Assembly (NCBI GenBank): GCA_944358705.1
Contig: CALVRR010000002.1
Span: 1-64,000 of the forward strand
Source of the DNA: an uncultured Bacilli bacterium
GTDB taxonomy: Bacteria > Bacillota_I > Bacilli_A > RF39 > UBA660
Reading direction: 5' to 3'
Length of the DNA: 64,000 nucleotides
The notes beneath the pieces are model-generated. The model was not told the DNA's origin, did not search any database, and was given only the letters and a program-made list of their open reading frames with translations. Shown here in pieces: positions 1 to 64,000 of the stretch. How positions within the stretch are numbered: position 1 is the first letter of the stretch; every line of letters begins with the position of its first letter. The position numbers were made by a program, and so were the translations under genes.

Positions 1-28
1 TTTTTTTCATATTTCCTCATTTCTTTGT

Positions 29-34
29 TATAAT
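29..34 (+). promoter_or_regulatory. extended -10 promoter of the ylbL-like gene
   Basis: TATAAT is preceded by TG at 26-27, an extended -10. A weak -35 (TTCATA, 6-11) lies 17 bases upstream. A possible ATG at 33 overlaps the -10 box, which excludes it as the translation start. Confidence 0.6.
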
Positions 35-53
35 GTATCATGGAGGTAGATTC

Positions 54-1064
54 ATGTTTAAGAAAGTTTATGAAAAAATAAAGTCTTTTATTAAAAGTGA
101 ATATAAATTTATTATTTTTTTAATTGTTTTTTATATTTTTTGTGCTTGGCCAGTAAACTATTACATTATTATTGGGGGAGGTATTAGTGATATTGGTAGT
201 CGAGTTGTTGTGGAAGATGGATATCAAAGCAAGGGAAGTTTTAACTTGTCTTATGTTTCTGAGTTAAAGGGAACTACGGTTAGTTATTTACTTAGTTATG
301 TTATGCCAAATTGGAAAAGAGTAAGTATGGATGATTATAAATATACTACGGAAGAAGATTATGAAGATATTGAATTTCGTAGTGACTTGGATTTAAGGTA
401 TTCTAATAGTAATGCTATTTATTATGCTTATCAACTAGCTAATAAGCCATGTAAAGTTCTTGAAACAGAAATCTATGTGATTGCTACTTCTTCGGAATAT
501 GATAATCCGTTAGAAGTGGGAGATCAACTTTTGATGGTAGATGGGAAAAGTTTTTCTACTTTAAAAGAATATCAAGATTATTTGCAAAATTTTGATAAAG
601 AACGTATTACTGTTAAAGTTATGAGAGATGAGAAAGAAGTTGAGATTTCTTGTAAGTTACATCAAAATGGTGAAAGAAAGGTTCTGGGTGTAGTCTTACA
701 ATCCGCTAGTACTTATCAAACAGATCCAGAGGTTACTTTTGATTTTGAAGCGAATGAGTCTGGACCTTCGGCAGGACTTATTACTACGTTATCTATTTAT
801 GATCAGTTGACCAAGAAAGATTTAACTAAGAAGTTAGATATTGCTGGAACTGGTACTATTGAGTCAGATGGTTCGATTGGTCAAATTGGTGAAGTAGAGT
901 ATAAGTTATTAGGAGCGGTTCGTGGAGGTGCTGATGTTTTCTTGGTTCCTGCTGGAGAAAATTATCAAACCTGTAAAAAAGTAAAAAAAGAGGATAATTT
1001 AGATATTAAATTGATTCCTGTAAAAACGATTTATGATGCAGTAGAAAAGTTAGAAAGATTATAA
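54..1064 (+). CDS. ylbL: YlbL-like membrane-anchored PDZ/Lon-type serine protease
   Basis: This 336-residue protein probably cleaves membrane or secreted proteins at the cell surface. One membrane helix (about residues 18-38) is followed by a PDZ domain (about 125-205) and a Lon-type proteolytic domain. The catalytic dyad is visible: Ser239 in GPSAG and Lys284 in GEVEYKLLGA. Domain order and length fit the YlbL family. GGAGG at 42-46 is 7 bases before ATG 54, which decides the start. The thioesterase gene follows after 13 bases, so the two are probably cotranscribed. In Bacillus ylbL lies in the ylb cluster with ylbD, ylbE, ylbF and rsmD; here those genes are 52 kb away. Confidence 0.85.
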   Translation: MFKKVYEKIKSFIKSEYKFIIFLIVFYIFCAWPVNYYIIIGGGISDIGSRVVVEDGYQSKGSFNLSYVSELKGTTVSYLLSYVMPNWKRVSMDDYKYTTEEDYEDIEFRSDLDLRYSNSNAIYYAYQLANKPCKVLETEIYVIATSSEYDNPLEVGDQLLMVDGKSFSTLKEYQDYLQNFDKERITVKVMRDEKEVEISCKLHQNGERKVLGVVLQSASTYQTDPEVTFDFEANESGPSAGLITTLSIYDQLTKKDLTKKLDIAGTGTIESDGSIGQIGEVEYKLLGAVRGGADVFLVPAGENYQTCKKVKKEDNLDIKLIPVKTIYDAVEKLERL

Positions 1065-1077
1065 TTTGGAGGTAGTT

Positions 1078-1482
1078 ATGGATAATCAAACAATATTAGA
1101 AAATGCAAAGAAATATATGGAAGAAGTTCAAGGCTTTATTCAAAATAATCATTATCAATTGGTAGATGTTCAACAGGAATCTTGTACTATGGAAGGGATT
1201 GTTTCTGATACTAGTATGAATCCTTATGGGATGATTCACGGAGGTTATTTATTTGGTCTTGCTGATACGGCGGCTGGTCTTTTGGCTAGAGTTGGAGGTA
1301 GGCGTGCTGTTACTTTGGATTCTCGTATTGATTATTTGTATCCTGGGTCTGGAGAGAAAATTAAAGCCGTGGTTCATAAAATAAAAGATGGAAAACGTAT
1401 TGTTGTTTTTGATGTATCTTTATATGATCAAAAAGAAGTCATGGTTGCGAAAGCAACGATTAATTATTGTTATATTGACTAA
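1078..1482 (+). CDS. PaaI-like hotdog-fold thioesterase
   Basis: This 134-residue single-domain protein probably hydrolyses acyl-CoA or a related thioester; the substrate cannot be told from sequence. The diagnostic MIHGGYLFGLADTAAG block (hotdog helix with HGG and the acidic residue Asp) is followed by the strands typical of the PaaI/YbgC type. GGAGG at 1068-1072 with a 5-base spacer selects ATG 1078 over an upstream in-frame TTG. It is the second gene of a short operon with the YlbL-like protease and is closed by a hairpin terminator. The family is clear; the physiological role is unknown. Confidence 0.8.
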   Translation: MDNQTILENAKKYMEEVQGFIQNNHYQLVDVQQESCTMEGIVSDTSMNPYGMIHGGYLFGLADTAAGLLARVGGRRAVTLDSRIDYLYPGSGEKIKAVVHKIKDGKRIVVFDVSLYDQKEVMVAKATINYCYID

Positions 1483-1500
1483 TTTATGTTGGTTTGTAAG

Positions 1501-1529
1501 AAAAAGAGATTTTTATTCTCTTTTTTTTT
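1501..1529 (+). terminator. intrinsic terminator after the thioesterase gene
   Basis: AAAAAGAGA (1501-1509) pairs with TCTCTTTTT (1517-1525), and the T run continues to 1529. The stem is AT-rich but the arrangement is typical. Confidence 0.75.
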
Positions 1530-1530
1530 G

Positions 1531-1656
1531 CCCATAATTTTCCATAATTCTATCAAATGAATTTCATAATCTTTTTTTATACTGGTATCAAGAAAGGAGG
1601 ACGATAGAACAAATTCTTCATTGGAAATTATAAAATCCCATAATTTCCCATAATTA
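1531..1656 (+). repeat. paired tandem 10-bp CCCATAATTT repeats upstream of the two-component operon
   Basis: Two units (CCCATAATTT, TCCATAATTC) lie at 1531-1550 and two more (CCCATAATTT, CCCATAATTA) at 1637-1656. Each pair is head to tail with a 10-base period. Looser copies are TTTCATAATC (1562-1571) and CCCATAAGGT (1831-1840). Tandem repeats of about one helical turn are typical of OmpR-family regulator sites, and the next gene is an OmpR-family regulator, so autoregulation is the likely reading. Confidence 0.5.
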
Positions 1657-1782
1657 TTTAATAATTCTTACACATTTATACGATATAGTTATATTGTCGA
1701 AGGGAGGAAGATAGATAGAAAAAATAAAGTAAATACATAAAGAGAATTTATACAAGTTGTTTTATATATAGATGAAAGGAAG

Positions 1783-1845
1783 ATGATGCTTATTCGTGAA
1801 GCAATATTCTACTTATTAAAGGAGGGGATGCCCATAAGGTTATAG
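1783..1845 (+). CDS. possible 20-residue leader peptide upstream of the two-component operon
   Basis: A short frame (ATG ATG CTT ATT CGT... to TAG 1845) would encode a 20-residue peptide with a hydrophobic centre (AIFYLL) and basic ends. GAAAGGA at 1774-1780 is suitably placed for the second ATG (1786). It lies in the otherwise gene-free stretch 1483-1887, which also holds a terminator, tandem repeats and a promoter. There is no further proof that it is translated; a chance frame in AT-rich DNA is possible. Confidence 0.25.
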   Translation: MMLIREAIFYLLKEGMPIRL

Positions 1846-1865
1846 AAGATTTCAGGGAATAGTGT

Positions 1866-1871
1866 TATACT
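1866..1871 (+). promoter_or_regulatory. extended -10 of the first two-component operon
   Basis: TATACT preceded by TG at 1863-1864. It lies 16 bases before the ATG at 1888, giving a very short leader that carries GGTAGGTGG as ribosome binding site. Confidence 0.55.
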
Positions 1872-1887
1872 ATTGGTAGGTGGTTAT

Positions 1888-2550
1888 ATGTATACAATTT
1901 GTTTTGTTGAAGATGAAGTTGACTTATCAAACCTTATTCAAACCTATTTAGAACGTTCTGGTTATGAGGTTGTTACTTTTACAAAGGGACAGGATGCTAT
2001 TGACTATATAGGAAATAAGGTAGATCTTTGGATACTGGATATTATGTTAGGAGATGATGTGAATGGCTATGATGTAATCAAAGCTATCCGGGAGCAAGAT
2101 GAGAACGTACCTGTTATTTTTACTTCCGCAAGAGATCAAGATTTGGATAAAATTTTAGGTCTAGAACTTGGTAGTGATGATTACATAACGAAACCATATT
2201 CAAGTAAGGAATTAGTCTTACGAGTTGATAAAATATTAAAGAGAGTATATAAAGATACTCAAACATCATTAGTTACTTATGATTGTTATAAAATTGATAT
2301 TGATAAACGTATTGTTTTGAATGAAACAGATAAAGAATTAAAACTTACAACTTTGGAATTTGACTTGTTGTTGTTATTTATTCAAAATAGAAATAAATGT
2401 TTTACTAGGGAGGAAATTTTAGACTCTGTTTGGGGTAATGATTATTTTGGTACGGATCGAGTAGTTGATGACTTGGTACGACGACTTAGAAAAAAGATGC
2501 CTAAACTTAATGTTCATGCTGTTTATGGTTATGGGTATCGCTTATCATGA
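1888..2550 (+). CDS. OmpR/PhoB-family response regulator
   Basis: This 220-residue cytoplasmic transcription factor is activated by the kinase encoded next. The receiver domain (1-115) has the acidic pair Glu8-Asp9, the phosphoacceptor Asp51 in LDIML, and the KPY motif near residue 100. The C-terminal winged helix ends in the typical YGYGYRL strand. ATG 1888 is chosen because GGTAGGTGG precedes it; an in-frame TTG at 1873 has no such site. Its TGA stop overlaps the kinase start (ATGA), so translation is coupled. The upstream region has repeats that may be its own binding sites. The target genes are unknown. Confidence 0.9.
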   Translation: MYTICFVEDEVDLSNLIQTYLERSGYEVVTFTKGQDAIDYIGNKVDLWILDIMLGDDVNGYDVIKAIREQDENVPVIFTSARDQDLDKILGLELGSDDYITKPYSSKELVLRVDKILKRVYKDTQTSLVTYDCYKIDIDKRIVLNETDKELKLTTLEFDLLLLFIQNRNKCFTREEILDSVWGNDYFGTDRVVDDLVRRLRKKMPKLNVHAVYGYGYRLS

Positions 2551-3827
2551 AAACTCGAAAAACAAAGCTAAGTCATCAGTTAATTGCACTTATCGGTCTG
2601 GCCTTTGTAATTTTATTTATCTCTTTGGGAGTTATTCTTCCTAAAATGTTAATTCCAGTCGCAGAAAAGAACATCTATACTTATTTAAGTGAACCATTAA
2701 AGTTTGTTGGTAACAACCGGATCGATAAATCATTGCTTAATACCGAAGTTGCTTATATTTATATTGTTGATGATGAAATCGCGACCAGTGAAAATATTCA
2801 CCAAGTAATAAACATCAAAGATACTAAAAAATTATTATCCTATATTAAAGATGATTATGGTAAATTTAATTATAATCATGATACTTACTACTACTATACA
2901 ATTACGAAAGATAAAATTACAAAAGTTGCTATCTCTAATGATAGCTATATCAATGAAACAAAAGAAGCTATTTTAAGTACCATTTTTCCAATAGTTTTAA
3001 GTACTTGTTTATTAATTGGTCTACTTCTTGTTATTTGGTCTTCTTTTATTGTTAAAAAAATAGAAAAGTTAAAGGATAAGATAGACCATATTGATAACAC
3101 AGATTATAATCATAATATTAATTTTGAAATGGATGATGAAATTAAATCACTTGCTTTAGCAATCGAAGATATGCGAATTTCTTTAATTAACCAAGAAGAA
3201 TATCGTAATCAAATGTATCAAAATATATCACATGATTTTAAGACACCTCTCACCGTTATAAAATCATATATCGAAGCTGTAGAAGATAATGTTGAAGATA
3301 GTAATACCGCACTTCAAGTTATTAAACAGCAAACTGATAAATTAGAACAAAAAGTACACTCACTTCTTTACTTAAATAAACTTGATTATCTCAAAAATTC
3401 AAAAAATGTTAAAAATGAAATTGTTGATATGGAACAAATTATTCAAATAGAAGTTGATAAATTTAAGTTTCATAGAAAAGAAATTAATTTTATTACGGAT
3501 ATTGATAAAAAATCTAAGTATTATGGTACTATGGAACACTGGGAAACTATTTTTGATAATTTGCTTTCTAATTTTATGAGATATGCCAATACTACTATAA
3601 AAATTACTGCAAAACAAAACAAACTTATCCTTTATAATGATGGCGAAAATATTGATGATGATTTTCTTGAAGGAATCTTTACTCCGTTCCGAAAGGGAAT
3701 CAAAGGAGAGTTTGGTTTAGGACTTTCGATTGTTAAAAAGACTCTTAATATTATGAATTATGATATTACAATTAAAAACGAGAAAAAAGGTGTATCCTTT
3801 ATTATAAAAAGAAACTCTAGAGATTAG
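2547..3827 (+). CDS. sensor histidine kinase of the first two-component system
   Basis: This 426-residue membrane kinase has one helix at about 10-32, a short extracellular sensor region with many Tyr and Asp residues, a second helix at about 143-168, a juxtamembrane linker, a HisKA dimerisation domain with His229 in NISHDFKTPL, and a HATPase domain with a GLGLSIVKK G2 box. It phosphorylates the regulator it overlaps by 4 bases. The extracellular region is only about 110 residues and gives no clue to the signal. A strong terminator overlaps the stop codon, so the operon has only two genes. Confidence 0.9.
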   Translation: MKTRKTKLSHQLIALIGLAFVILFISLGVILPKMLIPVAEKNIYTYLSEPLKFVGNNRIDKSLLNTEVAYIYIVDDEIATSENIHQVINIKDTKKLLSYIKDDYGKFNYNHDTYYYYTITKDKITKVAISNDSYINETKEAILSTIFPIVLSTCLLIGLLLVIWSSFIVKKIEKLKDKIDHIDNTDYNHNINFEMDDEIKSLALAIEDMRISLINQEEYRNQMYQNISHDFKTPLTVIKSYIEAVEDNVEDSNTALQVIKQQTDKLEQKVHSLLYLNKLDYLKNSKNVKNEIVDMEQIIQIEVDKFKFHRKEINFITDIDKKSKYYGTMEHWETIFDNLLSNFMRYANTTIKITAKQNKLILYNDGENIDDDFLEGIFTPFRKGIKGEFGLGLSIVKKTLNIMNYDITIKNEKKGVSFIIKRNSRD

Positions 3828-3840
3828 AGTTTCTTTTTTT
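3808..3840 (+). terminator. terminator overlapping the kinase stop codon
   Basis: GAAACTCTA (3811-3819) pairs with TAGAGTTTC (3825-3833), followed by seven T. The TAG stop (3825-3827) begins the 3' arm. Confidence 0.9.
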
Positions 3841-3857
3841 GTGCTAGTGTAAAGTGA

Positions 3858-3886
3858 TTGACAGATTACTATTTTTGTGGTATAAT
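3858..3886 (+). promoter_or_regulatory. consensus promoter of the 3916 gene
   Basis: TTGACA (3858-3863), 17-base spacer ending in TGG, TATAAT (3881-3886). This is a perfect sigma-A match with an extended -10, predicting strong constitutive transcription. Confidence 0.9.
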
Positions 3887-3915
3887 CTGTCTATTAATTG
3901 AAGGGGGAAATATTT

Positions 3916-4893
3916 ATGAAAGTTGATTATCAGATGTTACTTAAAAAGATGTATCCTAAGATTACAGAAAAGGCAATTGAAGTTTTAAATGAGAAATGTG
4001 GTGATTTGGAAACTGCTATCGAAAATTTTGATATGGAAGAAGGAATTATTCAATTAAAGAAAAATGAGGACGATGAGGTATTTTCCATAATGCCTAGTAG
4101 TTCTGAGAGTATTAGAATAGTGAGAGAAAAGAAGAATAAAGACAATGAGAAATTTGTTGTTATGGAACAGATTTATTATGATTTTACTTCTAAACATAAT
4201 TACGCTGTTGAGACTCTACAGATTGAAGAGAAAAATGGTTTTGTTGTTTCTTATGTGAATTATGTTTCTAATTTTTTCAGATCTACTCGTTATCCTGATA
4301 TGTTGCATGAGGAGGAAGATTCTACCGATCGAACTATAATTTCTGCTTACGACAGAGAAACTTATGACAAATTTAAAGATATGTTATGTCCATCTATTCC
4401 TATTTCGGAAGGACATGTTCATTTATTTTCAAGTGTTCCAAGAACAATTAATGATAAAAATTTTATTCGTCCGGATTTTTATACGGATATTTGGTATACT
4501 CGTGAATATCATGCAGATTCACCAATTAATTCTAGTCCTTTACAGGAAAGATTTTCTGGTGGAAGAACTCGTCGAGTTACTCTCAAAACTTTGGATATTG
4601 ATAGAGAGCAAGTTGACTTCCAGCGTGTTTCTGAGCCTTGGAACTTTAGTCTTCTGGATCCAAAGCCAAAGGTTGATGGAGCGTTTCGTGATATGGAATC
4701 TACTTTAGGTATTAATCTTTCTTTTATAACACCTAAAATGACGGTAGGAAATATGACTATGCGTGGACATGGTATGGAAGGTGCTTTTTCGGAGTGTGAA
4801 GGACTTGAAGAAGTTGTTCTTCCTTCTTCGGAAAAAGCTCCTAAAAAGAAAAGTATTTTTTCTAATATCTATAGACGTTTGACAAATAAGTAA
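3916..4893 (+). CDS. conserved-looking protein of unknown function with a CUE/UBA-like N-terminus
   Basis: I do not recognise this 325-residue soluble protein. It has no signal peptide or membrane helix. Residues about 5-40 (LLKKMYPKITEKAIEVLN, then GDLETAIENF) resemble the three-helix CUE/UBA fold: an MFP-like start, a helix, then GD-x-E-x-AI. The middle is rich in charged and aromatic residues and the last 20 residues are basic (APKKKSIFSN). AAGGGGG at 3901-3907 selects ATG 3916. It stands alone between a consensus promoter and a perfect 11-bp terminator, so it is an independently and probably strongly expressed gene. The UBA/CUE likeness is by eye and weak. Confidence 0.7.
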   Translation: MKVDYQMLLKKMYPKITEKAIEVLNEKCGDLETAIENFDMEEGIIQLKKNEDDEVFSIMPSSSESIRIVREKKNKDNEKFVVMEQIYYDFTSKHNYAVETLQIEEKNGFVVSYVNYVSNFFRSTRYPDMLHEEEDSTDRTIISAYDRETYDKFKDMLCPSIPISEGHVHLFSSVPRTINDKNFIRPDFYTDIWYTREYHADSPINSSPLQERFSGGRTRRVTLKTLDIDREQVDFQRVSEPWNFSLLDPKPKVDGAFRDMESTLGINLSFITPKMTVGNMTMRGHGMEGAFSECEGLEEVVLPSSEKAPKKKSIFSNIYRRLTNK

Positions 4894-4916
4894 ATTTACT
4901 TACTTATTTGTTTTTT
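4883..4916 (+). terminator. perfect 11-bp terminator including the stop codon
   Basis: CAAATAAGTAA (4883-4893) pairs with TTACTTATTTG (4900-4910), then six T. The TAA stop is the last three bases of the 5' arm. Confidence 0.95.
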
Positions 4917-4937
4917 ATATCGTATTGGAGGGATATT

Positions 4938-5438
4938 ATGTTAGAGATAGTAGAAATTCAGATAGAGGATGATTTATCGTTATCGGATACTTTATCTATT
5001 TTACGAGATTATCTTGCTAGACATTGGGAAAGTAAGCAAAGTGATAATTCTTCTAGTGAAATATGGCTAGATGAAGCATATCTTCTTTTGGATAAGAGAG
5101 AGGGACTTTCTTGTGTTGTTCCTAATAAGTTAACTTTACCTTCCCTTTGTCAATATCGTGAGTTAAGAGATTATTTTCATCCTGATAAATTTATAGAGCG
5201 AGAAGAAATTTATTTTGATCATCCACCAGTTTCTAATACCTTAAGATATTGGAATGAAAAATTTATGGAAGAGGGGAATCGTCGTATGCTTCTTCCTATT
5301 AGTAGTTTGTATCCTCTTGATGTTTGTAGTAATTCTTATATTCTAGAGAGTGATTTGTCTTATGGATTGCAGTTGGGGAAGAAATGTTTATCAAAGTTAA
5401 ATAATGATTCTTATCAGTTTGTAAGAAAAAATTCCTAA
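4938..5438 (+). CDS. hypothetical protein, 166 residues
   Basis: Not recognised. It is a soluble, acidic, mixed alpha/beta protein with no membrane helix. GGAGGG at 4927-4932 with a 5-base spacer selects ATG 4938. It begins only 22 bases after a strong terminator and ends in its own terminator, so it needs a promoter in the very short gap, and partial read-through from the 3916 gene is possible. No cysteine pattern or catalytic motif stands out. Base composition is like its neighbours. Confidence 0.6.
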   Translation: MLEIVEIQIEDDLSLSDTLSILRDYLARHWESKQSDNSSSEIWLDEAYLLLDKREGLSCVVPNKLTLPSLCQYRELRDYFHPDKFIEREEIYFDHPPVSNTLRYWNEKFMEEGNRRMLLPISSLYPLDVCSNSYILESDLSYGLQLGKKCLSKLNNDSYQFVRKNS

Positions 5439-5460
5439 TTATTATAGGAATTTTATTTTT
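5427..5460 (+). terminator. terminator overlapping the stop of the 4938 gene
   Basis: AAAATTCCTA (5428-5437) pairs with TAGGAATTTT (5445-5454), followed by a T-rich run. The TAA stop (5436-5438) is at the top of the stem. Confidence 0.85.
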
Positions 5461-5485
5461 GGTTATACTAGTACTGGGTGGTTAT

Positions 5486-6265
5486 ATGAGAGTGTTAATT
5501 ACTGGTGCTAGTTCTGGGATTGGATATCAAGTTGGAAAAGTACTTGCTAGTCATGGACATTTGGTATATATGACTTGTCATAGTGTTTTTGAAGTTTTTC
5601 GTTTGCGAGAAAAATTAGAGCGTGATGGTATTTCTGCTATTTGCTTTAAATTGGATTTACTTACAGATGATATTTTTCTTGCGAAACATTTGGATATTGA
5701 TTGTTTATTTAATCATGCTGGTATTGGTACTTCTGGTAGTGTGTTAACGATGGATGATTTGGCATTGAGAGAAGTTTATGAAGTTAATGTTTTTCGTTCT
5801 TTTCTATTTTTAAAAATGGTATATTCTCATATGGTAGAAAGAAAAATTCCTGGTAAGATTTTTGTTACTTCTTCTTTGCTTACGATGTTTCCACTTCCTT
5901 TTTTGGGAGTTTATAGTTCTAGTAAGAGTGCTATTTCTCAGCTTGTTAAAACCTTGCAGAAAGAAGAAAGGGTATTTCGACATGGTATTTCTTTTTGTTT
6001 GGTTGAACCAGGAGCTTATTCTACCGGTTTTAATCAAGCAATGATTGATCAACAAGAAGCGTTTATAGAGTCTTCTTTTTATAAACAATTTTTATCTATT
6101 CATGCTTATCAGCGAAAGTTATTTTTATTATTAGAATCAAAAAATGTAGAGAAACTCTCTTATAGAATTGTTTCTGAAATGGAACGAAAAAAAACGAAGA
6201 AGATTCTTCGTGTTCCTTGGATACAAGGTTTTTTATTAAAAATATATCAATTGTTTTTTCTTTGA
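5486..6265 (+). CDS. short-chain dehydrogenase/reductase
   Basis: This 259-residue NAD(P)-dependent oxidoreductase has a classical SDR Rossmann fold: cofactor motif TGASSGIG at residues 6-13, NHAG (in place of the usual NNAG) near 84, a serine-rich strand (VTSSL), and the active-site pair Tyr143 and Lys147 in YSSSK. The substrate is not predictable. GGGTGG at 5476-5481 selects ATG 5486; TATACT at 5464-5469 is a likely -10. The last residues are hydrophobic (LLKIYQLFFL), possibly a membrane-associating tail. Its 3' end overlaps that of the convergent gene by 19 bases. Confidence 0.88.
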   Translation: MRVLITGASSGIGYQVGKVLASHGHLVYMTCHSVFEVFRLREKLERDGISAICFKLDLLTDDIFLAKHLDIDCLFNHAGIGTSGSVLTMDDLALREVYEVNVFRSFLFLKMVYSHMVERKIPGKIFVTSSLLTMFPLPFLGVYSSSKSAISQLVKTLQKEERVFRHGISFCLVEPGAYSTGFNQAMIDQQEAFIESSFYKQFLSIHAYQRKLFLLLESKNVEKLSYRIVSEMERKKTKKILRVPWIQGFLLKIYQLFFL

Positions 6266-6594
6266 TTTTTGGTTTCTTTGAATTTTCTTCTAAGTAATTT
6301 GGCTTCTTCTTTGGTTAGCTTACTTGGTTTGATACTATCTTCATCTAAATAACTGTATCCACCTATTAATGTTCCTTCTGGAATGTTTGGATTTCTTTTT
6401 GCTCTATTATAAGCAAGATCTAGGGCTTCTTCTTCTTTGGTAGGAACTTCTCCATTATCATTACGCACCCAGCAACCAAAAAAATTTCTATATAAATGGA
6501 CGTTTTTTTCTTTTTCTTTGGTTTGTAATATATATTGTCCATTTTGTTTTAATAAGTATAGACGATTTATATTTCCTATGTAAAATTGTTTCAT
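6247..6594 (-). CDS. hypothetical protein, 115 residues
   Basis: Not recognised. It is a small basic protein, MKQFYIGNINRLY at the start and a highly charged lysine/arginine-rich C-terminus (KLTKEEAKLLRRKF). No membrane helix. The start is set by AAGGAGA (complement of 6601-6608) six bases upstream; the frame continues 34 codons further upstream, but that part is AT-rich and crosses the promoter (TATAAT complement at 6617-6622). It is convergent with the SDR gene, with a 19-base overlap of 3' ends. Confidence 0.65.
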   Translation of the reverse strand: MKQFYIGNINRLYLLKQNGQYILQTKEKEKNVHLYRNFFGCWVRNDNGEVPTKEEEALDLAYNRAKRNPNIPEGTLIGGYSYLDEDSIKPSKLTKEEAKLLRRKFKETKNQRKNN

Positions 6595-6712
6595 GTTTTC
6601 TCTCCTTTGTATGTTTATTATACTTGAAAAAAGTATTTTTGTATAGAAATAAAGAAAAAAAGTATTGAAAAAGTAAATTTTATTTGTTATAATCATTTTG
6701 TTGCTGATAAAT

Positions 6713-6789
6713 GGCGATGTAGCTCAGCTGGCTAGAGCGTCTGGTTCATACCCAGAAGGTCGGGGGTTCGATTCCCTCCGTCGCTACCA
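6713..6789 (+). tRNA. tRNA-Met (CAT), elongator type
   Basis: A 77-base cloverleaf: acceptor GGCGATG pairs with CGTCGCT, D arm AGCTCAGCTGGCTAGAGC, anticodon stem TCTGG/CCAGA around loop TTCATAC (anticodon CAT), T arm CGGGGGTTCGATTCCCTCC, and encoded CCA. The anticodon stem lacks the GGG/CCC pairs of initiator tRNA, and the sequence is very like Bacillus elongator tRNA-Met. An Ile2 tRNA (modified CAT) is much less likely. Confidence 0.95.
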
Positions 6790-6799
6790 TTTGATATTT

Positions 6800-6825
6800 A
6801 CTCGAGATTTTCTCGAGTTTTTTTA
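6800..6825 (+). terminator. terminator of the tRNA-Met gene
   Basis: ACTCGAGA (6800-6807) pairs with TCTCGAGT (6811-6818), followed by a run of T. Confidence 0.9.
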
Positions 6826-6840
6826 TTTCCGACCTCCTGG

Positions 6841-7164
6841 CTAGATATAGAAGATAGGGGAGTTGTTAAGTGAAGGGGATTCCTTTTTTATTGGTTGTGG
6901 CTCTTCTTTTTTTGTTTCTTCTTTCGAAGTAGTATTTTGGCTATCGCTACTACGGATGGAGTCTGCTATTTTAAAAATGGTTTTGGCATTATTTACAATT
7001 GGTTTTATTTGGTAAACAATAGGAATTGCTTGATTAATTACTCCTAATGTTTTTTGCGTTCCTTCTAATAGATTTGCCCATTTAATTGTTTTTACGGCTT
7101 GAAGGGTCTTTGACAATATTCCAGCTTTTGGAATCGTGCTCATTAAATAAGGATTTGGATACAT
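6841..7164 (-). CDS. VrrA/YqfQ-like small protein
   Basis: This 107-residue protein begins MYPNPYLMST and has a central segment (LLEGTQKTLGVINQAIPIVYQ) followed by PIVNNAKTIFKIAD, a pattern like the Bacillus YqfQ/VrrA family, whose role is unclear. The C-terminal third is low-complexity, rich in Ser, Lys, Glu and Pro. The start is set by GAGGTGATG on the minus strand (complement near 7167-7175); five extra upstream codons in frame lack a ribosome site. It is divergent from the pilC-like gene across 109 bases that hold promoters for both. Family assignment is tentative. Confidence 0.55.
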   Translation of the reverse strand: MYPNPYLMSTIPKAGILSKTLQAVKTIKWANLLEGTQKTLGVINQAIPIVYQIKPIVNNAKTIFKIADSIRSSDSQNTTSKEETKKEEPQPIKKESPSLNNSPIFYI

Positions 7165-7242
7165 ATCATCACCTCTTATTTTAATATATGTCAATCCTAT
7201 GAAAAAGTTAATTTAAATATTTTCAAAAAAAATATGATATGA

Positions 7243-7248
7243 TATAAT
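7243..7248 (+). promoter_or_regulatory. extended -10 of the pilC-pilD operon
   Basis: TATAAT with TG at 7240-7241. It is 25 bases upstream of the GTG start at 7274; GGGAG at 7260-7264 is the ribosome site. Confidence 0.6.
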
Positions 7249-7273
7249 TATAAAGAATAGGGAGTGATGCAGT

Positions 7274-8686
7274 GTGAATTTATTTCATAAGTCTAAAAAT
7301 GCTCCTGTACCAGGAGATGTTTCCTCTGATAATATGAATGGTGCTTTACCTAATGGTGGTGAAAAACCAAAGAAGCCACTTTTTACATTTACTAAGAAAA
7401 AAGAAGAACCAGCTTCTGTGTCGAGTGATACTTTGGATGTTGATGGTGAGAAAAAGGGAGAGAATACGACAGAGAGGCCACTTATTAAGTATCGTTATGT
7501 TGTTATTAATGCTATGGGGAAAAAGGAAAATGGTACTTTTGAAGCAGAAAACGAAACTGAAGTTCGTAACTTTTTGTTATCACAAGATTATGAAGTAGTT
7601 TCTATTAAAGTTCGACCTGCGTATGATATTGATGTTAATGATCATGCGAAAATGAAGGTTTCTGAGTTATCTTTTTCTTTGACGCAGTTGTCCACTTATA
7701 TCCGATCTGGTATTCCTTTGGTGGATGCAGTTAAAATTTTGGCAAAACAATCTACTAAGCCAGGACCTAAAAAAGCATTTCAAAGATTGGTTTATGAGTT
7801 ATTAAAAGGTGAGAGTTTGTCTAATGCTATGATTAAGCAAAAGACTGTGTTTCCTAATTTATTAATAAATATGGTAAAAACTGCAGAAATGACTGGAGAT
7901 TTGCCTTCGATTTTGGATGATATGGCGGATTATTATACTACTATGGAGAGAACTAGAAAACAAATGCGTAGTGCGATGACTTATCCGGTTGTTGTATTGA
8001 CGATTGCTTTTGGTGTTTTGATTTTTATGCTTACTTATTTAGTTCCACAGTTTGCTACTATGTTTGAACAAAATGATGCAGAGTTACCACCACTTACTTT
8101 GGCTATTTTAGGAGCTAGTAAGTTCATTCAGAATCATTGGCTTATGTTGATAGTAGCAATTGTTGGTATTGTGGTAGCCTTTATTTTTGCTTATAAGAAA
8201 GTTTTGAGTTTCCGTACTGGAGTGCAAACCTTTTTGATGCATGTTCCCGTAGTAAAGAGTATTATCATTTATAATGAGGTTGCTAATTTTACGAAAACGT
8301 TTGCTTCTTTGATTAACCATGGTGTCTTTATTACAGATAGTATGGAGATTTTACAAAAGATTACTACGAATGAAATTTATAAACGTATTATTGATAAAAC
8401 GTTACATAATCTTGGGAAAGGTAATTCTATTTCCGAATCTTTCCGTGGAGAGTGGGCATTTCCAGTGGTTGCCTATGAAATGTTAGTTACTGGAGAGTCT
8501 ACTGGACAATTAGGTCTTATGATGGAAAAAGTTGCGGACCATTTCCAAGCCTTGCATAAATCGGTTATTGATCAATTAAAGAGTTTGATGGAACCGCTTA
8601 TGATTTGTGCTTTGGCTGTTGTTGTTGGTATTATACTTTTATCCATTGTACAACCAATGTTTAGTATTTATGGTCAAATACAGTAA
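7274..8686 (+). CDS. PilC/GspF-family inner-membrane platform protein of a type IV pilus-like machine
   Basis: This 470-residue integral membrane protein is the assembly platform that couples the motor ATPase to pilin polymerisation. A disordered N-terminal region (1-75, rich in Lys, Pro, Ser) precedes the small PilC N domain (about 76-115) and two T2SSF repeats (about 125-250 and 325-455), each with the usual membrane helices. Motifs include SGIPLVDAVKIL and its second copy HGVFITDSMEIL, plus the closing PMFSIYGQ. GTG is the only good start after GGGAG. The prepilin peptidase follows after 11 bases. Unusually, no PilB/GspE ATPase is adjacent. Confidence 0.88.
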   Translation: MNLFHKSKNAPVPGDVSSDNMNGALPNGGEKPKKPLFTFTKKKEEPASVSSDTLDVDGEKKGENTTERPLIKYRYVVINAMGKKENGTFEAENETEVRNFLLSQDYEVVSIKVRPAYDIDVNDHAKMKVSELSFSLTQLSTYIRSGIPLVDAVKILAKQSTKPGPKKAFQRLVYELLKGESLSNAMIKQKTVFPNLLINMVKTAEMTGDLPSILDDMADYYTTMERTRKQMRSAMTYPVVVLTIAFGVLIFMLTYLVPQFATMFEQNDAELPPLTLAILGASKFIQNHWLMLIVAIVGIVVAFIFAYKKVLSFRTGVQTFLMHVPVVKSIIIYNEVANFTKTFASLINHGVFITDSMEILQKITTNEIYKRIIDKTLHNLGKGNSISESFRGEWAFPVVAYEMLVTGESTGQLGLMMEKVADHFQALHKSVIDQLKSLMEPLMICALAVVVGIILLSIVQPMFSIYGQIQ

Positions 8687-8697
8687 GGAGGATAATT

Positions 8698-9462
8698 ATG
8701 GATATTTTGTATTTAATTATCTTTTTTATTTTAGGATGTTTTTTGGGTGGCTTTTATACGGTTTTTGGCAATCGCTTGGCGACGGAAGAATATCATTTTC
8801 TTCCGTATCGCTGTGATAATTGTGGTCACTTACTTTCTTTTTTAGAGTCTATTCCTATTTTTTCTTATCTTTTTTTGAAGAGAAAGTGTCGTCACTGTCA
8901 TAAGAAGATTGATGGAATGGAACCACTTATGGAACTTTTTACTGGTATTTTATTTGCTGTTGCATTTTATAGTTTTGGATTTTCTTATGAATTTTTAATT
9001 GCTATTGGAATTGTTTCTTTATTGATTATTGTGACCGTTAGTGATTTAAATTATTTAATTATTCCTGATGAAGTGTTAGTATTTTTTATTTTATATTTTA
9101 TCATTATTCAATTTTTAGATCAGGGAATTGTTTCGGTATTTTTTCATATTCTTACTGGTGCTTTCTTATTTCTTCTTATGTACTTTGTTATGTGGTGTGG
9201 AGAGAAACTATTGAAAAAGGAAAGTCTTGGAGGAGGAGATGTCAAGATGATGTTTCTTTTTGGACTTGTTTTAGATCCTCTTCTTGGAACACTTGCTATA
9301 TTTTTAGGTAGTCTTTTTGCTTTACCTATGTCTTTGTTCTTACTTTATAAGAATCATGAAAAAGTGATTCCGTTTGGGCCTTTTTTACTTATTGCTTTTA
9401 CCTTTTTATATTTTACGAAAATAACACCAGATATGATTGTGTCGTTTCTTAGAATTTCGTGA
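8698..9462 (+). CDS. pilD: prepilin peptidase (A24 family, PilD/ComC-like)
   Basis: This 254-residue polytopic membrane enzyme cleaves, and normally also N-methylates, prepilins. The N-terminal domain has the zinc tetracysteine pattern CDNCGH and CRHCHK. The two catalytic aspartates are in VSDLNYLIIPDE and in the GGGDVKMM motif. About eight hydrophobic helices are visible. AAGGAGG at 8685-8691 precedes the start and the gene lies 11 bases after pilC. Its likely substrates here are the proteins starting at 16593 and 18742 (GFTLVEL signals) and perhaps 54082. Confidence 0.93.
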   Translation: MDILYLIIFFILGCFLGGFYTVFGNRLATEEYHFLPYRCDNCGHLLSFLESIPIFSYLFLKRKCRHCHKKIDGMEPLMELFTGILFAVAFYSFGFSYEFLIAIGIVSLLIIVTVSDLNYLIIPDEVLVFFILYFIIIQFLDQGIVSVFFHILTGAFLFLLMYFVMWCGEKLLKKESLGGGDVKMMFLFGLVLDPLLGTLAIFLGSLFALPMSLFLLYKNHEKVIPFGPFLLIAFTFLYFTKITPDMIVSFLRIS

Positions 9463-9486
9463 AGAATTTGTTCTTCCTTTTTTTTT
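9461..9486 (+). terminator. terminator of the pilC-pilD operon
   Basis: GAAGAA (9461-9466), loop TTTG, TTCTTC (9471-9476), then nine T from 9478. The hairpin overlaps the TGA stop. The stem is short. Confidence 0.65.
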
Positions 9487-9521
9487 GAATTTATTGTACG
9501 ATAGTTAAGTAGGTGATTTGT

Positions 9522-10823
9522 ATGAAAAATAGGACAATTTTACCAGCGGATACGTATACAGTAATTAATAAAACTGTAATAAATGATTCTGATCGTAAAT
9601 TAATTACTATGTTATACCAGCCAATTATTGGTTATGTTGCGGTTTCTTTATATTTTACTTTGATAGATGATTTGGATCGTTCGGAAGTTATGAGTCATGA
9701 TTTAACACATCATCATTTGATGGCTACGATGCAATTAAGACTTGAAGATATTGTAATTGCTCGAGAAAAGTTAGAGGCTTGTGGTCTTTTGAAAACTTAT
9801 TTTAAAGCTGGAAATATTAATCAATATGTTTATTTAATTTATTCGCCTATGTCTGCTCATGATTTTTTTAACCATCCTATTTTAAATGTTGTTTTATATA
9901 ATAATTTAGGGAAAAAAGAATATGAGAGAATTGTTAATTATTTTCTTATTCCTAATATTAATTTAAAAGAGTATCAGGATATTACTTCTAGTTTTGATCA
10001 AGTATTTTCGTCTACTCGTGGTAATGTTTTAGAAGTTTATGATGATATTCGTAAAAGAGAAAGTAATCGTCCTTTGATTGATAAGGAAATTGATTTTAAT
10101 TTGTTAATTTCTAGTATTCCTTCTAGTATGGTTAGTGAGCGATGTTTTTCTAAAGATGTTCGGGAGTTAATTAATTCTCTTAGTTTTACCTATCAATTAG
10201 ATACTTTAGCTATGCAAGGTCTTGTTCGAGATTCTTTAAATGAAAAAGGGTTGATTGATAAGAATTTTCTTCGAAAAAGTTGTCGAGAGTATTATCAGTT
10301 TGAGCATGCTGGGGATTTGCCAACAGTGATTTATCATAAGCAACCAGAATATTTAAAGAAACCGGCTGGGGATCATTCAAAATGGGCGAAAATGGTTTAT
10401 GCTTTTGAGAATTTAACGCCATATCAATTTTTAAAGGCAAAATATAAAGGAGCGGAACCAACGGATCGAGATAAGAGATTGATTGAGAATTTGCTTATTG
10501 ATCAAAAGTTGAATCCTGGCGTTGTCAATGTATTGATTGCTTATGTTTTAAAAATTAATCATGAGCAGTTGAAGAAAAGTTATGTAGAAACTATTGCAGG
10601 GCAGTGGAAGAGACTTAATATTGAAACTGTGGAAGAGGCTATGAAGATTGCTGAAAAAGAACATAAGAAAATGAAAAAGGTTCTTACGAAAGATAAAACA
10701 AAGTCTACCGTGGTGAAAAAGGAAGCAAAGTTACCTGCTTGGTTTGATCAAGAATTGGAAAATAATGAAACTAGTAAAGAAGAAGAGGAGGAAATGAATA
10801 AGATTTTGGAAGAATTGGTATAA
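9522..10823 (+). CDS. dnaB: DnaB-like replication initiation and membrane attachment protein
   Basis: This 433-residue protein matches the Firmicute-specific DnaB helicase co-loader (not the helicase). The N-terminal DnaD/DnaB-type winged helix (about 15-120, with MLYQPIIGYVAVSLYF) is followed by a central helical domain and the C-terminal DnaB_2 domain with PYQFLKAKYKG and the VLIAYVLKIN helix. The tail is charged and flexible. AGGTGA at 9511-9516 selects ATG 9522. In Bacillus dnaB is followed by dnaI, the helicase loader. Here the next gene is unrelated, so dnaI must be elsewhere or replaced. Confidence 0.85.
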   Translation: MKNRTILPADTYTVINKTVINDSDRKLITMLYQPIIGYVAVSLYFTLIDDLDRSEVMSHDLTHHHLMATMQLRLEDIVIAREKLEACGLLKTYFKAGNINQYVYLIYSPMSAHDFFNHPILNVVLYNNLGKKEYERIVNYFLIPNINLKEYQDITSSFDQVFSSTRGNVLEVYDDIRKRESNRPLIDKEIDFNLLISSIPSSMVSERCFSKDVRELINSLSFTYQLDTLAMQGLVRDSLNEKGLIDKNFLRKSCREYYQFEHAGDLPTVIYHKQPEYLKKPAGDHSKWAKMVYAFENLTPYQFLKAKYKGAEPTDRDKRLIENLLIDQKLNPGVVNVLIAYVLKINHEQLKKSYVETIAGQWKRLNIETVEEAMKIAEKEHKKMKKVLTKDKTKSTVVKKEAKLPAWFDQELENNETSKEEEEEMNKILEELV

Positions 10824-10830
10824 ATTTTTT

Positions 10831-10854
10831 CATATATATTTATATGTGTTTTTT
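10831..10854 (+). terminator. weak terminator after dnaB
   Basis: CATATA (10831-10836) pairs with TATGTG (10842-10847), with one G-T pair, followed by a T run. Low stability. Confidence 0.45.
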
Positions 10855-10907
10855 TCTTGTCAAAGATAGTTTTTTGTTCTATTATATTTGCAATGGAGGT
10901 TTTTTGT

Positions 10908-11753
10908 ATGTTAAGAAAATATGATTATCTTAGGAAAGAAATAAACTTTTATGGATTACCTAATGATGTTTTTGTAGGTGATGTTGGTAGTCATACTTAT
11001 TTGTTGAAGAAAGGAGAAAATGGCCGGTTAAAAGATTTTCTAGCTTTAGGTTCTTGTATACGTTTTGTTGATTATATAATTGTTGATAGTTATCATAAAT
11101 TTTATGTTGTTGCGAAGAATGGACCTGGGGAAGATTATTTAAGATTGTATGATGATGATGGTCAACAAGATTTTTTTTGTACTAGAGAGCATTTATATAA
11201 TGCTTCTGGTAAAAATCTTCGTGATTTTGACTTTTGTCGAGGTGTTTATGGTTTTTCTGAGAACGATGATTCTTCTAGAATTTCTTATTTATTTTTGTTG
11301 AATTCTATTTATGGTCTTACTAAATTTGATTTAAAAAAATTGTTTTTTGATAAATTAGAGAATTTTCCTATTACTTTTCTTCCAGAGGATGTAGATGTTT
11401 CTATTCGTCCAGAGAACTTAGAAGATAAAACAGGGTATTTCCGCGTTGCTTTTTCTTTTTCTGATTTAGATGTGATTCATGCTGCTTTTTCTATTAGTAA
11501 TGATTCTAGTAAAACGGTTTCCTTTTCTCCTTTTATTTATAGTGAATCTAATGAAAAATCTTATGATTTTTCGAATGAAGATGTTAGCATGATGGATGTC
11601 GATACATTTTTTGAATCGTTTGTTGGCACCGACTTAGTTTCTAATTTATCTCGTCTTTTAAAGCCAGAGGGCAAAAAAGAAAGACAAGAGAGTGCTATAG
11701 CATTTGTGAAAGAAAAGATGAAAATGAAAAATGAGGTAAGAAATCAAGGCTAG
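10908..11753 (+). CDS. hypothetical protein, 281 residues
   Basis: Not recognised. It is a soluble protein rich in Phe, Tyr, Asp and Ser with no membrane helix or signal peptide, and a lysine-rich C-terminal helix (FVKEKMKMKNEVR). GGAGGT at 10895-10900 with a 7-base spacer selects ATG 10908. TTGTCA (10857-10862) and TATTAT (10880-10885), 17 bases apart, are a plausible promoter. It sits alone between terminators where dnaI would be expected, but there is no Walker A motif, so it is not a DnaI-type ATPase. Confidence 0.6.
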   Translation: MLRKYDYLRKEINFYGLPNDVFVGDVGSHTYLLKKGENGRLKDFLALGSCIRFVDYIIVDSYHKFYVVAKNGPGEDYLRLYDDDGQQDFFCTREHLYNASGKNLRDFDFCRGVYGFSENDDSSRISYLFLLNSIYGLTKFDLKKLFFDKLENFPITFLPEDVDVSIRPENLEDKTGYFRVAFSFSDLDVIHAAFSISNDSSKTVSFSPFIYSESNEKSYDFSNEDVSMMDVDTFFESFVGTDLVSNLSRLLKPEGKKERQESAIAFVKEKMKMKNEVRNQG

Positions 11754-11771
11754 ATTTTTCTAGCTTTTTTT
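11747..11771 (+). terminator. terminator of the 10908 gene
   Basis: GCTAGA (11749-11754), loop TTTT, TCTAGC (11759-11764), then seven T. The TAG stop (11751-11753) lies in the 5' arm. Confidence 0.85.
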
Positions 11772-11800
11772 GTGGAGTTGCAAAAAAAGTAAATTTATGG

Positions 11801-11846
11801 TATAATTTCGTTTGTGTGCATTGTGTAAATGTCAATTTACATAGTG
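11801..11846 (+). promoter_or_regulatory. orphan extended -10 followed by a 12-bp hairpin
   Basis: TGG-TATAAT (-10 at 11801-11806) is followed 13 bases later by CATTGTGTAAAT (11819-11830), loop GTCA, ATTTACATAGTG (11835-11846), a 12-bp stem with two G-T pairs. There is no T run after it and no open frame until 11953. A separate promoter for the next gene lies further down, so this looks like an independent small transcript or a leader structure. Confidence 0.4.
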
Positions 11847-11870
11847 AAAAACTCCCTTTTTATTCATTTC

Positions 11871-11899
11871 TTGCGTATTACTTAGTTTTATGTTATCAT
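11871..11899 (+). promoter_or_regulatory. promoter of the HD-domain gene
   Basis: TTGCGT (11871-11876), 17 bases, TATCAT (11894-11899) with TG at 11891-11892. Confidence 0.55.
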
Positions 11900-11952
11900 G
11901 ATAGAGTAAGAATTTGCATAAAATATATGGGATATGAGAAAAGGATGTTTAT

Positions 11953-12453
11953 ATGAGTTGCTATAAAGATGAAGAATTTGAAAATATTGTTTCTCCCATT
12001 CTTGGAATTGAGGAATTTAATAAATTGAAATATATTACACATCACGGAATTACACGTTACGATCATTCTATGAGAGTTGCTTATTTTTCCTATAAGGCAA
12101 GTAAGTCTTTAAAACTTGATTATAAAGAAGTTACAGAGGCTGCTTTATTACATGATTTCTTTTTAGATGAAGTAAATCATGAGGGTAGAGTAGATAGACT
12201 TAGACATCATCCAGATTGTGCTGTTAAAAATGCTTCTAAATATTTTAATTTAAGTGATAAACAAGTGGATATTATTAAAACCCATATGTTTCCAGTCACT
12301 TTTTCTCCACCAAAGTATTTAGAAAGTTGGATTGTTGACTTTATGGATGATATTGCTGCCTTATATGAAGGATGTTATCGAATGCATATGGAAATTCGAA
12401 CAGCTATGTTTTTATTTATGTTTTTTGTAGTTAATTTTGTAAAAATGAGATAA
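11953..12453 (+). CDS. HD-domain phosphohydrolase
   Basis: This 166-residue protein is a single HD domain, a metal-dependent phosphohydrolase fold acting on nucleotides or other phosphate esters. Metal ligands are visible: the first His in THHGITRYDHSMRV, the HD pair in LLHDFF (about residues 70-71), and later RHHPDCA and the conserved Asp in DFMDD. The last 20 residues are hydrophobic (MFLFMFFVVNF), suggesting membrane association. The gene is alone between its own promoter and terminator. The substrate is unknown; I see no second catalytic domain. Confidence 0.8.
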   Translation: MSCYKDEEFENIVSPILGIEEFNKLKYITHHGITRYDHSMRVAYFSYKASKSLKLDYKEVTEAALLHDFFLDEVNHEGRVDRLRHHPDCAVKNASKYFNLSDKQVDIIKTHMFPVTFSPPKYLESWIVDFMDDIAALYEGCYRMHMEIRTAMFLFMFFVVNFVKMR

Positions 12454-12478
12454 TTCTTTTGAATTTTCTCTTTTTTTT
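12447..12478 (+). terminator. terminator of the HD-domain gene
   Basis: GAGATAATTC (12447-12456) pairs with GAATTTTCTC (12461-12470) with one mismatch, then eight T. The TAA stop lies within the 5' arm. Confidence 0.8.
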
Positions 12479-12493
12479 GCTTCCTATTTATGG

Positions 12494-12499
12494 TATAAT
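12494..12499 (+). promoter_or_regulatory. extended -10 of the ppaC-uppP operon
   Basis: TATAAT preceded by TGG (12491-12493), 24 bases before the ppaC start. Confidence 0.6.
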
Positions 12500-12523
12500 T
12501 TTGCAAGAAAGAAGTGATGGTAT

Positions 12524-14143
12524 ATGAAAAAAACATTTATATTTGGACATAAAAAACCAGATTCTGACTCTGTTATGTCAGCAATTGGTCTTTCCTATTT
12601 AAAAAATAAGTTAGGAGATCATACGGAACCTAGAATTCTTGGGAATATTAACAAGGAAACAAAATATGCTCTTGATTATTTTGGATTGAAGGAACCAGAG
12701 TATTTAAATGATGTTAAGTTACAATTAAAAGATGTTAATTATCATAAAGGGTTTATTATTAAAGATGTTGATTCTATTTATGATGGTTATCAAATGATGT
12801 TAAGAGAAGGTTTGACTGGTGTTCCTGTTGTAGAGAAGAATAAACAATTTTTAGGATTAATCACTATTAAAGATTTGTCTCATATGGTAGTTAATGAAAA
12901 CTTTGAGAATTTGTATACTTCTTATGATAATATTATGCGAGTATTAAAGGGAGAAGAAATTTTACGTTTTCAAGATGAAGTTGCTGGTAATATTATGGTT
13001 GCTGCTTATCGTAGTACTACTTTCATTAATACCGTACCTTTAACCAAAAATGATATTTTAATTGTTGGGGATAGACACAGTGTTATTGAGTATGCTGTTT
13101 TATCTGGAGTAAGATTATTAATTTTATCAGGGGATGCTGAGATTAAAGAAAAACATATTGAAATTGCTAGAAAGAATAAAGTTAATATTATTCGTACACC
13201 ATATGATTCTTATCATATTACAAGATTACTTCCACTTACTAATTATATTAAGACAATGATTCGTAGTTATAATCCAACTAAATTTGAGGAAACAGAGTTT
13301 GTAGATACGGTTTTAGATATTAATAATAAATTGAAACATACCAATTATCCAGTAGTTAATAAAAAGAATCAATGTTTGGGATTGTTACGAATTACTGATT
13401 TGAATGAGAAACATCCTAAAAACGTTATTTTGGTTGATCATAATGAAAAACTACAAAGTGTTGAAGGGTTGGATGAAGCTAATATTTTAGAGATCTTTGA
13501 TCATCATAATTTAGGAAATATTACCACTAGTGCGCCTATTAATTTCCGTAATATGGCTGTTGGTTCTACTTGTACCATTGTTTATACCTTGTATCAAGAG
13601 AGGGGAGTAGAAATACCAAGAGAGGTTGCTGGGGCGTTATTATCTGGAATTTTATCGGATACTTTAATTTTAAAGAGTCCTACGGCTACTCCTAAGGATA
13701 AAGAAGCTGTTTTAGCATTATCCAAAATTGCTGGAGTTGATTATCATACTTATGGTATGGATATGTTAAAGGCTGGTACTTCTTTAGAAGGAATGAGTAA
13801 AGAAGATGTATTATATAATGACTTTAAATTATATACTGTTAATGAGAAAACTTTTGCTATTGGACAATTTTTCACTATGAATTTTGATGAGATGCAAAAA
13901 GAATTAGATGAATATATTTCTACTTTGGATGAAGTGGCAGAAGCAAATCATTATGATTTTATTGCTTTATATGTTACAGATATTATTAAGAATGGTAGTT
14001 ATGTAATTTTTAATACCAAGGGTCAAGAAGTCGTTGATGTATGTTATGAGAAAGAAAATATTCCTGAAGGATATTTTGTTGAAAACTGTGTTTCTCGTAA
14101 AAAGCATGTAGTTCCTTTGATTATGGAAGTGTTTGAAAACTAA
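12524..14143 (+). CDS. ppaC: CBS/DRTGG-regulated manganese-dependent inorganic pyrophosphatase (family II)
   Basis: This 539-residue cytoplasmic enzyme hydrolyses pyrophosphate to phosphate, which drives biosynthesis forward. The DHH domain is split: FGHKKPDSDS at 7-16 carries the first metal ligands and the FDHHN motif near 325 the others. Between them lie a first CBS domain (about 80-130), a DRTGG domain (about 150-245) and a second CBS domain. The DHHA2 domain closes the protein with SRKKHVVP. The CBS/DRTGG insert is the adenine-nucleotide-regulated form of family II enzymes. First gene of a four-gene operon with uppP, a ZIP transporter and a CmpB-like protein. Confidence 0.93.
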   Translation: MKKTFIFGHKKPDSDSVMSAIGLSYLKNKLGDHTEPRILGNINKETKYALDYFGLKEPEYLNDVKLQLKDVNYHKGFIIKDVDSIYDGYQMMLREGLTGVPVVEKNKQFLGLITIKDLSHMVVNENFENLYTSYDNIMRVLKGEEILRFQDEVAGNIMVAAYRSTTFINTVPLTKNDILIVGDRHSVIEYAVLSGVRLLILSGDAEIKEKHIEIARKNKVNIIRTPYDSYHITRLLPLTNYIKTMIRSYNPTKFEETEFVDTVLDINNKLKHTNYPVVNKKNQCLGLLRITDLNEKHPKNVILVDHNEKLQSVEGLDEANILEIFDHHNLGNITTSAPINFRNMAVGSTCTIVYTLYQERGVEIPREVAGALLSGILSDTLILKSPTATPKDKEAVLALSKIAGVDYHTYGMDMLKAGTSLEGMSKEDVLYNDFKLYTVNEKTFAIGQFFTMNFDEMQKELDEYISTLDEVAEANHYDFIALYVTDIIKNGSYVIFNTKGQEVVDVCYEKENIPEGYFVENCVSRKKHVVPLIMEVFEN

Positions 14144-14168
14144 AAAATTACTGTTAGGAGATTAAATT

Positions 14169-14984
14169 ATGGATATTTTTGAGATTTTAATTTTAGGATT
14201 TATTCAGGGGATTGCAGAATTTTTACCAATTTCTTCTTCTGCTCATTTAATTATTTTTAGAGATATTTTTGGTATTGGAGCAGGAATTAGTTCAAATATG
14301 GAGCTTACTTTTGATGTTGCTCTTCATTTTGGAACTTTGCTTGCGATTGGTGTATTTTTCTTCTGGGATTTTATAAAAATGATTCAAAAAGGTTTCACTA
14401 AAGGAGTAAAAGACGAGGATGGTAAGATTTTATGGTATTTGATAGCTGCAACAATTCCTGCAGCGATTGTTGGAGTTTTGTTTGAAGATGCGATTGAAAA
14501 TGTTATCCGTTCGAACTATATTGTGATTGCTTTAGCACTTGCTATTATGGGTATTATTATTTATTTGGCAGACAAATATAGTAAGCAAAATAAAACTATT
14601 AAAAAGATGACTTTAAAAGATGCTATTATTATTGGATGTAGTCAAGTATTTGCTTTAATTCCTGGATTTTCTCGTAGTGGTACCACTATAGCAACTGGTA
14701 GAGTTTTAGGTCTTGATCGTGAAAGTGCTGCTAAATTTTCTTTCTTCTTAAGTGCTCCTGTTGTTCTTGGTGCTGTTGTATTACAATTAATTAAGGGTAG
14801 TACCTGGAATGTTATTGTTGCTAATATGTCCACTTTTCTACTTGGTATTTTTGTTTCTTTTGTTACAGGTCTTTTATGTATTAAATATTTACTTAAATAT
14901 TTACAGAAACATAATTTTAAAATATTTATGATTTACCGAGTGGTGTTGGCAATTATTGTAGTATTATATATTACAATTAGATAG
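14169..14984 (+). CDS. uppP: undecaprenyl-diphosphatase
   Basis: This 271-residue polytopic membrane enzyme (BacA/UppP family) dephosphorylates undecaprenyl diphosphate to recycle the lipid carrier for peptidoglycan and surface polysaccharides. Both family signatures are present: GFIQGIAEFLPISSSAHL near the N-terminus and PGFSRSGTTIATG near residue 165. About eight membrane helices. TAGGAG precedes ATG 14169 and it lies 25 bases after ppaC. Its presence shows the cell makes lipid-carrier-linked wall polymers. BacA overproduction is known to give bacitracin resistance. Confidence 0.95.
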   Translation: MDIFEILILGFIQGIAEFLPISSSAHLIIFRDIFGIGAGISSNMELTFDVALHFGTLLAIGVFFFWDFIKMIQKGFTKGVKDEDGKILWYLIAATIPAAIVGVLFEDAIENVIRSNYIVIALALAIMGIIIYLADKYSKQNKTIKKMTLKDAIIIGCSQVFALIPGFSRSGTTIATGRVLGLDRESAAKFSFFLSAPVVLGAVVLQLIKGSTWNVIVANMSTFLLGIFVSFVTGLLCIKYLLKYLQKHNFKIFMIYRVVLAIIVVLYITIR

Positions 14985-14992
14985 GTGAGTAT

Positions 14993-15748
14993 ATGAAGAT
15001 TGAATTTATTGGTTTATTAGTAACTTTTTTGTTAGGAATATTTATTGTCCTAGGTGCTTTAATTGCTTTTCTTACTAATAAGAAGCAAAAAATAATTGAC
15101 TTTTCTTTGGGATTAGCTTTTAGTGTCATTGTGATGCTTATTCTTATTGATTTGATTCCAGAAGTGATAGAGCATTTGGGGCTTCACTATATTTGGTTAT
15201 TTTTGATTTTTAGTATTCTTGGTTATTCTTTATTACGTTTCTTGGATCATTTTGTTCCTGATCATCATGATCATGATAAAATGTCTAAGAAAGAAGCGAG
15301 CAATAACTTAGCTCATATTGGAATTATTTCTTCTATTGCTCTTATTATTCATAATATTGTGGAAGGTATGGCTGTTTATTCTACAGTTTTATCTGATGTT
15401 TCTACTGGGTTAATGTTAGCTATTGGTATTGGGTTTCATAATCTTCCTCTTGGAATGGTTATTGCTACTACTTTTTACCAAGGAAATCAGAATTTGAAAA
15501 AAGTATGGTTGATTATTGGGTTGGTTGCTCTTTCCACATTAGGTGGAGGATTTTTCTCCTTCTTATTAAATAATCAAGTACTTCCTGAATGGGTGTTAGG
15601 TAGTTTGCTTTCTCTTACTTTGGGAATGTTGGTATTCATATTGTTTTCTGAATTATTTCCTAGAATTAGAAAAAGTAAATCTTTGAAAGCACGTAATATA
15701 GGGTTGGGGTTAGGTCTTATTATTATGTTAATATCTTTATTTATTTAG
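14993..15748 (+). CDS. ZIP-family divalent metal transporter
   Basis: This 251-residue inner-membrane protein has eight predicted helices and probably imports zinc or another divalent metal. The metal-binding helices are clear: HNIVEGMAV and GIGFHNLPLGM. A histidine/aspartate-rich cytoplasmic loop (DHHDHDK, near residue 90) is typical of ZIP proteins. It begins 8 bases after uppP and ends 8 bases before the next gene, so it is in the same operon. A link between metal uptake and the manganese-dependent pyrophosphatase at the head of the operon is tempting but only an inference. Confidence 0.9.
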   Translation: MKIEFIGLLVTFLLGIFIVLGALIAFLTNKKQKIIDFSLGLAFSVIVMLILIDLIPEVIEHLGLHYIWLFLIFSILGYSLLRFLDHFVPDHHDHDKMSKKEASNNLAHIGIISSIALIIHNIVEGMAVYSTVLSDVSTGLMLAIGIGFHNLPLGMVIATTFYQGNQNLKKVWLIIGLVALSTLGGGFFSFLLNNQVLPEWVLGSLLSLTLGMLVFILFSELFPRIRKSKSLKARNIGLGLGLIIMLISLFI

Positions 15749-15756
15749 GAGATTAT

Positions 15757-16506
15757 ATGTTGTATACGATTAGTTTTTGGTATCTTTTATTTTTATTATA
15801 TTCTATTATTGGATATATTGCAGAAGTAGTTAGTTGTAGTATTACTTTAAAAAAAATAGTATTAAATCGAGGGTTTTTAATTGGTCCTTATTTACCAATT
15901 TATGGCTTTGGCTGTTTAATTATGGTTTGGTTGTTGTTTCGATATGAAGATGATTTATTAGTTTTGTTTATTATGAGTGCCTTTTTCTGTACGGTACTAG
16001 AATATTTTACCAGTCTTCTTATGGAAAAACTTTTTAAACTTCGCTGGTGGGATTATTCGAATCGTAAGTTTCAAATTAATGGGCGAGTTTGTCTTGATAA
16101 TGCCTTATTATTTGGATTGGGTGGTATTTTAGTTGTAAAAGTATTGCATCCATTTTTGTCTGGAGTTGTTTACTTACTACCTAGTTCCATTACTATTTGG
16201 CTTGCTATTATTTTGTTTTTTATATTTTTATTTGATTTTGTTGAATCTTCTTATATTATCGTAAGGTTAAAAATTAATGTAGATAATTATATTCATAAAG
16301 ATGCTACTAGGAAGATAAAGCAGGAGGTTTTAAAAGCCATTCGAAAGCATACTACTTTGACTTCCCGTTTGTTGAAGGCATTTCCAAATCTTACGAGTGA
16401 TGCGAATAAGAGATTTATGGAGTTTACTAAATTATTAGATAGTACCAGAAAAGAAATTAAAATTCAAAAGTTAAAAAGAAAGATTGAAAAGGTAAAAAAG
16501 AAATAA
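15757..16506 (+). CDS. CmpB-like (putative ABC-transporter type IV) membrane protein
   Basis: This 249-residue protein matches the family annotated as putative ABC-transporter type IV (CmpB): N-terminal YSIIGYIAEV, then NRGFLIGPYLPIYGFG, and a conserved WWDYSNRKFQINGRV segment with four or five membrane helices. The last 70 residues are a lysine-rich coiled region. Family members are common in Firmicutes but their function is unproved, and there is no ATPase gene here. Last gene of the ppaC operon. Only a weak AT hairpin (16495-16512) follows it. Confidence 0.75.
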   Translation: MLYTISFWYLLFLLYSIIGYIAEVVSCSITLKKIVLNRGFLIGPYLPIYGFGCLIMVWLLFRYEDDLLVLFIMSAFFCTVLEYFTSLLMEKLFKLRWWDYSNRKFQINGRVCLDNALLFGLGGILVVKVLHPFLSGVVYLLPSSITIWLAIILFFIFLFDFVESSYIIVRLKINVDNYIHKDATRKIKQEVLKAIRKHTTLTSRLLKAFPNLTSDANKRFMEFTKLLDSTRKEIKIQKLKRKIEKVKKK

Positions 16507-16538
16507 CTTTTTAATCTTTTTTTTGACCTTTTGTTTGA

Positions 16539-16566
16539 TTGACTTCTCCTTGCTTTATGATATAAT
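16539..16566 (+). promoter_or_regulatory. promoter of the first prepilin-like gene
   Basis: TTGACT (16539-16544), 16 bases ending in TGA, TATAAT (16561-16566). Confidence 0.75.
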
Positions 16567-16592
16567 TTAGTATAGTAAGATAGGATGATTTT

Positions 16593-18158
16593 ATGAAGAA
16601 TTTATATAGCAAAAAATATATAAAGTATGGTTATGGTTTTACCTTGGTAGAGTTAATTGTTGTTATTGCGATTATGGGAATTATTTTAATTTTAGCTTTG
16701 CCAATGGTATCTCGAATTCAAAGTGCTAATAAGAATAAGAAATATGAAGCATATAAGGAAACGATAGAAGCGGCTGCTAAAATTTATATTGATAATCATG
16801 CAAAAGATTTGTTTGGTAATAATAAAAATGGTTGTGTTACTGTTACTTATAGTGATTTAAAAAATGATAACTTGATAAGAGATTTTGGAGAAAGTGGAGT
16901 CGATTGTAGTAATGATGATGAAACATTCGTTGATGTTACTAGGGTTAATGATGAATATCGTTATTCTACGGATTTGGTTTGTCGTAAGGGCGATAAAATT
17001 GTTTTTGAAGGTAAAGATTCTATGAAGCCAAATGCATCTTTGTGTGATACTCATGGGGGAGAGGAAGGTAAGCCAGATTCTGCTCCTCCAGAGATTGATA
17101 TTGATCCTGATAATAGTGGTAATAAATGGTATAATGCTGAAAGAATAAATTCAGTTTTGAAATTAAAGATTATTGTTAGTGATCAGAATGGTTTGAATAA
17201 AAATATTGCCGTTACTTTAGATTGGAAACAATTGGATGGAAGTAATGTAGAAAATTATAAATTTAATTTTAATAATGATAAATTAACAAATCAAAATAGT
17301 AAGGTTTCTTCATTGATTCCTGTAAAGAAAATTCCTCATACACCAGAGGCTACTGGTAAATATCAATTGACTGTTTCTCCTGATAATAGTAATGGATGGG
17401 GAGTTCAAGATGCCTTAGGAAATGAAAAAGTAGGAAGTGAAGTTCGTAAAGAGTATTGGATTGATAATACTCCACCAACGATGGATCCAAAGATTAAATC
17501 TACTTCTACTAGTTATAATGCGTTAACTACGACGATTACTATGAATGGTAAAGATAATATTGATCTTGATCAAGTTTATATTTCTAATACAGGTTATGAA
17601 AAAGGTGGAAAATGGCAAGATTATAAGAATTCTATTAGTTGGAATGTTGGTGGAAAGTTAGATGGAGGAAAGAGAAAAGTTTATATTACTTTGATGGATG
17701 TTGCTGGTAATAAAACGAAAAAGACTATCGAGTATAAAGTATATGAGGAGTGTACTAATTCCAATTTAACTTCTAGTACTAGTGATGTTACTTCCTGTCC
17801 ATCTTGTGGAGATGCTGGTACGACTCATAAAGTAAAGACTACGTATAAAGATAGTAAGACCGGTACCGTTTGTAAGACTAGTACTTCTGATGTTGTTTGT
17901 AATATTCCAACTTGTGTTCCTACTAATTCTTGTGATATTCGAGGAACTACGTTATATAATGCACCAATAAAATGGGATTGTGGTGGGCCCAATATTCATT
18001 ATGACTTAACGAAATTTTATCAAAGATATTGTTCGGATTCTAATGGGAATATAACGAAAGCTAGTTATCATAAATGGGTTTGTCCGATTCAACCATATTC
18101 TGAATCTAATGGATGGGTTTGTATTAATGATATTACAAAGGAGAAGGTACCATGTTAA
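16593..18158 (+). CDS. prepilin-like surface protein with Ig-like stalk and cysteine-rich C-terminus (copy 1)
   Basis: This 521-residue protein carries a class III signal: leader of 15 residues ending in Gly15, then Phe16 and Glu20 in GFTLVELIVVIAIMG, so the prepilin peptidase should cut after Gly15. A pilin-like region (to about 150, with two cysteines) is followed by an acidic linker, an Ig-like region (about 165-385, APPEID to KTIEYK) and a cysteine-rich tip (about 390-521) with CPSC and repeated CNIPTC. It is much longer than an ordinary pilin, so it is probably an adhesin-type minor pilin or pseudopilin. A paralogue lies at 18742. Its stop overlaps the start of the next gene by 7 bases. 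Confidence 0.82.
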   Translation: MKNLYSKKYIKYGYGFTLVELIVVIAIMGIILILALPMVSRIQSANKNKKYEAYKETIEAAAKIYIDNHAKDLFGNNKNGCVTVTYSDLKNDNLIRDFGESGVDCSNDDETFVDVTRVNDEYRYSTDLVCRKGDKIVFEGKDSMKPNASLCDTHGGEEGKPDSAPPEIDIDPDNSGNKWYNAERINSVLKLKIIVSDQNGLNKNIAVTLDWKQLDGSNVENYKFNFNNDKLTNQNSKVSSLIPVKKIPHTPEATGKYQLTVSPDNSNGWGVQDALGNEKVGSEVRKEYWIDNTPPTMDPKIKSTSTSYNALTTTITMNGKDNIDLDQVYISNTGYEKGGKWQDYKNSISWNVGGKLDGGKRKVYITLMDVAGNKTKKTIEYKVYEECTNSNLTSSTSDVTSCPSCGDAGTTHKVKTTYKDSKTGTVCKTSTSDVVCNIPTCVPTNSCDIRGTTLYNAPIKWDCGGPNIHYDLTKFYQRYCSDSNGNITKASYHKWVCPIQPYSESNGWVCINDITKEKVPC

Positions 18159-18649
18159 ATAAGAAAAAGAGAGTTGCAATTACTATTGCGATGATATTAA
18201 TTGGTTTTAGTATTGTACTTATGATTGTTGCTGTTATTTTAAATATCTTTGACAGTTCTGGTGGCAACGATGAACCTTCGAATAATACTTTAGAAAATAA
18301 TATTATTGTTAATGATTCTGAAAAACTAAAAGAAGAACATTGTCTTGATTCCTTCTGTATTACTAGTATGGAAATGGGGTATCAAAAAAATGTAGAAGGT
18401 GGAGATATTACTATTTCTTATCGAAATCAAGGAGATGATGTTCTTCCTGCGGGATTTTTACATATTGAGTTTGAAACAAAAAAAGGAAGTAAAACGTTAA
18501 TTTTTTATCATCAAGAGTTAAAAGCAGGGGAGTCTTCTAATAAGTTACTTGATTATTTGGATGAAGATATTGTCTATGCTACTGATTATCGGTTGTTACA
18601 ACCTACGGAAGAACAGATTAAGGAATATGAGAAAACAATATCTTCTTAA
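18152..18649 (+). CDS. single-pass membrane partner of prepilin-like protein 1
   Basis: This 165-residue protein has a short basic N-terminus (MLNKKKR), one membrane helix (about 8-32) and an extracellular domain with two close cysteines (HCLDSFC), probably a disulfide. The beta-rich exterior resembles small Ig-like or FxLYD-type domains, but I cannot name a family. It overlaps the preceding prepilin gene by 7 bases, so its translation is coupled. A gene of the same size and topology (20358) follows the second prepilin copy, which suggests each surface protein has its own anchor or assembly partner. Confidence 0.75.
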   Translation: MLNKKKRVAITIAMILIGFSIVLMIVAVILNIFDSSGGNDEPSNNTLENNIIVNDSEKLKEEHCLDSFCITSMEMGYQKNVEGGDITISYRNQGDDVLPAGFLHIEFETKKGSKTLIFYHQELKAGESSNKLLDYLDEDIVYATDYRLLQPTEEQIKEYEKTISS

Positions 18650-18664
18650 TCTTTTTTTGTTAGT

Positions 18665-18693
18665 TGACATTTTTTTCTAAAAAAAACATGTCA
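18665..18693 (+). promoter_or_regulatory. inverted repeat TGACAT...ATGTCA upstream of prepilin 2
   Basis: TGACATTTTTTT and AAAAAACATGTCA form an imperfect 29-base palindrome, 17 bases upstream of an extended -10 (TGA-TATACT, TATACT at 18711-18716). The TTGACA inside it (18664-18669) is too far from that -10 to be its -35. It looks like an operator or a stem; nothing shows which protein binds. Confidence 0.4.
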
Positions 18694-18741
18694 TATTAAA
18701 AATATTATGATATACTGATATTGTTATGATAGGTGATGAAT

Positions 18742-20340
18742 ATGAAGAATAGAGTTGTTAATAAGCATGGATTTACTTTAGTAGAATTGATTGTTGTAAT
18801 TGCGATTATGGGGGTTATTTTGATTTTGGCTTTGCCACAGGTATCTCGAATTCAGAGTGCCAATAAAAATAAAAAGTATGAGACATATAAGGAATCTTTG
18901 GAGTCTGCTGCTAAAATTTATATTGATAATCATTCGGAGGATTTGTTTGGTAATAATCCTACAGGTTGTGTTACTATCAAGTATAGTCAATTGAAAACTG
19001 ATAATTTGATTAAAGATTTTGCGGAAGAGGGGGTTGTTTGCAGTAATGATGATGAAACCTTTGTTGATGTTACTAAATTGAATGATGAGTATAAATATTC
19101 TACGGATTTAGTATGTTATAAGGGATCTGAAAAAATTGAATATAAAGATTCTGATGATGCGGATGCCAGTGTTTGTGAGAATCATGGTGGAGGTAGTGGA
19201 GATTGTGAAGGTGAAGAGTGTGATCCTAATGATCCTTCTAGACCTCCTGATTCTGATCCTCCTATTATTGATATTGATCCTGATAATAGTGGTAATAAAT
19301 GGTATAATGCTGAAAGAATAAATTCAGTTTTGAAATTAAAGATTATTGTTAGTGATCAGAACGGTTTAAATAAGAATATTGGTGTTACTTTAGATTGGAA
19401 ACAATTGGATGGAAGTAATGTAGAAAATTATAAGTTTAATTTTAATAATGATAAATTAACAAATAAAAATAGTAAAGTTTCTTCTTTAGTTCCTGTAGAT
19501 AAAATTCCTAATACTTCTGAAGCTACTGGTAAATATCAATTGACCGTTTCTCCTGATAATTCTAGTGGCTGGGGAGTTCAAGATGCCTTAGGAAATGAAT
19601 CTATCGGAAAAGAAGGTGCGAAAGAATATTGGATTGATAATACTCCACCAACAATGGATCCAAAGATTAAATCTACATCTACTAGTTATAATGCATTAAC
19701 TACGACAATTACTATGAATGGTAAGGATAATATTGCTTTAGATCAAGTTTATATTTCAAACAGTGATTATGAAAAAGATGGAAAATGGCAAGATTATAAG
19801 AATTCTATTAGTTGGAATGTTGGTGGAAAGTTAGATGGTGGAAAGAGAAAAGTTTATATTACTTTGATGGATAGTGCTGGTAATAAGACTAAGAAGACTT
19901 TAGAATATACGGTTTATAAGTCTTGTACCAAGACAACATCTAGTAATAGTGATGTTACTTCTTGTCCATCTTGTGGTAATGCTGGTACTACGCATGTTGT
20001 AAGAACAACAGTTAAGGATAGCTATACTGGAACTGTATGTAGTACTAGCGATTCTACAGTTGCTTGTAATATTCCTACTTGTGGACCTCCTGCTCATACA
20101 CATCAAATAGGATATGTTGGAACTTCTATCTTTAACGCAAATGTTTCTTGGAGAGATGCAAATTGTGGTAATTCGCATACTACTTATCGTAAGGGATATT
20201 GTAGAACTTGTTATGATCATGGAGTTGTAGTTCAATGTAAGTCTGGTGGTTGTCTTAGTGGGTTACCAGGTGGTGGATGGTTATCCGGAAGTTACAACTG
20301 TCCAACGGCTCCATATTATCCTGCTATAGTACCGGATTAA
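18742..20340 (+). CDS. prepilin-like surface protein with Ig-like stalk and cysteine-rich C-terminus (copy 2)
   Basis: Paralogue of the 16593 gene, 532 residues. The leader is 10 residues ending in Gly10, then Phe11 and Glu15 in GFTLVELIVVIAIMG. The pilin-like part, the linker (richer in acidic and Pro residues, CEGEECDPND) and the Ig-like region match copy 1 closely. The C-terminal cysteine-rich tip is different, with HTHQ, CRTCYD and CKSGGC. AGGTG at 18731-18735 with a 6-base spacer selects ATG 18742; upstream GTG and ATG codons are too close to it. A stretch of about 100 bases near 19262 is almost identical to one near 17088, a sign of recent duplication or gene conversion. Confidence 0.82.
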   Translation: MKNRVVNKHGFTLVELIVVIAIMGVILILALPQVSRIQSANKNKKYETYKESLESAAKIYIDNHSEDLFGNNPTGCVTIKYSQLKTDNLIKDFAEEGVVCSNDDETFVDVTKLNDEYKYSTDLVCYKGSEKIEYKDSDDADASVCENHGGGSGDCEGEECDPNDPSRPPDSDPPIIDIDPDNSGNKWYNAERINSVLKLKIIVSDQNGLNKNIGVTLDWKQLDGSNVENYKFNFNNDKLTNKNSKVSSLVPVDKIPNTSEATGKYQLTVSPDNSSGWGVQDALGNESIGKEGAKEYWIDNTPPTMDPKIKSTSTSYNALTTTITMNGKDNIALDQVYISNSDYEKDGKWQDYKNSISWNVGGKLDGGKRKVYITLMDSAGNKTKKTLEYTVYKSCTKTTSSNSDVTSCPSCGNAGTTHVVRTTVKDSYTGTVCSTSDSTVACNIPTCGPPAHTHQIGYVGTSIFNANVSWRDANCGNSHTTYRKGYCRTCYDHGVVVQCKSGGCLSGLPGGGWLSGSYNCPTAPYYPAIVPD

Positions 20341-20357
20341 TTAAAGAGGTGTGATAC

Positions 20358-20864
20358 ATGAAAAAGAAAATTGGTATTATTTTAGTTGTTGTTGCTGTTA
20401 TTCTTTGTGGTGTTGGTGCTGTTCTTCTTTTTAATATGAAGGATAAGGATAATGGTAAAGAAAAAGAAACAGTTTCAAAGGAAGATGATCTTAATTATCT
20501 TGACCGTTCGGATATGGAAAAAGAAGTTCGAAAAAATACAAATAATCCATATTATACAATTAATACTAGTCGTGCTCTTGCAACGAATCGGACCTATGAT
20601 GGTTTAGAGCTTACTGATCCATGGTTGGTTCAGGTTGATCAAAATTTCTATTCTTTTTCTTGTGTTCTTCATAATAATACAGATAAAGAATATCCTGGAC
20701 AGGCAGTTATTGTTCGATTTGTAGATAAGGATGGAAAGGTTCTTGATGAAGTGGAAACGCGATTCTTTTCCGTTCCAGCGGGTGGTATGTCTAATCTTTA
20801 TGCAGATACGAAGGTTAATGTTTTGGATGCTTATGATTTTGAAATTGTTCCAAAGAATAGTTAA
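20358..20864 (+). CDS. single-pass membrane partner of prepilin-like protein 2
   Basis: This 168-residue protein has a basic N-terminus (MKKK), one membrane helix (about 4-26), a charged linker and an extracellular beta-rich domain (about 75-168, with LVQVDQNFYSFSCVLHNN and a final YDFEIVP strand) like small FxLYD-type domains. It follows prepilin copy 2 by 17 bases, as the 18152 gene follows copy 1. Sequence similarity between the two partners is low, but position, size and topology match. Function is inferred only from context. Confidence 0.75.
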   Translation: MKKKIGIILVVVAVILCGVGAVLLFNMKDKDNGKEKETVSKEDDLNYLDRSDMEKEVRKNTNNPYYTINTSRALATNRTYDGLELTDPWLVQVDQNFYSFSCVLHNNTDKEYPGQAVIVRFVDKDGKVLDEVETRFFSVPAGGMSNLYADTKVNVLDAYDFEIVPKNS

Positions 20865-20890
20865 AAGTTCATTTTTGAACTTTTTCTTTT
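20863..20890 (+). terminator. terminator of the second prepilin operon
   Basis: AAAAGTTCA (20863-20871), loop TTTT, TGAACTTTT (20876-20884) and a T-rich tail. The TAA stop (20862-20864) overlaps the stem. Confidence 0.9.
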
Positions 20891-20929
20891 GTTTTAAAAT
20901 ATGCTATACTGGAAATGTAGGAGGTTAAT

Positions 20930-22312
20930 ATGAAATATAAAGAGAATATTTGTAAAAATATATTTCGAGGATATGATATTCGAGGAATATATCCTAGTGA
21001 GATAGATGAGGATACGGCTTATACGATTGGTCTTGGTTTTGGTAGTTATATTCGTGAATTAGGGAAGACTACTTGTATTGTTGGTCATGACAATCGTCTT
21101 AGTAGTCCTGTTTTATATGATGCATTAATTCAAGGAATTTTATCTACGGGAATTGACATTATTTCTTTAGGTCTTTGTACTACGCCAATGTATTATTATG
21201 CTTGTATTAAACTAAAAACCTATAGTGGTATTATGGTTACTGCTTCTCATAATCCAAAGGATGATAATGGTTTTAAATTTGCTTTTGATGAGTCAGGTAA
21301 TTGTAAAGGACAAGAAATTCAAGACTTTTTAGCTTATATTTTACGTGGAGAATTTCAACAGGGAGAAGGGAAGTTAAGTACTTACGATATTGAACCAGAG
21401 TATTTAGAGTTATTTAAGAATAATCTTTCTTTTGGTTCTAGAAAAGTGAAAGTAGTAATTGATCCAGGAAATGGTACCACTAGTGTAATTGCGAAGAAGT
21501 TATTTGAAATGTTTCCTATTGATTTAATTGTAATTAATGGAGAAAGTGATGGTCGTTTTCCAAATCATCATCCAGATCCGTGTGTTGAAGATAATTTGGC
21601 TGGGTTAAAGAAAAAAGTCTTAGAAGTTGGAGCGGATGTTGGTCTTGGGTTTGATGGTGACGGAGATCGTATGGGATTAGTTACTAATTCAGGTCTTTTT
21701 TTACCAACGGATTACTATATGATTTTAATTATTCGTGATATTATTTCTAAGGTATCTAAGAAAGAATTTTTATATGATGTAAAATGTTCTAAGGCATTAT
21801 CTGATGAAATAGAGAGATTAGGTGGTAAGGGTATTTGTTATCGTACAGGTAACTCTTATACTAAGGCTGCTGTTCGTGATTTTGATTTACCATTTGGTGG
21901 AGAATTGTCTGGGCATGTATATTTTAGAGATCGCTGGTTAGGATTTGATTCTGGTCTTTATGCAGGTCTTCGTATGGTAGAGATGTTATCTCATACGGAT
22001 AAAACAGTAGATGAACTTGCGGAAGGAATCCCAGTTTATTATTCGACTCCAGAAATAAAATTTACGGCTAGTGATGATATTAAGTTTGGAATTATTGAAA
22101 AAATGGGAGAATATGCTAAGAATCAAGGATATTCGTATTTAGATATTGATGGTATTAAAGTATTATTTGATGATTCCTGGGCACTAGTACGTGCTAGTAA
22201 TACGGGACCTAATATTACTGCTCGATTCGAAGCTAAGACGAAGGAAAGATTAGAAGAGATACAAAATGAATTTAGCAGTTATCTTCAGAAACTTTTAGAA
22301 AATGAAAACTAG
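20930..22312 (+). CDS. phosphomannomutase/phosphoglucomutase
   Basis: This 460-residue cytoplasmic enzyme of the alpha-D-phosphohexomutase family moves phosphate between C1 and C6 of hexose phosphates, supplying sugar nucleotides for surface glycans. The four domains are visible through their motifs: active-site Ser106 in TASHNP, the magnesium loop FDGDGDRMG, the sugar-binding GGELSGH motif and the C-terminal phosphate-binding RASNTGPN. Length is normal. The TGC-TATACT box at about 20901-20909 and an AGGAGG site precede the start. It is a single gene between terminators. Whether mannose or glucose is the main substrate cannot be told. Confidence 0.92.
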   Translation: MKYKENICKNIFRGYDIRGIYPSEIDEDTAYTIGLGFGSYIRELGKTTCIVGHDNRLSSPVLYDALIQGILSTGIDIISLGLCTTPMYYYACIKLKTYSGIMVTASHNPKDDNGFKFAFDESGNCKGQEIQDFLAYILRGEFQQGEGKLSTYDIEPEYLELFKNNLSFGSRKVKVVIDPGNGTTSVIAKKLFEMFPIDLIVINGESDGRFPNHHPDPCVEDNLAGLKKKVLEVGADVGLGFDGDGDRMGLVTNSGLFLPTDYYMILIIRDIISKVSKKEFLYDVKCSKALSDEIERLGGKGICYRTGNSYTKAAVRDFDLPFGGELSGHVYFRDRWLGFDSGLYAGLRMVEMLSHTDKTVDELAEGIPVYYSTPEIKFTASDDIKFGIIEKMGEYAKNQGYSYLDIDGIKVLFDDSWALVRASNTGPNITARFEAKTKERLEEIQNEFSSYLQKLLENEN

Positions 22313-22330
22313 ATAATTCTAGTTTTTTTT
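22305..22330 (+). terminator. terminator of the phosphohexomutase gene
   Basis: AAAACTAGA (22305-22313), loop TAAT, TCTAGTTTT (22318-22326) and more T. The TAG stop (22310-22312) is in the stem. Confidence 0.9.
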
Positions 22331-22339
22331 ATTTTTTTC

Positions 22340-22368
22340 TTGAATAAGGTTTTTTATTATGTTATATT
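22340..22368 (+). promoter_or_regulatory. promoter of the helD leader
   Basis: TTGAAT (22340-22345), 17 bases, TATATT (22363-22368) with TG at 22360-22361. Transcription would start near 22375, about 97 bases before the helD start codon. Confidence 0.7.
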
Positions 22369-22389
22369 GAAATAGACGTTTGCTTAAAA

Positions 22390-22433
22390 ATTACATATTG
22401 TAGTGGGGGACTGCATGAATTATGTAGTTTTTT
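22390..22433 (+). promoter_or_regulatory. helD: probable transcription attenuator in the helD leader
   Basis: ACTGCAT (22410-22416) pairs with ATGTAGT (22422-22428), one G-T pair, then TTTTTT: an intrinsic terminator before the gene. The earlier TTACATA (22391-22397) can pair instead with TATGTAG (22421-22427), which would break the terminator. This is the layout of an attenuator; a G-rich loop (GTGGGGGA, 22403-22410) lies between. Confidence 0.55.
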
Positions 22434-22471
22434 GGCGTTTCTTAGTTTTTAAAGAATGAATAGGAGGTATT

Positions 22472-24502
22472 ATGGGAATTTCTAAAGATGAATATTTGAA
22501 AGAGGAAAAGATTTTATCTAAAGTTTGTAAATTGCTGGGTGATACGTTAACGGATTTGGGAAAAGATGTATATCAAGATGAGGAAGATTTTACAGAATTT
22601 AAAAAGATGATGTGGGAGAATTCTAGTAGTTTTGATGCTGGTGAAATGCGACAAGTTATGACTGCTACTGACCAAGAAGCAGAAAGAGTATTGCGGAAGC
22701 AACGTTATTTTAAGAAACTGTGTCAAATAAAAAATAAACCTTATTTTGCTTCTATTGTTTTTAAAGACGATCATGGTAAGATTTGGAATATTTATATTTC
22801 TCTTACTTATTTAAAAGATGATGATTTTAATAATATTTTATATGATTGGCGGAGTCCTATTTGTAGTTTGTTTTATGATTATGAAGTAGGTCCATGTTCT
22901 TATGTTGCTCCCGGGGGAGAATATTTTGGAGAATTAAAGAGAAAAAGACAATATAAAATAGAAAATTGCAAGTTGGTTGGAGTTTTTGATAATTCCTTAA
23001 ATATTGATGATGATGTTTTGCAAGAAGTATTAGCTTGTGAATCTAGTGATAAAATGAAGAATGTAGTTAATACGATTCAACAAGAACAAAATCAAGTCAT
23101 TCGTAATTTAGAAGATCATAATTTGATTGTTCAAGGGATTGCTGGTAGTGGTAAAACAACAGTTGCTTTGCATAGAATTGCGTTTTTGTTGTATCGATTA
23201 GAAAAGTTGTCTAGTAATAATATTTTAATATTTTCTCCCAATCCTATTTTTACAGAATATATTTCTGATGTATTACCATCTTTAGGAGAAGATAATACGC
23301 TTCAAACTACTTTTAATGATTATTTAGCTTATACGATTACGGAATATAAGGAAGTAGAAGCTTTTACTGATTTTGTGGCTAGATATTATACTTATCAAGT
23401 TCCTAATGTTGACTTGGTGAAATATAAGCAGAGTGATGAAATTATAGAAGATTTAGATCAATATTTGAAAGATTATGTAGAACGGGCAGAATTTATGGAA
23501 TCTTTTTATGAAGATGAAATTAATTATGTTGACAGAGAGGAAATTAATCATTTACTTCATTATAAGTACGATCGGTTACCTTTATTTGAAAGAGTAGAGG
23601 AAATTGCTTCTAAACTTTCTTCTAATTTTTATAATGGTAGCAATAAAAAGAAAGGCACTTTTCGTAAGCTACTTAGAGAACATGCTAATTTTAAAAGGGA
23701 TTTTAAAGAAATTTATCGTGGCTTTTATCTTAGTCCTTATTGTAAGGTAACGTTAACGGAAAGAGAAATAGATAAATTTATTAAGAGAAAAAATTTATAT
23801 TATGAGGATGCTTTACTATTTGCTTATATCAAAGGAGTGTTAGATGGATTTCCTTATGAGCAACAAATTCGACAAGTTGTTATTGATGAGGCACAAGATT
23901 ATAATAAGTTACAATATATTATTATTTCTAAGATTTTTGCAAGAGCTGATTTTACGATATTAGGAGATATTAATCAAAATATTAACCCTTATTATCATTA
24001 TGAATCTTTAGAAGAATTAAACCCTATATTAAAAAATGATAGTAAGTATTTAGAACTTTTAAAGACGTATCGTTCTTCTCCAGAAATTATTGAATATACG
24101 AATAAGATTTTAAATTTGAATCACGTGAATGCTATTCGTGAAAGTTCCCATAAACCTGTTGTTTTCCGAAAACATATAAATAACTTAAAAGACCAATTAT
24201 TGTCTGATATTAACACTTTAAAAGATCAATATTCTAGCGTTGCGATTATTACAAAAGATAATAATGAGGCAGAGAAGATTTATTCTCTTATTAAAGATAT
24301 AGTTTCTGTTTCTTATATACAATTGGATACTAAAGAATTTCGACGTGATTTGGTTGTTGTTCCAGCGTATTTAGCTAAGGGATTAGAGTTTGATAGTGTT
24401 ATTTTGTATAATGATCGTGAAAATTCTTATAAAACAAATGAGAGAAATTTATTATATGTTGCTTGTACGAGAGCACAACATGAGCTATATATTTATAATT
24501 AA
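22472..24502 (+). CDS. helD: HelD-like RNA polymerase-recycling helicase (UvrD/Rep superfamily)
   Basis: This 676-residue SF1 ATPase matches HelD, which removes stalled RNA polymerase from DNA. The charged N-terminal coiled region (1-200) is followed by Walker A with Lys228 in GIAGSGKTT, Walker B in VIDEAQD, motif III near LGDINQN, motif IV TYRSSPEI and the C-terminal UvrD motifs LAKGLEFDSV and VACTRAQHELY. Length is close to that of other Firmicute HelD proteins. AGGAGG precedes ATG 22472. HelD proteins can protect against rifamycin-type drugs, so the attenuator-like leader could respond to such stress; that is inference. Confidence 0.88.
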   Translation: MGISKDEYLKEEKILSKVCKLLGDTLTDLGKDVYQDEEDFTEFKKMMWENSSSFDAGEMRQVMTATDQEAERVLRKQRYFKKLCQIKNKPYFASIVFKDDHGKIWNIYISLTYLKDDDFNNILYDWRSPICSLFYDYEVGPCSYVAPGGEYFGELKRKRQYKIENCKLVGVFDNSLNIDDDVLQEVLACESSDKMKNVVNTIQQEQNQVIRNLEDHNLIVQGIAGSGKTTVALHRIAFLLYRLEKLSSNNILIFSPNPIFTEYISDVLPSLGEDNTLQTTFNDYLAYTITEYKEVEAFTDFVARYYTYQVPNVDLVKYKQSDEIIEDLDQYLKDYVERAEFMESFYEDEINYVDREEINHLLHYKYDRLPLFERVEEIASKLSSNFYNGSNKKKGTFRKLLREHANFKRDFKEIYRGFYLSPYCKVTLTEREIDKFIKRKNLYYEDALLFAYIKGVLDGFPYEQQIRQVVIDEAQDYNKLQYIIISKIFARADFTILGDINQNINPYYHYESLEELNPILKNDSKYLELLKTYRSSPEIIEYTNKILNLNHVNAIRESSHKPVVFRKHINNLKDQLLSDINTLKDQYSSVAIITKDNNEAEKIYSLIKDIVSVSYIQLDTKEFRRDLVVVPAYLAKGLEFDSVILYNDRENSYKTNERNLLYVACTRAQHELYIYN

Positions 24503-24553
24503 ATATGGTATTATAGTTATAAGAGTATGATATTTTAATTATTGAGGTGGGCT

Positions 24554-25471
24554 ATGTTTAAAGAATTTTTTACTGGTGTTCAGGATAAATATAAAAAAAT
24601 GCAAGAGGAAGAGGCTAGATATCAAGAATTGTTGGGAAAGGTATTTACTCTTCCTAGTTTTTATCCTTTTTCTCCAGTAGATAAGAGGAAATTGACTATT
24701 AGTTATAAACTTCTTATGGATATGTGTCCAGATTTAAATGAGAAAGATGCTATTCTTATTCGTGGTCTTATTCCGATGGATGAATTGGTTTGTTCTTGTC
24801 TTTATGCTTCTGAGTGTAAAACGGGAGTTAAGTTTTATTTTGTAGCAACCACGAAATATTTATGGTTAATACAAGAGGGTGGATATCTGAAATATCAATA
24901 TGTGGATCTTTCTGTAGAAATTATAAAAAACGGTTTGATGAGTAGAATTTTATTGATGGGTAATATGTTATTTACTGTGAATGGACTAAAGGATGCCATT
25001 GATCTTTTTGTAAAGTTATTTCAAGATGGAAATTACCGGGAAGAATTGATTCATAAGAAGTTAGATATGTTTTGTGGTGTGATGCCTCAGGTTTTTTATT
25101 TGAATAGTATCTCGTCTGGTATTAGTGTTGGTAACCATAAGGAAATTGTTTTCCATACGAAGGAGTTTCATCGTAAGTATTTGATTTCAGATTTAAAAAA
25201 TTATGAACTGTTACTTGATGATATGGTGGTAAGGGAGAAAAAGAGTCAGCGTAGAACTCGTATGACTGCGAATAAGACTAGTTGTTATCAAATGATGATA
25301 CGAGTTTTTGTTCCGGATGATGTTTTGGTTATTCCTATTTTAGAAAAGACAGCGTTTATGACTTTGTACGCCTCTACTAGTGAAGTGTTTCGGGAAAATA
25401 AAGAATTTGCTAATAAGATTATGGATATATTAGATGATATGGATGAAGCGATGTTAAATGGTGAAATTTAA
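24554..25471 (+). CDS. hypothetical protein with a possible PH-like domain
   Basis: Not recognised, 305 residues, soluble. GAGGTGG at 24544-24550 selects ATG 24554. The N-terminus is a charged helix (QDKYKKMQEEEARYQELL). The middle (about 85-145, with YFVATTKYLWLI and later LLMGNMLFTVNG) alternates strands like a bacterial PH (bPH) fold. The C-terminus is helical and acidic. It follows helD by 51 bases without a clear terminator, so some cotranscription is possible. I can say nothing firm about function. Confidence 0.55.
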   Translation: MFKEFFTGVQDKYKKMQEEEARYQELLGKVFTLPSFYPFSPVDKRKLTISYKLLMDMCPDLNEKDAILIRGLIPMDELVCSCLYASECKTGVKFYFVATTKYLWLIQEGGYLKYQYVDLSVEIIKNGLMSRILLMGNMLFTVNGLKDAIDLFVKLFQDGNYREELIHKKLDMFCGVMPQVFYLNSISSGISVGNHKEIVFHTKEFHRKYLISDLKNYELLLDDMVVREKKSQRRTRMTANKTSCYQMMIRVFVPDDVLVIPILEKTAFMTLYASTSEVFRENKEFANKIMDILDDMDEAMLNGEI

Positions 25472-25485
25472 TTATTTTGTGTTTT

Positions 25486-25521
25486 GAAAAAGTAATTTTT
25501 TTTGCTTTTTCTCTTTTTTTT
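25486..25521 (+). terminator. weak terminator after the 24554 gene
   Basis: GAAAAAG (25486-25492) can pair with CTTTTTC (25505-25511) across a 12-base loop, followed by a T run. Low GC makes it uncertain. Confidence 0.35.
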
Positions 25522-25556
25522 GTGTTATAATATGAAAAATTTATAGGGGGATTTTT

Positions 25557-27152
25557 ATGGTAGATGAAGTTAAGGAAGTTTCTTTTTCGAAACTTCAGAA
25601 AGAAGTTAAAGAATTAATTTCTTTTTCTAAGAGAAGAAATGTATTTACCGAAGTTAAAGATTTGATACATGGTGATGTCTGCTTGTCTTTACGAGATGTT
25701 ATTATTTTGTATCAATCTTATTTGAAGGACTGTTTTAAAGAGTTTTATGATGCGAAAGAAACGTTAGAACAAAGATTGTCTAAGGATTTATCTTATCCTG
25801 TTCGTTTGTCTTTATCTTTAGTTCAAGATAATTGGCGACAGGATAAAACTACACCAGAAAATTTAAAAAAATATTGGTATCATAGAGAATATGATGATTG
25901 TTGCCTTGAAACCGTTTCTATGGATATTTTTTATAACCATCAAAATAATTTTTTATTTAAAGAAGTATACTGGAATCATAAACATGATTCTTATTTAAAA
26001 AATAAAAATATGGATTCTTTACAAGGGATTTATTTAGGGTATAAGAAGGATTTGAAAAAAATAATGCGTCTATACTATAAGGGTGTTTCTTCGATTTCTT
26101 CTTTTAAAAAATTTATGGCTAGTGATACTGAAAAATCTCATGTGGAAGTTTCTATTTTTCCATTTTATCTTTATGAGAGTAGGGATGCTTCTGGAGATTC
26201 TTATGCAACTGGAGAATGGCATCATAGTTTATATTATTATAAGGAGGAAGCACCTATTAATCTTCTTATGCATAAAGTTTCTCTTTTTCGCCTAAAACCA
26301 TGGCATTGTTGTGGTAATATTTTTATGAGTTTGGATTTGGATTATCAGTTACGGGATGCTCGTCTTTATGATTCCTTCTGTGATATTTTTCGTGATGATT
26401 CGGTAGCGCTTCTTATTACGAAGGATAGTGATAGTAGACTTCTTCCTGAGGTTGAGTTTATGATTTCTAAAGCATTTCCAAATTTTAAAGTTTATTTAAA
26501 AGATTTACCTGATTTTTTTAGTCGTTATTTGGAAGAGTATAGGGGAACGGATTATTTCATTGAAGGAAAGAAGAGATTTGATAGAGGAAAAGAAAAAGAA
26601 AAAATTAAAGAACTTCAGGTTGTAGATAAGGCAAAACAATTGGTTGCGAATAATAATTTAAAAATAGTAAAATTGGTAAAGAAAAATCAGAGACTTTATG
26701 AAAAATTAGGAGAGCGTCAGCCAATTACAAAGGATATTTTATGTAAGATGGTAGATGATGAAGTGGGAGGTCACTGGATTGTTCGTCCAGAGTTTCGAGA
26801 TGATTTAGAATATTATGATTTAAGTGATATTTCTTTTGATAATGTAGACGTTCGAGAAATTGATTTTAGAAATACGAATATTAAGAGTTGCCATTTTAAT
26901 CCGCAAACGGTTTATCATAAAGATTTGTCTGGTTGCTATTTCGAGGTTTGTGATGAGGATATTGATCGTGATCGATTATTTGATTATAGTACAGATTTTA
27001 CTGATGTTAATTTGGAAAGTACTACGATAAAACAACCTTTATCTCTTTATAATAATACTATTTCTGGAGCAATTATTAACCAACATACGGTTTTACCGGA
27101 GGAGTTATGGGATATTCGTCGTTCTGTTATACAAAAAAATCATAAAGATTAA
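25557..27152 (+). CDS. large hypothetical protein ending in pentapeptide-like repeats
   Basis: Not recognised, 531 residues, soluble, rich in Tyr, Asp and Lys. The N-terminal half is helical. A lysine-rich helix (about 340-385) leads to a C-terminal region (about 415-515) with pieces such as DLSDISFDNVDV and IDFRNTNIKSCHF, then DFTDVNLESTTI, which resemble degenerate pentapeptide repeats (A(D/N)LXX) and predict a short beta-helix. A GGGGG site and a TGT-TATAAT box lie just upstream. Its 3' end overlaps that of the convergent kinase gene by 4 bases, inside a shared terminator. Pentapeptide proteins act in varied roles, so no function is assigned. Confidence 0.55.
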   Translation: MVDEVKEVSFSKLQKEVKELISFSKRRNVFTEVKDLIHGDVCLSLRDVIILYQSYLKDCFKEFYDAKETLEQRLSKDLSYPVRLSLSLVQDNWRQDKTTPENLKKYWYHREYDDCCLETVSMDIFYNHQNNFLFKEVYWNHKHDSYLKNKNMDSLQGIYLGYKKDLKKIMRLYYKGVSSISSFKKFMASDTEKSHVEVSIFPFYLYESRDASGDSYATGEWHHSLYYYKEEAPINLLMHKVSLFRLKPWHCCGNIFMSLDLDYQLRDARLYDSFCDIFRDDSVALLITKDSDSRLLPEVEFMISKAFPNFKVYLKDLPDFFSRYLEEYRGTDYFIEGKKRFDRGKEKEKIKELQVVDKAKQLVANNNLKIVKLVKKNQRLYEKLGERQPITKDILCKMVDDEVGGHWIVRPEFRDDLEYYDLSDISFDNVDVREIDFRNTNIKSCHFNPQTVYHKDLSGCYFEVCDEDIDRDRLFDYSTDFTDVNLESTTIKQPLSLYNNTISGAIINQHTVLPEELWDIRRSVIQKNHKD

Positions 27153-27171
27153 TTTTCTTTATGATTTTTTT
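27133..27171. terminator. bidirectional terminator across the convergent stop codons
   Basis: A perfect 15-bp stem: seven A then ATCATAAAG-type sequence (27133-27147) pairs with CTTTATGATTTTTTT (27157-27171). It covers the ends of both the 25557 gene and the kinase gene and gives a T run on each strand. Confidence 0.95.
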
Positions 27172-28561
27172 CTTTGGTTCTTGGTATTTTGAAATAAAAG
27201 CAGGAACCTTTATTTTTTTCGGATGTAACTCCGTATTCATAGTCATGTAGTTGTAGAGCATTTTTTACAATGGAAAGTCCTAGACCAGTACCTACTAAAT
27301 TTCGTTTGTGTTTTTTCTTGTTTTTATAATATTTATCCCAGATATAAGGAAGGTCTTCTTTTTTGATTCCTTTTCCTGTATCTTTGATTTCTACTAAGAT
27401 GTTAGTTTTTTCTTTTGTTATATTGATTATTACTTTGTTATCTTCTCCTGTGTAATTAATAGCATTATTAATTAAGTTGTAGATTACTTGTTCTAGTTTC
27501 TTTTTGTCTGCATGAATGATTATTTCTTTTTCTTTATGATTAAATTCAAAAATATAATTTTCTGTTTCTTGTAGGACTGTATATCTATGAAGAATTTCTT
27601 GTGTTAGGTGAATTAAATCAAAATCTTCTTTCTCTAGTTCATTAATATTTGATTGCATACTAGATAATTCTAGAATATCATTTACTAATATTGTTAGCCG
27701 GTCTACTTCATCAATAATGATATTCATATCTTCTTTTTGTTTCTTTTTGTCTTTTATATGTAAATCACGACTCATTTCGGCGTAAGCTTTAATCATTGTT
27801 AATGGAGTTTTTAAATCGTGAGAAACGTTGGCCATTAAATCTTGTCTTAATTCGTCCGTTTTCGCTAATTCATCTTTGGCATAGTTTAGAGAAGTAGCAA
27901 GTTCGTTTAATTCGTTAATGTCTTCGTCGGTTTTAAAAGATACTTGAAATTTTCCTTCGGCTAACCCTTTGGCGGCTTTGTTCATTTGAACAATTGGTTT
28001 AGAAATGTGATGAGAAATAAAATATGCGATAACAAAGGATAATATTAATACAATAATGGTTACATAAATTAGTTGTGTTTGCAGAATATCGACGGTTCCA
28101 TCAATGGGATCCATGGAGGTGTTGATAAAGGCATAAGTTTCACTATCTAGTTTGATTGCTTGAATTAGGGTATGATTATCAAACATTGGGTTTATTAATT
28201 CATATGTTTGTCTTTCTTTATTACTTCTAATAAAATCTTTCTTATAACCTAGACTTTCTTCTTTGCTAGAAACACATCCTTTTCCAAAATACATGGATGA
28301 ATATAATGTACTTGCTTTTTCGTTTACTACTTCGACACAGACACTTTTGGTCATGGCTGCTTGATCGATAATGTCAGCGATATTACTGTTATTTTGATAT
28401 CTTTCGATTGTATTTGCTACCGATGCGATATCTTTGGTTTTACTCATACGGTAAAATCTATTTAAAAAAAGAACTTGGAATGCCCATAAAAAACCAAGTA
28501 TTAATATTGAAAATATTAAAAAGTATTGCCATATTTTAATATGTAAGCTATTCTTCTTCAT
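27149..28561 (-). CDS. sensor histidine kinase of the second two-component system
   Basis: This 470-residue membrane kinase has one helix at about 10-32, an extracellular sensor domain of about 130 residues with two cysteines, a second helix at about 165-185, a HAMP linker (ISKPIVQMNKAAKGLAEGKF), HisKA with His248 in NVSHDLKTPL, and HATPase with N box NLINNAINYTGE and G2 box GTGLGLSIVKNAL. It overlaps the regulator gene by 14 bases and is translated from within it, so stoichiometry is probably coupled. The architecture is like VanS/PhoR-type kinases; the signal is unknown. Confidence 0.92.
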   Translation of the reverse strand: MKKNSLHIKIWQYFLIFSILILGFLWAFQVLFLNRFYRMSKTKDIASVANTIERYQNNSNIADIIDQAAMTKSVCVEVVNEKASTLYSSMYFGKGCVSSKEESLGYKKDFIRSNKERQTYELINPMFDNHTLIQAIKLDSETYAFINTSMDPIDGTVDILQTQLIYVTIIVLILSFVIAYFISHHISKPIVQMNKAAKGLAEGKFQVSFKTDEDINELNELATSLNYAKDELAKTDELRQDLMANVSHDLKTPLTMIKAYAEMSRDLHIKDKKKQKEDMNIIIDEVDRLTILVNDILELSSMQSNINELEKEDFDLIHLTQEILHRYTVLQETENYIFEFNHKEKEIIIHADKKKLEQVIYNLINNAINYTGEDNKVIINITKEKTNILVEIKDTGKGIKKEDLPYIWDKYYKNKKKHKRNLVGTGLGLSIVKNALQLHDYEYGVTSEKNKGSCFYFKIPRTKEKNHKEN

Positions 28562-29222
28562 TGTTTTCTATGAATTTATAACCGATGCCTCTTACTGTAA
28601 TAATGTGATTGCGATATTTTCCTAAATTATTACGAAGCATTTTTATATGGGTGTCTATGGTTCTATCATCTCCAAAATAATCATATCCCCATAGTCTTGA
28701 TAGTAATTGTTCTCTAGATACGGCAATTCCTTTATTTTTTATTAAATAGGTAAGGATTTCAAATTCTTTCGGAGTAACATTTATTAGTTTATTATCTATT
28801 TTTAAAGTATGTGCGGAAAAATTAAGTTCGAGAGTATTGAGTTTATATATACTGGGTAAATTTTGGTTCGCACGATTATAAATTGCTTTGATACGAGCTA
28901 TTAACTCTTTTGGTGAGAATGGTTTGGTTAAATAGTCGTCAATTCCTAATTCGAATCCACGAAGTTTATCAAATTCTTCTCCTCTTGCTGATAGGACAAG
29001 AGTGGGGATTCTTTTTTCTTTTGGAAGTTCTTCTAGCAATGTATAACCGTCCATTTCTGGCATCATGATATCTAGTATCATAAAGTCATAAGTATTGGTT
29101 TGTAGCTTTTTTAAAGCTTCTTTTCCGCTGGCTGCTTCGTCGGTAGTATAATGATTGGCAGCACAATATTCTTTGATGACTTCACGAATCATTCTTTCGT
29201 CATCGACTACTAATATTTTCAT
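28548..29222 (-). CDS. OmpR/PhoB-family response regulator of the second two-component system
   Basis: A 224-residue transcription factor. The receiver domain has acidic Asp7-Asp8, phosphoacceptor Asp51 in LDIMMPEMDG, a switch Ser/Ala and Lys in TKPFSPKEL. The winged-helix DNA-binding domain ends in GIGYKF. AGGGAGG (complement of 29230-29236) is the ribosome site and TATAAT (complement of 29246-29251) a probable -10. It is the first gene of a two-gene operon. It is a closer match to ordinary VanR/YycF-like regulators than the 1888 regulator is. Confidence 0.92.
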   Translation of the reverse strand: MKILVVDDERMIREVIKEYCAANHYTTDEAASGKEALKKLQTNTYDFMILDIMMPEMDGYTLLEELPKEKRIPTLVLSARGEEFDKLRGFELGIDDYLTKPFSPKELIARIKAIYNRANQNLPSIYKLNTLELNFSAHTLKIDNKLINVTPKEFEILTYLIKNKGIAVSREQLLSRLWGYDYFGDDRTIDTHIKMLRNNLGKYRNHIITVRGIGYKFIENNEEE

Positions 29223-29339
29223 TTGAAATCCCTCCCTGTAGTAATATTATACTAAAGAATGTGTAATTTGCGTGAAAAATAGGGAGTTTTTCAATATTTT
29301 TATTAAATTATGAGGAGAGGTTTAAGATTTAAAAAAAAT

Positions 29340-30629
29340 TTAAGTAAGATAGTGTTTTACTTTTCTTATTGAATAGAAAGTGACTACGAACACATTTATT
29401 GAAATAGCAATAATTAATCCCCATAAACCAATTTTTAATAAAGATAAGATTACTAAGAGAGAAGAACGGGTAATTACGCCTAGTGTTGTTGCTACCATGG
29501 CGTCTTTGCTTTTTCCCATGGCATCTAGACAAGACGAAAGTGGGGACTGAATATATTGAAATAGACAAACTGGAGCTAGAAATCGCATGTAGGATATTCC
29601 TTCTTTTGTGTGGTAAATTAGTTTTAGTGGAAGTTCTGGTAATGTTATAAAAAATATAGTTACTGGTATTCCTATGGCTAAGGAATAGAGAATGGCTTGT
29701 TTTATTTTTCGTTTTACGAATTTATAATTTTTACGTGTATATTCTCTAGATACTACTGGAAGAAGAGCTTGTGATATTGCCATGGTGAAAAAGGATGGGA
29801 GTAATAGTAAAGGCATAACATATCCTGATAAGATACCATATTCCATCATAATATATTTTGATGAATAACCTACGACTAGTAGAGTTGTTGTTAATAGGAT
29901 GGGTTCTAAGAAGTAACCGATACTTCCTAATAGTCTTCCTGTTGTATTTGGTATTCCTATGGAAAGTGATTCTTTCATATAGTCTTTCTTGGGAAGTAAA
30001 TCTTCTTTTTTTATTTGAATTTTCTTTGGTAAAAATAAGAAAAGTATAAGAATGGATATTCCTTCGCTAACTACATTTGATAAGATGATATAACATACGG
30101 CATATTCTAATCCCTTTGGTAGGAAAAATGGTATTCCTAGAATCATTAGAGTTAATCTTACTATATCTTCTACAAGATTTGAAATTACATGAGGAGCCAT
30201 TTGTTCTTTTCCAAAGAAGTAACTTCTACAAATACTAGAAAGACTAGTAAAAGGAATTACGACAGCGATAGCTAGAATTGGTAGATAACATCTAGAATCG
30301 TGTAGTAGAGTGTTTGCCAATACGGGGGCAATGATTATAATTGTTATTATTAATACTAAATTAATGATTAGGGCGATAGGAAGAATTGAGAAGAATAATC
30401 TTATGTTATTTTTTCTTTTTTCCGCTACTAGTTTTGATAGGGCTGTAGGTAGGCCGAATTGTCCTATTCCTATAAATAAGGAGAAAGTGGGAAGTACCAT
30501 CATATATAGACCTAATCCTTCGGTACCGATCAGTCTACTCATAATAATTTTTATTAACATTCCTAAGAGTTTTGTTAATAGTCCACCTATTAATAAGATG
30601 ATTACAGAGTTTATAAATTTTTCTTTCAT
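29340..30629 (-). CDS. SpoVB/MurJ-type lipid flippase of the MOP superfamily
   Basis: This 429-residue integral membrane protein has 12 or more hydrophobic helices and the MOP-family start (SVIILLIGGLLTKLLGMLIK, then GTEGLGLYMM). SpoVB-type proteins in Bacilli move lipid-linked wall or polysaccharide precursors across the membrane, so it may be the lipid II or polysaccharide flippase here. The start matches the family N-terminus. There is no ribosome binding site: a TATACT -10 (complement of 30635-30640) ends only five bases before the ATG, which predicts a leaderless mRNA. The gene is about 120 bases upstream of the two-component operon on the same strand. Confidence 0.85.
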   Translation of the reverse strand: MKEKFINSVIILLIGGLLTKLLGMLIKIIMSRLIGTEGLGLYMMVLPTFSLFIGIGQFGLPTALSKLVAEKRKNNIRLFFSILPIALIINLVLIITIIIIAPVLANTLLHDSRCYLPILAIAVVIPFTSLSSICRSYFFGKEQMAPHVISNLVEDIVRLTLMILGIPFFLPKGLEYAVCYIILSNVVSEGISILILFLFLPKKIQIKKEDLLPKKDYMKESLSIGIPNTTGRLLGSIGYFLEPILLTTTLLVVGYSSKYIMMEYGILSGYVMPLLLLPSFFTMAISQALLPVVSREYTRKNYKFVKRKIKQAILYSLAIGIPVTIFFITLPELPLKLIYHTKEGISYMRFLAPVCLFQYIQSPLSSCLDAMGKSKDAMVATTLGVITRSSLLVILSLLKIGLWGLIIAISINVFVVTFYSIRKVKHYLT

Positions 30630-30634
30630 ATTAC

Positions 30635-30663
30635 AGTATATGTTTTCTATTTTTTTCTATTAA
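30635..30663 (-). promoter_or_regulatory. promoter predicting a leaderless flippase mRNA
   Basis: On the minus strand TTAATA (30663-30658), 17 bases, TATACT (30640-30635). The expected transcription start is at or within two bases of the ATG at 30629. Confidence 0.5.
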
Positions 30664-30727
30664 TTTCTTAAAAGCACTTTTAAATTTTGTAATTTGTGTT
30701 ATGATTATATATAGAAAGATACTCTGA

Positions 30728-30787
30728 ATTGACTGTAAATATTTGTCAATCGAACAATTGTCAAAATATGTAAAATATTTTTGTCAA
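30728..30787 (+). repeat. cluster of TTGTCAA repeats in the 243-base gap before the 30873 gene
   Basis: TTGTCAA occurs at 30743-30749, 30758-30764 and 30781-30787. The first copy is also part of an inverted repeat, ATTGAC (30728-30733) with GTCAAT (30745-30750). The rest of the gap (30630-30872) holds the flippase promoter and a TG-G-TAGACT box (30845-30853) for the next gene. The cluster looks like a regulator binding region. Confidence 0.45.
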
Positions 30788-30872
30788 TGATATTTAAAAA
30801 AAGAATAAATTTGTGGTTATTACTTTATTCTTTTTCATGGGCTGTGGTAGACTAGTAGTAGAGGTGGAAATA

Positions 30873-31928
30873 ATGAGCGGATTAATCGATTTTTTAACAA
30901 CAGAGGAAATGATTGTGGTGTATTCACTTGTGGGGATTGCATCCGTTTTATATTTAATAATTTATTTTTTTGATAAAACTTACTATAAAAGAAAACAACG
31001 ACAAAATACTCGGGAATTACAAAAAATAGTAGATGATATTTCTCCTGTAGAAGATAAGAAAGAAGATAAAGTTGTTTCTAGTGAACCGGTTTTAATACCA
31101 ATACAGGAAGAAGAAAGTCGTAAGGATGTTGTTGTAGAAGTTTCTGATCAAGCAGTTACTCCTATGGAAAATGTTTTAGAGGAAGTTTCTTCTTTGGAAG
31201 AAGTAGTTAAGGAAGATGCGGAACTTTTAACGACACCAGAGATTAAGGAAGATACTGTTTCTTTAGAGTCAATTTCTGATATTGAAAATTCTTCTTTGGA
31301 TGAAGTAAAACAAGAAGAAGAGTTACAATATACTAGTATTGAACCAGATCCTACCGAAGCACAAGCAGAACTTATGAAGTTAACGGAAGCTTTGGAACAA
31401 GCAGAGGCGGAAGTAAAAAATATTGAACTTACTGCATTTGAAGAAGAACAAGAACAAAATGCTATTATTAGTTTGGATGAATTAATGTCTCGTGGAAAAG
31501 CAATGTACGAGAGTGGTGAACTTGAAAAGTTAGAAGATGAAGGTAATGAACCTATTAGTATTCAAGATTTAGAAGAAAGAATGAAAACTGCAAATGAGAG
31601 TTCTAGTGTGGTTTCTGTTACTGCAGAACCAGTGATTGCAGAATCTTCTCCAATTACAGAACAAATGGTTTTAAATGATTTTCAGACTGTTTCTATTGAA
31701 GAAGAAGCGCCTGTAAAACCAGAAGAGAGTACGGTTTATCAGGAACATAAAAAGTTTAAGAGCAGTCCTATTATTTCTCCTGTTTTTGGAATAGAAAAAA
31801 TGGAGGCTACTACTGCTTCTGATATTGAATTAGAAAATACCGCAAATTTTGAAAAATTAGATGAAGAAATTCGAAAAACAAATGAATTTTTAATGACGTT
31901 GAAAGAATTACAGAAAAAACTAGATTAG
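30873..31928 (+). CDS. membrane-anchored acidic protein, possible cell-division or scaffold factor
   Basis: This 351-residue protein has a single N-terminal helix (about 15-35) followed by a basic stop-transfer (KRKQRQ) and a long cytoplasmic region that is very acidic (many Glu, Asp, Val) and probably disordered to about residue 165, then a helical segment with LTEALEQAEAEVKNIEL. Near the C-terminus SSPIISPVFGI stands out as a short hydrophobic motif in a polar context, then a coiled coil. GAGGTGG and ATG 30873 set the start. The architecture (anchor, acidic arm, terminal motif) is like ZipA/EzrA-type scaffold proteins, but there is no sequence match I can name. Confidence 0.65.
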   Translation: MSGLIDFLTTEEMIVVYSLVGIASVLYLIIYFFDKTYYKRKQRQNTRELQKIVDDISPVEDKKEDKVVSSEPVLIPIQEEESRKDVVVEVSDQAVTPMENVLEEVSSLEEVVKEDAELLTTPEIKEDTVSLESISDIENSSLDEVKQEEELQYTSIEPDPTEAQAELMKLTEALEQAEAEVKNIELTAFEEEQEQNAIISLDELMSRGKAMYESGELEKLEDEGNEPISIQDLEERMKTANESSSVVSVTAEPVIAESSPITEQMVLNDFQTVSIEEEAPVKPEESTVYQEHKKFKSSPIISPVFGIEKMEATTASDIELENTANFEKLDEEIRKTNEFLMTLKELQKKLD

Positions 31929-31947
31929 CTCTTATAGAGCTTTTTTT
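31925..31947 (+). terminator. terminator overlapping the stop of the 30873 gene
   Basis: AGCTCT (31927-31932), loop TAT, AGAGCT (31936-31941), then T. The TAG stop (31926-31928) is in the stem. Confidence 0.85.
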
Positions 31948-32007
31948 CTTTTCTTGAAAAAAATCATATAATATGATATAATTTGGTCACAAAAGAGGTG
32001 TTGGGAT

Positions 32008-32796
32008 ATGAAAAAAAGGCCTTTGGATATAGCGATATTGGTTTGTCTTATTATTGTTATTATTTTACTTGTTTTATTGCTTTGGCCAGTAGATAAAAAT
32101 AATAAAAGTACAACTCGTACTAATAACAAAAAAGATACGGGAACGAGTGAAGTAGTAGAAAAAGAAGAGAAGGAAAAGAAAAAAGATTCGGCAACAGATA
32201 TTAGTGAAGAATCTAATCAGACATTATTTACGGATACTAGTAAAGCTAGTAATGAGAATGAAGTTGTCTCTTATGTTCAAGAGGTGGAACAAGAAGTGGA
32301 TAGTTTGACTCGTCAATCGAATAATGATAAAACGGTAAAAGAAAGATTGGAAGATACGTTTATTACTCTTACAGATTTTATCTTTTATGGTGGTACGATA
32401 AAAGGAATGACGTTTTCAGAGTTAACAGATTCTGCGAAGGAAAAAGTATTATCTCTTTATGAAAGTATTGATTCTAAAATTGAGTCTTATTTTCCTAATT
32501 ATAAGGAGAATATTAAAGATGCTGCGAAAAAAGGATATACTACCGTTGTCGATAAAGCAAAAAGTTTAAAAGATTCTATTGTTTCTAAATATAAGGAAAC
32601 CGTTGGAGAAGATCAGTATAATAATGTTGTAGGTAGTTTTGAAGAAGATAAGAACCGTTTTAAAGATGCTTATTCTCCTTATGTAGAAAAGGGGAAAGAA
32701 ATTGGTTCTAAGGCCGTTGATAAAGCAAAAGATGCGATTGATAGTGCTACCGATAAGTTTGATACTTGGTATCAAGAATTTAAAGAAAGTAGGTAA
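32008..32796 (+). CDS. membrane-anchored protein with amphipathic-helix repeats
   Basis: This 262-residue protein has a basic start (MKKR), one helix (about 8-27), a charged linker (30-85) and a C-terminal half of amphipathic helices of the apolipoprotein/YtxH-like kind, with repeated DAAKKGYTTVVDKAKSLKDS-type units. No enzyme motif is seen. The topology (N-in or lipid-facing) is not decidable by eye. A TGA-TATAAT box lies at about 31974-31982. It ends 2 bases before mtaB and is probably cotranscribed with it. Such proteins may bind membranes or stabilise envelope structure; this is inference. Confidence 0.65.
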   Translation: MKKRPLDIAILVCLIIVIILLVLLLWPVDKNNKSTTRTNNKKDTGTSEVVEKEEKEKKKDSATDISEESNQTLFTDTSKASNENEVVSYVQEVEQEVDSLTRQSNNDKTVKERLEDTFITLTDFIFYGGTIKGMTFSELTDSAKEKVLSLYESIDSKIESYFPNYKENIKDAAKKGYTTVVDKAKSLKDSIVSKYKETVGEDQYNNVVGSFEEDKNRFKDAYSPYVEKGKEIGSKAVDKAKDAIDSATDKFDTWYQEFKESR

Positions 32797-32798
32797 TC

Positions 32799-34085
32799 AT
32801 GCGAAGTGTAGGAGTTTTGACATTAGGTTGTAAAGTAAATACTTATGAAAGTGAATATGTAATTCATTTACTTAAAAATGCGGGGTATGAAATAAAAAAT
32901 TTTCATGATTTTTGTGATGTTTATATTATTAATACTTGTACTGTTACAAATACTAGTGATATTAAGTCTAGAAAGATGATTCGTCAAGCGATAAGGAAGA
33001 ATCCAGAAGCTTGTGTCGTTGCGATGGGATGTTTTATTGAGGCAAATAAAGATTTTTCTATTCCAGGACTAGATATTCTTCTTGGAAATAAAGATAAGTC
33101 TAAAATTGTTTCGCTTTTAGATGAATGGTTTCAAAAGAAAGAAAGGGTTCGCCAGTTATATTCTGAATTACCAAGACAGTTTGAAGATATGTATATCAAT
33201 GAATTTCCTGGAAGAACAAGAGCTTTTGTTAAAATCCAAGATGGATGTGAGAATTTCTGTTCTTATTGTATTATTCCTTTTGTTCGTGGAAAATGTCGTA
33301 GTAAAGATTTTGATTTAGTTTTACGTGAAGTTAAAGATTTGGTAGAGCATGGATATCAAGAAGTTGTTTTGACTGGTATTCATACTGGAAATTATGGAGT
33401 AGATATTCATACTAATTTTGCTAGTTTATTAAGGGAAATTGTAAAAATTCCAGGACTTTTACGCTTACGTATTTCTTCTATTGAAATTACTGAATTGACA
33501 GAAGAAGTGTTGGATGTAATTGCTAAGAATAAAATTATTGTTAATCATTTGCATATTCCATTACAAGCTGGAAGTAATCATGTTTTAAAACTTATGAATC
33601 GTAAGTATGATTTGGATTATTTTTTCAATAAAATAGAAGAGATTCGACGTATTCGTCCAGGAATTGCGATTACTACGGATGTTATTGTCGGTTTTCCAGG
33701 TGAAAGTGAAGAAGATTTTTTAGAAACACTTGCTACTTGTCGTAAGATTGGTTTTGCTAAAATTCATGTATTTCCTTATAGTGAAAGAAAAGGTACCAAG
33801 GCGATGGATTTGCCAGATCATATCGATTCTTCTGTCAAAAAAGAACGTGCTCGAATATTACTATCTTTATCTCGTGAATTGGAATGTTCTTATTACGAGT
33901 CTTTTGTTGGTAAAGAAGTTTCTGTTTTGGTGGAGGAAGTTAAGAACGGTAAAAGTTATGGACATACGGATACCTATTTACATGTAGAAATGGATGGAGA
34001 AATTCCTTCGAACACTTTTGTTACAGTAAAAATTATCGAAGTTCGTTATCCATATTGTATTGGAGAGAGTTCTTTGTTACAATAA
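32799..34085 (+). CDS. mtaB: tRNA (t6A37) C2-methylthiotransferase MtaB
   Basis: This 428-residue radical-SAM enzyme converts t6A37 to ms2t6A37 in tRNAs reading ANN codons. The N-terminal UPF0004 domain holds the cysteines of the second iron-sulfur cluster (Cys11, Cys47, Cys78). The radical SAM cluster is Cys150, Cys154 and Cys157 in CENFCSYC. The TRAM domain is at the C-terminus. The MtaB subgroup (rather than MiaB) is suggested by the start GVLTLGCKVN. The start follows the previous stop by two bases with only a partial ribosome site, so it is probably translationally coupled. Confidence 0.93.
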   Translation: MRSVGVLTLGCKVNTYESEYVIHLLKNAGYEIKNFHDFCDVYIINTCTVTNTSDIKSRKMIRQAIRKNPEACVVAMGCFIEANKDFSIPGLDILLGNKDKSKIVSLLDEWFQKKERVRQLYSELPRQFEDMYINEFPGRTRAFVKIQDGCENFCSYCIIPFVRGKCRSKDFDLVLREVKDLVEHGYQEVVLTGIHTGNYGVDIHTNFASLLREIVKIPGLLRLRISSIEITELTEEVLDVIAKNKIIVNHLHIPLQAGSNHVLKLMNRKYDLDYFFNKIEEIRRIRPGIAITTDVIVGFPGESEEDFLETLATCRKIGFAKIHVFPYSERKGTKAMDLPDHIDSSVKKERARILLSLSRELECSYYESFVGKEVSVLVEEVKNGKSYGHTDTYLHVEMDGEIPSNTFVTVKIIEVRYPYCIGESSLLQ

Positions 34086-34103
34086 AAAGAGAGAAGGTGC
34101 TTT

Positions 34104-34301
34104 ATGGATAATTTTATGTTTCAAAAATTGATGGCTGTCAAAAAAGAAGAAGAAAAAAAGTTGGAAGAAGAAGTTATGTCAAAAGATACAGAAATTGAGA
34201 TTTTAGAAAAAGAAGAAAATGTTCTTGGACAGAATAATTCTGATTTCAAAGAAGAAGAGAATATCAATCAAGGGTATGTTGCTAGAAAAAATAATGAATA
34301 A
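34104..34301 (+). CDS. small acidic protein, 65 residues
   Basis: Not recognised. A highly charged, largely helical protein (KKEEEKKLEEEVM) with no membrane helix. It lies between mtaB and recD2 (18-base and 16-base gaps) with a GAGAGAAGGTG ribosome site, and its start codon and composition fit the genome. It may be a small accessory of either neighbour; the evidence for expression is only its position in the operon. Confidence 0.6.
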   Translation: MDNFMFQKLMAVKKEEEKKLEEEVMSKDTEIEILEKEENVLGQNNSDFKEEENINQGYVARKNNE

Positions 34302-34317
34302 ATGATTGGAGGAAAGT

Positions 34318-36510
34318 ATGGATATCTATATCAAAGGGCATTATCAGAGAAGTATTTATCAAAATAGTAATGGGTATCATATTGGACTTTTTAAAGTAAA
34401 AGAAACCAATAGTCCTCAAGTTACTCCATTTTTAGATAAAACAATTACTTTTACTGGGTATTTTCATGAACTAAATGATATGGATACCTATCTTTTTTTT
34501 GGTCAAATTGTGGAGCATCCTAAATATGGTATGCAGTTTTCGGTTAGTAGTTATGAACGATGTAAACCGGAGGAGAAAGATGCTATCGTTGAGTTTTTGA
34601 CAAGTGGTTTATTTAAGGGGATTGGTGAGAAAAAAGCAAAGGCTATTGTAGATGTACTTGGTAAGGATACCTTACAAATTATTTTGGAAAATCCAGATAA
34701 TTTGATTTTAATTCCTGGGATTACTAAAACTAATATAGATACTTTGCATAATAAATTAAAAGAATATGAGTCTAGTTATGAGACAGTGTTATATTTATCT
34801 AATTTAGGTTTTTCTACTAAGGATTCTATGCTTATTTATAATTATTATAAAGATAGAGTAAAAGAAGTCATCGAAGAAGATATTTATCAATTAGAATATA
34901 GTATTTATGAACTTAATTTTAAAAAGATTGATCGTATTGCTTTAAAGAATGGAATAGAAAAAGATTCTTTTGTTCGTGTTCGAGCAGCTATTTTATATAT
35001 AATGGAAGAAGTTAGTAATACTTATGGACATAGTTATTTTTATTATGATGAGATTTTTCAGTATTTACCTAGAGTGTTATTAGTTCGTGTTTCTGATGAA
35101 GTATATAAAAAAGCTATGGAGTCTTTGATTGTAGATATCATGGTTGTAAATAAGGAAGACAGATACTATTTAAAAGATATGTGGGAAGCGGAGACTTTAA
35201 TTGTAAAGAGGTTTCGATTATTAGCTCGTAAAGAGGATGAGGTTTTTAAGAATTTAGAGGATAAACTAACGGAAATGGAAAATGTTTTTGGTATTACTTA
35301 TAATGATGATCAAAGACAAGCAATATTAGATAGTATTCGTAAAAATTTTTTGATTATTACTGGTGGACCTGGAACCGGTAAAACTACGATTATGAAAGGT
35401 ATTATTGAGTTATATAAAGAAGTTCATAAACTTAGTTATGAAAAGTTAGCGGAACGTGTTCAATTACTTGCTCCTACAGGTAGAGCAGCGAAAAGAATGA
35501 GTGATGCTACTTTAATGCCAGCGAGTACGATTCATCGTTTTTTGAAATGGCAAAAAGAGACGAATAAGTTTCAAGTAAATGAGTATCATAAAAGTAAAGT
35601 GGAAGTTGTTATTTTAGATGAGTCTAGTATGGTTGATACTTTACTTATGGCTAGTTTGTTACGTGGTATTTCTGCGAATTGTAAAGTGATTATGGTAGGA
35701 GATAGTTATCAATTACCATCGGTTGGACCAGGACAAGTATTACATGATTTAATTAGTAGTTCCAAACTACCAGTTATTGAATTAAAAGAATTATATCGTC
35801 AGGGGAAAGATTCTAATATATTAAGTCTTGCTTATGATGTACGTAAGGGAGAAGTATTCGATGATGTTTTTAATAAGGAAGAAGATTTAACTTTTATTGA
35901 ATGTAGTGATGATGATGTTATTTCTAATTTGATGGATGTTTCTTCTACGTTTAAAGATTTATCTTATAAAAATTTTCAAATTTTAGCTCCCATGTATAAA
36001 ACAAACTGTGGTATTGATATGATTAATCAAAGACTACAAGTTATTTTTAATCCAAAAGATAAAAGTAAAAAAGAACTTGTGGTTGGTGATGTGATATTTC
36101 GTGAAGGTGATAAAGTTATTGAACTTACCAATATGCCAGAGGAAAATATTTATAATGGTGATATTGGTATTATTAGTCAGATTGTTACTCAACCAGCGAA
36201 AAAAATTACGATTGATTTTGATGGGAATGAAGTAACTTTTACGGCGGCTAATTTTAATAAGTTTCGCTTAGCTTATGCTATTTCTATTCATAAAGCACAG
36301 GGAAGTGAATTTGATGTTGTTGTGATGCCAATTGTTCAAGGATACAGAAAAATGCTTTATCGTAAGCTTGTATATACAGGAATTACTAGAAGTAAGAAAA
36401 TGTTATATTTAATTGGTGATAAAAAGGCACTTCGACAAGCGGTTAATAATACATCTTCGGATGTTCGTAGAACTACCATTAAAGATTTTTTAGAAAACGG
36501 TATAAAATAA
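34318..36510 (+). CDS. recD2: RecD2-type ATP-dependent DNA helicase
   Basis: This 730-residue SF1B 5'-to-3' helicase resembles the RecD2 found in bacteria without RecBCD and acts in repair and replication-fork maintenance. The N-terminal OB-like and helix-hairpin-helix domains (to about 300, with GIGEKKAKAIVD) precede Walker A with Lys355 in GGPGTGKTT, Walker B VVILDESSM, motif III VGDSYQLPSVGPG and the motif V/VI region AYAISIHKAQGSEFD and TGITRSKK. GGAGGA selects ATG 34318, ruling out an upstream TTG. A hairpin and a small membrane-protein gene follow immediately. Confidence 0.93.
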   Translation: MDIYIKGHYQRSIYQNSNGYHIGLFKVKETNSPQVTPFLDKTITFTGYFHELNDMDTYLFFGQIVEHPKYGMQFSVSSYERCKPEEKDAIVEFLTSGLFKGIGEKKAKAIVDVLGKDTLQIILENPDNLILIPGITKTNIDTLHNKLKEYESSYETVLYLSNLGFSTKDSMLIYNYYKDRVKEVIEEDIYQLEYSIYELNFKKIDRIALKNGIEKDSFVRVRAAILYIMEEVSNTYGHSYFYYDEIFQYLPRVLLVRVSDEVYKKAMESLIVDIMVVNKEDRYYLKDMWEAETLIVKRFRLLARKEDEVFKNLEDKLTEMENVFGITYNDDQRQAILDSIRKNFLIITGGPGTGKTTIMKGIIELYKEVHKLSYEKLAERVQLLAPTGRAAKRMSDATLMPASTIHRFLKWQKETNKFQVNEYHKSKVEVVILDESSMVDTLLMASLLRGISANCKVIMVGDSYQLPSVGPGQVLHDLISSSKLPVIELKELYRQGKDSNILSLAYDVRKGEVFDDVFNKEEDLTFIECSDDDVISNLMDVSSTFKDLSYKNFQILAPMYKTNCGIDMINQRLQVIFNPKDKSKKELVVGDVIFREGDKVIELTNMPEENIYNGDIGIISQIVTQPAKKITIDFDGNEVTFTAANFNKFRLAYAISIHKAQGSEFDVVVMPIVQGYRKMLYRKLVYTGITRSKKMLYLIGDKKALRQAVNNTSSDVRRTTIKDFLENGIK

Positions 36511-36517
36511 AAAAAAT

Positions 36518-36538
36518 ACCTCATAATAAAAATGAGGT
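36518..36538 (+). promoter_or_regulatory. hairpin occluding the ribosome site of the 36546 gene
   Basis: ACCTCAT (36518-36524), loop AATAAAA, ATGAGGT (36532-36538). The 3' arm contains the GAGGT ribosome site of the next gene, so the folded mRNA would hide it. Eight A precede the hairpin; there is no T run on the plus strand. On the minus strand the same element could act as a terminator. Confidence 0.5.
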
Positions 36539-36545
36539 GAATAAT

Positions 36546-36713
36546 ATGGAAAAGAAAATAAAAAATAAAATGATGTGGGCAGCTATTTTAGGTGGTATGG
36601 GAGTTGCTGGATATATGTATTTTAAAAAGAATCCTAATGCTATGTCTAATATGAAAGAAATGGCAAAAAATGCTGCTAAAGGTGCTTACGATAAGTTAGA
36701 AGATATTAATTAA
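36546..36713 (+). CDS. small single-pass membrane protein, 55 residues
   Basis: A frame of 55 codons (ATG 36546 to TAA 36713) encodes a basic N-terminus (MEKKIKNK), one short hydrophobic segment (WAAILGGMGVAGYMYF) and a polar helical tail. GAGGTGA at 36534-36540 with a 5-base spacer supports translation. It lies 35 bases after recD2, probably cotranscribed, and ahead of a strong terminator. The amphipathic tail recalls YtxH-like small proteins. It was too short for a usual ORF scan but is well supported. Confidence 0.7.
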   Translation: MEKKIKNKMMWAAILGGMGVAGYMYFKKNPNAMSNMKEMAKNAAKGAYDKLEDIN

Positions 36714-36721
36714 TAATTTAT

Positions 36722-36763
36722 AAAAAAATAATAGTCTTTATATATTTGGACTATTATTTTTTT
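36722..36763. terminator. bidirectional terminator between recD2 operon and the 36769 gene
   Basis: AAAAAATAATAGTC (36723-36736) pairs with GACTATTATTTTTT (36749-36762) around a 12-base loop, with T runs on both strands. It serves both convergent operons. Confidence 0.9.
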
Positions 36764-36768
36764 CAATT

Positions 36769-38073
36769 TTATGTTGTGGGTTTTTTATTTGACTTTTCTA
36801 ATGCTTTATTTGTTGCTGGTGATAGTATTTTTAGAGCTTCTCTAATAAATTCTTTTTCTTCCATGGTACTATCTAATAATATTGGATAAGCGATTAATGC
36901 TACTTCTTCTTGGTCGCTTTCTTTGATTTTTTGTTCTAATTTCTCGTGAAGATTTAAATAGATAGCACTTTGATATAGTGGAGTAAGTTCTGTTAGAATA
37001 TTTTCACGAATTTCTTCTTGGAATACTAAAGTATCTGTGAGAATTTCTACAATTTCTGTTTGTAATTCTTGATACTTTTCGAATGATTCTTTTTTTCTAT
37101 TTAATTCTAGATAATTTATTATGAAAAACACATTTTTTGTTATTTCTTCTTGTTCTGAAGGATTCTTTTTTTGATTTACCTGAGTTTTTAATTTTTCTAT
37201 ATATTGCTTTAATAATTCTGGTTGGTATTTCCCTCCTGTTAAATCTTGGACATTAATGTCTGCTAGTAGTCGAAATAATCTTTCCTTTTGTGCTAATTGG
37301 TGAGTGTATTCATCACTAAATATAGTAAGTTCTGTTGTAGGAGGGGAGCTTTCTAAGATGGAGGTTAATTCTTTTTCATAATATTCTTTTGTGATTCTTG
37401 GGAGAAAAAGTAATTGTTTTTTTATTTCTAATATTGTTTCTGCATTGGAAGAGTAGATATCGGTATAATCTGTAATTCTTTTTTCTGTTTCTACTGGAGT
37501 TCTTTGTTGTTCACTTAGATAGTCACTTATTTTTTTTGGTAAGTAGGGTGGGTATGGATAGTAACGATTAAATTTACAAAAACTTAAGTTTTCTGCTAAA
37601 GTTTCAATTAGTTCTAGGTAGTTTTGTTCTTCACTAATTACATTAATATATAGTTCTATTTCTTCTGGTGTTGCTACTTCATCTTCCCATGAAAAAGAGA
37701 TAAGTCTGGTCTGGGTTAGATCATCGAAAAATTCTGATTTTGCTGTTGTTTTCCAGATGTTTCTATATTGTGGTCCATCGTAGGTTTCTCTTTCTAAAAT
37801 GTTTGGTATGTAGATATCTGTTCCACAAATTGTTCCATATATGTATGGTAGATAATAAGTTTCTACAATTCCTTTTTCTTCGATGGCTCTTTTGCTTTGA
37901 TTTCGAAATTCATTTATTTTTTTTGTTTTTCGAAAGAATGGCAACCACTCTTTTTTTATTACTTCTTGACTATTTAAATCATTTTGTAATACATAGATTG
38001 TTTTTTTTAAAATCTCTTTTCCTTCTATTTCTTCTTTGATAGCTTCTATATCATATAATTTGTTTTTTTCCAT
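36769..38073 (-). CDS. modular unknown protein, soluble type (module N + module C), copy 1
   Basis: Not recognised, 434 residues, no membrane helix. AAGGATGA on the minus strand selects ATG at 38073. The N-terminal module (to about 195) shares with the 38093 gene the blocks LYDIEAIKEEIEGK, the EEKGIVETYY region and FCKFNRYYPYPPYLP. The C-terminal module (about 210-425) has RLFRLLADI, the LTELTPLYQSAIYLNLHEKL helix and the end EFIREALKILSP, all shared with 38093, 42575, 39582 and 41109. It is second in a two-gene minus-strand operon, 19 bases after the 38093 gene. The family is lineage-specific as far as I can judge and no function is assigned. Confidence 0.75.
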   Translation of the reverse strand: MEKNKLYDIEAIKEEIEGKEILKKTIYVLQNDLNSQEVIKKEWLPFFRKTKKINEFRNQSKRAIEEKGIVETYYLPYIYGTICGTDIYIPNILERETYDGPQYRNIWKTTAKSEFFDDLTQTRLISFSWEDEVATPEEIELYINVISEEQNYLELIETLAENLSFCKFNRYYPYPPYLPKKISDYLSEQQRTPVETEKRITDYTDIYSSNAETILEIKKQLLFLPRITKEYYEKELTSILESSPPTTELTIFSDEYTHQLAQKERLFRLLADINVQDLTGGKYQPELLKQYIEKLKTQVNQKKNPSEQEEITKNVFFIINYLELNRKKESFEKYQELQTEIVEILTDTLVFQEEIRENILTELTPLYQSAIYLNLHEKLEQKIKESDQEEVALIAYPILLDSTMEEKEFIREALKILSPATNKALEKSNKKPTT

Positions 38074-38092
38074 GCTTTTCATCCTTTATATA

Positions 38093-39463
38093 TTAAAATT
38101 TATTTTTTTGTTTTTCTTTTCCTTTATTGTTAGGAGATAATATTTCACTTGCTTTTCTAATGAATTCATTTTCTTCTATTGTTTTATTTAATAACAAGGG
38201 AATTATTGTTAATTTTTCTTCTTCAGTTGCTGTTTTTCCATAGGTATCTAATTTGTTATATATGTTTAAATATATAGCTCTTTGATAGGTTGGAGTTAAT
38301 TCTGTTAGTAATTCATCTCTAATTGTTTTGTACGTTATTAGGATTCTTGTTAGTGCTTCAGTTGCTTGTCTATGGATATTCTCATATTCTAAAAATGCTA
38401 CTTTTGTTTTATTTTTTTCAATTGTATTTATCATTTTATATATATATGGAAGTTTTTCTCGCATTTGTTCAGCAGTTGATGTCACGTTATTTAAAGCTCG
38501 CAAGTATTCAAAATATATCTCTGGGTTATATTCTATATCTTCTTCTGAATCTATTTTTACATCAGCTAGAAGCTTATATAATTGTGATTCTAGAGTTAGT
38601 TGTCTATTATAGGCACTACTAAAAATAGCTATTTGTGTTTCTGATTGCTTGTTTTCAACGGTTTCTAATAATTCATTTAGTCGTTTTTCTAGTTTTTCTT
38701 GTTGTGATTGTGGAAGGAAAGAAATTTCTTTTTTTATTTCTAAAATTGTATCTAAGTTTGTGTGATAAATATCACTATATTCTTGTATTGCTGTTTGTTG
38801 TGTTTTTGCTTCTGGTGTTTTGCTTTTTAAATATTCATAGATTATTTTAGGTAAGTATGGTGGTAAATCATAATAGGCGTCAAATTTACAAGAATTTAAT
38901 TTTTGTGTTAATAATTTTATTAACTCCAAATAGTTTTGAGGGGTTTCTAGCGTATCTAAATATTGTTTTATGTCTTTATCGTTTGCTGGTTCGTCTTCAA
39001 ATCCTAAAGATATAAAGTTTGTGCTTTTTAAATTTTGAAAAGGATAATTTATCATACTTTTATAGGTTCTAGGTTTTTTATCATAATAATCTTCTTCATC
39101 AGTTACTATATTTATGGATGGTATATTAATATTTACTCCACATACGTTAGCGTATATTGGGGTATCAAAAATACTTTTCTCTCCCCAGAAATAAGCTGAT
39201 TTATCAAAATTGTTTTTTGGGACATAGGTGGTTGCTAAAAACTGGTAGGTATCTAGTATTCCATGTTCTTCTATGAGTCTTTTTATTTCTTCGTTTTGTC
39301 TTTTTATTTGTTTTTTTCTAGAAAATCTATGTAGTTTTATTTCTTGAGTTAGACTTGCTATTTCTACAGGGTCTTTTAGTTCATATACTGTTTTTATTCT
39401 GGCTTGTTTTCCTGAAATCTTTTTTTTGATTTTTTTTATATCATATAATTCTGTTATTTCCAT
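38093..39463 (-). CDS. modular unknown protein, soluble type (module N + module C), copy 2
   Basis: Not recognised, 456 residues, soluble, lysine-rich. Its N-terminus repeats the pattern of copy 1 (LYDIKKIKKKISGK, then EEHGILDTYQ, FDAYYDLPPYLPK). The C-terminal module contains QLYKLLADVKI, PTYQRAIYLNIYNKL and EFIRKASEILSP. GGGAG on the minus strand and a consensus promoter (TTGACA, 17 bases, TGC-TATAAT, complement of 39492-39520) precede it. It starts the minus operon and is divergent from the membrane-type gene at 39582. Copies 1 and 2 are clearly paralogous along their full length, so they arose by tandem duplication. Confidence 0.75.
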   Translation of the reverse strand: MEITELYDIKKIKKKISGKQARIKTVYELKDPVEIASLTQEIKLHRFSRKKQIKRQNEEIKRLIEEHGILDTYQFLATTYVPKNNFDKSAYFWGEKSIFDTPIYANVCGVNINIPSINIVTDEEDYYDKKPRTYKSMINYPFQNLKSTNFISLGFEDEPANDKDIKQYLDTLETPQNYLELIKLLTQKLNSCKFDAYYDLPPYLPKIIYEYLKSKTPEAKTQQTAIQEYSDIYHTNLDTILEIKKEISFLPQSQQEKLEKRLNELLETVENKQSETQIAIFSSAYNRQLTLESQLYKLLADVKIDSEEDIEYNPEIYFEYLRALNNVTSTAEQMREKLPYIYKMINTIEKNKTKVAFLEYENIHRQATEALTRILITYKTIRDELLTELTPTYQRAIYLNIYNKLDTYGKTATEEEKLTIIPLLLNKTIEENEFIRKASEILSPNNKGKEKQKNKF

Positions 39464-39491
39464 AATTATTGCTCCCTTTTTTGTAGGTCAT

Positions 39492-39520
39492 ATTATAGCA
39501 TTTTTTCTTTCTTCTGTCAA
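39492..39520 (-). promoter_or_regulatory. consensus promoter of the 38093-36769 operon
   Basis: On the minus strand TTGACA (39520-39515), 17 bases ending in TGC, TATAAT (39497-39492): a perfect match with an extended -10. Confidence 0.9.
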
Positions 39521-39525
39521 AAGAC

Positions 39526-39554
39526 TTGGGAATATATTAAAGTTGTGATATAAT
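39526..39554 (+). promoter_or_regulatory. promoter of the 39582-41109 operon
   Basis: TTGGGA (39526-39531), 17 bases, TATAAT (39549-39554) with TG at 39546-39547. It is back to back with the minus-strand promoter, with only five bases between the two -35 boxes. Confidence 0.75.
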
Positions 39555-39581
39555 ATATTCACTTTGTTAGGAGGACTGTCT

Positions 39582-41084
39582 ATGCTTTATGATTATGATG
39601 ACCGAGAATTGGACTTTATGAAAGATAAAATAGAGAAGTTAGATTTGTTAACTAAGAATAATGTTAGATCACGATATTCGAAAGAAGCTATGGATGTTAT
39701 TTCGAAACAAGCAAAATCCATTAAGATGAAAGAAAAAATAGAAAAATATACGTCGACTTTCATTGTTGGGGTTGCGGCAGGAGTGTTGGGGAATGTTTTA
39801 AATCTTGTTCCTTTCGCTGCTTTGGGAATGGGAGCTTCCGTTTCTGCTTTTTATTTTGTGGGTAGTACATATGGTAAGAAATTATATGAGAAGATAGAGG
39901 GTGGAAAACAGCGTAAATATTTAGCTCTTCAACATCAAAGAATTATGGAATTTGAAAATATTGGTAAGTTAGGAAAATCTATTTCTGCTACTACTTCTTA
40001 CTATATACCTCTTATTGAGAACTATATAAAAAATTTTGATATTTCCTTAGAAAATAATGTAGTACGTAGAATTAATCAAGTTTTATATTTATTAAATGCT
40101 AATTATTATTCTGCAGTTTTAAAAAAGTTTCCTACGTTATCTAGAAAACAAATGATTTCCCAGACATTAAATCAATTATTTGCTTATCTAATACAGAATC
40201 AAAAATTAGATTTTACGGAAAAAGATTTAAAAAAATTCTTAAAGGGGTATGAATTATTAGATAAAGACGAAAAACGACTTTTTTTCCTGGAATTTAAAAG
40301 TGGAAAAGTAAAAAAAGAGGGAAAACATCAATATATATATGCCGTTTTTCCTAAGGAACTTTCCGAAGAGGATGTTCGAGCTATTGATCCTAGATTTCAG
40401 TTAAAGGAAACTCAGGATAGTCATCAATTAGATTTGACTACAGTACAAGAAATTCAACAAGAAATTTCGAAACTTTCCTTTGAAGAACAAAAAGAATATA
40501 ATTCTAAATTAAAAGAAATTCTTCAGGAAAGTAAAAATTCTTCTCTTTCTGTTTTTGAATTACGTACACAATTGTTTCACTTGTTTGCGGATGTAAAATA
40601 TGCAGAGAAGTCTACGGTTCAGCCAGAGATTTATCGTGAGTTTTTTCAACAGTTTTCTTTTTTTATTACTGGTTGTGATTTTGATGAACAAAGTTTTAAA
40701 CAGGAAGTATCTAAATTTTATTTTATGGTGCAGTCTTTAGAAAATCATAAAGTTGAAATTGATTTTGTTGAATTTTTAGAACTTCATTCTATGGTTACTA
40801 ATCATTTTTGTAATTTACTTTTTTATCATGAAAATCTTACTGCTGATATTTTGGGAGGTATGACGGATAGTTATAAAACGAGTGTCTCTTTAAAAATTCG
40901 AGAACAATTGAATGGATTTTTACAACAAGATAAGCTTCCTCCGGATTATCTTTCTATTTATGCTTTAAATCAAGGAGAAGTACCTATTGATCATTATATT
41001 GCTAAAGGTATTCATATTTTACGTAATCATGAAGGGGAGTTGAATAATTTTAACCAAAGACAATATATTGTTCATCATTCTTAA
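39582..41084 (+). CDS. modular unknown protein, membrane type (two-TM + module B + module C), copy 1
   Basis: Not recognised, 500 residues. Two close helices (about 58-75 and 78-95) form a hairpin. Module B (about 163-242) begins RRINQVLYLLNANYY and runs through QLFAYLIQNQK and DLKKFLKGYELLDKDEK. A linker ending SHQLDL leads to module C (about 290-480; ELRTQLFHLFADVKY, PEIYREFFQQFSFF, then DHYIAKGIHIL). Module C is the same as in the soluble proteins on the other strand. AGGAGG with a 7-base spacer selects ATG 39582. First gene of a two-gene operon with the 41109 paralogue. Confidence 0.75.
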   Translation: MLYDYDDRELDFMKDKIEKLDLLTKNNVRSRYSKEAMDVISKQAKSIKMKEKIEKYTSTFIVGVAAGVLGNVLNLVPFAALGMGASVSAFYFVGSTYGKKLYEKIEGGKQRKYLALQHQRIMEFENIGKLGKSISATTSYYIPLIENYIKNFDISLENNVVRRINQVLYLLNANYYSAVLKKFPTLSRKQMISQTLNQLFAYLIQNQKLDFTEKDLKKFLKGYELLDKDEKRLFFLEFKSGKVKKEGKHQYIYAVFPKELSEEDVRAIDPRFQLKETQDSHQLDLTTVQEIQQEISKLSFEEQKEYNSKLKEILQESKNSSLSVFELRTQLFHLFADVKYAEKSTVQPEIYREFFQQFSFFITGCDFDEQSFKQEVSKFYFMVQSLENHKVEIDFVEFLELHSMVTNHFCNLLFYHENLTADILGGMTDSYKTSVSLKIREQLNGFLQQDKLPPDYLSIYALNQGEVPIDHYIAKGIHILRNHEGELNNFNQRQYIVHHS

Positions 41085-41108
41085 TTTAGATTTATTGGAG
41101 GTATGTTT

Positions 41109-42530
41109 ATGAAAGAGAAAAAAGAAGACTTTACTCCTTCTATAGTGGATCCTTCTTCTGTTGTTGATGCGGAAGCTGCTCGTGTTCGTCGGTCTATTTT
41201 TAAAATGTCTAGTCTTGGTAGTTTTTGTTCTGCTGGAATATTATTTTTTAGTTTTTTTCACACCTTGGGAGTTTCTAATGTTTTTTCTCTTCTTGGTGGT
41301 GTTGGTGTCGGTGCGTCTGTTGTAGGAGGAATTTTTGGTATTGTAAAAATGAATTATAAAAGAGAAGAACATTTTCATAAAACGTCTTACGCTACTTCCT
41401 TGCAAATACGTCATAGGGTTGATGATCTTATCGATGGTAAGTTTGTTGTCTCTTCTAAAACGAATCGTTTTGATTCCATTATTCAAGGACGTCTTTCTCA
41501 ATCTTCTATTGATTTGGATTCTTTTGATACTTATGCAATAAATCAATTTCTATATTTGTTAAATGTTAATTATTACCCTTGTGTTTTAAAGCATTTTCCA
41601 ACAATGTATAGAGAAGATATGATTATAGAAACGGTTGATCAGTTATTTACTTATTTAGTACAAAATGAAAAAAAACACTTTGGAGAGAAAGAACTCAAAC
41701 AATTTTTTCAGGGGTATTCATTATTATCTAAAAAAGAAAAAAAGAATTTCTTGAAGGAGTTTCAAAGTGGGCGTTATAAAAATAGTTATTATAAACGAAA
41801 TCAATATGCGATTTTTCCTAAAAAAATGGATGAAGATGTTAGGCCAATTATTCCTATGTTTCAAATTAAGGAAGAAAAAGATAGTCATCAGTTGGATTTA
41901 GGTATTGTGTTAGATATCCAACAGAGAGTTTCTAGGTTGCCTGTGGATGCCCAGGGAAAGTATAATGCATGGCTTCATAAGACCGTTTTCGAAAATAAGA
42001 AAAATTCTTCAGAATCTAGTATGGAATTACGTGCACAACTATGTCGGTTGTTTGCGGAAGTGGAATTTGAACCGAAAGAAATTATTAGCCCTAAGATTTA
42101 TCGTGAATATTTTCGACAATTTTCTTTCTTTGCAAATAGTCAAGAATTTGATTCTTTTTTTGAGAAAGGAATGGGACAATTTTATTCTATGATTCAATTT
42201 TTAGAGGTTCACAAATCGAATATTGATTCTTTGGAATATTTGGAATTGCAGGGGGTGGCTACCGAAATATTTTATCAATTATTGATTCATCAAGAAAATT
42301 ACACTACTGATATTTTGAAAAATATGCCTAATAATTACAAAAAAAATGTTTCTTCTTTTATTGAAAATCGATTCGATATGTTGTTGCAAAAGAAAGAATT
42401 CTCGAAAGATTCTATTGTTCAAAGATCTAGTGATACTCCAGTGGATTATTATATTGCTCAAGGGATAAAAGTGCTGCGAGAGAAGGATTCTCTTTTGGAA
42501 GAAGTGAACTCAAAGAAAGTTCTTTTATAA
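41109..42530 (+). CDS. modular unknown protein, membrane type (two-TM + module B + module C), copy 2
   Basis: Not recognised, 473 residues. Two helices (about 35-55 and 58-79), module B (INQFLYLLNVNYY, QLFTYLVQNEK, ELKQFFQGYSLLSKKEK), the same SHQLDL linker, and module C (ELRAQLCRLFAEVEF, PKIYREYFRQFSFF, YYIAQGIKVL). It is a full-length paralogue of the 39582 protein. GGAGG at 41097-41101 with a 7-base spacer selects ATG 41109 over an ATG at 41103. It starts 24 bases after its partner and ends at a bidirectional terminator, facing the minus-strand gene at 42575. Confidence 0.75.
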   Translation: MKEKKEDFTPSIVDPSSVVDAEAARVRRSIFKMSSLGSFCSAGILFFSFFHTLGVSNVFSLLGGVGVGASVVGGIFGIVKMNYKREEHFHKTSYATSLQIRHRVDDLIDGKFVVSSKTNRFDSIIQGRLSQSSIDLDSFDTYAINQFLYLLNVNYYPCVLKHFPTMYREDMIIETVDQLFTYLVQNEKKHFGEKELKQFFQGYSLLSKKEKKNFLKEFQSGRYKNSYYKRNQYAIFPKKMDEDVRPIIPMFQIKEEKDSHQLDLGIVLDIQQRVSRLPVDAQGKYNAWLHKTVFENKKNSSESSMELRAQLCRLFAEVEFEPKEIISPKIYREYFRQFSFFANSQEFDSFFEKGMGQFYSMIQFLEVHKSNIDSLEYLELQGVATEIFYQLLIHQENYTTDILKNMPNNYKKNVSSFIENRFDMLLQKKEFSKDSIVQRSSDTPVDYYIAQGIKVLREKDSLLEEVNSKKVLL

Positions 42531-42564
42531 AAAAAATAATCCATAAATTATGGATTGTTTTTTA
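42529..42564. terminator. bidirectional terminator between the 41109 and 42575 genes
   Basis: AATCCATAA (42538-42546) and TTATGGATT (42548-42556), flanked by an A run on the left and T run on the right, so both convergent genes are terminated here. Confidence 0.85.
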
Positions 42565-42574
42565 TTGTTGTTTT

Positions 42575-43867
42575 TTATTGTTGTTTTTTAGACATGTTAT
42601 TTTTCTGTAATATTTTACTTGCTTTTTTTATATATTCTTTGTTATCTTCGATTCCTTCTGTTAATAGTGGATAAATTTCTAATGCATTTCCTCCAGAGGA
42701 TAGTTCTGTTTCTAAGTGGTTTTGCATTTGAAAGCGTATACTTTGTTCAAAGTCTGCTGATAGTGTTGTTAATATTTGTTCTTGGTGCTCTGGAAATTTT
42801 ATTAAAAGAGTAGAAAGAATTGTGGTTGCTTTTTGATGTAGGGTATCATATTCTGCCAAGTTTGGTACTTCTTCTTGGTTTTGTATTTTATTTACTAGTT
42901 GATAGAATGTTTCTAAATGACTTTCTAGGTCGTCTAAATTATCTGTACTTTGAATAGAGGTTAGAATATCTGTTAGATACTTATCTATATATTCTTCGTG
43001 GTCTTTTAATTTTGGTTGGTCTATATATTGAATATCTGCTAGTAAATTACAAAGTTTTGTTCTTAGTTCGAAGTCGCTTGCTAATGAATTTTCTTTTGTT
43101 GTCTGTAAGATTTCTTGTAGTCTAGTTTCATAAGATTTTCTTGTTTCTTGCGAATAAGTAGATAGAAGACTTCTTATTTCTAAAATTAAATCTAGAGTAG
43201 GAGATGGTTTAGGTTCTTGAATTTTATTTTCCTCGGTAAGAGTTTCTTCTATATGTGAACTTTCTATTACATCTCCTATATTCCATTCTTTTATTTTGAT
43301 AAGTTCTGAATGCGATAGTTTTTCTGGTTCAATAGAAAGACCATTGATATCTTTATAGTCTTTAAGATGGTTTACTAAAAAATTAATATATTCTCTGTAT
43401 GTCTTGTTAACTTCTAGTTCTTCTATTTGTTCTTTTATTTCTTCTGGAGAAATTTGTTTATCCTCCTGAGGCAAAGCAATAAAATTAGCACTTACTATAT
43501 ATTGGTATGGATCATTTTCATAGGTATATCCTGAGTTACCAAAAGTTGTCCTATTTCTAAATCTTAATGCTGGTATTAGAATAGTGGTTCCAAGAGCTAG
43601 TTCTATTTGTTTATTTTTGTTATAGTCGTAGTATTGACAGTATGGAATTTGTACTTTTTTTTCTATTCCTTTGGAGCGGATATAGGCTTTTATTATTTTA
43701 TCTTGGAGACTATATAAAAAATGGTTTGTTTTTTTCGTTATAGTTGTTAACGTATCTGTATCTATTGGTCTTTTTAAGACATAATAGGTTCTTAAATAAC
43801 AATTATCTCTTTCCATGTATTGTTTTAATGATTCTTGTAAAGCGTTATCTTTGATTACTATTTTCAT
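42575..43867 (-). CDS. modular unknown protein, soluble type (divergent N-module + module C), copy 3
   Basis: Not recognised, 430 residues, soluble. Module C (about 220-425) is clear: LDLILEIRSLLSTY, ELRTKLCNLLADIQY, the LSADFEQSIRFQMQNHLE helix and EYIKKASKILQ. The N-terminal part is only distantly like copies 1 and 2 (CYLRTYYVLKRPID in place of KTVYELKDPVE) and has its own SKGIEKKVQIPY segment. AGGGAG precedes the start, and a promoter (TTTACA, 17 bases, TATAAT, complement of 43898-43926) lies upstream. Divergent from the 44021 gene; 3' end convergent with 41109. Confidence 0.75.
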   Translation of the reverse strand: MKIVIKDNALQESLKQYMERDNCYLRTYYVLKRPIDTDTLTTITKKTNHFLYSLQDKIIKAYIRSKGIEKKVQIPYCQYYDYNKNKQIELALGTTILIPALRFRNRTTFGNSGYTYENDPYQYIVSANFIALPQEDKQISPEEIKEQIEELEVNKTYREYINFLVNHLKDYKDINGLSIEPEKLSHSELIKIKEWNIGDVIESSHIEETLTEENKIQEPKPSPTLDLILEIRSLLSTYSQETRKSYETRLQEILQTTKENSLASDFELRTKLCNLLADIQYIDQPKLKDHEEYIDKYLTDILTSIQSTDNLDDLESHLETFYQLVNKIQNQEEVPNLAEYDTLHQKATTILSTLLIKFPEHQEQILTTLSADFEQSIRFQMQNHLETELSSGGNALEIYPLLTEGIEDNKEYIKKASKILQKNNMSKKQQ

Positions 43868-43897
43868 AATGATACTCCCTTTTTTTTTCGTGGCTAT

Positions 43898-43926
43898 ATT
43901 ATACTATATATCTTTTATTTTGTAAA
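43898..43926 (-). promoter_or_regulatory. promoter of the 42575 gene
   Basis: On the minus strand TTTACA (43926-43921), 17 bases, TATAAT (43903-43898). Five of six bases match in the -35 and six of six in the -10. Confidence 0.8.
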
Positions 43927-44020
43927 TGATTTTGAAGTGTGTAAGATGAGGGATTCTTTTTTTTGTTGTTTTCTTCGTTTTGTGGTAAAATAGTACGTAA
44001 TTTATGTGAAGGGGTGTTTT

Positions 44021-45169
44021 ATGGAAGATGATAAATTAGTACGATTCATTAGTAGTTTTGGTATTAGTTTTGGAGTGAGTGTTGTTTTTGGAATTCCTTT
44101 TTTGAATGATCTTTCTTCCTTTTTGGCTATTTTAGGTGTATCTGTTGCTTTAACGCCAGGTGTTTCTCTTGGGGTGAAGAAAATAAATGAAAGATGGTAT
44201 GAAAAAGAAAAAAAGAGATTAAAAAGTGTAAAGCAATCTCTTGTCATGATGGCAGAGGATATATATGAGAAAGATAAAATCATTGGAAAGACAACAACTA
44301 ATTTTTATTCTAAGGTAGAAGATATGAAAAATGAGTTTTCTATATCTTTGGATAGTAATGATGTTAATCAAATTAATGATTTATTATATTTAATTAATGC
44401 TAATTATTATGAAAAAATCGTTGGTACTAGACAGCCATATTGTAGAGAAGAGATTATTGATAAAGTAGTGAATCAAGTAGGTCTTTATTTTGTCTTAAAA
44501 GGTAATAGTGATTTTACTAGAAAAGATGTTTTTTGTATTTTAAAGAACTGTTATTTTATTAAAGATGAGTTGAAGAAAGAGATTTATGAGGAATTTATTT
44601 CTTCGGAAGTTTCTTTTGGACGTTTTATTAGTCATTGTATTGAAAATCGTAATGTTGATATTATGGATAAAGATGCTTTTATTGAAGAAAAAAAGAAGGA
44701 ACTTTCTTCTATGCCTAGTTTTGATATTTTTTCTCTTGATAGTTATGAAAAAATCATACAGGGACTTATTTCTGCGGATAGTTATTTAGAACAGTTTGGA
44801 GATGTTAATCAACTGGAATGGGATATGGAATCATTGAAGAATTTTCTATGTATTTTATTAAAAGATCATAGAAGTGAGCTTATTGCTTATGATAGTAGTC
44901 AATCTAGTTTTGATATTGCTAGTAGTTTTATTTATAATGCTATGTGTTATGCAGTTGTTAATCAAAAACAGAGTATTGGTCCTTTCGAAATGCTTCATAC
45001 ACTTAGAAATTGGGAGAAGATTCCTTTTCAGTTACGTAGTGATGTTGCGACTGATGTTATAGAAAAGATGAATTTAGAAAGGGATAGTCATCCTTTTTAT
45101 CAGAATCCGGTGAAAAAGAAAGCGGAGATTATTTCTTTTTCTAAATTAAAAAAACTGGATAATAAATAA
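44021..45169 (+). CDS. modular unknown protein, membrane type with module B only
   Basis: Not recognised, 382 residues. Two N-terminal helices (about 8-28 and 31-50), a basic coiled linker (KEKKRLKSVKQ) and module B, matching the 39582 and 41109 proteins: INDLLYLINANYY, then YCREEIIDKVVNQVGLYFV and the DVFCILKNCYFIKDEL helix. In place of module C it has a different C-terminal half. GAAGGGGTG selects ATG 44021; a TG-G-TAAAAT box is upstream. It shows that the modules combine freely and that module B is not dependent on module C. Confidence 0.7.
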   Translation: MEDDKLVRFISSFGISFGVSVVFGIPFLNDLSSFLAILGVSVALTPGVSLGVKKINERWYEKEKKRLKSVKQSLVMMAEDIYEKDKIIGKTTTNFYSKVEDMKNEFSISLDSNDVNQINDLLYLINANYYEKIVGTRQPYCREEIIDKVVNQVGLYFVLKGNSDFTRKDVFCILKNCYFIKDELKKEIYEEFISSEVSFGRFISHCIENRNVDIMDKDAFIEEKKKELSSMPSFDIFSLDSYEKIIQGLISADSYLEQFGDVNQLEWDMESLKNFLCILLKDHRSELIAYDSSQSSFDIASSFIYNAMCYAVVNQKQSIGPFEMLHTLRNWEKIPFQLRSDVATDVIEKMNLERDSHPFYQNPVKKKAEIISFSKLKKLDNK

Positions 45170-45365
45170 AATATGGTATTGTAGGAAGAAAAATTTAAAT
45201 TAGTTATTGAATATTCTGTCAATTTAAATAGCAAAACGGAGTGAATGTTGATTTTAATGTTATTGTTATGATGGAAATGGTATTTTTTAAGAAGTTTTTG
45301 AAAAGGTAAAAGTTAAGTAGAATTTGGTGCTCTAAGTTTTTGTTTACTTTTTTTTCGCTTTTTGT

Positions 45366-45371
45366 TATAAT
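45366..45371 (+). promoter_or_regulatory. extended -10 of the 45418 gene
   Basis: TATAAT with TG at 45363-45364. The rest of the 248-base gap (45170-45417) shows no convincing gene; a 22-codon frame at 45241-45309 is not supported. Confidence 0.55.
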
Positions 45372-45417
45372 AAGGCCGGTTTCATACCTTATTGGAATAT
45401 GTTGGGGGGATTTTGAG

Positions 45418-46179
45418 ATGCATAGATTAGTGAAATTTGGTGTTGAAAATGTGGAGGTTTTTGAACGGGGAGGGGAATCTTTTGTCTTAAAAAACAAGCC
45501 AGGAATTCTTAATAAATTAAAGTTAGAAAATGATTTAGATTTTATTGAAGGTTATATTGAATATGCGCGTGAACAGGTTTGTGTTTATCATGATGACATA
45601 AAAAAAACTAGAGAAAAACTGTTGAAAGTTCTTGGCGCTAGTGCTGGTGCTGTTGCTTTGGCTGGAGAGATTTGTTGTATCAGTGCTGCTAGTGATATTA
45701 TTTCTAGTGTTTCTAATCAATTTATAGTTGCTCCTCTTACTCCAGACAATCCTATTGTTGGAACTGCAATAATTGGAAGTACAATATTAGGAGGTTGGAT
45801 TTCACTTTTTTCTTCTTGGTTTTTTTCTTCTGTTTATCGTGAGGATTATCCAAAAATGAAGAAGGCTGCTACGATTTCTTGTGCTCTTGGAAAATATTAT
45901 TTAGAGTTATCTAAGAAGCTTACGGATGGTTCTTTTGATTCTTGTGATCTTATTACAAACGAAGAGCATATATTACTTACTGGAAGAAATCCGGGAGCGG
46001 ATGAAAGTGCACATCTACAATATGATTTAGGACTTTGTGGTCTTTGGTGTAGTTGGTATGATTGGAATAATTCCAGGTCTCTTAGAGAAAGATATGGAGT
46101 TTCTAAAGCAGAGGTATCCAAACATCTTAAAGAAATAGTAGCAGCTCATGAATATGTTAAGCAAAAAAAATTATCTTAA
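45418..46179 (+). CDS. two-pass membrane protein of unknown function
   Basis: Not recognised, 253 residues. A charged N-terminal region (1-65) is followed by two hydrophobic helices (about 72-95 and 113-140, rich in Gly, Ala, Ser) and a C-terminal soluble domain containing CGLWCSWYDW, the basic SRSLRERYGVSKAEVSKHL region, which could be a helix-turn-helix or coiled segment. GGGGGGA at 45404-45410 selects ATG 45418. It lies at the end of the modular-protein locus and has the same membrane-hairpin topology but none of modules B, C or N. It may belong to the same system. Confidence 0.6.
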   Translation: MHRLVKFGVENVEVFERGGESFVLKNKPGILNKLKLENDLDFIEGYIEYAREQVCVYHDDIKKTREKLLKVLGASAGAVALAGEICCISAASDIISSVSNQFIVAPLTPDNPIVGTAIIGSTILGGWISLFSSWFFSSVYREDYPKMKKAATISCALGKYYLELSKKLTDGSFDSCDLITNEEHILLTGRNPGADESAHLQYDLGLCGLWCSWYDWNNSRSLRERYGVSKAEVSKHLKEIVAAHEYVKQKKLS

Positions 46180-46289
46180 TAATATGGTTGTTGTTTTTCC
46201 ATTTAATAGTTATTTTTAGATAAGAAGAGCTATCTGATTTTGAAAAAAATATTATTTTTTGTGGAATCATTTTTCGTTTTGTCAAATAT

Positions 46290-46322
46290 AGTAAAGTTTT
46301 CTTTGAAAAACTTTACTTTTTT
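46290..46322 (+). terminator. terminator whose loop carries the parE -35 box
   Basis: AGTAAAGTTTT (46290-46300) pairs with AAAACTTTACT (46307-46317), then six T. TTGAAA (46303-46308), 16 bases before TATAAT (46325-46330), is the likely -35 of parE, so terminator and promoter overlap. Confidence 0.8.
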
Positions 46323-46360
46323 GTTATAATAATTAGTAGCAAGATTAGGAGTGATAAGAC

Positions 46361-48262
46361 ATGGCGTTAAAATATGATGAGTCATCGATAAAAATATTGG
46401 AAGGACTGGAAGCAGTTCGGAAAAGACCTGGTATGTATATAGGGTCTACTGATAAGAGAGGACTTCACCATCTAGTATGGGAAATTGTAGATAATGCTAT
46501 TGACGAAGCGATTAATGGGTTTGGTGACTATATTAAAATTATTTTACATAGTGATAAATCTGTCAGTGTAGAAGACCATGGACGTGGTATTCCTACTGGT
46601 ATGCATGCTTCTGGTAAGTCTACTCCAGAAGTTATTTTTACGGTATTACATGCCGGTGGTAAATTTGAAAGTGATGGTTATAAAGTATCTGGTGGTCTTC
46701 ATGGTGTAGGTAGTAGTGTTGTTAATGCACTTTCTCGTTGGATGGAAGTTACTATTAAACATGATAAGGGTGAATATTATATTCGATTTGAGAATGGTGG
46801 ACATGTTGCGGTACCTTTAAAGAAAGTTGGAACTACGAATAAATCTGGAACGGTTGTACGTTTTATGCCAGATGATACGATTTTTTCTACTACAAATTTT
46901 TCTTATACAACGATTTGTGAAAGGATGCAGGAATCAGCTTTTCTTTTGAAAGGGATTACGATTGAAGTTATTGATGAAGAAGATGAGAGAAGCAGTAAAT
47001 TTCATTACGAACGTGGTATTGAAGAATTTGTTGAAGATATGAATAAAGGTAAAAATACGCTTCATAAAGTTTTAGCAATCACTGGTACGAAAGATAAGAT
47101 GGAAGTAGATATTGCGATGCAATATACCGATTCTTATAATGAAACAATTGTAAGCTTTGTTAATAATGTTAAAACCATTGATGGCGGTACTCATGAAGTT
47201 GGATTTAAGACGGCTTTAACGCGTGTTTTTAATGATTATGCGAAGAGTAATGGTTTTTTGAAAGCAAAAGATAAAGCGCTTGAGGGAAGTGACGTTCGTG
47301 AAGGACTTACGGCAGTTATTAGTTTGAAGATTCCGGAAGGTATTTTACAATTTGAAGGTCAAACAAAAGGTAAACTTGGTACTCCAGGTGCACGTGTTAC
47401 AGTTGAAAATATTGTAACGGAACAAATGCGAGTTTTCTTAGAAGAAAATAAATCTATTGCGACTGAAATTATTAATAAGAGTTTACGTAGTAAAATTGCA
47501 AGAGAAGCCGCACGTAAAGCTCGTGAAGAAGCTCGTAAAGGAACAAGTAAGAAAAAAGAAGAGAGAAGTCTATCAGGTAAGCTTGCTCCTGCGCAAAGTA
47601 AAGATAAAACAAAAAAAGAATTATTCTTAGTCGAGGGAGATTCTGCAGGTGGATCTGCAAAACAAGCAAGAGATAGACGTTATCAAGCAATTCTTCCATT
47701 ACGTGGTAAGGTTTTAAATACAGAAAAAACTAAAGAAGATGATATTTTAAAGAACGAAGAAATTAATACTATGATTTATACCATTGGTGCTGGATACGGT
47801 TCTAACTTTGATATTGATGACTGTGAATATAGTAAAGTTATAATCATGAGTGATGCGGATGAAGATGGTGGACATATTCAGTGTTTATTATTAACTTTCT
47901 TCTATCGTTATATGAAACCTTTAATTGAAGATGGACGTTTATTCGTAGCTCTTCCTCCATTATTTAAAGTTCAATCTGGTAAGAATGTTGAGTATGCTTA
48001 TACGATTGATGAGATGAAAGAAAAATCTAAGGGAAAACGTTGTGAAATCCAAAGATACAAAGGTCTTGGTGAAATGAATGCAGATCAGTTGGGGGAGACT
48101 ACCATGCATCCAGGTAGCCGTACTTTGATTCGTGTTAATATTGAAGATGCACAATTAGCTGAAAAACGTGTTTCTGTTCTTATGGGAGATGAAGTTGCTC
48201 CAAGAAAAGAATGGATTGATGAGAATGTTGAGTTTACCTTAGAAGATGAGTATAAAATATAG
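46361..48262 (+). CDS. parE: DNA topoisomerase IV subunit B
   Basis: This 633-residue ATPase subunit works with ParC to decatenate daughter chromosomes. The GHKL ATPase domain (EIVDNAIDEA, DHGRGIPTG, GGLHGVGSSVVNAL), the transducer and the TOPRIM domain (LVEGDSAGGSA; acidic triad in SDADEDGGHIQ) are all present. KLAPAQSKD marks ParE rather than GyrB (KLADC). Two normally conserved places differ: DGG where DGA is usual, and LGETTMHP where LWETTMNP is usual. AGGAGTG precedes the start. The gene is followed by parC after 14 bases. Confidence 0.93.
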   Translation: MALKYDESSIKILEGLEAVRKRPGMYIGSTDKRGLHHLVWEIVDNAIDEAINGFGDYIKIILHSDKSVSVEDHGRGIPTGMHASGKSTPEVIFTVLHAGGKFESDGYKVSGGLHGVGSSVVNALSRWMEVTIKHDKGEYYIRFENGGHVAVPLKKVGTTNKSGTVVRFMPDDTIFSTTNFSYTTICERMQESAFLLKGITIEVIDEEDERSSKFHYERGIEEFVEDMNKGKNTLHKVLAITGTKDKMEVDIAMQYTDSYNETIVSFVNNVKTIDGGTHEVGFKTALTRVFNDYAKSNGFLKAKDKALEGSDVREGLTAVISLKIPEGILQFEGQTKGKLGTPGARVTVENIVTEQMRVFLEENKSIATEIINKSLRSKIAREAARKAREEARKGTSKKKEERSLSGKLAPAQSKDKTKKELFLVEGDSAGGSAKQARDRRYQAILPLRGKVLNTEKTKEDDILKNEEINTMIYTIGAGYGSNFDIDDCEYSKVIIMSDADEDGGHIQCLLLTFFYRYMKPLIEDGRLFVALPPLFKVQSGKNVEYAYTIDEMKEKSKGKRCEIQRYKGLGEMNADQLGETTMHPGSRTLIRVNIEDAQLAEKRVSVLMGDEVAPRKEWIDENVEFTLEDEYKI

Positions 48263-48276
48263 AAGAGGGTGAAGTT

Positions 48277-50841
48277 ATGCCAAGAAAGAAAAGTGAAACA
48301 CAAGAAGTAATTGAAAAAATATTTGATTATACTCTAGAAGATATCATGGGTGAGAGATTTGGAAGTTATTCTAAATATATTATTCAAGAACGTGCTATTC
48401 CTGATGCTAGAGATGGATTAAAACCAGTTCAGCGCCGTATTTTATATTCTATGCATAAAGAGAAAAATACTTATGATAAGGGATATCGTAAGAGTGCGAA
48501 GACCGTTGGAGACGTTATTGGTAACTATCATCCTCACGGTGATACTTCTATTTACGATGCGATGGTTCGTATGAGTCAATCTTGGAAGACTAGACTTCCT
48601 TATATTGATATGCATGGTAATAATGGATCTATTGATGGAGATAGTCCTGCGGCTTATCGTTATACGGAAGCTCGTCTTTCTAAGATTAGTAACGAAATGC
48701 TTCGTGATATTGATAAAGATACCGTAGAATTCGCTCCGAACTTTGATGATACTACTTTAGAACCTACAGTATTACCAGCTCGTTTTCCAGCACTTCTTGT
48801 TTATGGAGCAATGGGAATTTCGGCAGGATATGCTACCAATATTCCCCCTCATAATTTAGGGGAAGTGATTGATGCAACGATTCATAGAATTGATAATCCT
48901 AATTGTAGTTTAGATACGTTAATGAAATATGTCAAAGGACCTGATTTTCCAACGGGTGGTATTATTGAAGGTATTGATGGCATTCGTTCTGCCTATCAAA
49001 CGGGTCGTGGTAAGATTGTTGTTAAATGTAGATATACTGTAGAAGAGAGTAAGAGTGGGAAATCTATTATCATTACGGAGATTCCATTTGAAGTAAATAA
49101 GGCTTTGATGGTTAAGAAAATTGACGATATTCGTATTGATAAAAAGATTGATGGTATTCAAGAAGTACGTGATGAGAGTGCAGCAGATGTTCGAGTAGTT
49201 ATCGATTTAAAGAAAAATGCGAATGTTGATTTAATTATTAATTATTTATTAAAAAATACAGATATGCAAATTAATTACAATTTCAATATGGTAGCAATCG
49301 TAAATAAACGTCCTAAGTTATTAGGTCTTGCTGGATGTTTGGATGCATTTATTGCTCATCAAAAGGAAGTTGTTCGTCGTCGTACCGAGTTTGATTTAGC
49401 TCATGCGAAAGCAAGATATCATATTGTGGAAGGGTTAATTAAGTGTATTTCTATTTTAGATGAAGTTATTCGTGTGATTCGTGAATCTAAAAACAAGAGT
49501 GATGCGAAAGAAAACTTAGTAAAAGAATTTGAATTTACTATGGAACAAGCGGAAGCTATTGTTACTTTACAACTTTATCGTTTGACTAACACTGATGTTG
49601 TTGCTTTAGAAGAAGAAATGGCAAATTTGGAGAAGATTATTAGTGGTCTTACGGCTATTTTAGGTAGTGAAGATGTACTTAAGTCTGTTATGAAAAAGGA
49701 TTTACGAGATGTTAAGAAAGAGTATCCAACGGAGCGTCTTACTGATATCAAGGATGAAGTTACAGAAATTAAGATTGATACTTCCGCAATGATACCTAGA
49801 GAAGACTGTGTTGTTATGGTTACTCGCGATGGCTATGTGAAACGTACATCCTTTAGAAGTTATACGGCATCTAATCCAGAAGATATTACCATTAAAGAAA
49901 ATGATTATATCTTAGGAATTTATGAGATGAATACCATCGATACTTTACTTGTATTTACTACTCACGGTAATTATTTACATATTCCAGTTCATATTCTACC
50001 AGACTTAAAATGGAAAGATATGCCTAAACATGTTAGTAATGTTATTGAAACATCCCCAGAAGAGTCTGTTGTTAGTGCTATTCCAGTTACTTCTTTTGAA
50101 ACTGATAAAAATGTTGTTATTACTACTAAGAATGGTATGATTAAACGTAGTAAATTAGCGGACTTTAAATTGTCTCGTTATTCAAAGCCAACTAGTTGTA
50201 TGAAATTAAAAGAGGATGATTTGGTAATTGATGCTTTTGTAGAAGATAAAGATACTTTATTTATTACTACAGATAGTGGTTATGGACTTAGCTTTTTAAC
50301 AGAAGAAGTACCAATTGTTGGAGTAAAAGCCGCTGGTGTTAAAGCAATGAAGTTAAAAGATGATCACTTGGTATCCATTAATCAGTATTCTCCAGTGGAA
50401 GCTGAATATATTTCTATTATTACGGATAAAGGTACTGGTAAACGTGTTCATTTATCTGAATTTGAAGTTTCTACTCGTGCTAGACGAGGATTATTAGTAC
50501 TTCGTGAAGTCAAGAGTAATCCATATCATGTTATTAAGACATTTATTACAGATTCTAAGAATTATATTGGTATTAAGAATGGAGAAATTGAAACTTTAAA
50601 ATTAACCGAATTAAATATCGCTGATCGTTATTCGACAGGAGGACAGATATCCAAACATGAACTTGTCGATAGTTTCTTAATTGCAACACTAAAAAGAAGA
50701 GAAGTTGAACAAGAAGAAATAGAGATTTCTGATGTCGAAGAAAAAGAGAAAAAAGAAGAAAAAATAATTCCTAAAAAAGAAAAAGTTAGTTTAAAAGAAA
50801 TTGATGACCGCTTGATGACAATTGATGACTTTTTGAAATAA
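48277..50841 (+). CDS. parC: DNA topoisomerase IV subunit A
   Basis: An 854-residue DNA-breaking subunit. The N-terminal winged helix holds the active-site Tyr129 in AAYRYTEARLS. The quinolone-determining region reads HPHGDTSIYDAMVRMSQSW, with Thr90 where ParC usually has Ser and Asp94 at the acidic position. The tower and coiled-coil gate (about 340-500) are followed by a six-bladed beta-pinwheel (about 505-820) and a lysine/glutamate-rich tail. Partner gene parE lies immediately upstream, as is usual for topoisomerase IV. ParC rather than GyrA fits the pairing and the lack of a clean GyrA-box motif in the C-terminal domain. Confidence 0.93.
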   Translation: MPRKKSETQEVIEKIFDYTLEDIMGERFGSYSKYIIQERAIPDARDGLKPVQRRILYSMHKEKNTYDKGYRKSAKTVGDVIGNYHPHGDTSIYDAMVRMSQSWKTRLPYIDMHGNNGSIDGDSPAAYRYTEARLSKISNEMLRDIDKDTVEFAPNFDDTTLEPTVLPARFPALLVYGAMGISAGYATNIPPHNLGEVIDATIHRIDNPNCSLDTLMKYVKGPDFPTGGIIEGIDGIRSAYQTGRGKIVVKCRYTVEESKSGKSIIITEIPFEVNKALMVKKIDDIRIDKKIDGIQEVRDESAADVRVVIDLKKNANVDLIINYLLKNTDMQINYNFNMVAIVNKRPKLLGLAGCLDAFIAHQKEVVRRRTEFDLAHAKARYHIVEGLIKCISILDEVIRVIRESKNKSDAKENLVKEFEFTMEQAEAIVTLQLYRLTNTDVVALEEEMANLEKIISGLTAILGSEDVLKSVMKKDLRDVKKEYPTERLTDIKDEVTEIKIDTSAMIPREDCVVMVTRDGYVKRTSFRSYTASNPEDITIKENDYILGIYEMNTIDTLLVFTTHGNYLHIPVHILPDLKWKDMPKHVSNVIETSPEESVVSAIPVTSFETDKNVVITTKNGMIKRSKLADFKLSRYSKPTSCMKLKEDDLVIDAFVEDKDTLFITTDSGYGLSFLTEEVPIVGVKAAGVKAMKLKDDHLVSINQYSPVEAEYISIITDKGTGKRVHLSEFEVSTRARRGLLVLREVKSNPYHVIKTFITDSKNYIGIKNGEIETLKLTELNIADRYSTGGQISKHELVDSFLIATLKRREVEQEEIEISDVEEKEKKEEKIIPKKEKVSLKEIDDRLMTIDDFLK

Positions 50842-50910
50842 TACATTTCAGTGGTTAAAAAATTCTATAATACTTAGATAATTTAGATAAAATGAGTAAG
50901 AGTACTATTT

Positions 50911-50952
50911 AAAAAGAGTTGACTAGAGATAGGAAAAGTCGACTCTTTTTTT
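50911..50952 (+). terminator. terminator downstream of parC
   Basis: AAAAAGAGTTGAC (50911-50923) pairs with GTCGACTCTTTTT (50938-50950) with one G-T pair and a 14-base loop, then T. Confidence 0.9.
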
Positions 50953-51042
50953 ATAAAAGGAAAGTGAGTTTGATTCAGAAAATAGATAATGATATTATTA
51001 TCATTTCTAAAATGTTTTTTTGATACGGAATATAATGAATTA

Positions 51043-51071
51043 TTGACATTTTGGGTGCAAAGTCTTATAAT
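51043..51071 (+). promoter_or_regulatory. consensus promoter of the 51098 gene
   Basis: TTGACA (51043-51048), 17 bases, TATAAT (51066-51071). Perfect hexamers and spacing, without the TG extension. Confidence 0.9.
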
Positions 51072-51097
51072 ATGTGCCAATTAGAGGGGGATATATA

Positions 51098-52465
51098 ATG
51101 CGTTACACAATTAATGATGAGGTATATCAAAGAATTAATAAAAAGGTAGAAGATGGTACTTTTAAAAAAGGGAAAAATTGTAGTTTGGCTACCTATGGTC
51201 TTGAAAGCAACAATATTAAAGATTATCCGATTAGTGAAAGGACACCTAGTGTTTGTGTTTCTTTAATGACGTGGGGAGAATGCAGTTTCTCTGATGTGCC
51301 AGAAGTTTCAAGAACTAGAGATTTTTTTATTTCTAAATTTACAAATAAAGAAGTATTTAACTATATTACAAATAATATAGAAAAATTCGATAGAGATTTT
51401 TTTAAAGATTTATTGGAATCAAACGAATATGCAACTAGTTTTAGGAAGAACTGTTTTGCTATTATGCCTTTAGAATATATTGATGAAGAAATGTGCTCAC
51501 TAGCTATTTTAAGTTCAGTAGAATGGCATCAATCTGATTGGTTTTATTCTATATACGAGAGAAAACCTAATGCACTAACTTCTGACTTATGGAAATTAGG
51601 TGCAAGATTATATGCAAGGAGAAGTCGAAATGGAGAGAATAAATTTTTAAGTATTACTCCAGAAGAATATCAAGATGAAGAATATTATAAAGAAATGTGT
51701 AGTAGTAATTTTAATAGTGGTGTAGAGTTAGATGATGATAAAGGCAATATTATGGATTCTGTTAAAGAAGAAATATTAACTCCAAAATTTTTATTAGAAT
51801 TATTAAGTAATAATATAAACAATGTAGTAAGATTTAATGATAGAGCTTTAGAAACAGAAATTACATATACCGAATCTGACAAAATAGTTACTGAGAAAAT
51901 ATGGCAATATGTAGTCAAAAAACATGGTTATACTATTAGATTTATTAAATTAAATGATGAGAGAATTAAATATTTTTTAGAAAATTATGATAAAGATAGC
52001 CCTGAATATAATTATGCTTTTAAAGATAAATATAAGAAATATAAAATGAAGAAAGAAAAAGAGAAAAACATAAAAGCAATTTTAGATGCAAGGAGTACAG
52101 AGAAAAGTACTAATCAAGCTTGTCTTCCAATTAAGTTTAGATCTTCTGTCCCTGAAGAATATTGTAAGAAATATGATTCTGAAGAGTATCTTCAAATGAT
52201 GTATAAATCACTTGGTATTCAAATTATTGGCATATATACTGACCTTTTTTACTTGGTTAATATGCCAGAAGGTTGGACTATTATGAATGAAGGTCTTTGG
52301 TATGATGTAAAAGATAATGAAGGAAATAAGGTTATTCATTTCTTCTCTCAGTTAATGGTTCGCGATGGTGATGCTTATGTAAGAAGTATTAATATTCCTG
52401 ATGAAAAGAAGGATGGCATCAAGCGATTAATTAAGCAAAGTGAACAAAAAAAGGAGAATAATTAG
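51098..52465 (+). CDS. hypothetical protein, 455 residues
   Basis: Not recognised. Soluble, charged, mostly helical. The central part (about 220-300) has LTPKFLLELLSNNINNVVRF and later IWQYVVKKHGYTIRFIKLN, which looks like helical-repeat or DUF4116-like segments. The middle is very lysine-rich (KYKKYKMKKEKEKN). The codon choice is more AT-rich than in parC or the ylb genes, with more ATA and AAA, which may indicate horizontal origin. AGAGGGGG and a perfect promoter suggest strong, independent expression. No function is assigned. Confidence 0.55.
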   Translation: MRYTINDEVYQRINKKVEDGTFKKGKNCSLATYGLESNNIKDYPISERTPSVCVSLMTWGECSFSDVPEVSRTRDFFISKFTNKEVFNYITNNIEKFDRDFFKDLLESNEYATSFRKNCFAIMPLEYIDEEMCSLAILSSVEWHQSDWFYSIYERKPNALTSDLWKLGARLYARRSRNGENKFLSITPEEYQDEEYYKEMCSSNFNSGVELDDDKGNIMDSVKEEILTPKFLLELLSNNINNVVRFNDRALETEITYTESDKIVTEKIWQYVVKKHGYTIRFIKLNDERIKYFLENYDKDSPEYNYAFKDKYKKYKMKKEKEKNIKAILDARSTEKSTNQACLPIKFRSSVPEEYCKKYDSEEYLQMMYKSLGIQIIGIYTDLFYLVNMPEGWTIMNEGLWYDVKDNEGNKVIHFFSQLMVRDGDAYVRSINIPDEKKDGIKRLIKQSEQKKENN

Positions 52466-52548
52466 TTTAAAATAGTATTTTTATTTATTCTATATTATGA
52501 ATTTTGTTTTGCTGATAAGAATATTTCTAGTGATACAAGAGAAAAGGT

Positions 52549-52574
52549 AAAGAAGAATTAGTTCTTCTTTTTTC
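52549..52574 (+). terminator. terminator between the 51098 gene and ylbD
   Basis: AAAGAAGAA (52549-52557), loop TTAG, TTCTTCTTT (52562-52570), then T. Confidence 0.75.
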
Positions 52575-52605
52575 TGTGGTTTCATATATTATATTGGTGG
52601 TAATT

Positions 52606-52974
52606 ATGTCGAAAGAAAGTTTTAAGTCTTTTGCTAGAGGTCATACAGAACTTGCTAATTACGTAATGAATGGTAAGACTAGTTGGCAGAAATTATATGA
52701 GTTATATGAAATATATGGAGAAAATAGTAGTATTTGGAGAGATTATTTTTCTTCTACTAGTGTCAGTAGTGTTGGTGGAGAGTCTACGGAGCTTTCTGGT
52801 ACTCTTAGAGAGTTGATGCAAAATATTAAAAATATTGATTTAAATTCTGTACAAAAAGGGATTACAAATATTCAAAAAGCATTAGGACTTTTGCAAGATA
52901 TTGGTCTTGGTAATAGTAATATTCCTTCTAATAATTATGAGCCTAGGCCGATGTATCAACATTTTGATGATTAA
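52606..52974 (+). CDS. ylbD: YlbD-like protein
   Basis: A 122-residue protein resembling Bacillus YlbD (annotated as a putative coat protein). The start FKSFARGHTELANYVMNGK, then TSWQKLYELYEIYGEN matches the family pattern of a helical domain with a conserved W near residue 27. The C-terminal half is Ser/Asn-rich with a low-complexity tail. GGTGG selects ATG 52606 over an upstream TTG. First gene of the ylbD-ylbE-ylbF-rsmD block, whose order is the same as in Bacillus. The coat role is unlikely in an organism without evident sporulation, so its function is open. Confidence 0.7.
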   Translation: MSKESFKSFARGHTELANYVMNGKTSWQKLYELYEIYGENSSIWRDYFSSTSVSSVGGESTELSGTLRELMQNIKNIDLNSVQKGITNIQKALGLLQDIGLGNSNIPSNNYEPRPMYQHFDD

Positions 52975-52976
52975 AA

Positions 52977-53198
52977 ATGGATTTATATACTATTAATTAT
53001 ATTAAGAGTAATCCTTTGGTTTATCAATATTTAAGAGCAAATTCTTATTGGTATAAAGAGTTAAATCGTAATCCTTTCGTTTTAGAGAGAGTGAATCAAG
53101 AAGCGAAAAAGTATTATAAGATGACCGTTCCTGATAAAATAGAAAAATTTACTCGGGATATGGAGATGATTTCTACATTTATGGATGTTTTAAAATGA
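52977..53198 (+). CDS. ylbE: YlbE-like protein
   Basis: A 73-residue protein matching the YlbE-like family: YIKSNPLVYQYLRANSYWYKE, then LNRNP and YYKMTVPDKIEKF near the middle. It begins two bases after the ylbD stop with no clear ribosome site, so it is probably translated by coupling. The function is unknown. The neighbours (ylbD before, ylbF after) strengthen the call. Confidence 0.78.
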   Translation: MDLYTINYIKSNPLVYQYLRANSYWYKELNRNPFVLERVNQEAKKYYKMTVPDKIEKFTRDMEMISTFMDVLK

Positions 53199-53219
53199 AA
53201 TATATGTTAGAATAGAGTT

Positions 53220-53504
53220 ATGGAAGAGTTAATTGAAAAAGTAGAAAAATTAAAAGAAGTTTTATCTAAGGAAGAAGTTGTTCTTGATTTATTAGAGAAA
53301 AAAAAGATAGCTTTGGGGGATGCTTTTTTAGTTCAAAAAGTACAGGAATATAAGTTGTATCCTAGAGAAGAAGTAAAAAAGGAAATTGAAAATTCTCCTT
53401 CTTTTTTGGCGTACAAGGAAGCAGAGTTCAATGTTAATTTGTTGATTCTTGGATTAAATCAACAATTTAAGAAAATACAGAAGGAAATATCTTGTCGAAG
53501 GTGA
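53220..53504 (+). CDS. ylbF: YlbF-family regulator of RNase Y (short form)
   Basis: A 94-residue helical protein of the YlbF/YmcA (Com_YlbF) family; the Bacillus protein forms the Y-complex with YmcA and YaaT that tunes RNase Y and RNA turnover. Features are the pattern LLEKKKIALGDAFLVQKVQEY, then FLAYKEAEFNVNLLILGLN. It is shorter than Bacillus YlbF (about 150 residues) and lacks the C-terminal region with cysteines. A possible -10 (TGT-TAGAAT, 53208-53213) is only six bases before the ATG, so it might have its own leaderless transcript. Neighbouring ylbE and rsmD support the call. Confidence 0.72.
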   Translation: MEELIEKVEKLKEVLSKEEVVLDLLEKKKIALGDAFLVQKVQEYKLYPREEVKKEIENSPSFLAYKEAEFNVNLLILGLNQQFKKIQKEISCRR

Positions 53505-53508
53505 TAAT

Positions 53509-54054
53509 ATGAAAGTCATTAGTGGAAAATATAAAGGTAGAGTATTGGATGGTTTTGATATCTCTGGGACTAGGCCTACTATGGACCGAGTAAAAGAGAG
53601 TCTTTTTGCGATGATACAAAACTATTTAGATGACGCTGTTGTTTTGGACTTATTTGCCGGAAGTGGTAATTTAGGGATTGAAGCCTTGAGTGAGGGAGCG
53701 GCAGATGTTTATTTTGTTGATAAGAATAAGAAAGCCTGTAAAGTTATTCAAGGTAATTTAGAAAAACTTGGTATTGTGGATGCGAAAACGTTCTGTGGGG
53801 ATTTTCAAAAAGTACTAAAAGAACTTGCATTGCTTGGTGTCAAGTTTGATATTATTTTTTTAGATCCCCCTTATCAGACAGATTTTATAGAAAAGAGTAT
53901 ATTATCTATTGTTTCTCTTGATATTCTTGCAGAAGATGGGATTCTTGTTGCGGAAAGTGATCAGTTGGAAAAAATAATTATTCCAGATAATTTTTTTGTT
54001 GTAAAGAGTAAAAAATATGGTGATAAATGGGTAGCTATCTTAAAACATTTATGA
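53509..54054 (+). CDS. rsmD: 16S rRNA (guanine966-N2)-methyltransferase RsmD
   Basis: This 181-residue Rossmann methyltransferase modifies G966 of 16S rRNA. Features are the start VISGKYKGRVL, then RPTMDRVKESLF, the SAM loop LDLFAGSGNLGIEAL, and the catalytic DPPY motif in IFLDPPYQTD. AAGGTGATA precedes the start. In Bacilli rsmD (ylbH) is usually followed by coaD, which is absent here; instead a large surface protein begins 27 bases later. Confidence 0.93.
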   Translation: MKVISGKYKGRVLDGFDISGTRPTMDRVKESLFAMIQNYLDDAVVLDLFAGSGNLGIEALSEGAADVYFVDKNKKACKVIQGNLEKLGIVDAKTFCGDFQKVLKELALLGVKFDIIFLDPPYQTDFIEKSILSIVSLDILAEDGILVAESDQLEKIIIPDNFFVVKSKKYGDKWVAILKHL

Positions 54055-54081
54055 TAAAATATGTGTAAGATAGGTGATTGT

Positions 54082-56016
54082 ATGAAGAAATTAGATAATC
54101 GTGGTTTTGCTATTTCGACATTATTGTATGGACTTATGATAATGTCTTTATTGATTGTTTTGGCTTTAATTAGTAATCTTGGTACAAATCGAAAGAGTAC
54201 GTCTACGTTTGTTGATAAGATTGAGGATGAATTAAATCGATTGAATTTAACAAACACTGGTGGAGAATATGGCGGTGGAGAAGCCGATAAAAATGGTCAT
54301 GAATTTATTGCCACTAGTGCTGGTTGGTATAAGATAGAATTATGGGGTGCTGGCGGCGGTGGTAATAAAGGTGGTCGTGGTGCTTATGTATCTGGTATCA
54401 TTTATTTAGAGGAAAATGATCATCTTTATTTCTATTATGGAGAAAAAGGTGGAAAAACTAAAGCTTTTAATGGGGGTGGTACTGGCTCTACTCAAAATTC
54501 TAATTATTTTGCTGGTGGTGGAGCTACGGATGTACGTTTGATTTCTGGAGAATGGAACGAGGAAAGTTCTTTAGAAAGCCGTATTATGGTTGCTGCCGGT
54601 GGTGGTGGTACTGGATATGGTGCTTCTGGTGGATTCGGTGGAACTTTGGTCGGTGGTAATGGAGCTATTTCTTCTCCTTCCGCTTCGGATCCTACCATTT
54701 CTTATGGTGGTTTGCAGTCTGCTGGTGGTAAGAATGGAGAAGGTTCTAATGAGTCTGGAGAGGCTGGAAGTTTTGGAACTGGTGGAGCTGGAGGTAAATA
54801 TTTAGCCGGTGGTGGCGGAGGCTACTATGGTGGTGGTGCTTCTGGTGTAACTTCTACTGTTGGTGGTGGAGGTGCTGGTGGTTCTTCTTTTATTGCTGGT
54901 TTTGCTGGTGTTCAAGTAAGAAATGACGGGGAGGCTGTCAAACAAACCTCCAAAGAATTTACTATTCATCGTGGACAATATGATGAAAATGGGGAATTGG
55001 TTACGGAACAATATACTCCAGTTATTTATAATGGTATTATGATTCCTAACGTAAATAGTGATGTTGGTAAGTCTCAGATTACGAAGGTTTCTGGTAATGA
55101 TATTTCTAATCCGCCTCGTAAAGGAAGTAATGCTAAGTTAAAAGAGGTTAAGTATATTCGTGATTGCGTGGATGGAAATACCGTTGATAATAATGGCTAT
55201 TGGTTAGAAATTCAAGCGATTAAAGATGGTAAAAATTTAGCTGCTCAAGAGGGAGTTACCGTAAGTGGCACTGGTGGAACTTTGGAAGAAGGTAGTGTTA
55301 TTATTGATGGTGTTATGGATGATACTTCTTCGGTTGCTTCTATTTCTGGAGGTGGACAGAAATGCGTTCAAGTTCAGTTGACAAGTGCAGAGGATTTAGA
55401 TGAGATTGCCGTTTGGCATCAATATGGAAAGTCTAATATGAGTTTTAAAGGACACACTTTGTCTGTTAGTACCGATGGTTCTAATTGGAGAGTGGTTAGA
55501 GATAAAAGTACGGATACGAATTCAGCAGGTGTGGTAAATGAAGTAGAAAGTGCTTCTGGTATTCGTTATAATACTTTTCACGGGGATAGTTTAGGAGAAA
55601 TTCCAGAAGGAAATTATTATATTTTTTCTGCGAATTCAGATAATATGGTTTTGTCTTCTTATACCGAGAATGATAATACTTTTGCTAGAATGTCAGATTT
55701 TACTGGAAAGTCTAATCAGATATGGCGTGTTTATAAATCTAATGGTGTTTACCGAATTGTTAATACATCTTCCAATATGGCATTAGAAGTTTCTGAAGAT
55801 TCTGGCGAAGCGGGAGTTCTTATTGATTTGTATACGAATAATGTTAATGATACGAGTCAAAATTGGAATATTGCTTCTTTGAAGAATGGGTATTATACAA
55901 TTACATCTTCTAATGGTTTACGAATGGGATATAACACTAGTAGCACGGCTGCAGAGACACAAACGTCTACACAAGAAAAAGAGCAACGTTGGAAATTTGT
56001 CTGGGCGGATTATTAG
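54082..56016 (+). CDS. large prepilin-like surface protein: glycine-rich, discoidin-like and ricin-type modules
   Basis: This 644-residue protein starts MKKLDNRGFAIST: a short basic leader, Gly8-Phe9, then a 25-residue hydrophobic stretch (LLYGLMIMSLLIVLALI). It looks like a type IV prepilin signal but position +5 is Thr, not Glu. A glycine-rich domain (about 70-290, many GGGG, GGAGG) follows. Next come an F5/8-type-C/discoidin-like domain (about 395-480, DLDEIAVWHQYGKSNMSFKG, then LSVSTDGSNWRVV) and a ricin-type beta-trefoil lectin (about 505-644) with three QxW motifs: QIW, QNW and QRW. It is probably an exported glycan-binding protein. TAGGTGATT selects ATG 54082 over an ATG at 54061. Confidence 0.82.
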   Translation: MKKLDNRGFAISTLLYGLMIMSLLIVLALISNLGTNRKSTSTFVDKIEDELNRLNLTNTGGEYGGGEADKNGHEFIATSAGWYKIELWGAGGGGNKGGRGAYVSGIIYLEENDHLYFYYGEKGGKTKAFNGGGTGSTQNSNYFAGGGATDVRLISGEWNEESSLESRIMVAAGGGGTGYGASGGFGGTLVGGNGAISSPSASDPTISYGGLQSAGGKNGEGSNESGEAGSFGTGGAGGKYLAGGGGGYYGGGASGVTSTVGGGGAGGSSFIAGFAGVQVRNDGEAVKQTSKEFTIHRGQYDENGELVTEQYTPVIYNGIMIPNVNSDVGKSQITKVSGNDISNPPRKGSNAKLKEVKYIRDCVDGNTVDNNGYWLEIQAIKDGKNLAAQEGVTVSGTGGTLEEGSVIIDGVMDDTSSVASISGGGQKCVQVQLTSAEDLDEIAVWHQYGKSNMSFKGHTLSVSTDGSNWRVVRDKSTDTNSAGVVNEVESASGIRYNTFHGDSLGEIPEGNYYIFSANSDNMVLSSYTENDNTFARMSDFTGKSNQIWRVYKSNGVYRIVNTSSNMALEVSEDSGEAGVLIDLYTNNVNDTSQNWNIASLKNGYYTITSSNGLRMGYNTSSTAAETQTSTQEKEQRWKFVWADY

Positions 56017-56043
56017 AAAGCAGGTTTTCTGCTTTTTATTTTT
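56015..56043 (+). terminator. terminator of the 54082 gene
   Basis: AAAGCAG (56017-56023), loop GTTTT, CTGCTTT (56029-56035), then T-rich sequence. It begins at the TAG stop. Confidence 0.85.
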
Positions 56044-56050
56044 CAAAAAA

Positions 56051-56077
56051 TTAGCACAATCTATTGACAAGTGCTAA
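56051..56077 (+). promoter_or_regulatory. CIRCE-like operator 1 of the hrcA operon
   Basis: TTAGCACAA, N9 (TCTATTGAC), AAGTGCTAA: an inverted repeat of 9+9+9 bases close to the CIRCE consensus. It contains the -35 TTGACA (56064-56069), so HrcA bound here would block the promoter. Confidence 0.85.
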
Positions 56078-56093
56078 AGAAGTGTCATATAAT
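56064..56093 (+). promoter_or_regulatory. promoter of the hrcA-grpE-dnaK-dnaJ operon
   Basis: TTGACA (56064-56069), 18-base spacer, TATAAT (56088-56093). Both hexamers are perfect. It lies between two CIRCE boxes. Confidence 0.85.
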
Positions 56094-56097
56094 ACTA

Positions 56098-56124
56098 TTA
56101 GCACTCGTAGAATAATAGTGCTAG
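56098..56124 (+). promoter_or_regulatory. CIRCE operator 2 of the hrcA operon
   Basis: TTAGCACTC, N9 (GTAGAATAA), TAGTGCTAG. The left arm is the exact consensus, the right arm differs from GAGTGCTAA at two ends. It spans the transcription start and ends at the ribosome site. Confidence 0.9.
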
Positions 56125-56137
56125 GAGGCGGATGCTG

Positions 56138-57124
56138 ATGTTGACGGATAGACAATGTAAGGTCTTAAAATTGATTGTAGAAAAATATATTAAAGATCCA
56201 ATTCCAGTTGGTTCTAAGACTATTTCTAAAACATTAAAGTGTTCTAGTGCAACTGTTCGTAATGAAATGTCTGCTTTGGAAGAAGCAGAACTTTTGGAGA
56301 AGACACATACTTCTAGTGGTCGAGTTCCAAGTGAAAAAGGATATCGCTATTATGTTGATCATTTGATGGAACCAAAGAAGATGACGGGAGAAGATATGTT
56401 AAAACTTCAAACGGTATTTCATAATCAACAGCTTGCTTTATCAGATGTTATAGTAAAGAGCTTGCAGGTAATTTCTGATATGACTAATTATACTACCGTG
56501 GTTCTTGGTAGCACCTCTCATGAGAACCTTCTTAAACAAATAGAAGTAGTTCCGATTGATGAAGGTAGTATGATTGTAATTGTTATTACTGATCGTGGTC
56601 ATGTAGAACATAAAAATATTCGTTTGCAAGATGTATCTTTAGAAGAAATTAAAAAGACAGTTAATTTAATTAATAATTTAATTGTTGGTACTCCTATCGA
56701 TGAAGTTAGTGCTAAATTAGAGTACGAAGTGAAACCTATTATAGGAAAATATGTAAAACAGCATGAACAACTATATAATGCCTTCTATCATGTATTTAAT
56801 GATTTTACTAGTCAAGAAGTTAATGTTGTTGGACGGAATAAGTTCTTAACACAGCCAGAATTTAGTAATATTGAAAAAATTCAGTCCGTATTTAATAAGT
56901 TGGATAATCCAGAACTTCTTCATAAGATTGAAGAAGATGATGATAACAACATTAAAGTTTATATTGGTAGTGAGAGTAAGATTGATGATGATGTTACGGT
57001 TATTAAGACTAGATTTAAAAATGGTAATCAAGAAGGAACTCTTGCGATTATTGGTCCAAAGAGAATGGAATACGATCGTGTTGTTGCGATGCTTGAATAC
57101 ATGAGGGAAAATATAGAAAGGTAG
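56138..57124 (+). CDS. hrcA: heat-inducible transcription repressor HrcA
   Basis: A 328-residue repressor that binds CIRCE. The N-terminal winged helix is clear (LTDRQCKVLKLIVEKYI, then SATVRNEMSALEEAELL and SSGRVPSEKGYRYYVD), and the dimerisation/GAF-like domain follows. GGAGG at 56124-56128 is 9 bases from ATG 56138 and only 3 from an ATG at 56132, so 56138 is preferred. It is the first gene of its own regulated operon, six bases before grpE. GroEL is the usual co-repressor; groESL is not in this window. Confidence 0.95.
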   Translation: MLTDRQCKVLKLIVEKYIKDPIPVGSKTISKTLKCSSATVRNEMSALEEAELLEKTHTSSGRVPSEKGYRYYVDHLMEPKKMTGEDMLKLQTVFHNQQLALSDVIVKSLQVISDMTNYTTVVLGSTSHENLLKQIEVVPIDEGSMIVIVITDRGHVEHKNIRLQDVSLEEIKKTVNLINNLIVGTPIDEVSAKLEYEVKPIIGKYVKQHEQLYNAFYHVFNDFTSQEVNVVGRNKFLTQPEFSNIEKIQSVFNKLDNPELLHKIEEDDDNNIKVYIGSESKIDDDVTVIKTRFKNGNQEGTLAIIGPKRMEYDRVVAMLEYMRENIER

Positions 57125-57130
57125 GTAGTT

Positions 57131-57754
57131 ATGGAAAAAGAAAAAGAAGTAAAAGAACAAGTAGAAGAACAACAAGTAGAAAAGCTTGAAGAAGAAGTAC
57201 CTGTTCCTGAGGGACATGGGGAAGATAAAAAACAAAAAAAAGATAAGAAAGATAAACATGGTAATTCTAAGTTAAAAGAAGAAAATCAAAAATTATTAGA
57301 ACAGATTCGTAAATTACAAGAAGATAATCAAACTTTACTAGAAAAAGTTCAGTTAGCACAGGCAGAAGTAGTTAATTATCGTAAGAGAAAAGACGAAGAA
57401 ACACAAAATATGTTAAAGTTTGCGAATCAAGATTTAATTACGGAATTAATTAATGTTGTTGATAATTTTGAGAGAGCTATTAAATTAGATGATAATGATT
57501 TAGCGGATGAATTATCTAAGTTCTTAGATGGATTTAAAATGATGTATGCGAATTTAATGGAGATTCTAAAGAAATTTGGAGTTGAAGAGATTAATCGTGT
57601 TGGAGAAGTTTTTGATCCAAATCTAGAACAAGCTTTGATGACAGATTCTATCGATGAGATGGAGGATGATGTTGTTATTGAAGTGTTATTAAAAGGTTAT
57701 AAATTAAATGGTAGGGTAATACGTCCTGCCTCAGTAAAAGTAAATAGTAAATAA
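57131..57754 (+). CDS. grpE: GrpE nucleotide exchange factor
   Basis: A 207-residue co-chaperone that releases ADP from DnaK. It has a long charged N-terminus (Glu/Lys-rich, to about 50), a coiled-coil dimerisation helix (about 50-105, ENQKLLEQIRKLQEDNQTLL) and the beta-domain with GVEEINRVGEVFDPNLEQALM and the closing VIRPASVKVN. It follows hrcA by six bases and precedes dnaK by 14, in the standard order. Confidence 0.95.
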   Translation: MEKEKEVKEQVEEQQVEKLEEEVPVPEGHGEDKKQKKDKKDKHGNSKLKEENQKLLEQIRKLQEDNQTLLEKVQLAQAEVVNYRKRKDEETQNMLKFANQDLITELINVVDNFERAIKLDDNDLADELSKFLDGFKMMYANLMEILKKFGVEEINRVGEVFDPNLEQALMTDSIDEMEDDVVIEVLLKGYKLNGRVIRPASVKVNSK

Positions 57755-57768
57755 AGGAGAGATGATAT

Positions 57769-59619
57769 ATGAGTAAAATTATTGGTATCGATTTAGGTAC
57801 AACAAATTCCTGCGCTGCAGTATTGGAAGCTGGTGCTCCTAAGGTTATTCCAAATCCTGAAGGAAGTAGAACTACTCCATCTGTAGTAGCATTTAAAAAA
57901 GGTGAAAGAATTGTTGGTGAAGCTGCAAAAAGACAAGCTTTAACTAATAAAAATACGGTTATTTCTATTAAGAGAAAGATGGGAACTAGTGACAAAGTTG
58001 AACTAGAAGGAAAAGAATATACACCAGAAGAGATTTCTGCTATGATTTTAAGTTATATTAAAGATTATGCAGAAAGTTATTTAGGTGAAAAAGTAGATAA
58101 AGCTGTTATTACAGTTCCTGCTTATTTTAATGATAGTCAACGTCAAGCTACTAAGAATGCTGGTAAAATTGCTGGTTTGGAAGTTGAACGTATTATCAAT
58201 GAACCAACGGCTGCAGCACTTGCTTATGGTCTTGAAAAAGATGAAGGTCAAACTATCTTAGTTTATGACTTAGGTGGTGGTACTTTCGATGTATCTATCC
58301 TTGAATTAGGTGATGGTGTATTTGAAGTTAAATCTACAAATGGTAATAATCACTTAGGTGGAGATGACTTTGATGAAGCTATTATGGATTATTTAGTAAG
58401 TGAATTCAAGAAGGAAAATGGTGTTGACTTATCTAAGGATAAGATGGCAATGCAACGTTTGAAAGAAACTGCTGAAAAAGCGAAGAAAGATTTATCTGGT
58501 ATGGTATCTACTCAAGTATCTGCACCATTTATTGCTAAGGGTGATGATGGAGAACCTCTACACTTAGATATGACTTTAACTCGTGCTAAATTTGAAGATT
58601 TAATCTCAGACTTAGTAGAATCTACTTTGGAACCAGTTCGTAAAGCATTAAAAGATGCTAATATGACGAAGAAAGATATTGATAAAGTTATTTTAGTAGG
58701 TGGATCTACTCGTGTACCTATGGTATATGATTTAATTACAAAAGAATTAGGTAAAGAACCATCTCGTGAAGTTAACCCTGATGAAGTTGTTGCTATGGGT
58801 GCTGCTATTCAAGGTGGTGTATTAACTGGAGATGTTAATGATATCGTACTTTTGGATGTTACACCATTATCTCTTGGTATTGAAACTTTAGGTGGTGTTA
58901 TGACTACTTTAATTCCAAGAAATACAACAATTCCAACTTCTAAATCAGAAGTATTCTCAACTGCTGCTGATAATCAACCAGCTGTTGATGTACATGTATT
59001 ACAAGGTGAAAGACCAATGGCAGCTGATAACAAAACATTAGGAAGATTCCAATTAGGAAATATTCCACCAGCACCAAGAGGTGTACCTCAAATCGAAGTT
59101 AAATTTGATATTGATGCAAATGGTATTGTTAATGTTACAGCAAAAGATCTTGGTACTAATAAGGAACAATCTATTACCATTACTTCTTCTACTAATTTAA
59201 GTGATGAAGAAATTGAAAAGATGCGTAAAGAAGCTGAGGAAAATAAGGAAGCAGATGAAAAACGTAAGGAACAAGCAGAAGTTAAAAATGAAGCTGAACA
59301 ATTAGTATTCCAAACAGAAAAAGCGATTAAAGACCTTGGTGATAAAGCTGATAAGAAAGAAGTAGAAGAAGCAGAAGATTTAATTAAAGACTTGAAGAAA
59401 GCTCTTGAAAAAGATGATATGGATGACATTAAGAAATATAAAGAAAAACTTCAAGAAAAAGCTATGAGTCTAGCTTCTAAGGTTTATGAACAAGCTGCTA
59501 AAGAAAGACAACAAGAAGAAGCGGGAGAGGACGAAGATAAAAAAGATAAAAAGAAAGACAAGAAAAAAGATAAGAAATCTGATGATGATGTTCAAGAAGC
59601 AGATATCGAAGAAGATTAA
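57769..59619 (+). CDS. dnaK: Hsp70 chaperone DnaK
   Basis: This 616-residue ATP-dependent chaperone has the ATPase domain ([30 protein letters not shown]), linker ([13 protein letters not shown]), substrate-binding domain and helical lid, ending in an unusually long Lys/Asp tail ([13 protein letters not shown] then a few acidic residues). It lacks the extra 20-odd residue insert of Gram-negative DnaK, as in Firmicutes. AAGGAGAGATG precedes the start. A GC-rich hairpin separates it from dnaJ. Confidence 0.97.
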
Positions 59620-59621
59620 GA

Positions 59622-59643
59622 GAAGTAGCGTCACGCTACTTTC
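59622..59643 (+). promoter_or_regulatory. hairpin between dnaK and dnaJ
   Basis: AAGTAGCG (59623-59630), loop TCA, CGCTACTT (59634-59641). Eight pairs, GC-rich for this genome, followed by TCTTG rather than a T run. It may protect the dnaK mRNA end or reduce dnaJ expression after processing. Confidence 0.6.
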
Positions 59644-59675
59644 TTGTCTGTCATAAAATGAAATGAGGTGTAGAT

Positions 59676-60827
59676 ATGGCTGAAAAACGTGATTACTACG
59701 AGGTACTTGGTGTTAGTAAGACAGCTACGCAAGATGAAATTAAAAGTGCTTTTCGTAAAAAGGCGAAACAATATCATCCAGATTTAAATAAAGATAATCC
59801 TGATGCTGCTGAAAAATTTAAAGAAGCACAGGAAGCTTATTCTGTTTTATCTGATGAGTCAAAAAGAAAAATGTATGATCAGTATGGTCATGCAGGTGTA
59901 GGTAATGGTCCAAGAGGAGCTGGAGGATATTCTTATCAAGGATTTGATGCTTCTGACTTTGATTTTGGTGATATCTTTGATTCTATTTTCGGAGGCGCTG
60001 GAGGTTTTTCTGGATTTGGATTCGGAGGTAATTCTTCTAGCGGTAGAGGAAATAGAGCACGCCGTGGAAGCGATGTGTTAATGCGAATGGATCTTGATTT
60101 TGATGAAGCTGTTTTTGGATGTGAAAAGAAGTTTGATTTGGATGTTGTAGAAGATTGTGATGAATGTGACGGTAAAGGTGGATTTGATGAAGAAAAATGT
60201 TCTACCTGTCACGGTAGTGGTACTGTTACTTCTGAACAACATACTATTTTAGGATCTTTCTTATCTAAGACTACCTGTCCTGATTGTGGAGGTAGCGGAC
60301 GTACTTTTAAGAAGAAATGTACTCATTGTAAAGGTAAGGGAAAAATTAAGAAAAATAAAACACTTACGATTAACATTCCTGCAGGTATTAATACCGGGGA
60401 TCGTTTACGAGTAAGTGGCAAAGGAAATCCTGGCACGAATGGTGGAGAGAATGGAGATTTATATTTAGAATTTGTTGTTGAAGAACACGATATATTTGTT
60501 CGACAAAACGATGATATTTATGTGGAAGTCCCTCTTACTTTAACTGAAGCTATTATGGGATGTAAAAAAGATATTCCTACTCTTTATGGCAATGTTAAAA
60601 TTAATATTTTAGCTGGTACGAATAGTGGTGATAAACAACGTATTCGTGGTAGGGGTGTTGATAATAAATATCATAAGAGTAAAGGTGACATGTATGTGAT
60701 TTTTAAAGTATATACTCCAAAGAAACTATCTCGTGAACAAAAATCTTTGATTGAAAAACTTGCAAAAACAGAGATGGAAACTCCAGAGATTAAAGAATTT
60801 AATCGATTTGTAAAACATAATGATTAA
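59676..60827 (+). CDS. dnaJ: DnaJ (Hsp40) co-chaperone
   Basis: A 383-residue co-chaperone that stimulates the DnaK ATPase. The J domain has the HPD motif in [10 protein letters not shown], followed by a Gly/Phe-rich region (about 75-125) and four CxxCxGxG zinc motifs ([32 protein letters not shown]). The C-terminal substrate domains end in [19 protein letters not shown] precedes the start. It is the last gene of the operon and is followed by a terminator. Confidence 0.97.
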
Positions 60828-60858
60828 ACCGTGAATAATAATTCATGGTTTTTTTTAT
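60826..60858 (+). terminator. terminator of the heat-shock operon
   Basis: AAACCGTGAAT (60826-60836), loop AATA, ATTCATGGTTT (60841-60851), one G-T pair, then T. The TAA stop overlaps the 5' arm. Confidence 0.92.
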
Positions 60859-61041
60859 ATGTCAGAAATGTAAGACGTTGTATGAATGCAGATTATTTGT
60901 TTTAGATGAAACTAAGTTTGAATAGAGGTCTTGGTTTTGGTATAGTTCTCATGAAAAGTGTTATAAACTACATATGTAGAAACTTATGGAAGAGTTTTAA
61001 TTGTTGTGATATACTTAATTAAAGTGTTGAGGAGGAAGATT

Positions 61042-61578
61042 GTGGAAAATAGAATTCCTAGAGATAATGAATATAAAGATATAGAGATATCAGAATTGGG
61101 TTTTAGAGAATTAACGGATAAGGAGAGTACTTTAGTACAAAACTTTATTAAAAATAATAATAGTATCTATTATTTCCCTTCTATCATCGGTATATTCTTT
61201 GGTTGTTTATTTATTGCTCTTGCTGTTTATAATGTAGTTTTTCTTAAAGATAATGAAGTTTTATTTGTTGGTTTGGGTGGATCATTCATATTTTTTCTTG
61301 TGAGTTTTATGTTTTTAAGAAATATTATTCCTAAAAATAAAAAATGTGTTAAAGTGCAAGATGGAATATTAAATGGTGTGTGGAAGAAAACTTCTGGGTC
61401 AACATCTAGTTCAACTGTTCATTATTATTTAGACGTTATATTCCCTTTAAACGGTACAAGATGTCGTAAAATTAATTGTCATGAAGAAGATTATAAAAAG
61501 GGGAAGGCTGGTTCTAAAGTTTTAGTATTTTCCTTTAATAATACTAAAGGATTTGGAATAGTTAGAGATGATATTTAA
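61042..61578 (+). CDS. two-pass membrane protein, 178 residues
   Basis: Not recognised. An N-terminal soluble stretch (1-48) is followed by two helices (about 49-70 and 77-97) and a C-terminal domain with two cysteines (GTRCRKINCHEED). GGAGGA at 61031-61036 selects GTG 61042; the upstream ATG has no ribosome site. A TGA-TATACT box at 61007-61015 is the likely promoter. First of a run of small membrane-protein genes that ends with the XRE regulator. Confidence 0.6.
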   Translation: MENRIPRDNEYKDIEISELGFRELTDKESTLVQNFIKNNNSIYYFPSIIGIFFGCLFIALAVYNVVFLKDNEVLFVGLGGSFIFFLVSFMFLRNIIPKNKKCVKVQDGILNGVWKKTSGSTSSSTVHYYLDVIFPLNGTRCRKINCHEEDYKKGKAGSKVLVFSFNNTKGFGIVRDDI

Positions 61579-61593
61579 TTTTTTTAGAAATTT

Positions 61594-61638
61594 AGCAACA
61601 ACTTGCTATTTCTTAGATTTATTGTTGTTGCTTTTTTG
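61594..61638 (+). terminator. terminator after the 61042 gene
   Basis: AGCAACAAC (61594-61602) pairs with GTTGTTGCT (61624-61632) around a 21-base loop, then T. Confidence 0.75.
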
Positions 61639-61671
61639 TTTATTAATTATTATTTTGAGTAGGTGATGTTT

Positions 61672-62166
61672 ATGAAAAAAATAGTCAATGAATATGTATA
61701 TGATTTCGATTTATTAAAACAATTCTATAAGTGTAATTTACAGACAAGATTAATTTTAATATTATTAATTTTGGTTTTGATTTCTGGTTTTAATTCTTTT
61801 ATGGATAGAGATTATACTTTTGGATTTTTTAGTATCGGGGTATTTATTTTAGGTTGTGTTTATTATTTCTTGCTTCCTAATTTTCTTGCTAAAACGACAT
61901 ATCGTAGACTTTTAGAACAAGCGAATGGACGAGAAGTTAAGCTTAGAGTTACGATTGATGATAAAGATATAATTATTGAAAATCTTTCTAATAAAAATAA
62001 AAATACATATCCGTTAGATTCCGTTCGCAAAATTATGAATAGAAAAAATATTCTTTGCCTACGTACGAAAGAAAAGGTAGGTATTTTACTTTCTAAAGCG
62101 GGATTTAAGCAAGGAAGTGAAGAAGAAGTGTATTCTATTTTTATGAAAGATAATAAAAGTAATTAA
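61672..62166 (+). CDS. YcxB-like membrane protein, copy 1
   Basis: A 164-residue protein with two helices (about 25-45 and 50-72) and a C-terminal YcxB-like soluble domain (about 85-160: YRRLLEQANGREV, then VTIDDKDIIIENLSN and IFMKDN). Its closest relative is the next gene. YcxB proteins are common in Firmicutes and have no fixed function. AGGTGATG with ATG 61672 fixes the start. It is cotranscribed with copy 2 after 15 bases. Confidence 0.65.
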   Translation: MKKIVNEYVYDFDLLKQFYKCNLQTRLILILLILVLISGFNSFMDRDYTFGFFSIGVFILGCVYYFLLPNFLAKTTYRRLLEQANGREVKLRVTIDDKDIIIENLSNKNKNTYPLDSVRKIMNRKNILCLRTKEKVGILLSKAGFKQGSEEEVYSIFMKDNKSN

Positions 62167-62181
62167 GGGAGAGATTTTGTT

Positions 62182-62676
62182 ATGAAAAAAGTTGTTAATG
62201 AATATCAATATAATAAAGAGTTATTAAAAGAATTTTTTTGGTTATATTATAAACCTGTCGTTATTCTTCTTTTTGTTTTAACTATTTTGATTATTCTTTT
62301 ATCTATTCTTTTTTATGATTTTAATTTTGCTTTTCTTTGTATTAGTATCATGGTTTGTTGTCTTATTCTATCGTTGTTGATGCCAAGTAGGCTTGCCAAA
62401 CTTCAGTATCGAAGATTAATGGAACAATCTAATGGCAAAGATGTTGTCAATAGAGTTAGTATTAGTGAGGATAAGATTGTTATAGAAAATACTTCTACCG
62501 GGAATAAAGTTGAATATTTAATTTCTAATATAAAAAAAGTAAAAGAAGGGAAGAATATTTTTTGTCTATATACCAAAGCAAGAGTAGGTATTCTTTTATT
62601 TAAAGATGGATTTATCTCTGGGACTAAGGATGATTTTTATTCGCTTTTACGAAGTGCAAATATTATAAAAAAATAA
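62182..62676 (+). CDS. YcxB-like membrane protein, copy 2
   Basis: A 164-residue paralogue of the preceding protein (YRRLMEQSNGKDVVNRVSI, KIVIENTSTGNK, then NIFCLYTKARVGILL), with the same two-helix start (MKKVVNEYQYNKELLKEF). Its identical length and pattern show recent tandem duplication. It lies just upstream of the XRE-type regulator, so the two or three genes may be its targets or partners. Confidence 0.65.
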   Translation: MKKVVNEYQYNKELLKEFFWLYYKPVVILLFVLTILIILLSILFYDFNFAFLCISIMVCCLILSLLMPSRLAKLQYRRLMEQSNGKDVVNRVSISEDKIVIENTSTGNKVEYLISNIKKVKEGKNIFCLYTKARVGILLFKDGFISGTKDDFYSLLRSANIIKK

Positions 62677-62681
62677 AAGAT

Positions 62682-62732
62682 GCAACCGATATTTTACAAA
62701 AAACAACTGAAAATTGGTGGTGCGCAACTGAT
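62682..62732 (+). promoter_or_regulatory. three direct repeats with a 21-bp period (LytTR-like sites)
   Basis: GCAACCGAT (62682-62690), ACAACTGA (62703-62710) and GCAACTGAT (62724-62732) start exactly 21 bases apart. Read on the minus strand each is TC(A/G)GTTG, close to the LytTR-family half-site (AC/CA then GTT), which also occurs as direct repeats with 21-base centres. They lie just upstream of a TATGAT -10 (62741-62746) with no good -35. Confidence 0.45.
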
Positions 62733-62766
62733 TAACATAGTATGATTTTTGCGAGGTGATGAAAAA

Positions 62767-64000
62767 GTGAAGTTTGGTGAAAACTTACAAAAGTTGAGAA
62801 AAGAACAAGGAATTTCTCAAGAGCAGTTAGCTGAAAAATTAGGAGTAACTAGACAATCTGTTTCGAAATGGGAGTCGGGTGCCAGCTATCCTGAGATGGA
62901 TAAAATTGTTGCAATATGTAATATGTTTCATTGTGATATTAATATTTTAATTAATAAAGATATTACGGAAGAAAGACAAAGAAAAGATGCTAGTAGTGTA
63001 GTAAAAGAAATATTTTCTGGTATTACTAATTATGTTAAGAAAACAATTTATTTATTTGAATATAAGAGTTTAAAAGATATTATTAAGATGTGTGTCCAGG
63101 TATTTATTATTATCTGTGTGATTTTATTATTTTCTATACCTTTTATGTTATTAAAAGAAATTGTAGTTAGTTTATTTTATACTGGAGATAATTGGTTTAG
63201 TATTTTCTTTGCTAAGTTTTGGAATTTTATTTTTCATGGTGGATATGCTATTTTAGCAATAGCTACTTTCCTTTATATTTTTAAAATTAAATTTTTAGAT
63301 AATGAGGAAATTATTGTAGAAGAAGTAGAAGAAGATAAAGATAATAATGGTGAAGAAGTTAAGGAAGATAAAATTTCTAAGATTGATTCTTCTACGAGTA
63401 ATGAAAAGAAAAAAGTAAAAATAATAAAAGTTAAAAAGAATGATTTTAGTCTTTTAGATTTATTAGTTAAAGCAATTACCGTGTGTTTGAAATGTCTATT
63501 TGTATTGTTTTTAATACCTATTATTATTGGTACTATTATGTTATTAATTGGTCTTGTTTTATTGATTGTTTTGATCTTTAAAGGATTATTTTTAGCAGGA
63601 CCTATTCTATTATTTTTAGGTGGTATCGTTTTTGCGGTTGTTCTTATTGAATTAATGTTGGACTTTATTTTTAATTTGAAGTTTAGTAAGAGAAGAATTA
63701 TTATTACAATTATTTCTTCTATAGTAGTTAGTTCTATTGGTCTTGGGCTTTCTATTTGGTATTTTCTAAATTTAAATGTTATTAATGATGTTCCTAATAG
63801 TTTTAATATTGAGACAAAAGAAGAAGTATATACCATGACCGACGATTTCTTGGTTCATTATGATGATTATTCTTTTGATACTAAGTTTGTAGAAGATAAT
63901 AGTTTAACAAATCAAGTTCGTGTTAGAATTGATTATTATATAATAGCTAATGATGTTTCAATTGAAAGAGATAAAAATGAAGTTTATTTAAATTATGAAC
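62767..64000 (+). CDS. XRE-type helix-turn-helix protein with membrane domain (partial, runs off the window)
   Basis: The first 411 codons are in the window and no stop is reached. Residues 4-60 are an XRE/Cro-type HTH (LRKEQGISQEQLAEKLGV, then TRQSVSKWESGASYPEM). Four or more hydrophobic helices follow (about 115-140, 150-180, 240-290, 315-340), split by a charged loop rich in Glu, Lys and Ser (180-220). GAGGTGAT at 62753-62760 selects GTG 62767. HTH plus membrane segments suggest a membrane-tethered regulator. The 3' end and full function cannot be read here. Confidence 0.8.
   Translation, partial: MKFGENLQKLRKEQGISQEQLAEKLGVTRQSVSKWESGASYPEMDKIVAICNMFHCDINILINKDITEERQRKDASSVVKEIFSGITNYVKKTIYLFEYKSLKDIIKMCVQVFIIICVILLFSIPFMLLKEIVVSLFYTGDNWFSIFFAKFWNFIFHGGYAILAIATFLYIFKIKFLDNEEIIVEEVEEDKDNNGEEVKEDKISKIDSSTSNEKKKVKIIKVKKNDFSLLDLLVKAITVCLKCLFVLFLIPIIIGTIMLLIGLVLLIVLIFKGLFLAGPILLFLGGIVFAVVLIELMLDFIFNLKFSKRRIIITIISSIVVSSIGLGLSIWYFLNLNVINDVPNSFNIETKEEVYTMTDDFLVHYDDYSFDTKFVEDNSLTNQVRVRIDYYIIANDVSIERDKNEVYLNYE

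Follow-up and report, generated by a model that had tools for sequence, protein, structure and literature searches.

The interval between recD2 and gyrB in the window, by which we mean the whole 64,000-nucleotide stretch that was analyzed, contains six intact ORFs that encode proteins of 380-500 aa (Table 1). The host genus is the Candidatus Faecimonas lineage of gut bacteria. Three of the proteins (S1, S2 and S3) have no transmembrane (TM) segment, and the other three (M1, M2 and M3) carry an N-terminal hydrophobic hairpin. The ORFs, their strands and this division into soluble and membrane forms are all as originally predicted. They are arranged in two divergent blocks, with S2-S1 facing M1-M2 and S3 facing M3. 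S1 and S2 are 10 bp apart on the same strand and probably form one operon. Searches of profile libraries matched no catalytic domain in the S and M proteins, and Rfam returned no RNA in the region. Downstream, gyrA follows gyrB (from 46361 onward, both recognized by sequence), and a 463-aa ORF without a Pfam match lies 3' of gyrA (51074-52465, plus strand).

Table 1. Genes, modules and promoters in and around the recD2-gyrB interval (window positions; ~ marks approximate limits)
Feature	Position	Strand	Basis or remarks
MtaB-type radical SAM gene, left flank of recD2	32799-34085		Pfam
recD2 helicase gene, left border of variable interval	34306-36510	+	Pfam
S1, soluble	36769-38082	-	ORF call; homology
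S1 module C	~36793-37470	-	homology
S1 N-domain	~37483-38082	-	homology
S2, soluble	38093-39463	-	ORF call; homology; model
S2 module C	~38114-38800	-	homology
S2 N-domain	~38819-39463	-	homology
Putative promoter of S2/S1	39492-39520	-	TTGACA-17-TATAAT, perfect (12/12, consensus scan); TG before -10 box
Putative promoter of M1/M2	39526-39554	+	TTGGGA-17-TATAAT (10/12, consensus scan); TG before -10 box
M1, membrane	39582-41084	+	homology; TM/hydropathy; profile comparison
M1 TM hairpin	~39753-39884	+	
M1 module B	~39999-40367	+	
M1 module C	~40389-41042	+	
M2, membrane	41109-42530	+	homology; TM/hydropathy; profile comparison
M2 TM hairpin	~41205-41348	+	
M2 module B	~41451-41843	+	
M2 module C	~41856-42497	+	
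S3, soluble, most divergent S protein	42575-43867	-	homology; tree
S3 module C	~42593-43255	-	
S3 N-domain	~43268-43867	-	
Putative promoter of S3	43898-43926	-	TTTACA-17-TATAAT (11/12, consensus scan)
M3, membrane, older form without module C	44021-45169	+	relatives; model; profile comparison
M3 TM hairpin	~44039-44176	+	
M3 module B	~44258-44635	+	
M3 second B-like repeat (T)	~44636-45100	+	
gyrB, right border of variable interval	46361-48262	+	ORF list; sequence recognition

The predicted S2 and M1 promoters abut, with only 5 bp between their -35 boxes. Promoter-like sites in the region as a whole are not above chance (48 found versus 51 expected from shuffles), so weight is placed on the position and quality of the few promoters in Table 1. 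In a second genome of the genus (G002), recD2, an S gene and an M gene have the same relative orientations as in the window, and a TTGACA/TATAAT pair is found upstream of the S gene.

All-against-all BLASTP of the six proteins joins S1, S2 and S3 to each other and to M1 and M2 over the C-terminal ~200 residues (module C), with S-versus-M E-values of ~1e-3 to 5e-16. Each of the six S-M pairs of this module beats 500 shuffles (37-76 bits versus shuffled maxima of 27-36), and the profile-profile score for the module is 134, whereas none of 60 column shuffles scores above 18. The likeness between soluble and membrane proteins, on which the original prediction was staked, is clearly beyond chance. 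BLASTP, shuffles and profiles all assign module C to exactly the five proteins that had been named, and the quoted motifs (the PEIY helix and the xFIxKAxxIL end) can be seen in its alignment. On these comparisons, the homology of module C in S1, S2, S3, M1 and M2 is secure. Its profile scores against module B, T and the S N-domain are not above shuffles.

Module B was expected in all three membrane proteins and is recovered there by BLASTP (E = 1e-10 to 1e-95); the all-against-all comparison links the three along their TM/B region. By the positive-inside rule, the net positive charge directly after TM2 in each protein would put most of its mass on the cytosolic side. In M3, modules B and T have a profile score of 30.6 (shuffled maximum 19.6) and look like copies of a single repeat, giving M3 the layout of a 2TM hairpin followed by two tandem B-like repeats. 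M1 and M2 keep module B, and module C stands where M3 has T. M3 belongs to an older membrane family of this layout, and in one branch, that of M1 and M2, module C took the place of the second repeat.

The view of these genes as a mosaic family built by shuffling holds in part. The family is mosaic, occurs in soluble and membrane forms and is undescribed in the libraries tested, but repeated shuffling of modules is not borne out. The S and M copies split at 100/100 in the module C tree, so a single transfer of the module is enough, and one fusion plus duplication suffices. S1 groups with the S gene of G002 (99/96) and M2 with its M gene (92/94 for module C and 100/99 for the TM/B region), which suggests that S1/S2 and M1/M2 duplicated before the species diverged; G002 shows one S and one M gene. 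The blocks S2-S1/M1-M2 and S3/M3 arose by duplication. The locus also keeps the steps of a domain fusion, with M3 as the older form, M1 and M2 as the state after the swap, and the S proteins, whose C-terminal half it forms, as the other bearers of module C. Identity is 42-50% for the S1/G002-S and M2/G002-M pairs and 43% between S2 and its relative in G008, versus 82-88% for the adjacent recD2 when the same species are compared. NG86 dN/dS is ~0.28-0.55 for the S and M genes and 0.06-0.11 for recD2, with many dS values near saturation. The S and M genes are real, fast-evolving and under purifying selection; they are maintained, yet either under weak constraint or driven to diversify.

The proposed lineage specificity is upheld in the genomes searched, where S proteins and module C are confined to one genus. 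They occur in three of its 16 genomes (the window genome, G002 and G008) and were not found in the other genomes among 291 from the taxonomic family, in 316 genomes from the class, or in phage, plasmid and viral contigs. Two matches of the S queries (E ~1e-4), one in G248 and one in G471, were not accepted as relatives; the former lies inside a UvrB-like ORF (named by eye) and the latter covers just 84 profile positions. S and a C-bearing M occur together in two genomes of the genus (the window genome, G000, and G002) and 13 have neither, a small sample in which several genomes are incomplete; the contig of G008 ends beside its S gene, so that the presence of a C-bearing M is not readable there. 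M-type proteins are found more widely, in 11 of the 291 family genomes and 7 of the 150 genera sampled (G106 by a weak match alone), and M3-type proteins are present without S in some of them. An M1 match in G155 was rejected because it lies inside an FtsY-like GTPase ORF (C64, named by eye).

Conserved gene order in related genomes was found in part. M genes lie between recD2 and gyrB wherever both neighbors are on the contig (the window, L034, L036, L037 and L038), and either recD2 (L039 and L042, each followed by the contig end) or gyrB (L021) accompanies M in three more loci. The order of S and M is kept in G002, but M is placed elsewhere in L040 (Ca. Faecimonas gallistercoris), L041, where it follows rpoB/rpoC (named by eye), and L043; no position was determined for the M gene of G203. 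All 117 family genomes searched have gyrB. Within the genus, the interval of G013 encodes a Sel1-like protein and that of G006 an HTH regulator plus one other ORF (the Sel1-like and HTH proteins named by eye), and G007, G011 and G012 have no ORF of at least 60 aa there. The content of the recD2-gyrB interval (window 36511-46360; L088-L095) thus differs between species of one genus; the interval behaves as a small accessory site and may be a general one. The S and M genes are an accessory, fast-evolving, lineage-restricted gene set within it. No integrase or transposase was recognized between recD2 and gyrB, where part of the ORFs were profile-searched. Phage, plasmid and viral-contig searches with S and M1 queries gave no match, and there is accordingly no sign of a mobile element.

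Two other families occur in this interval. A further 2TM ORF lies between M3 and gyrB in the window (~45420-46179, plus strand; listed from 45340). It has no family match, and its relative occupies the interval of sister genome G003 (L089:714-1412; 31% identity, E = 4e-32). A family of 142-156 aa proteins (62% identity) adjoins M in G002 (L086:47-517, no Pfam match) and gyrB in G001 (L096:159-587).

The initial judgment that the proteins belong to no known family stands in every library tried (Pfam, NCBIfam, PHROGs, PADLOC, PDB and BFVD), and they are therefore undescribed. In Pfam, NCBIfam, PHROGs and PADLOC nothing matches above the cut-off where the library gives one, and matches elsewhere are weak; those of Cas5f to S1 (E = 0.0028) and DpdH to one M member (E = 0.0011) were rejected. 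The PDB has no match by sequence, and we found no literature on the gene set.

The predicted structures add only common helical arrangements. An AlphaFold model of M3 built from 15 sequences (mean pLDDT 78; mostly 75-94 in the B and T blocks) is all helical save one small hairpin, with a long helix at 31-82. The S2 model, a low-confidence one (mean pLDDT 69), combines an alpha/beta N-domain with an all-helical module C. Foldseek against the PDB and VIA-align (both models), and Foldseek against BFVD (S2), returned only such common arrangements, and rows for karyopherin, CLASP, AAA-lid, cyclin and TFIIB structures were dropped for this reason. The helices of B/T are arranged like those of AAA+ C-terminal lids, histone folds and cyclin/TFIIB-type bundles. 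The highest VIA Z, 7.2, is with the lids of ClpC and dynein, and the TFIIB core heads the Foldseek rows (E = 0.064), but this likeness is within the common range, with no sequence match and no attached ATPase domain. An ATPase core with Walker motifs was looked for and not found, as no AAA domain reaches the cut-off in any M protein and the M3 model is helical outside its small hairpin. Similarly, module C is modeled as stacked antiparallel helices like HEAT/ARM-like and karyopherin-type repeats (best VIA Z 7.2 over 94 residues, within the usual range for helical models), but the arrangement is common, the model is of low confidence and there is no sequence match.

We infer that an anchored scaffold or receptor fits the S/M set best. 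The M proteins would be membrane anchors with their bulk in the cytosol, and the S proteins their soluble partners. Module C could serve as a docking element, either by C-C pairing or by binding one shared ligand, such that M holds S at the membrane or releases it. Recognition or output would then fall to the N-domain of S and the B-repeat of M. Module C homology, the S/M split in the tree, the hairpin found only in M with positive charge behind TM2, the divergent order, the abutting promoters, the co-occurrence and the intact ORFs with their dN/dS values all favor this reading. Against it, S3 faces M3, which is without module C, common ancestry by fusion does not require C-C binding, the co-occurrence comes from few and partly incomplete genomes, and confidence in the S2 model is low. 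The assignment of M as a cytosol-facing anchor, S as its partner and module C as their contact is tentative, falling somewhat short of an even bet. A more specific proposal is possible but doubtful, namely a new two-part membrane-tethered system restricted to Faecimonas in which S and a 2TM protein have a unique helical docking domain in common, are co-expressed from divergent promoters at the accessory site beside gyrB and act in a conflict or signaling pathway peculiar to the lineage.

The S and M genes might instead be orphans without a joint function, members of a family that duplicates readily where the site permits it, with S and M performing separate housekeeping or envelope tasks. This account draws on the unrelated genes or empty intervals of sister species, on the absence of the genes from most of the genus and on M3-type proteins that occur without S. 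The same divergent S/M order in G002, the common module C and the fact that S apparently occurs alongside C-bearing M weigh against it, and we consider it credible but rather doubtful.

A phage-defense or conflict module is unlikely. Here M would be a pore-forming effector of the SLATT type, a 2TM class predicted from conflict systems (PMC7159879), kept inactive by its own cytosolic domains, and S would sense infection or regulate M. In SLATT families a long cytosolic helix comes after a pair of TM helices, and hydropathy, charge and the M3 model indicate the same N-terminal arrangement in M. SLATT_6 (NF033630) matches the M3 hairpin (16.6 bits versus a cut-off of 100, E = 0.005) and SLATT_4 (PF18186) that of M1 (15.6 bits versus 27, E = 0.013), and a variable interval whose accessory genes are patchy and evolve fast would suit such a module. 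However, each model matches only one of 15 M members far under its curated cut-off, so that SLATT membership by profile was rejected and the matches are not convincing; within what was tested, SLATT proteins also contain neither B repeats nor module C. Neither a nucleotide-sensing nor a nuclease partner was recognized, PADLOC gave no convincing match, and profile libraries, which distant forms could escape, matched no SMODS/SLOG-type nucleotide-signaling domain in S1-S3 or the ~45420 ORF. M could still act as a 2TM effector despite the failed cut-offs. Least likely, and very improbable, is a toxin-immunity or contact-dependent inhibition set in which one of S and M is toxic and the other protects, since paired genes, several paralogues and an accessory distribution are outweighed by the lack of a toxin domain in Pfam, NCBIfam, PHROGs and PADLOC, of a TM or export segment in S1-S3 and of co-transcription between the divergent genes, and by N-domains that, at 41-43% identity beside 41-46% in module C, are not hypervariable.

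Orphan paralogues that evolve fast and lie in clusters are already known; the variation here is a divergent soluble/membrane pairing via a common domain, at what looks like a small site where orphan systems gather in uncultured gut Bacilli. Tandem M genes are found in two other species (L037:6188-8521 and L038:6691-9128), and the first copy in each is without a TM segment. These genes make a further soluble/membrane pair whose origin did not involve module C, so that soluble forms have emerged elsewhere as well.
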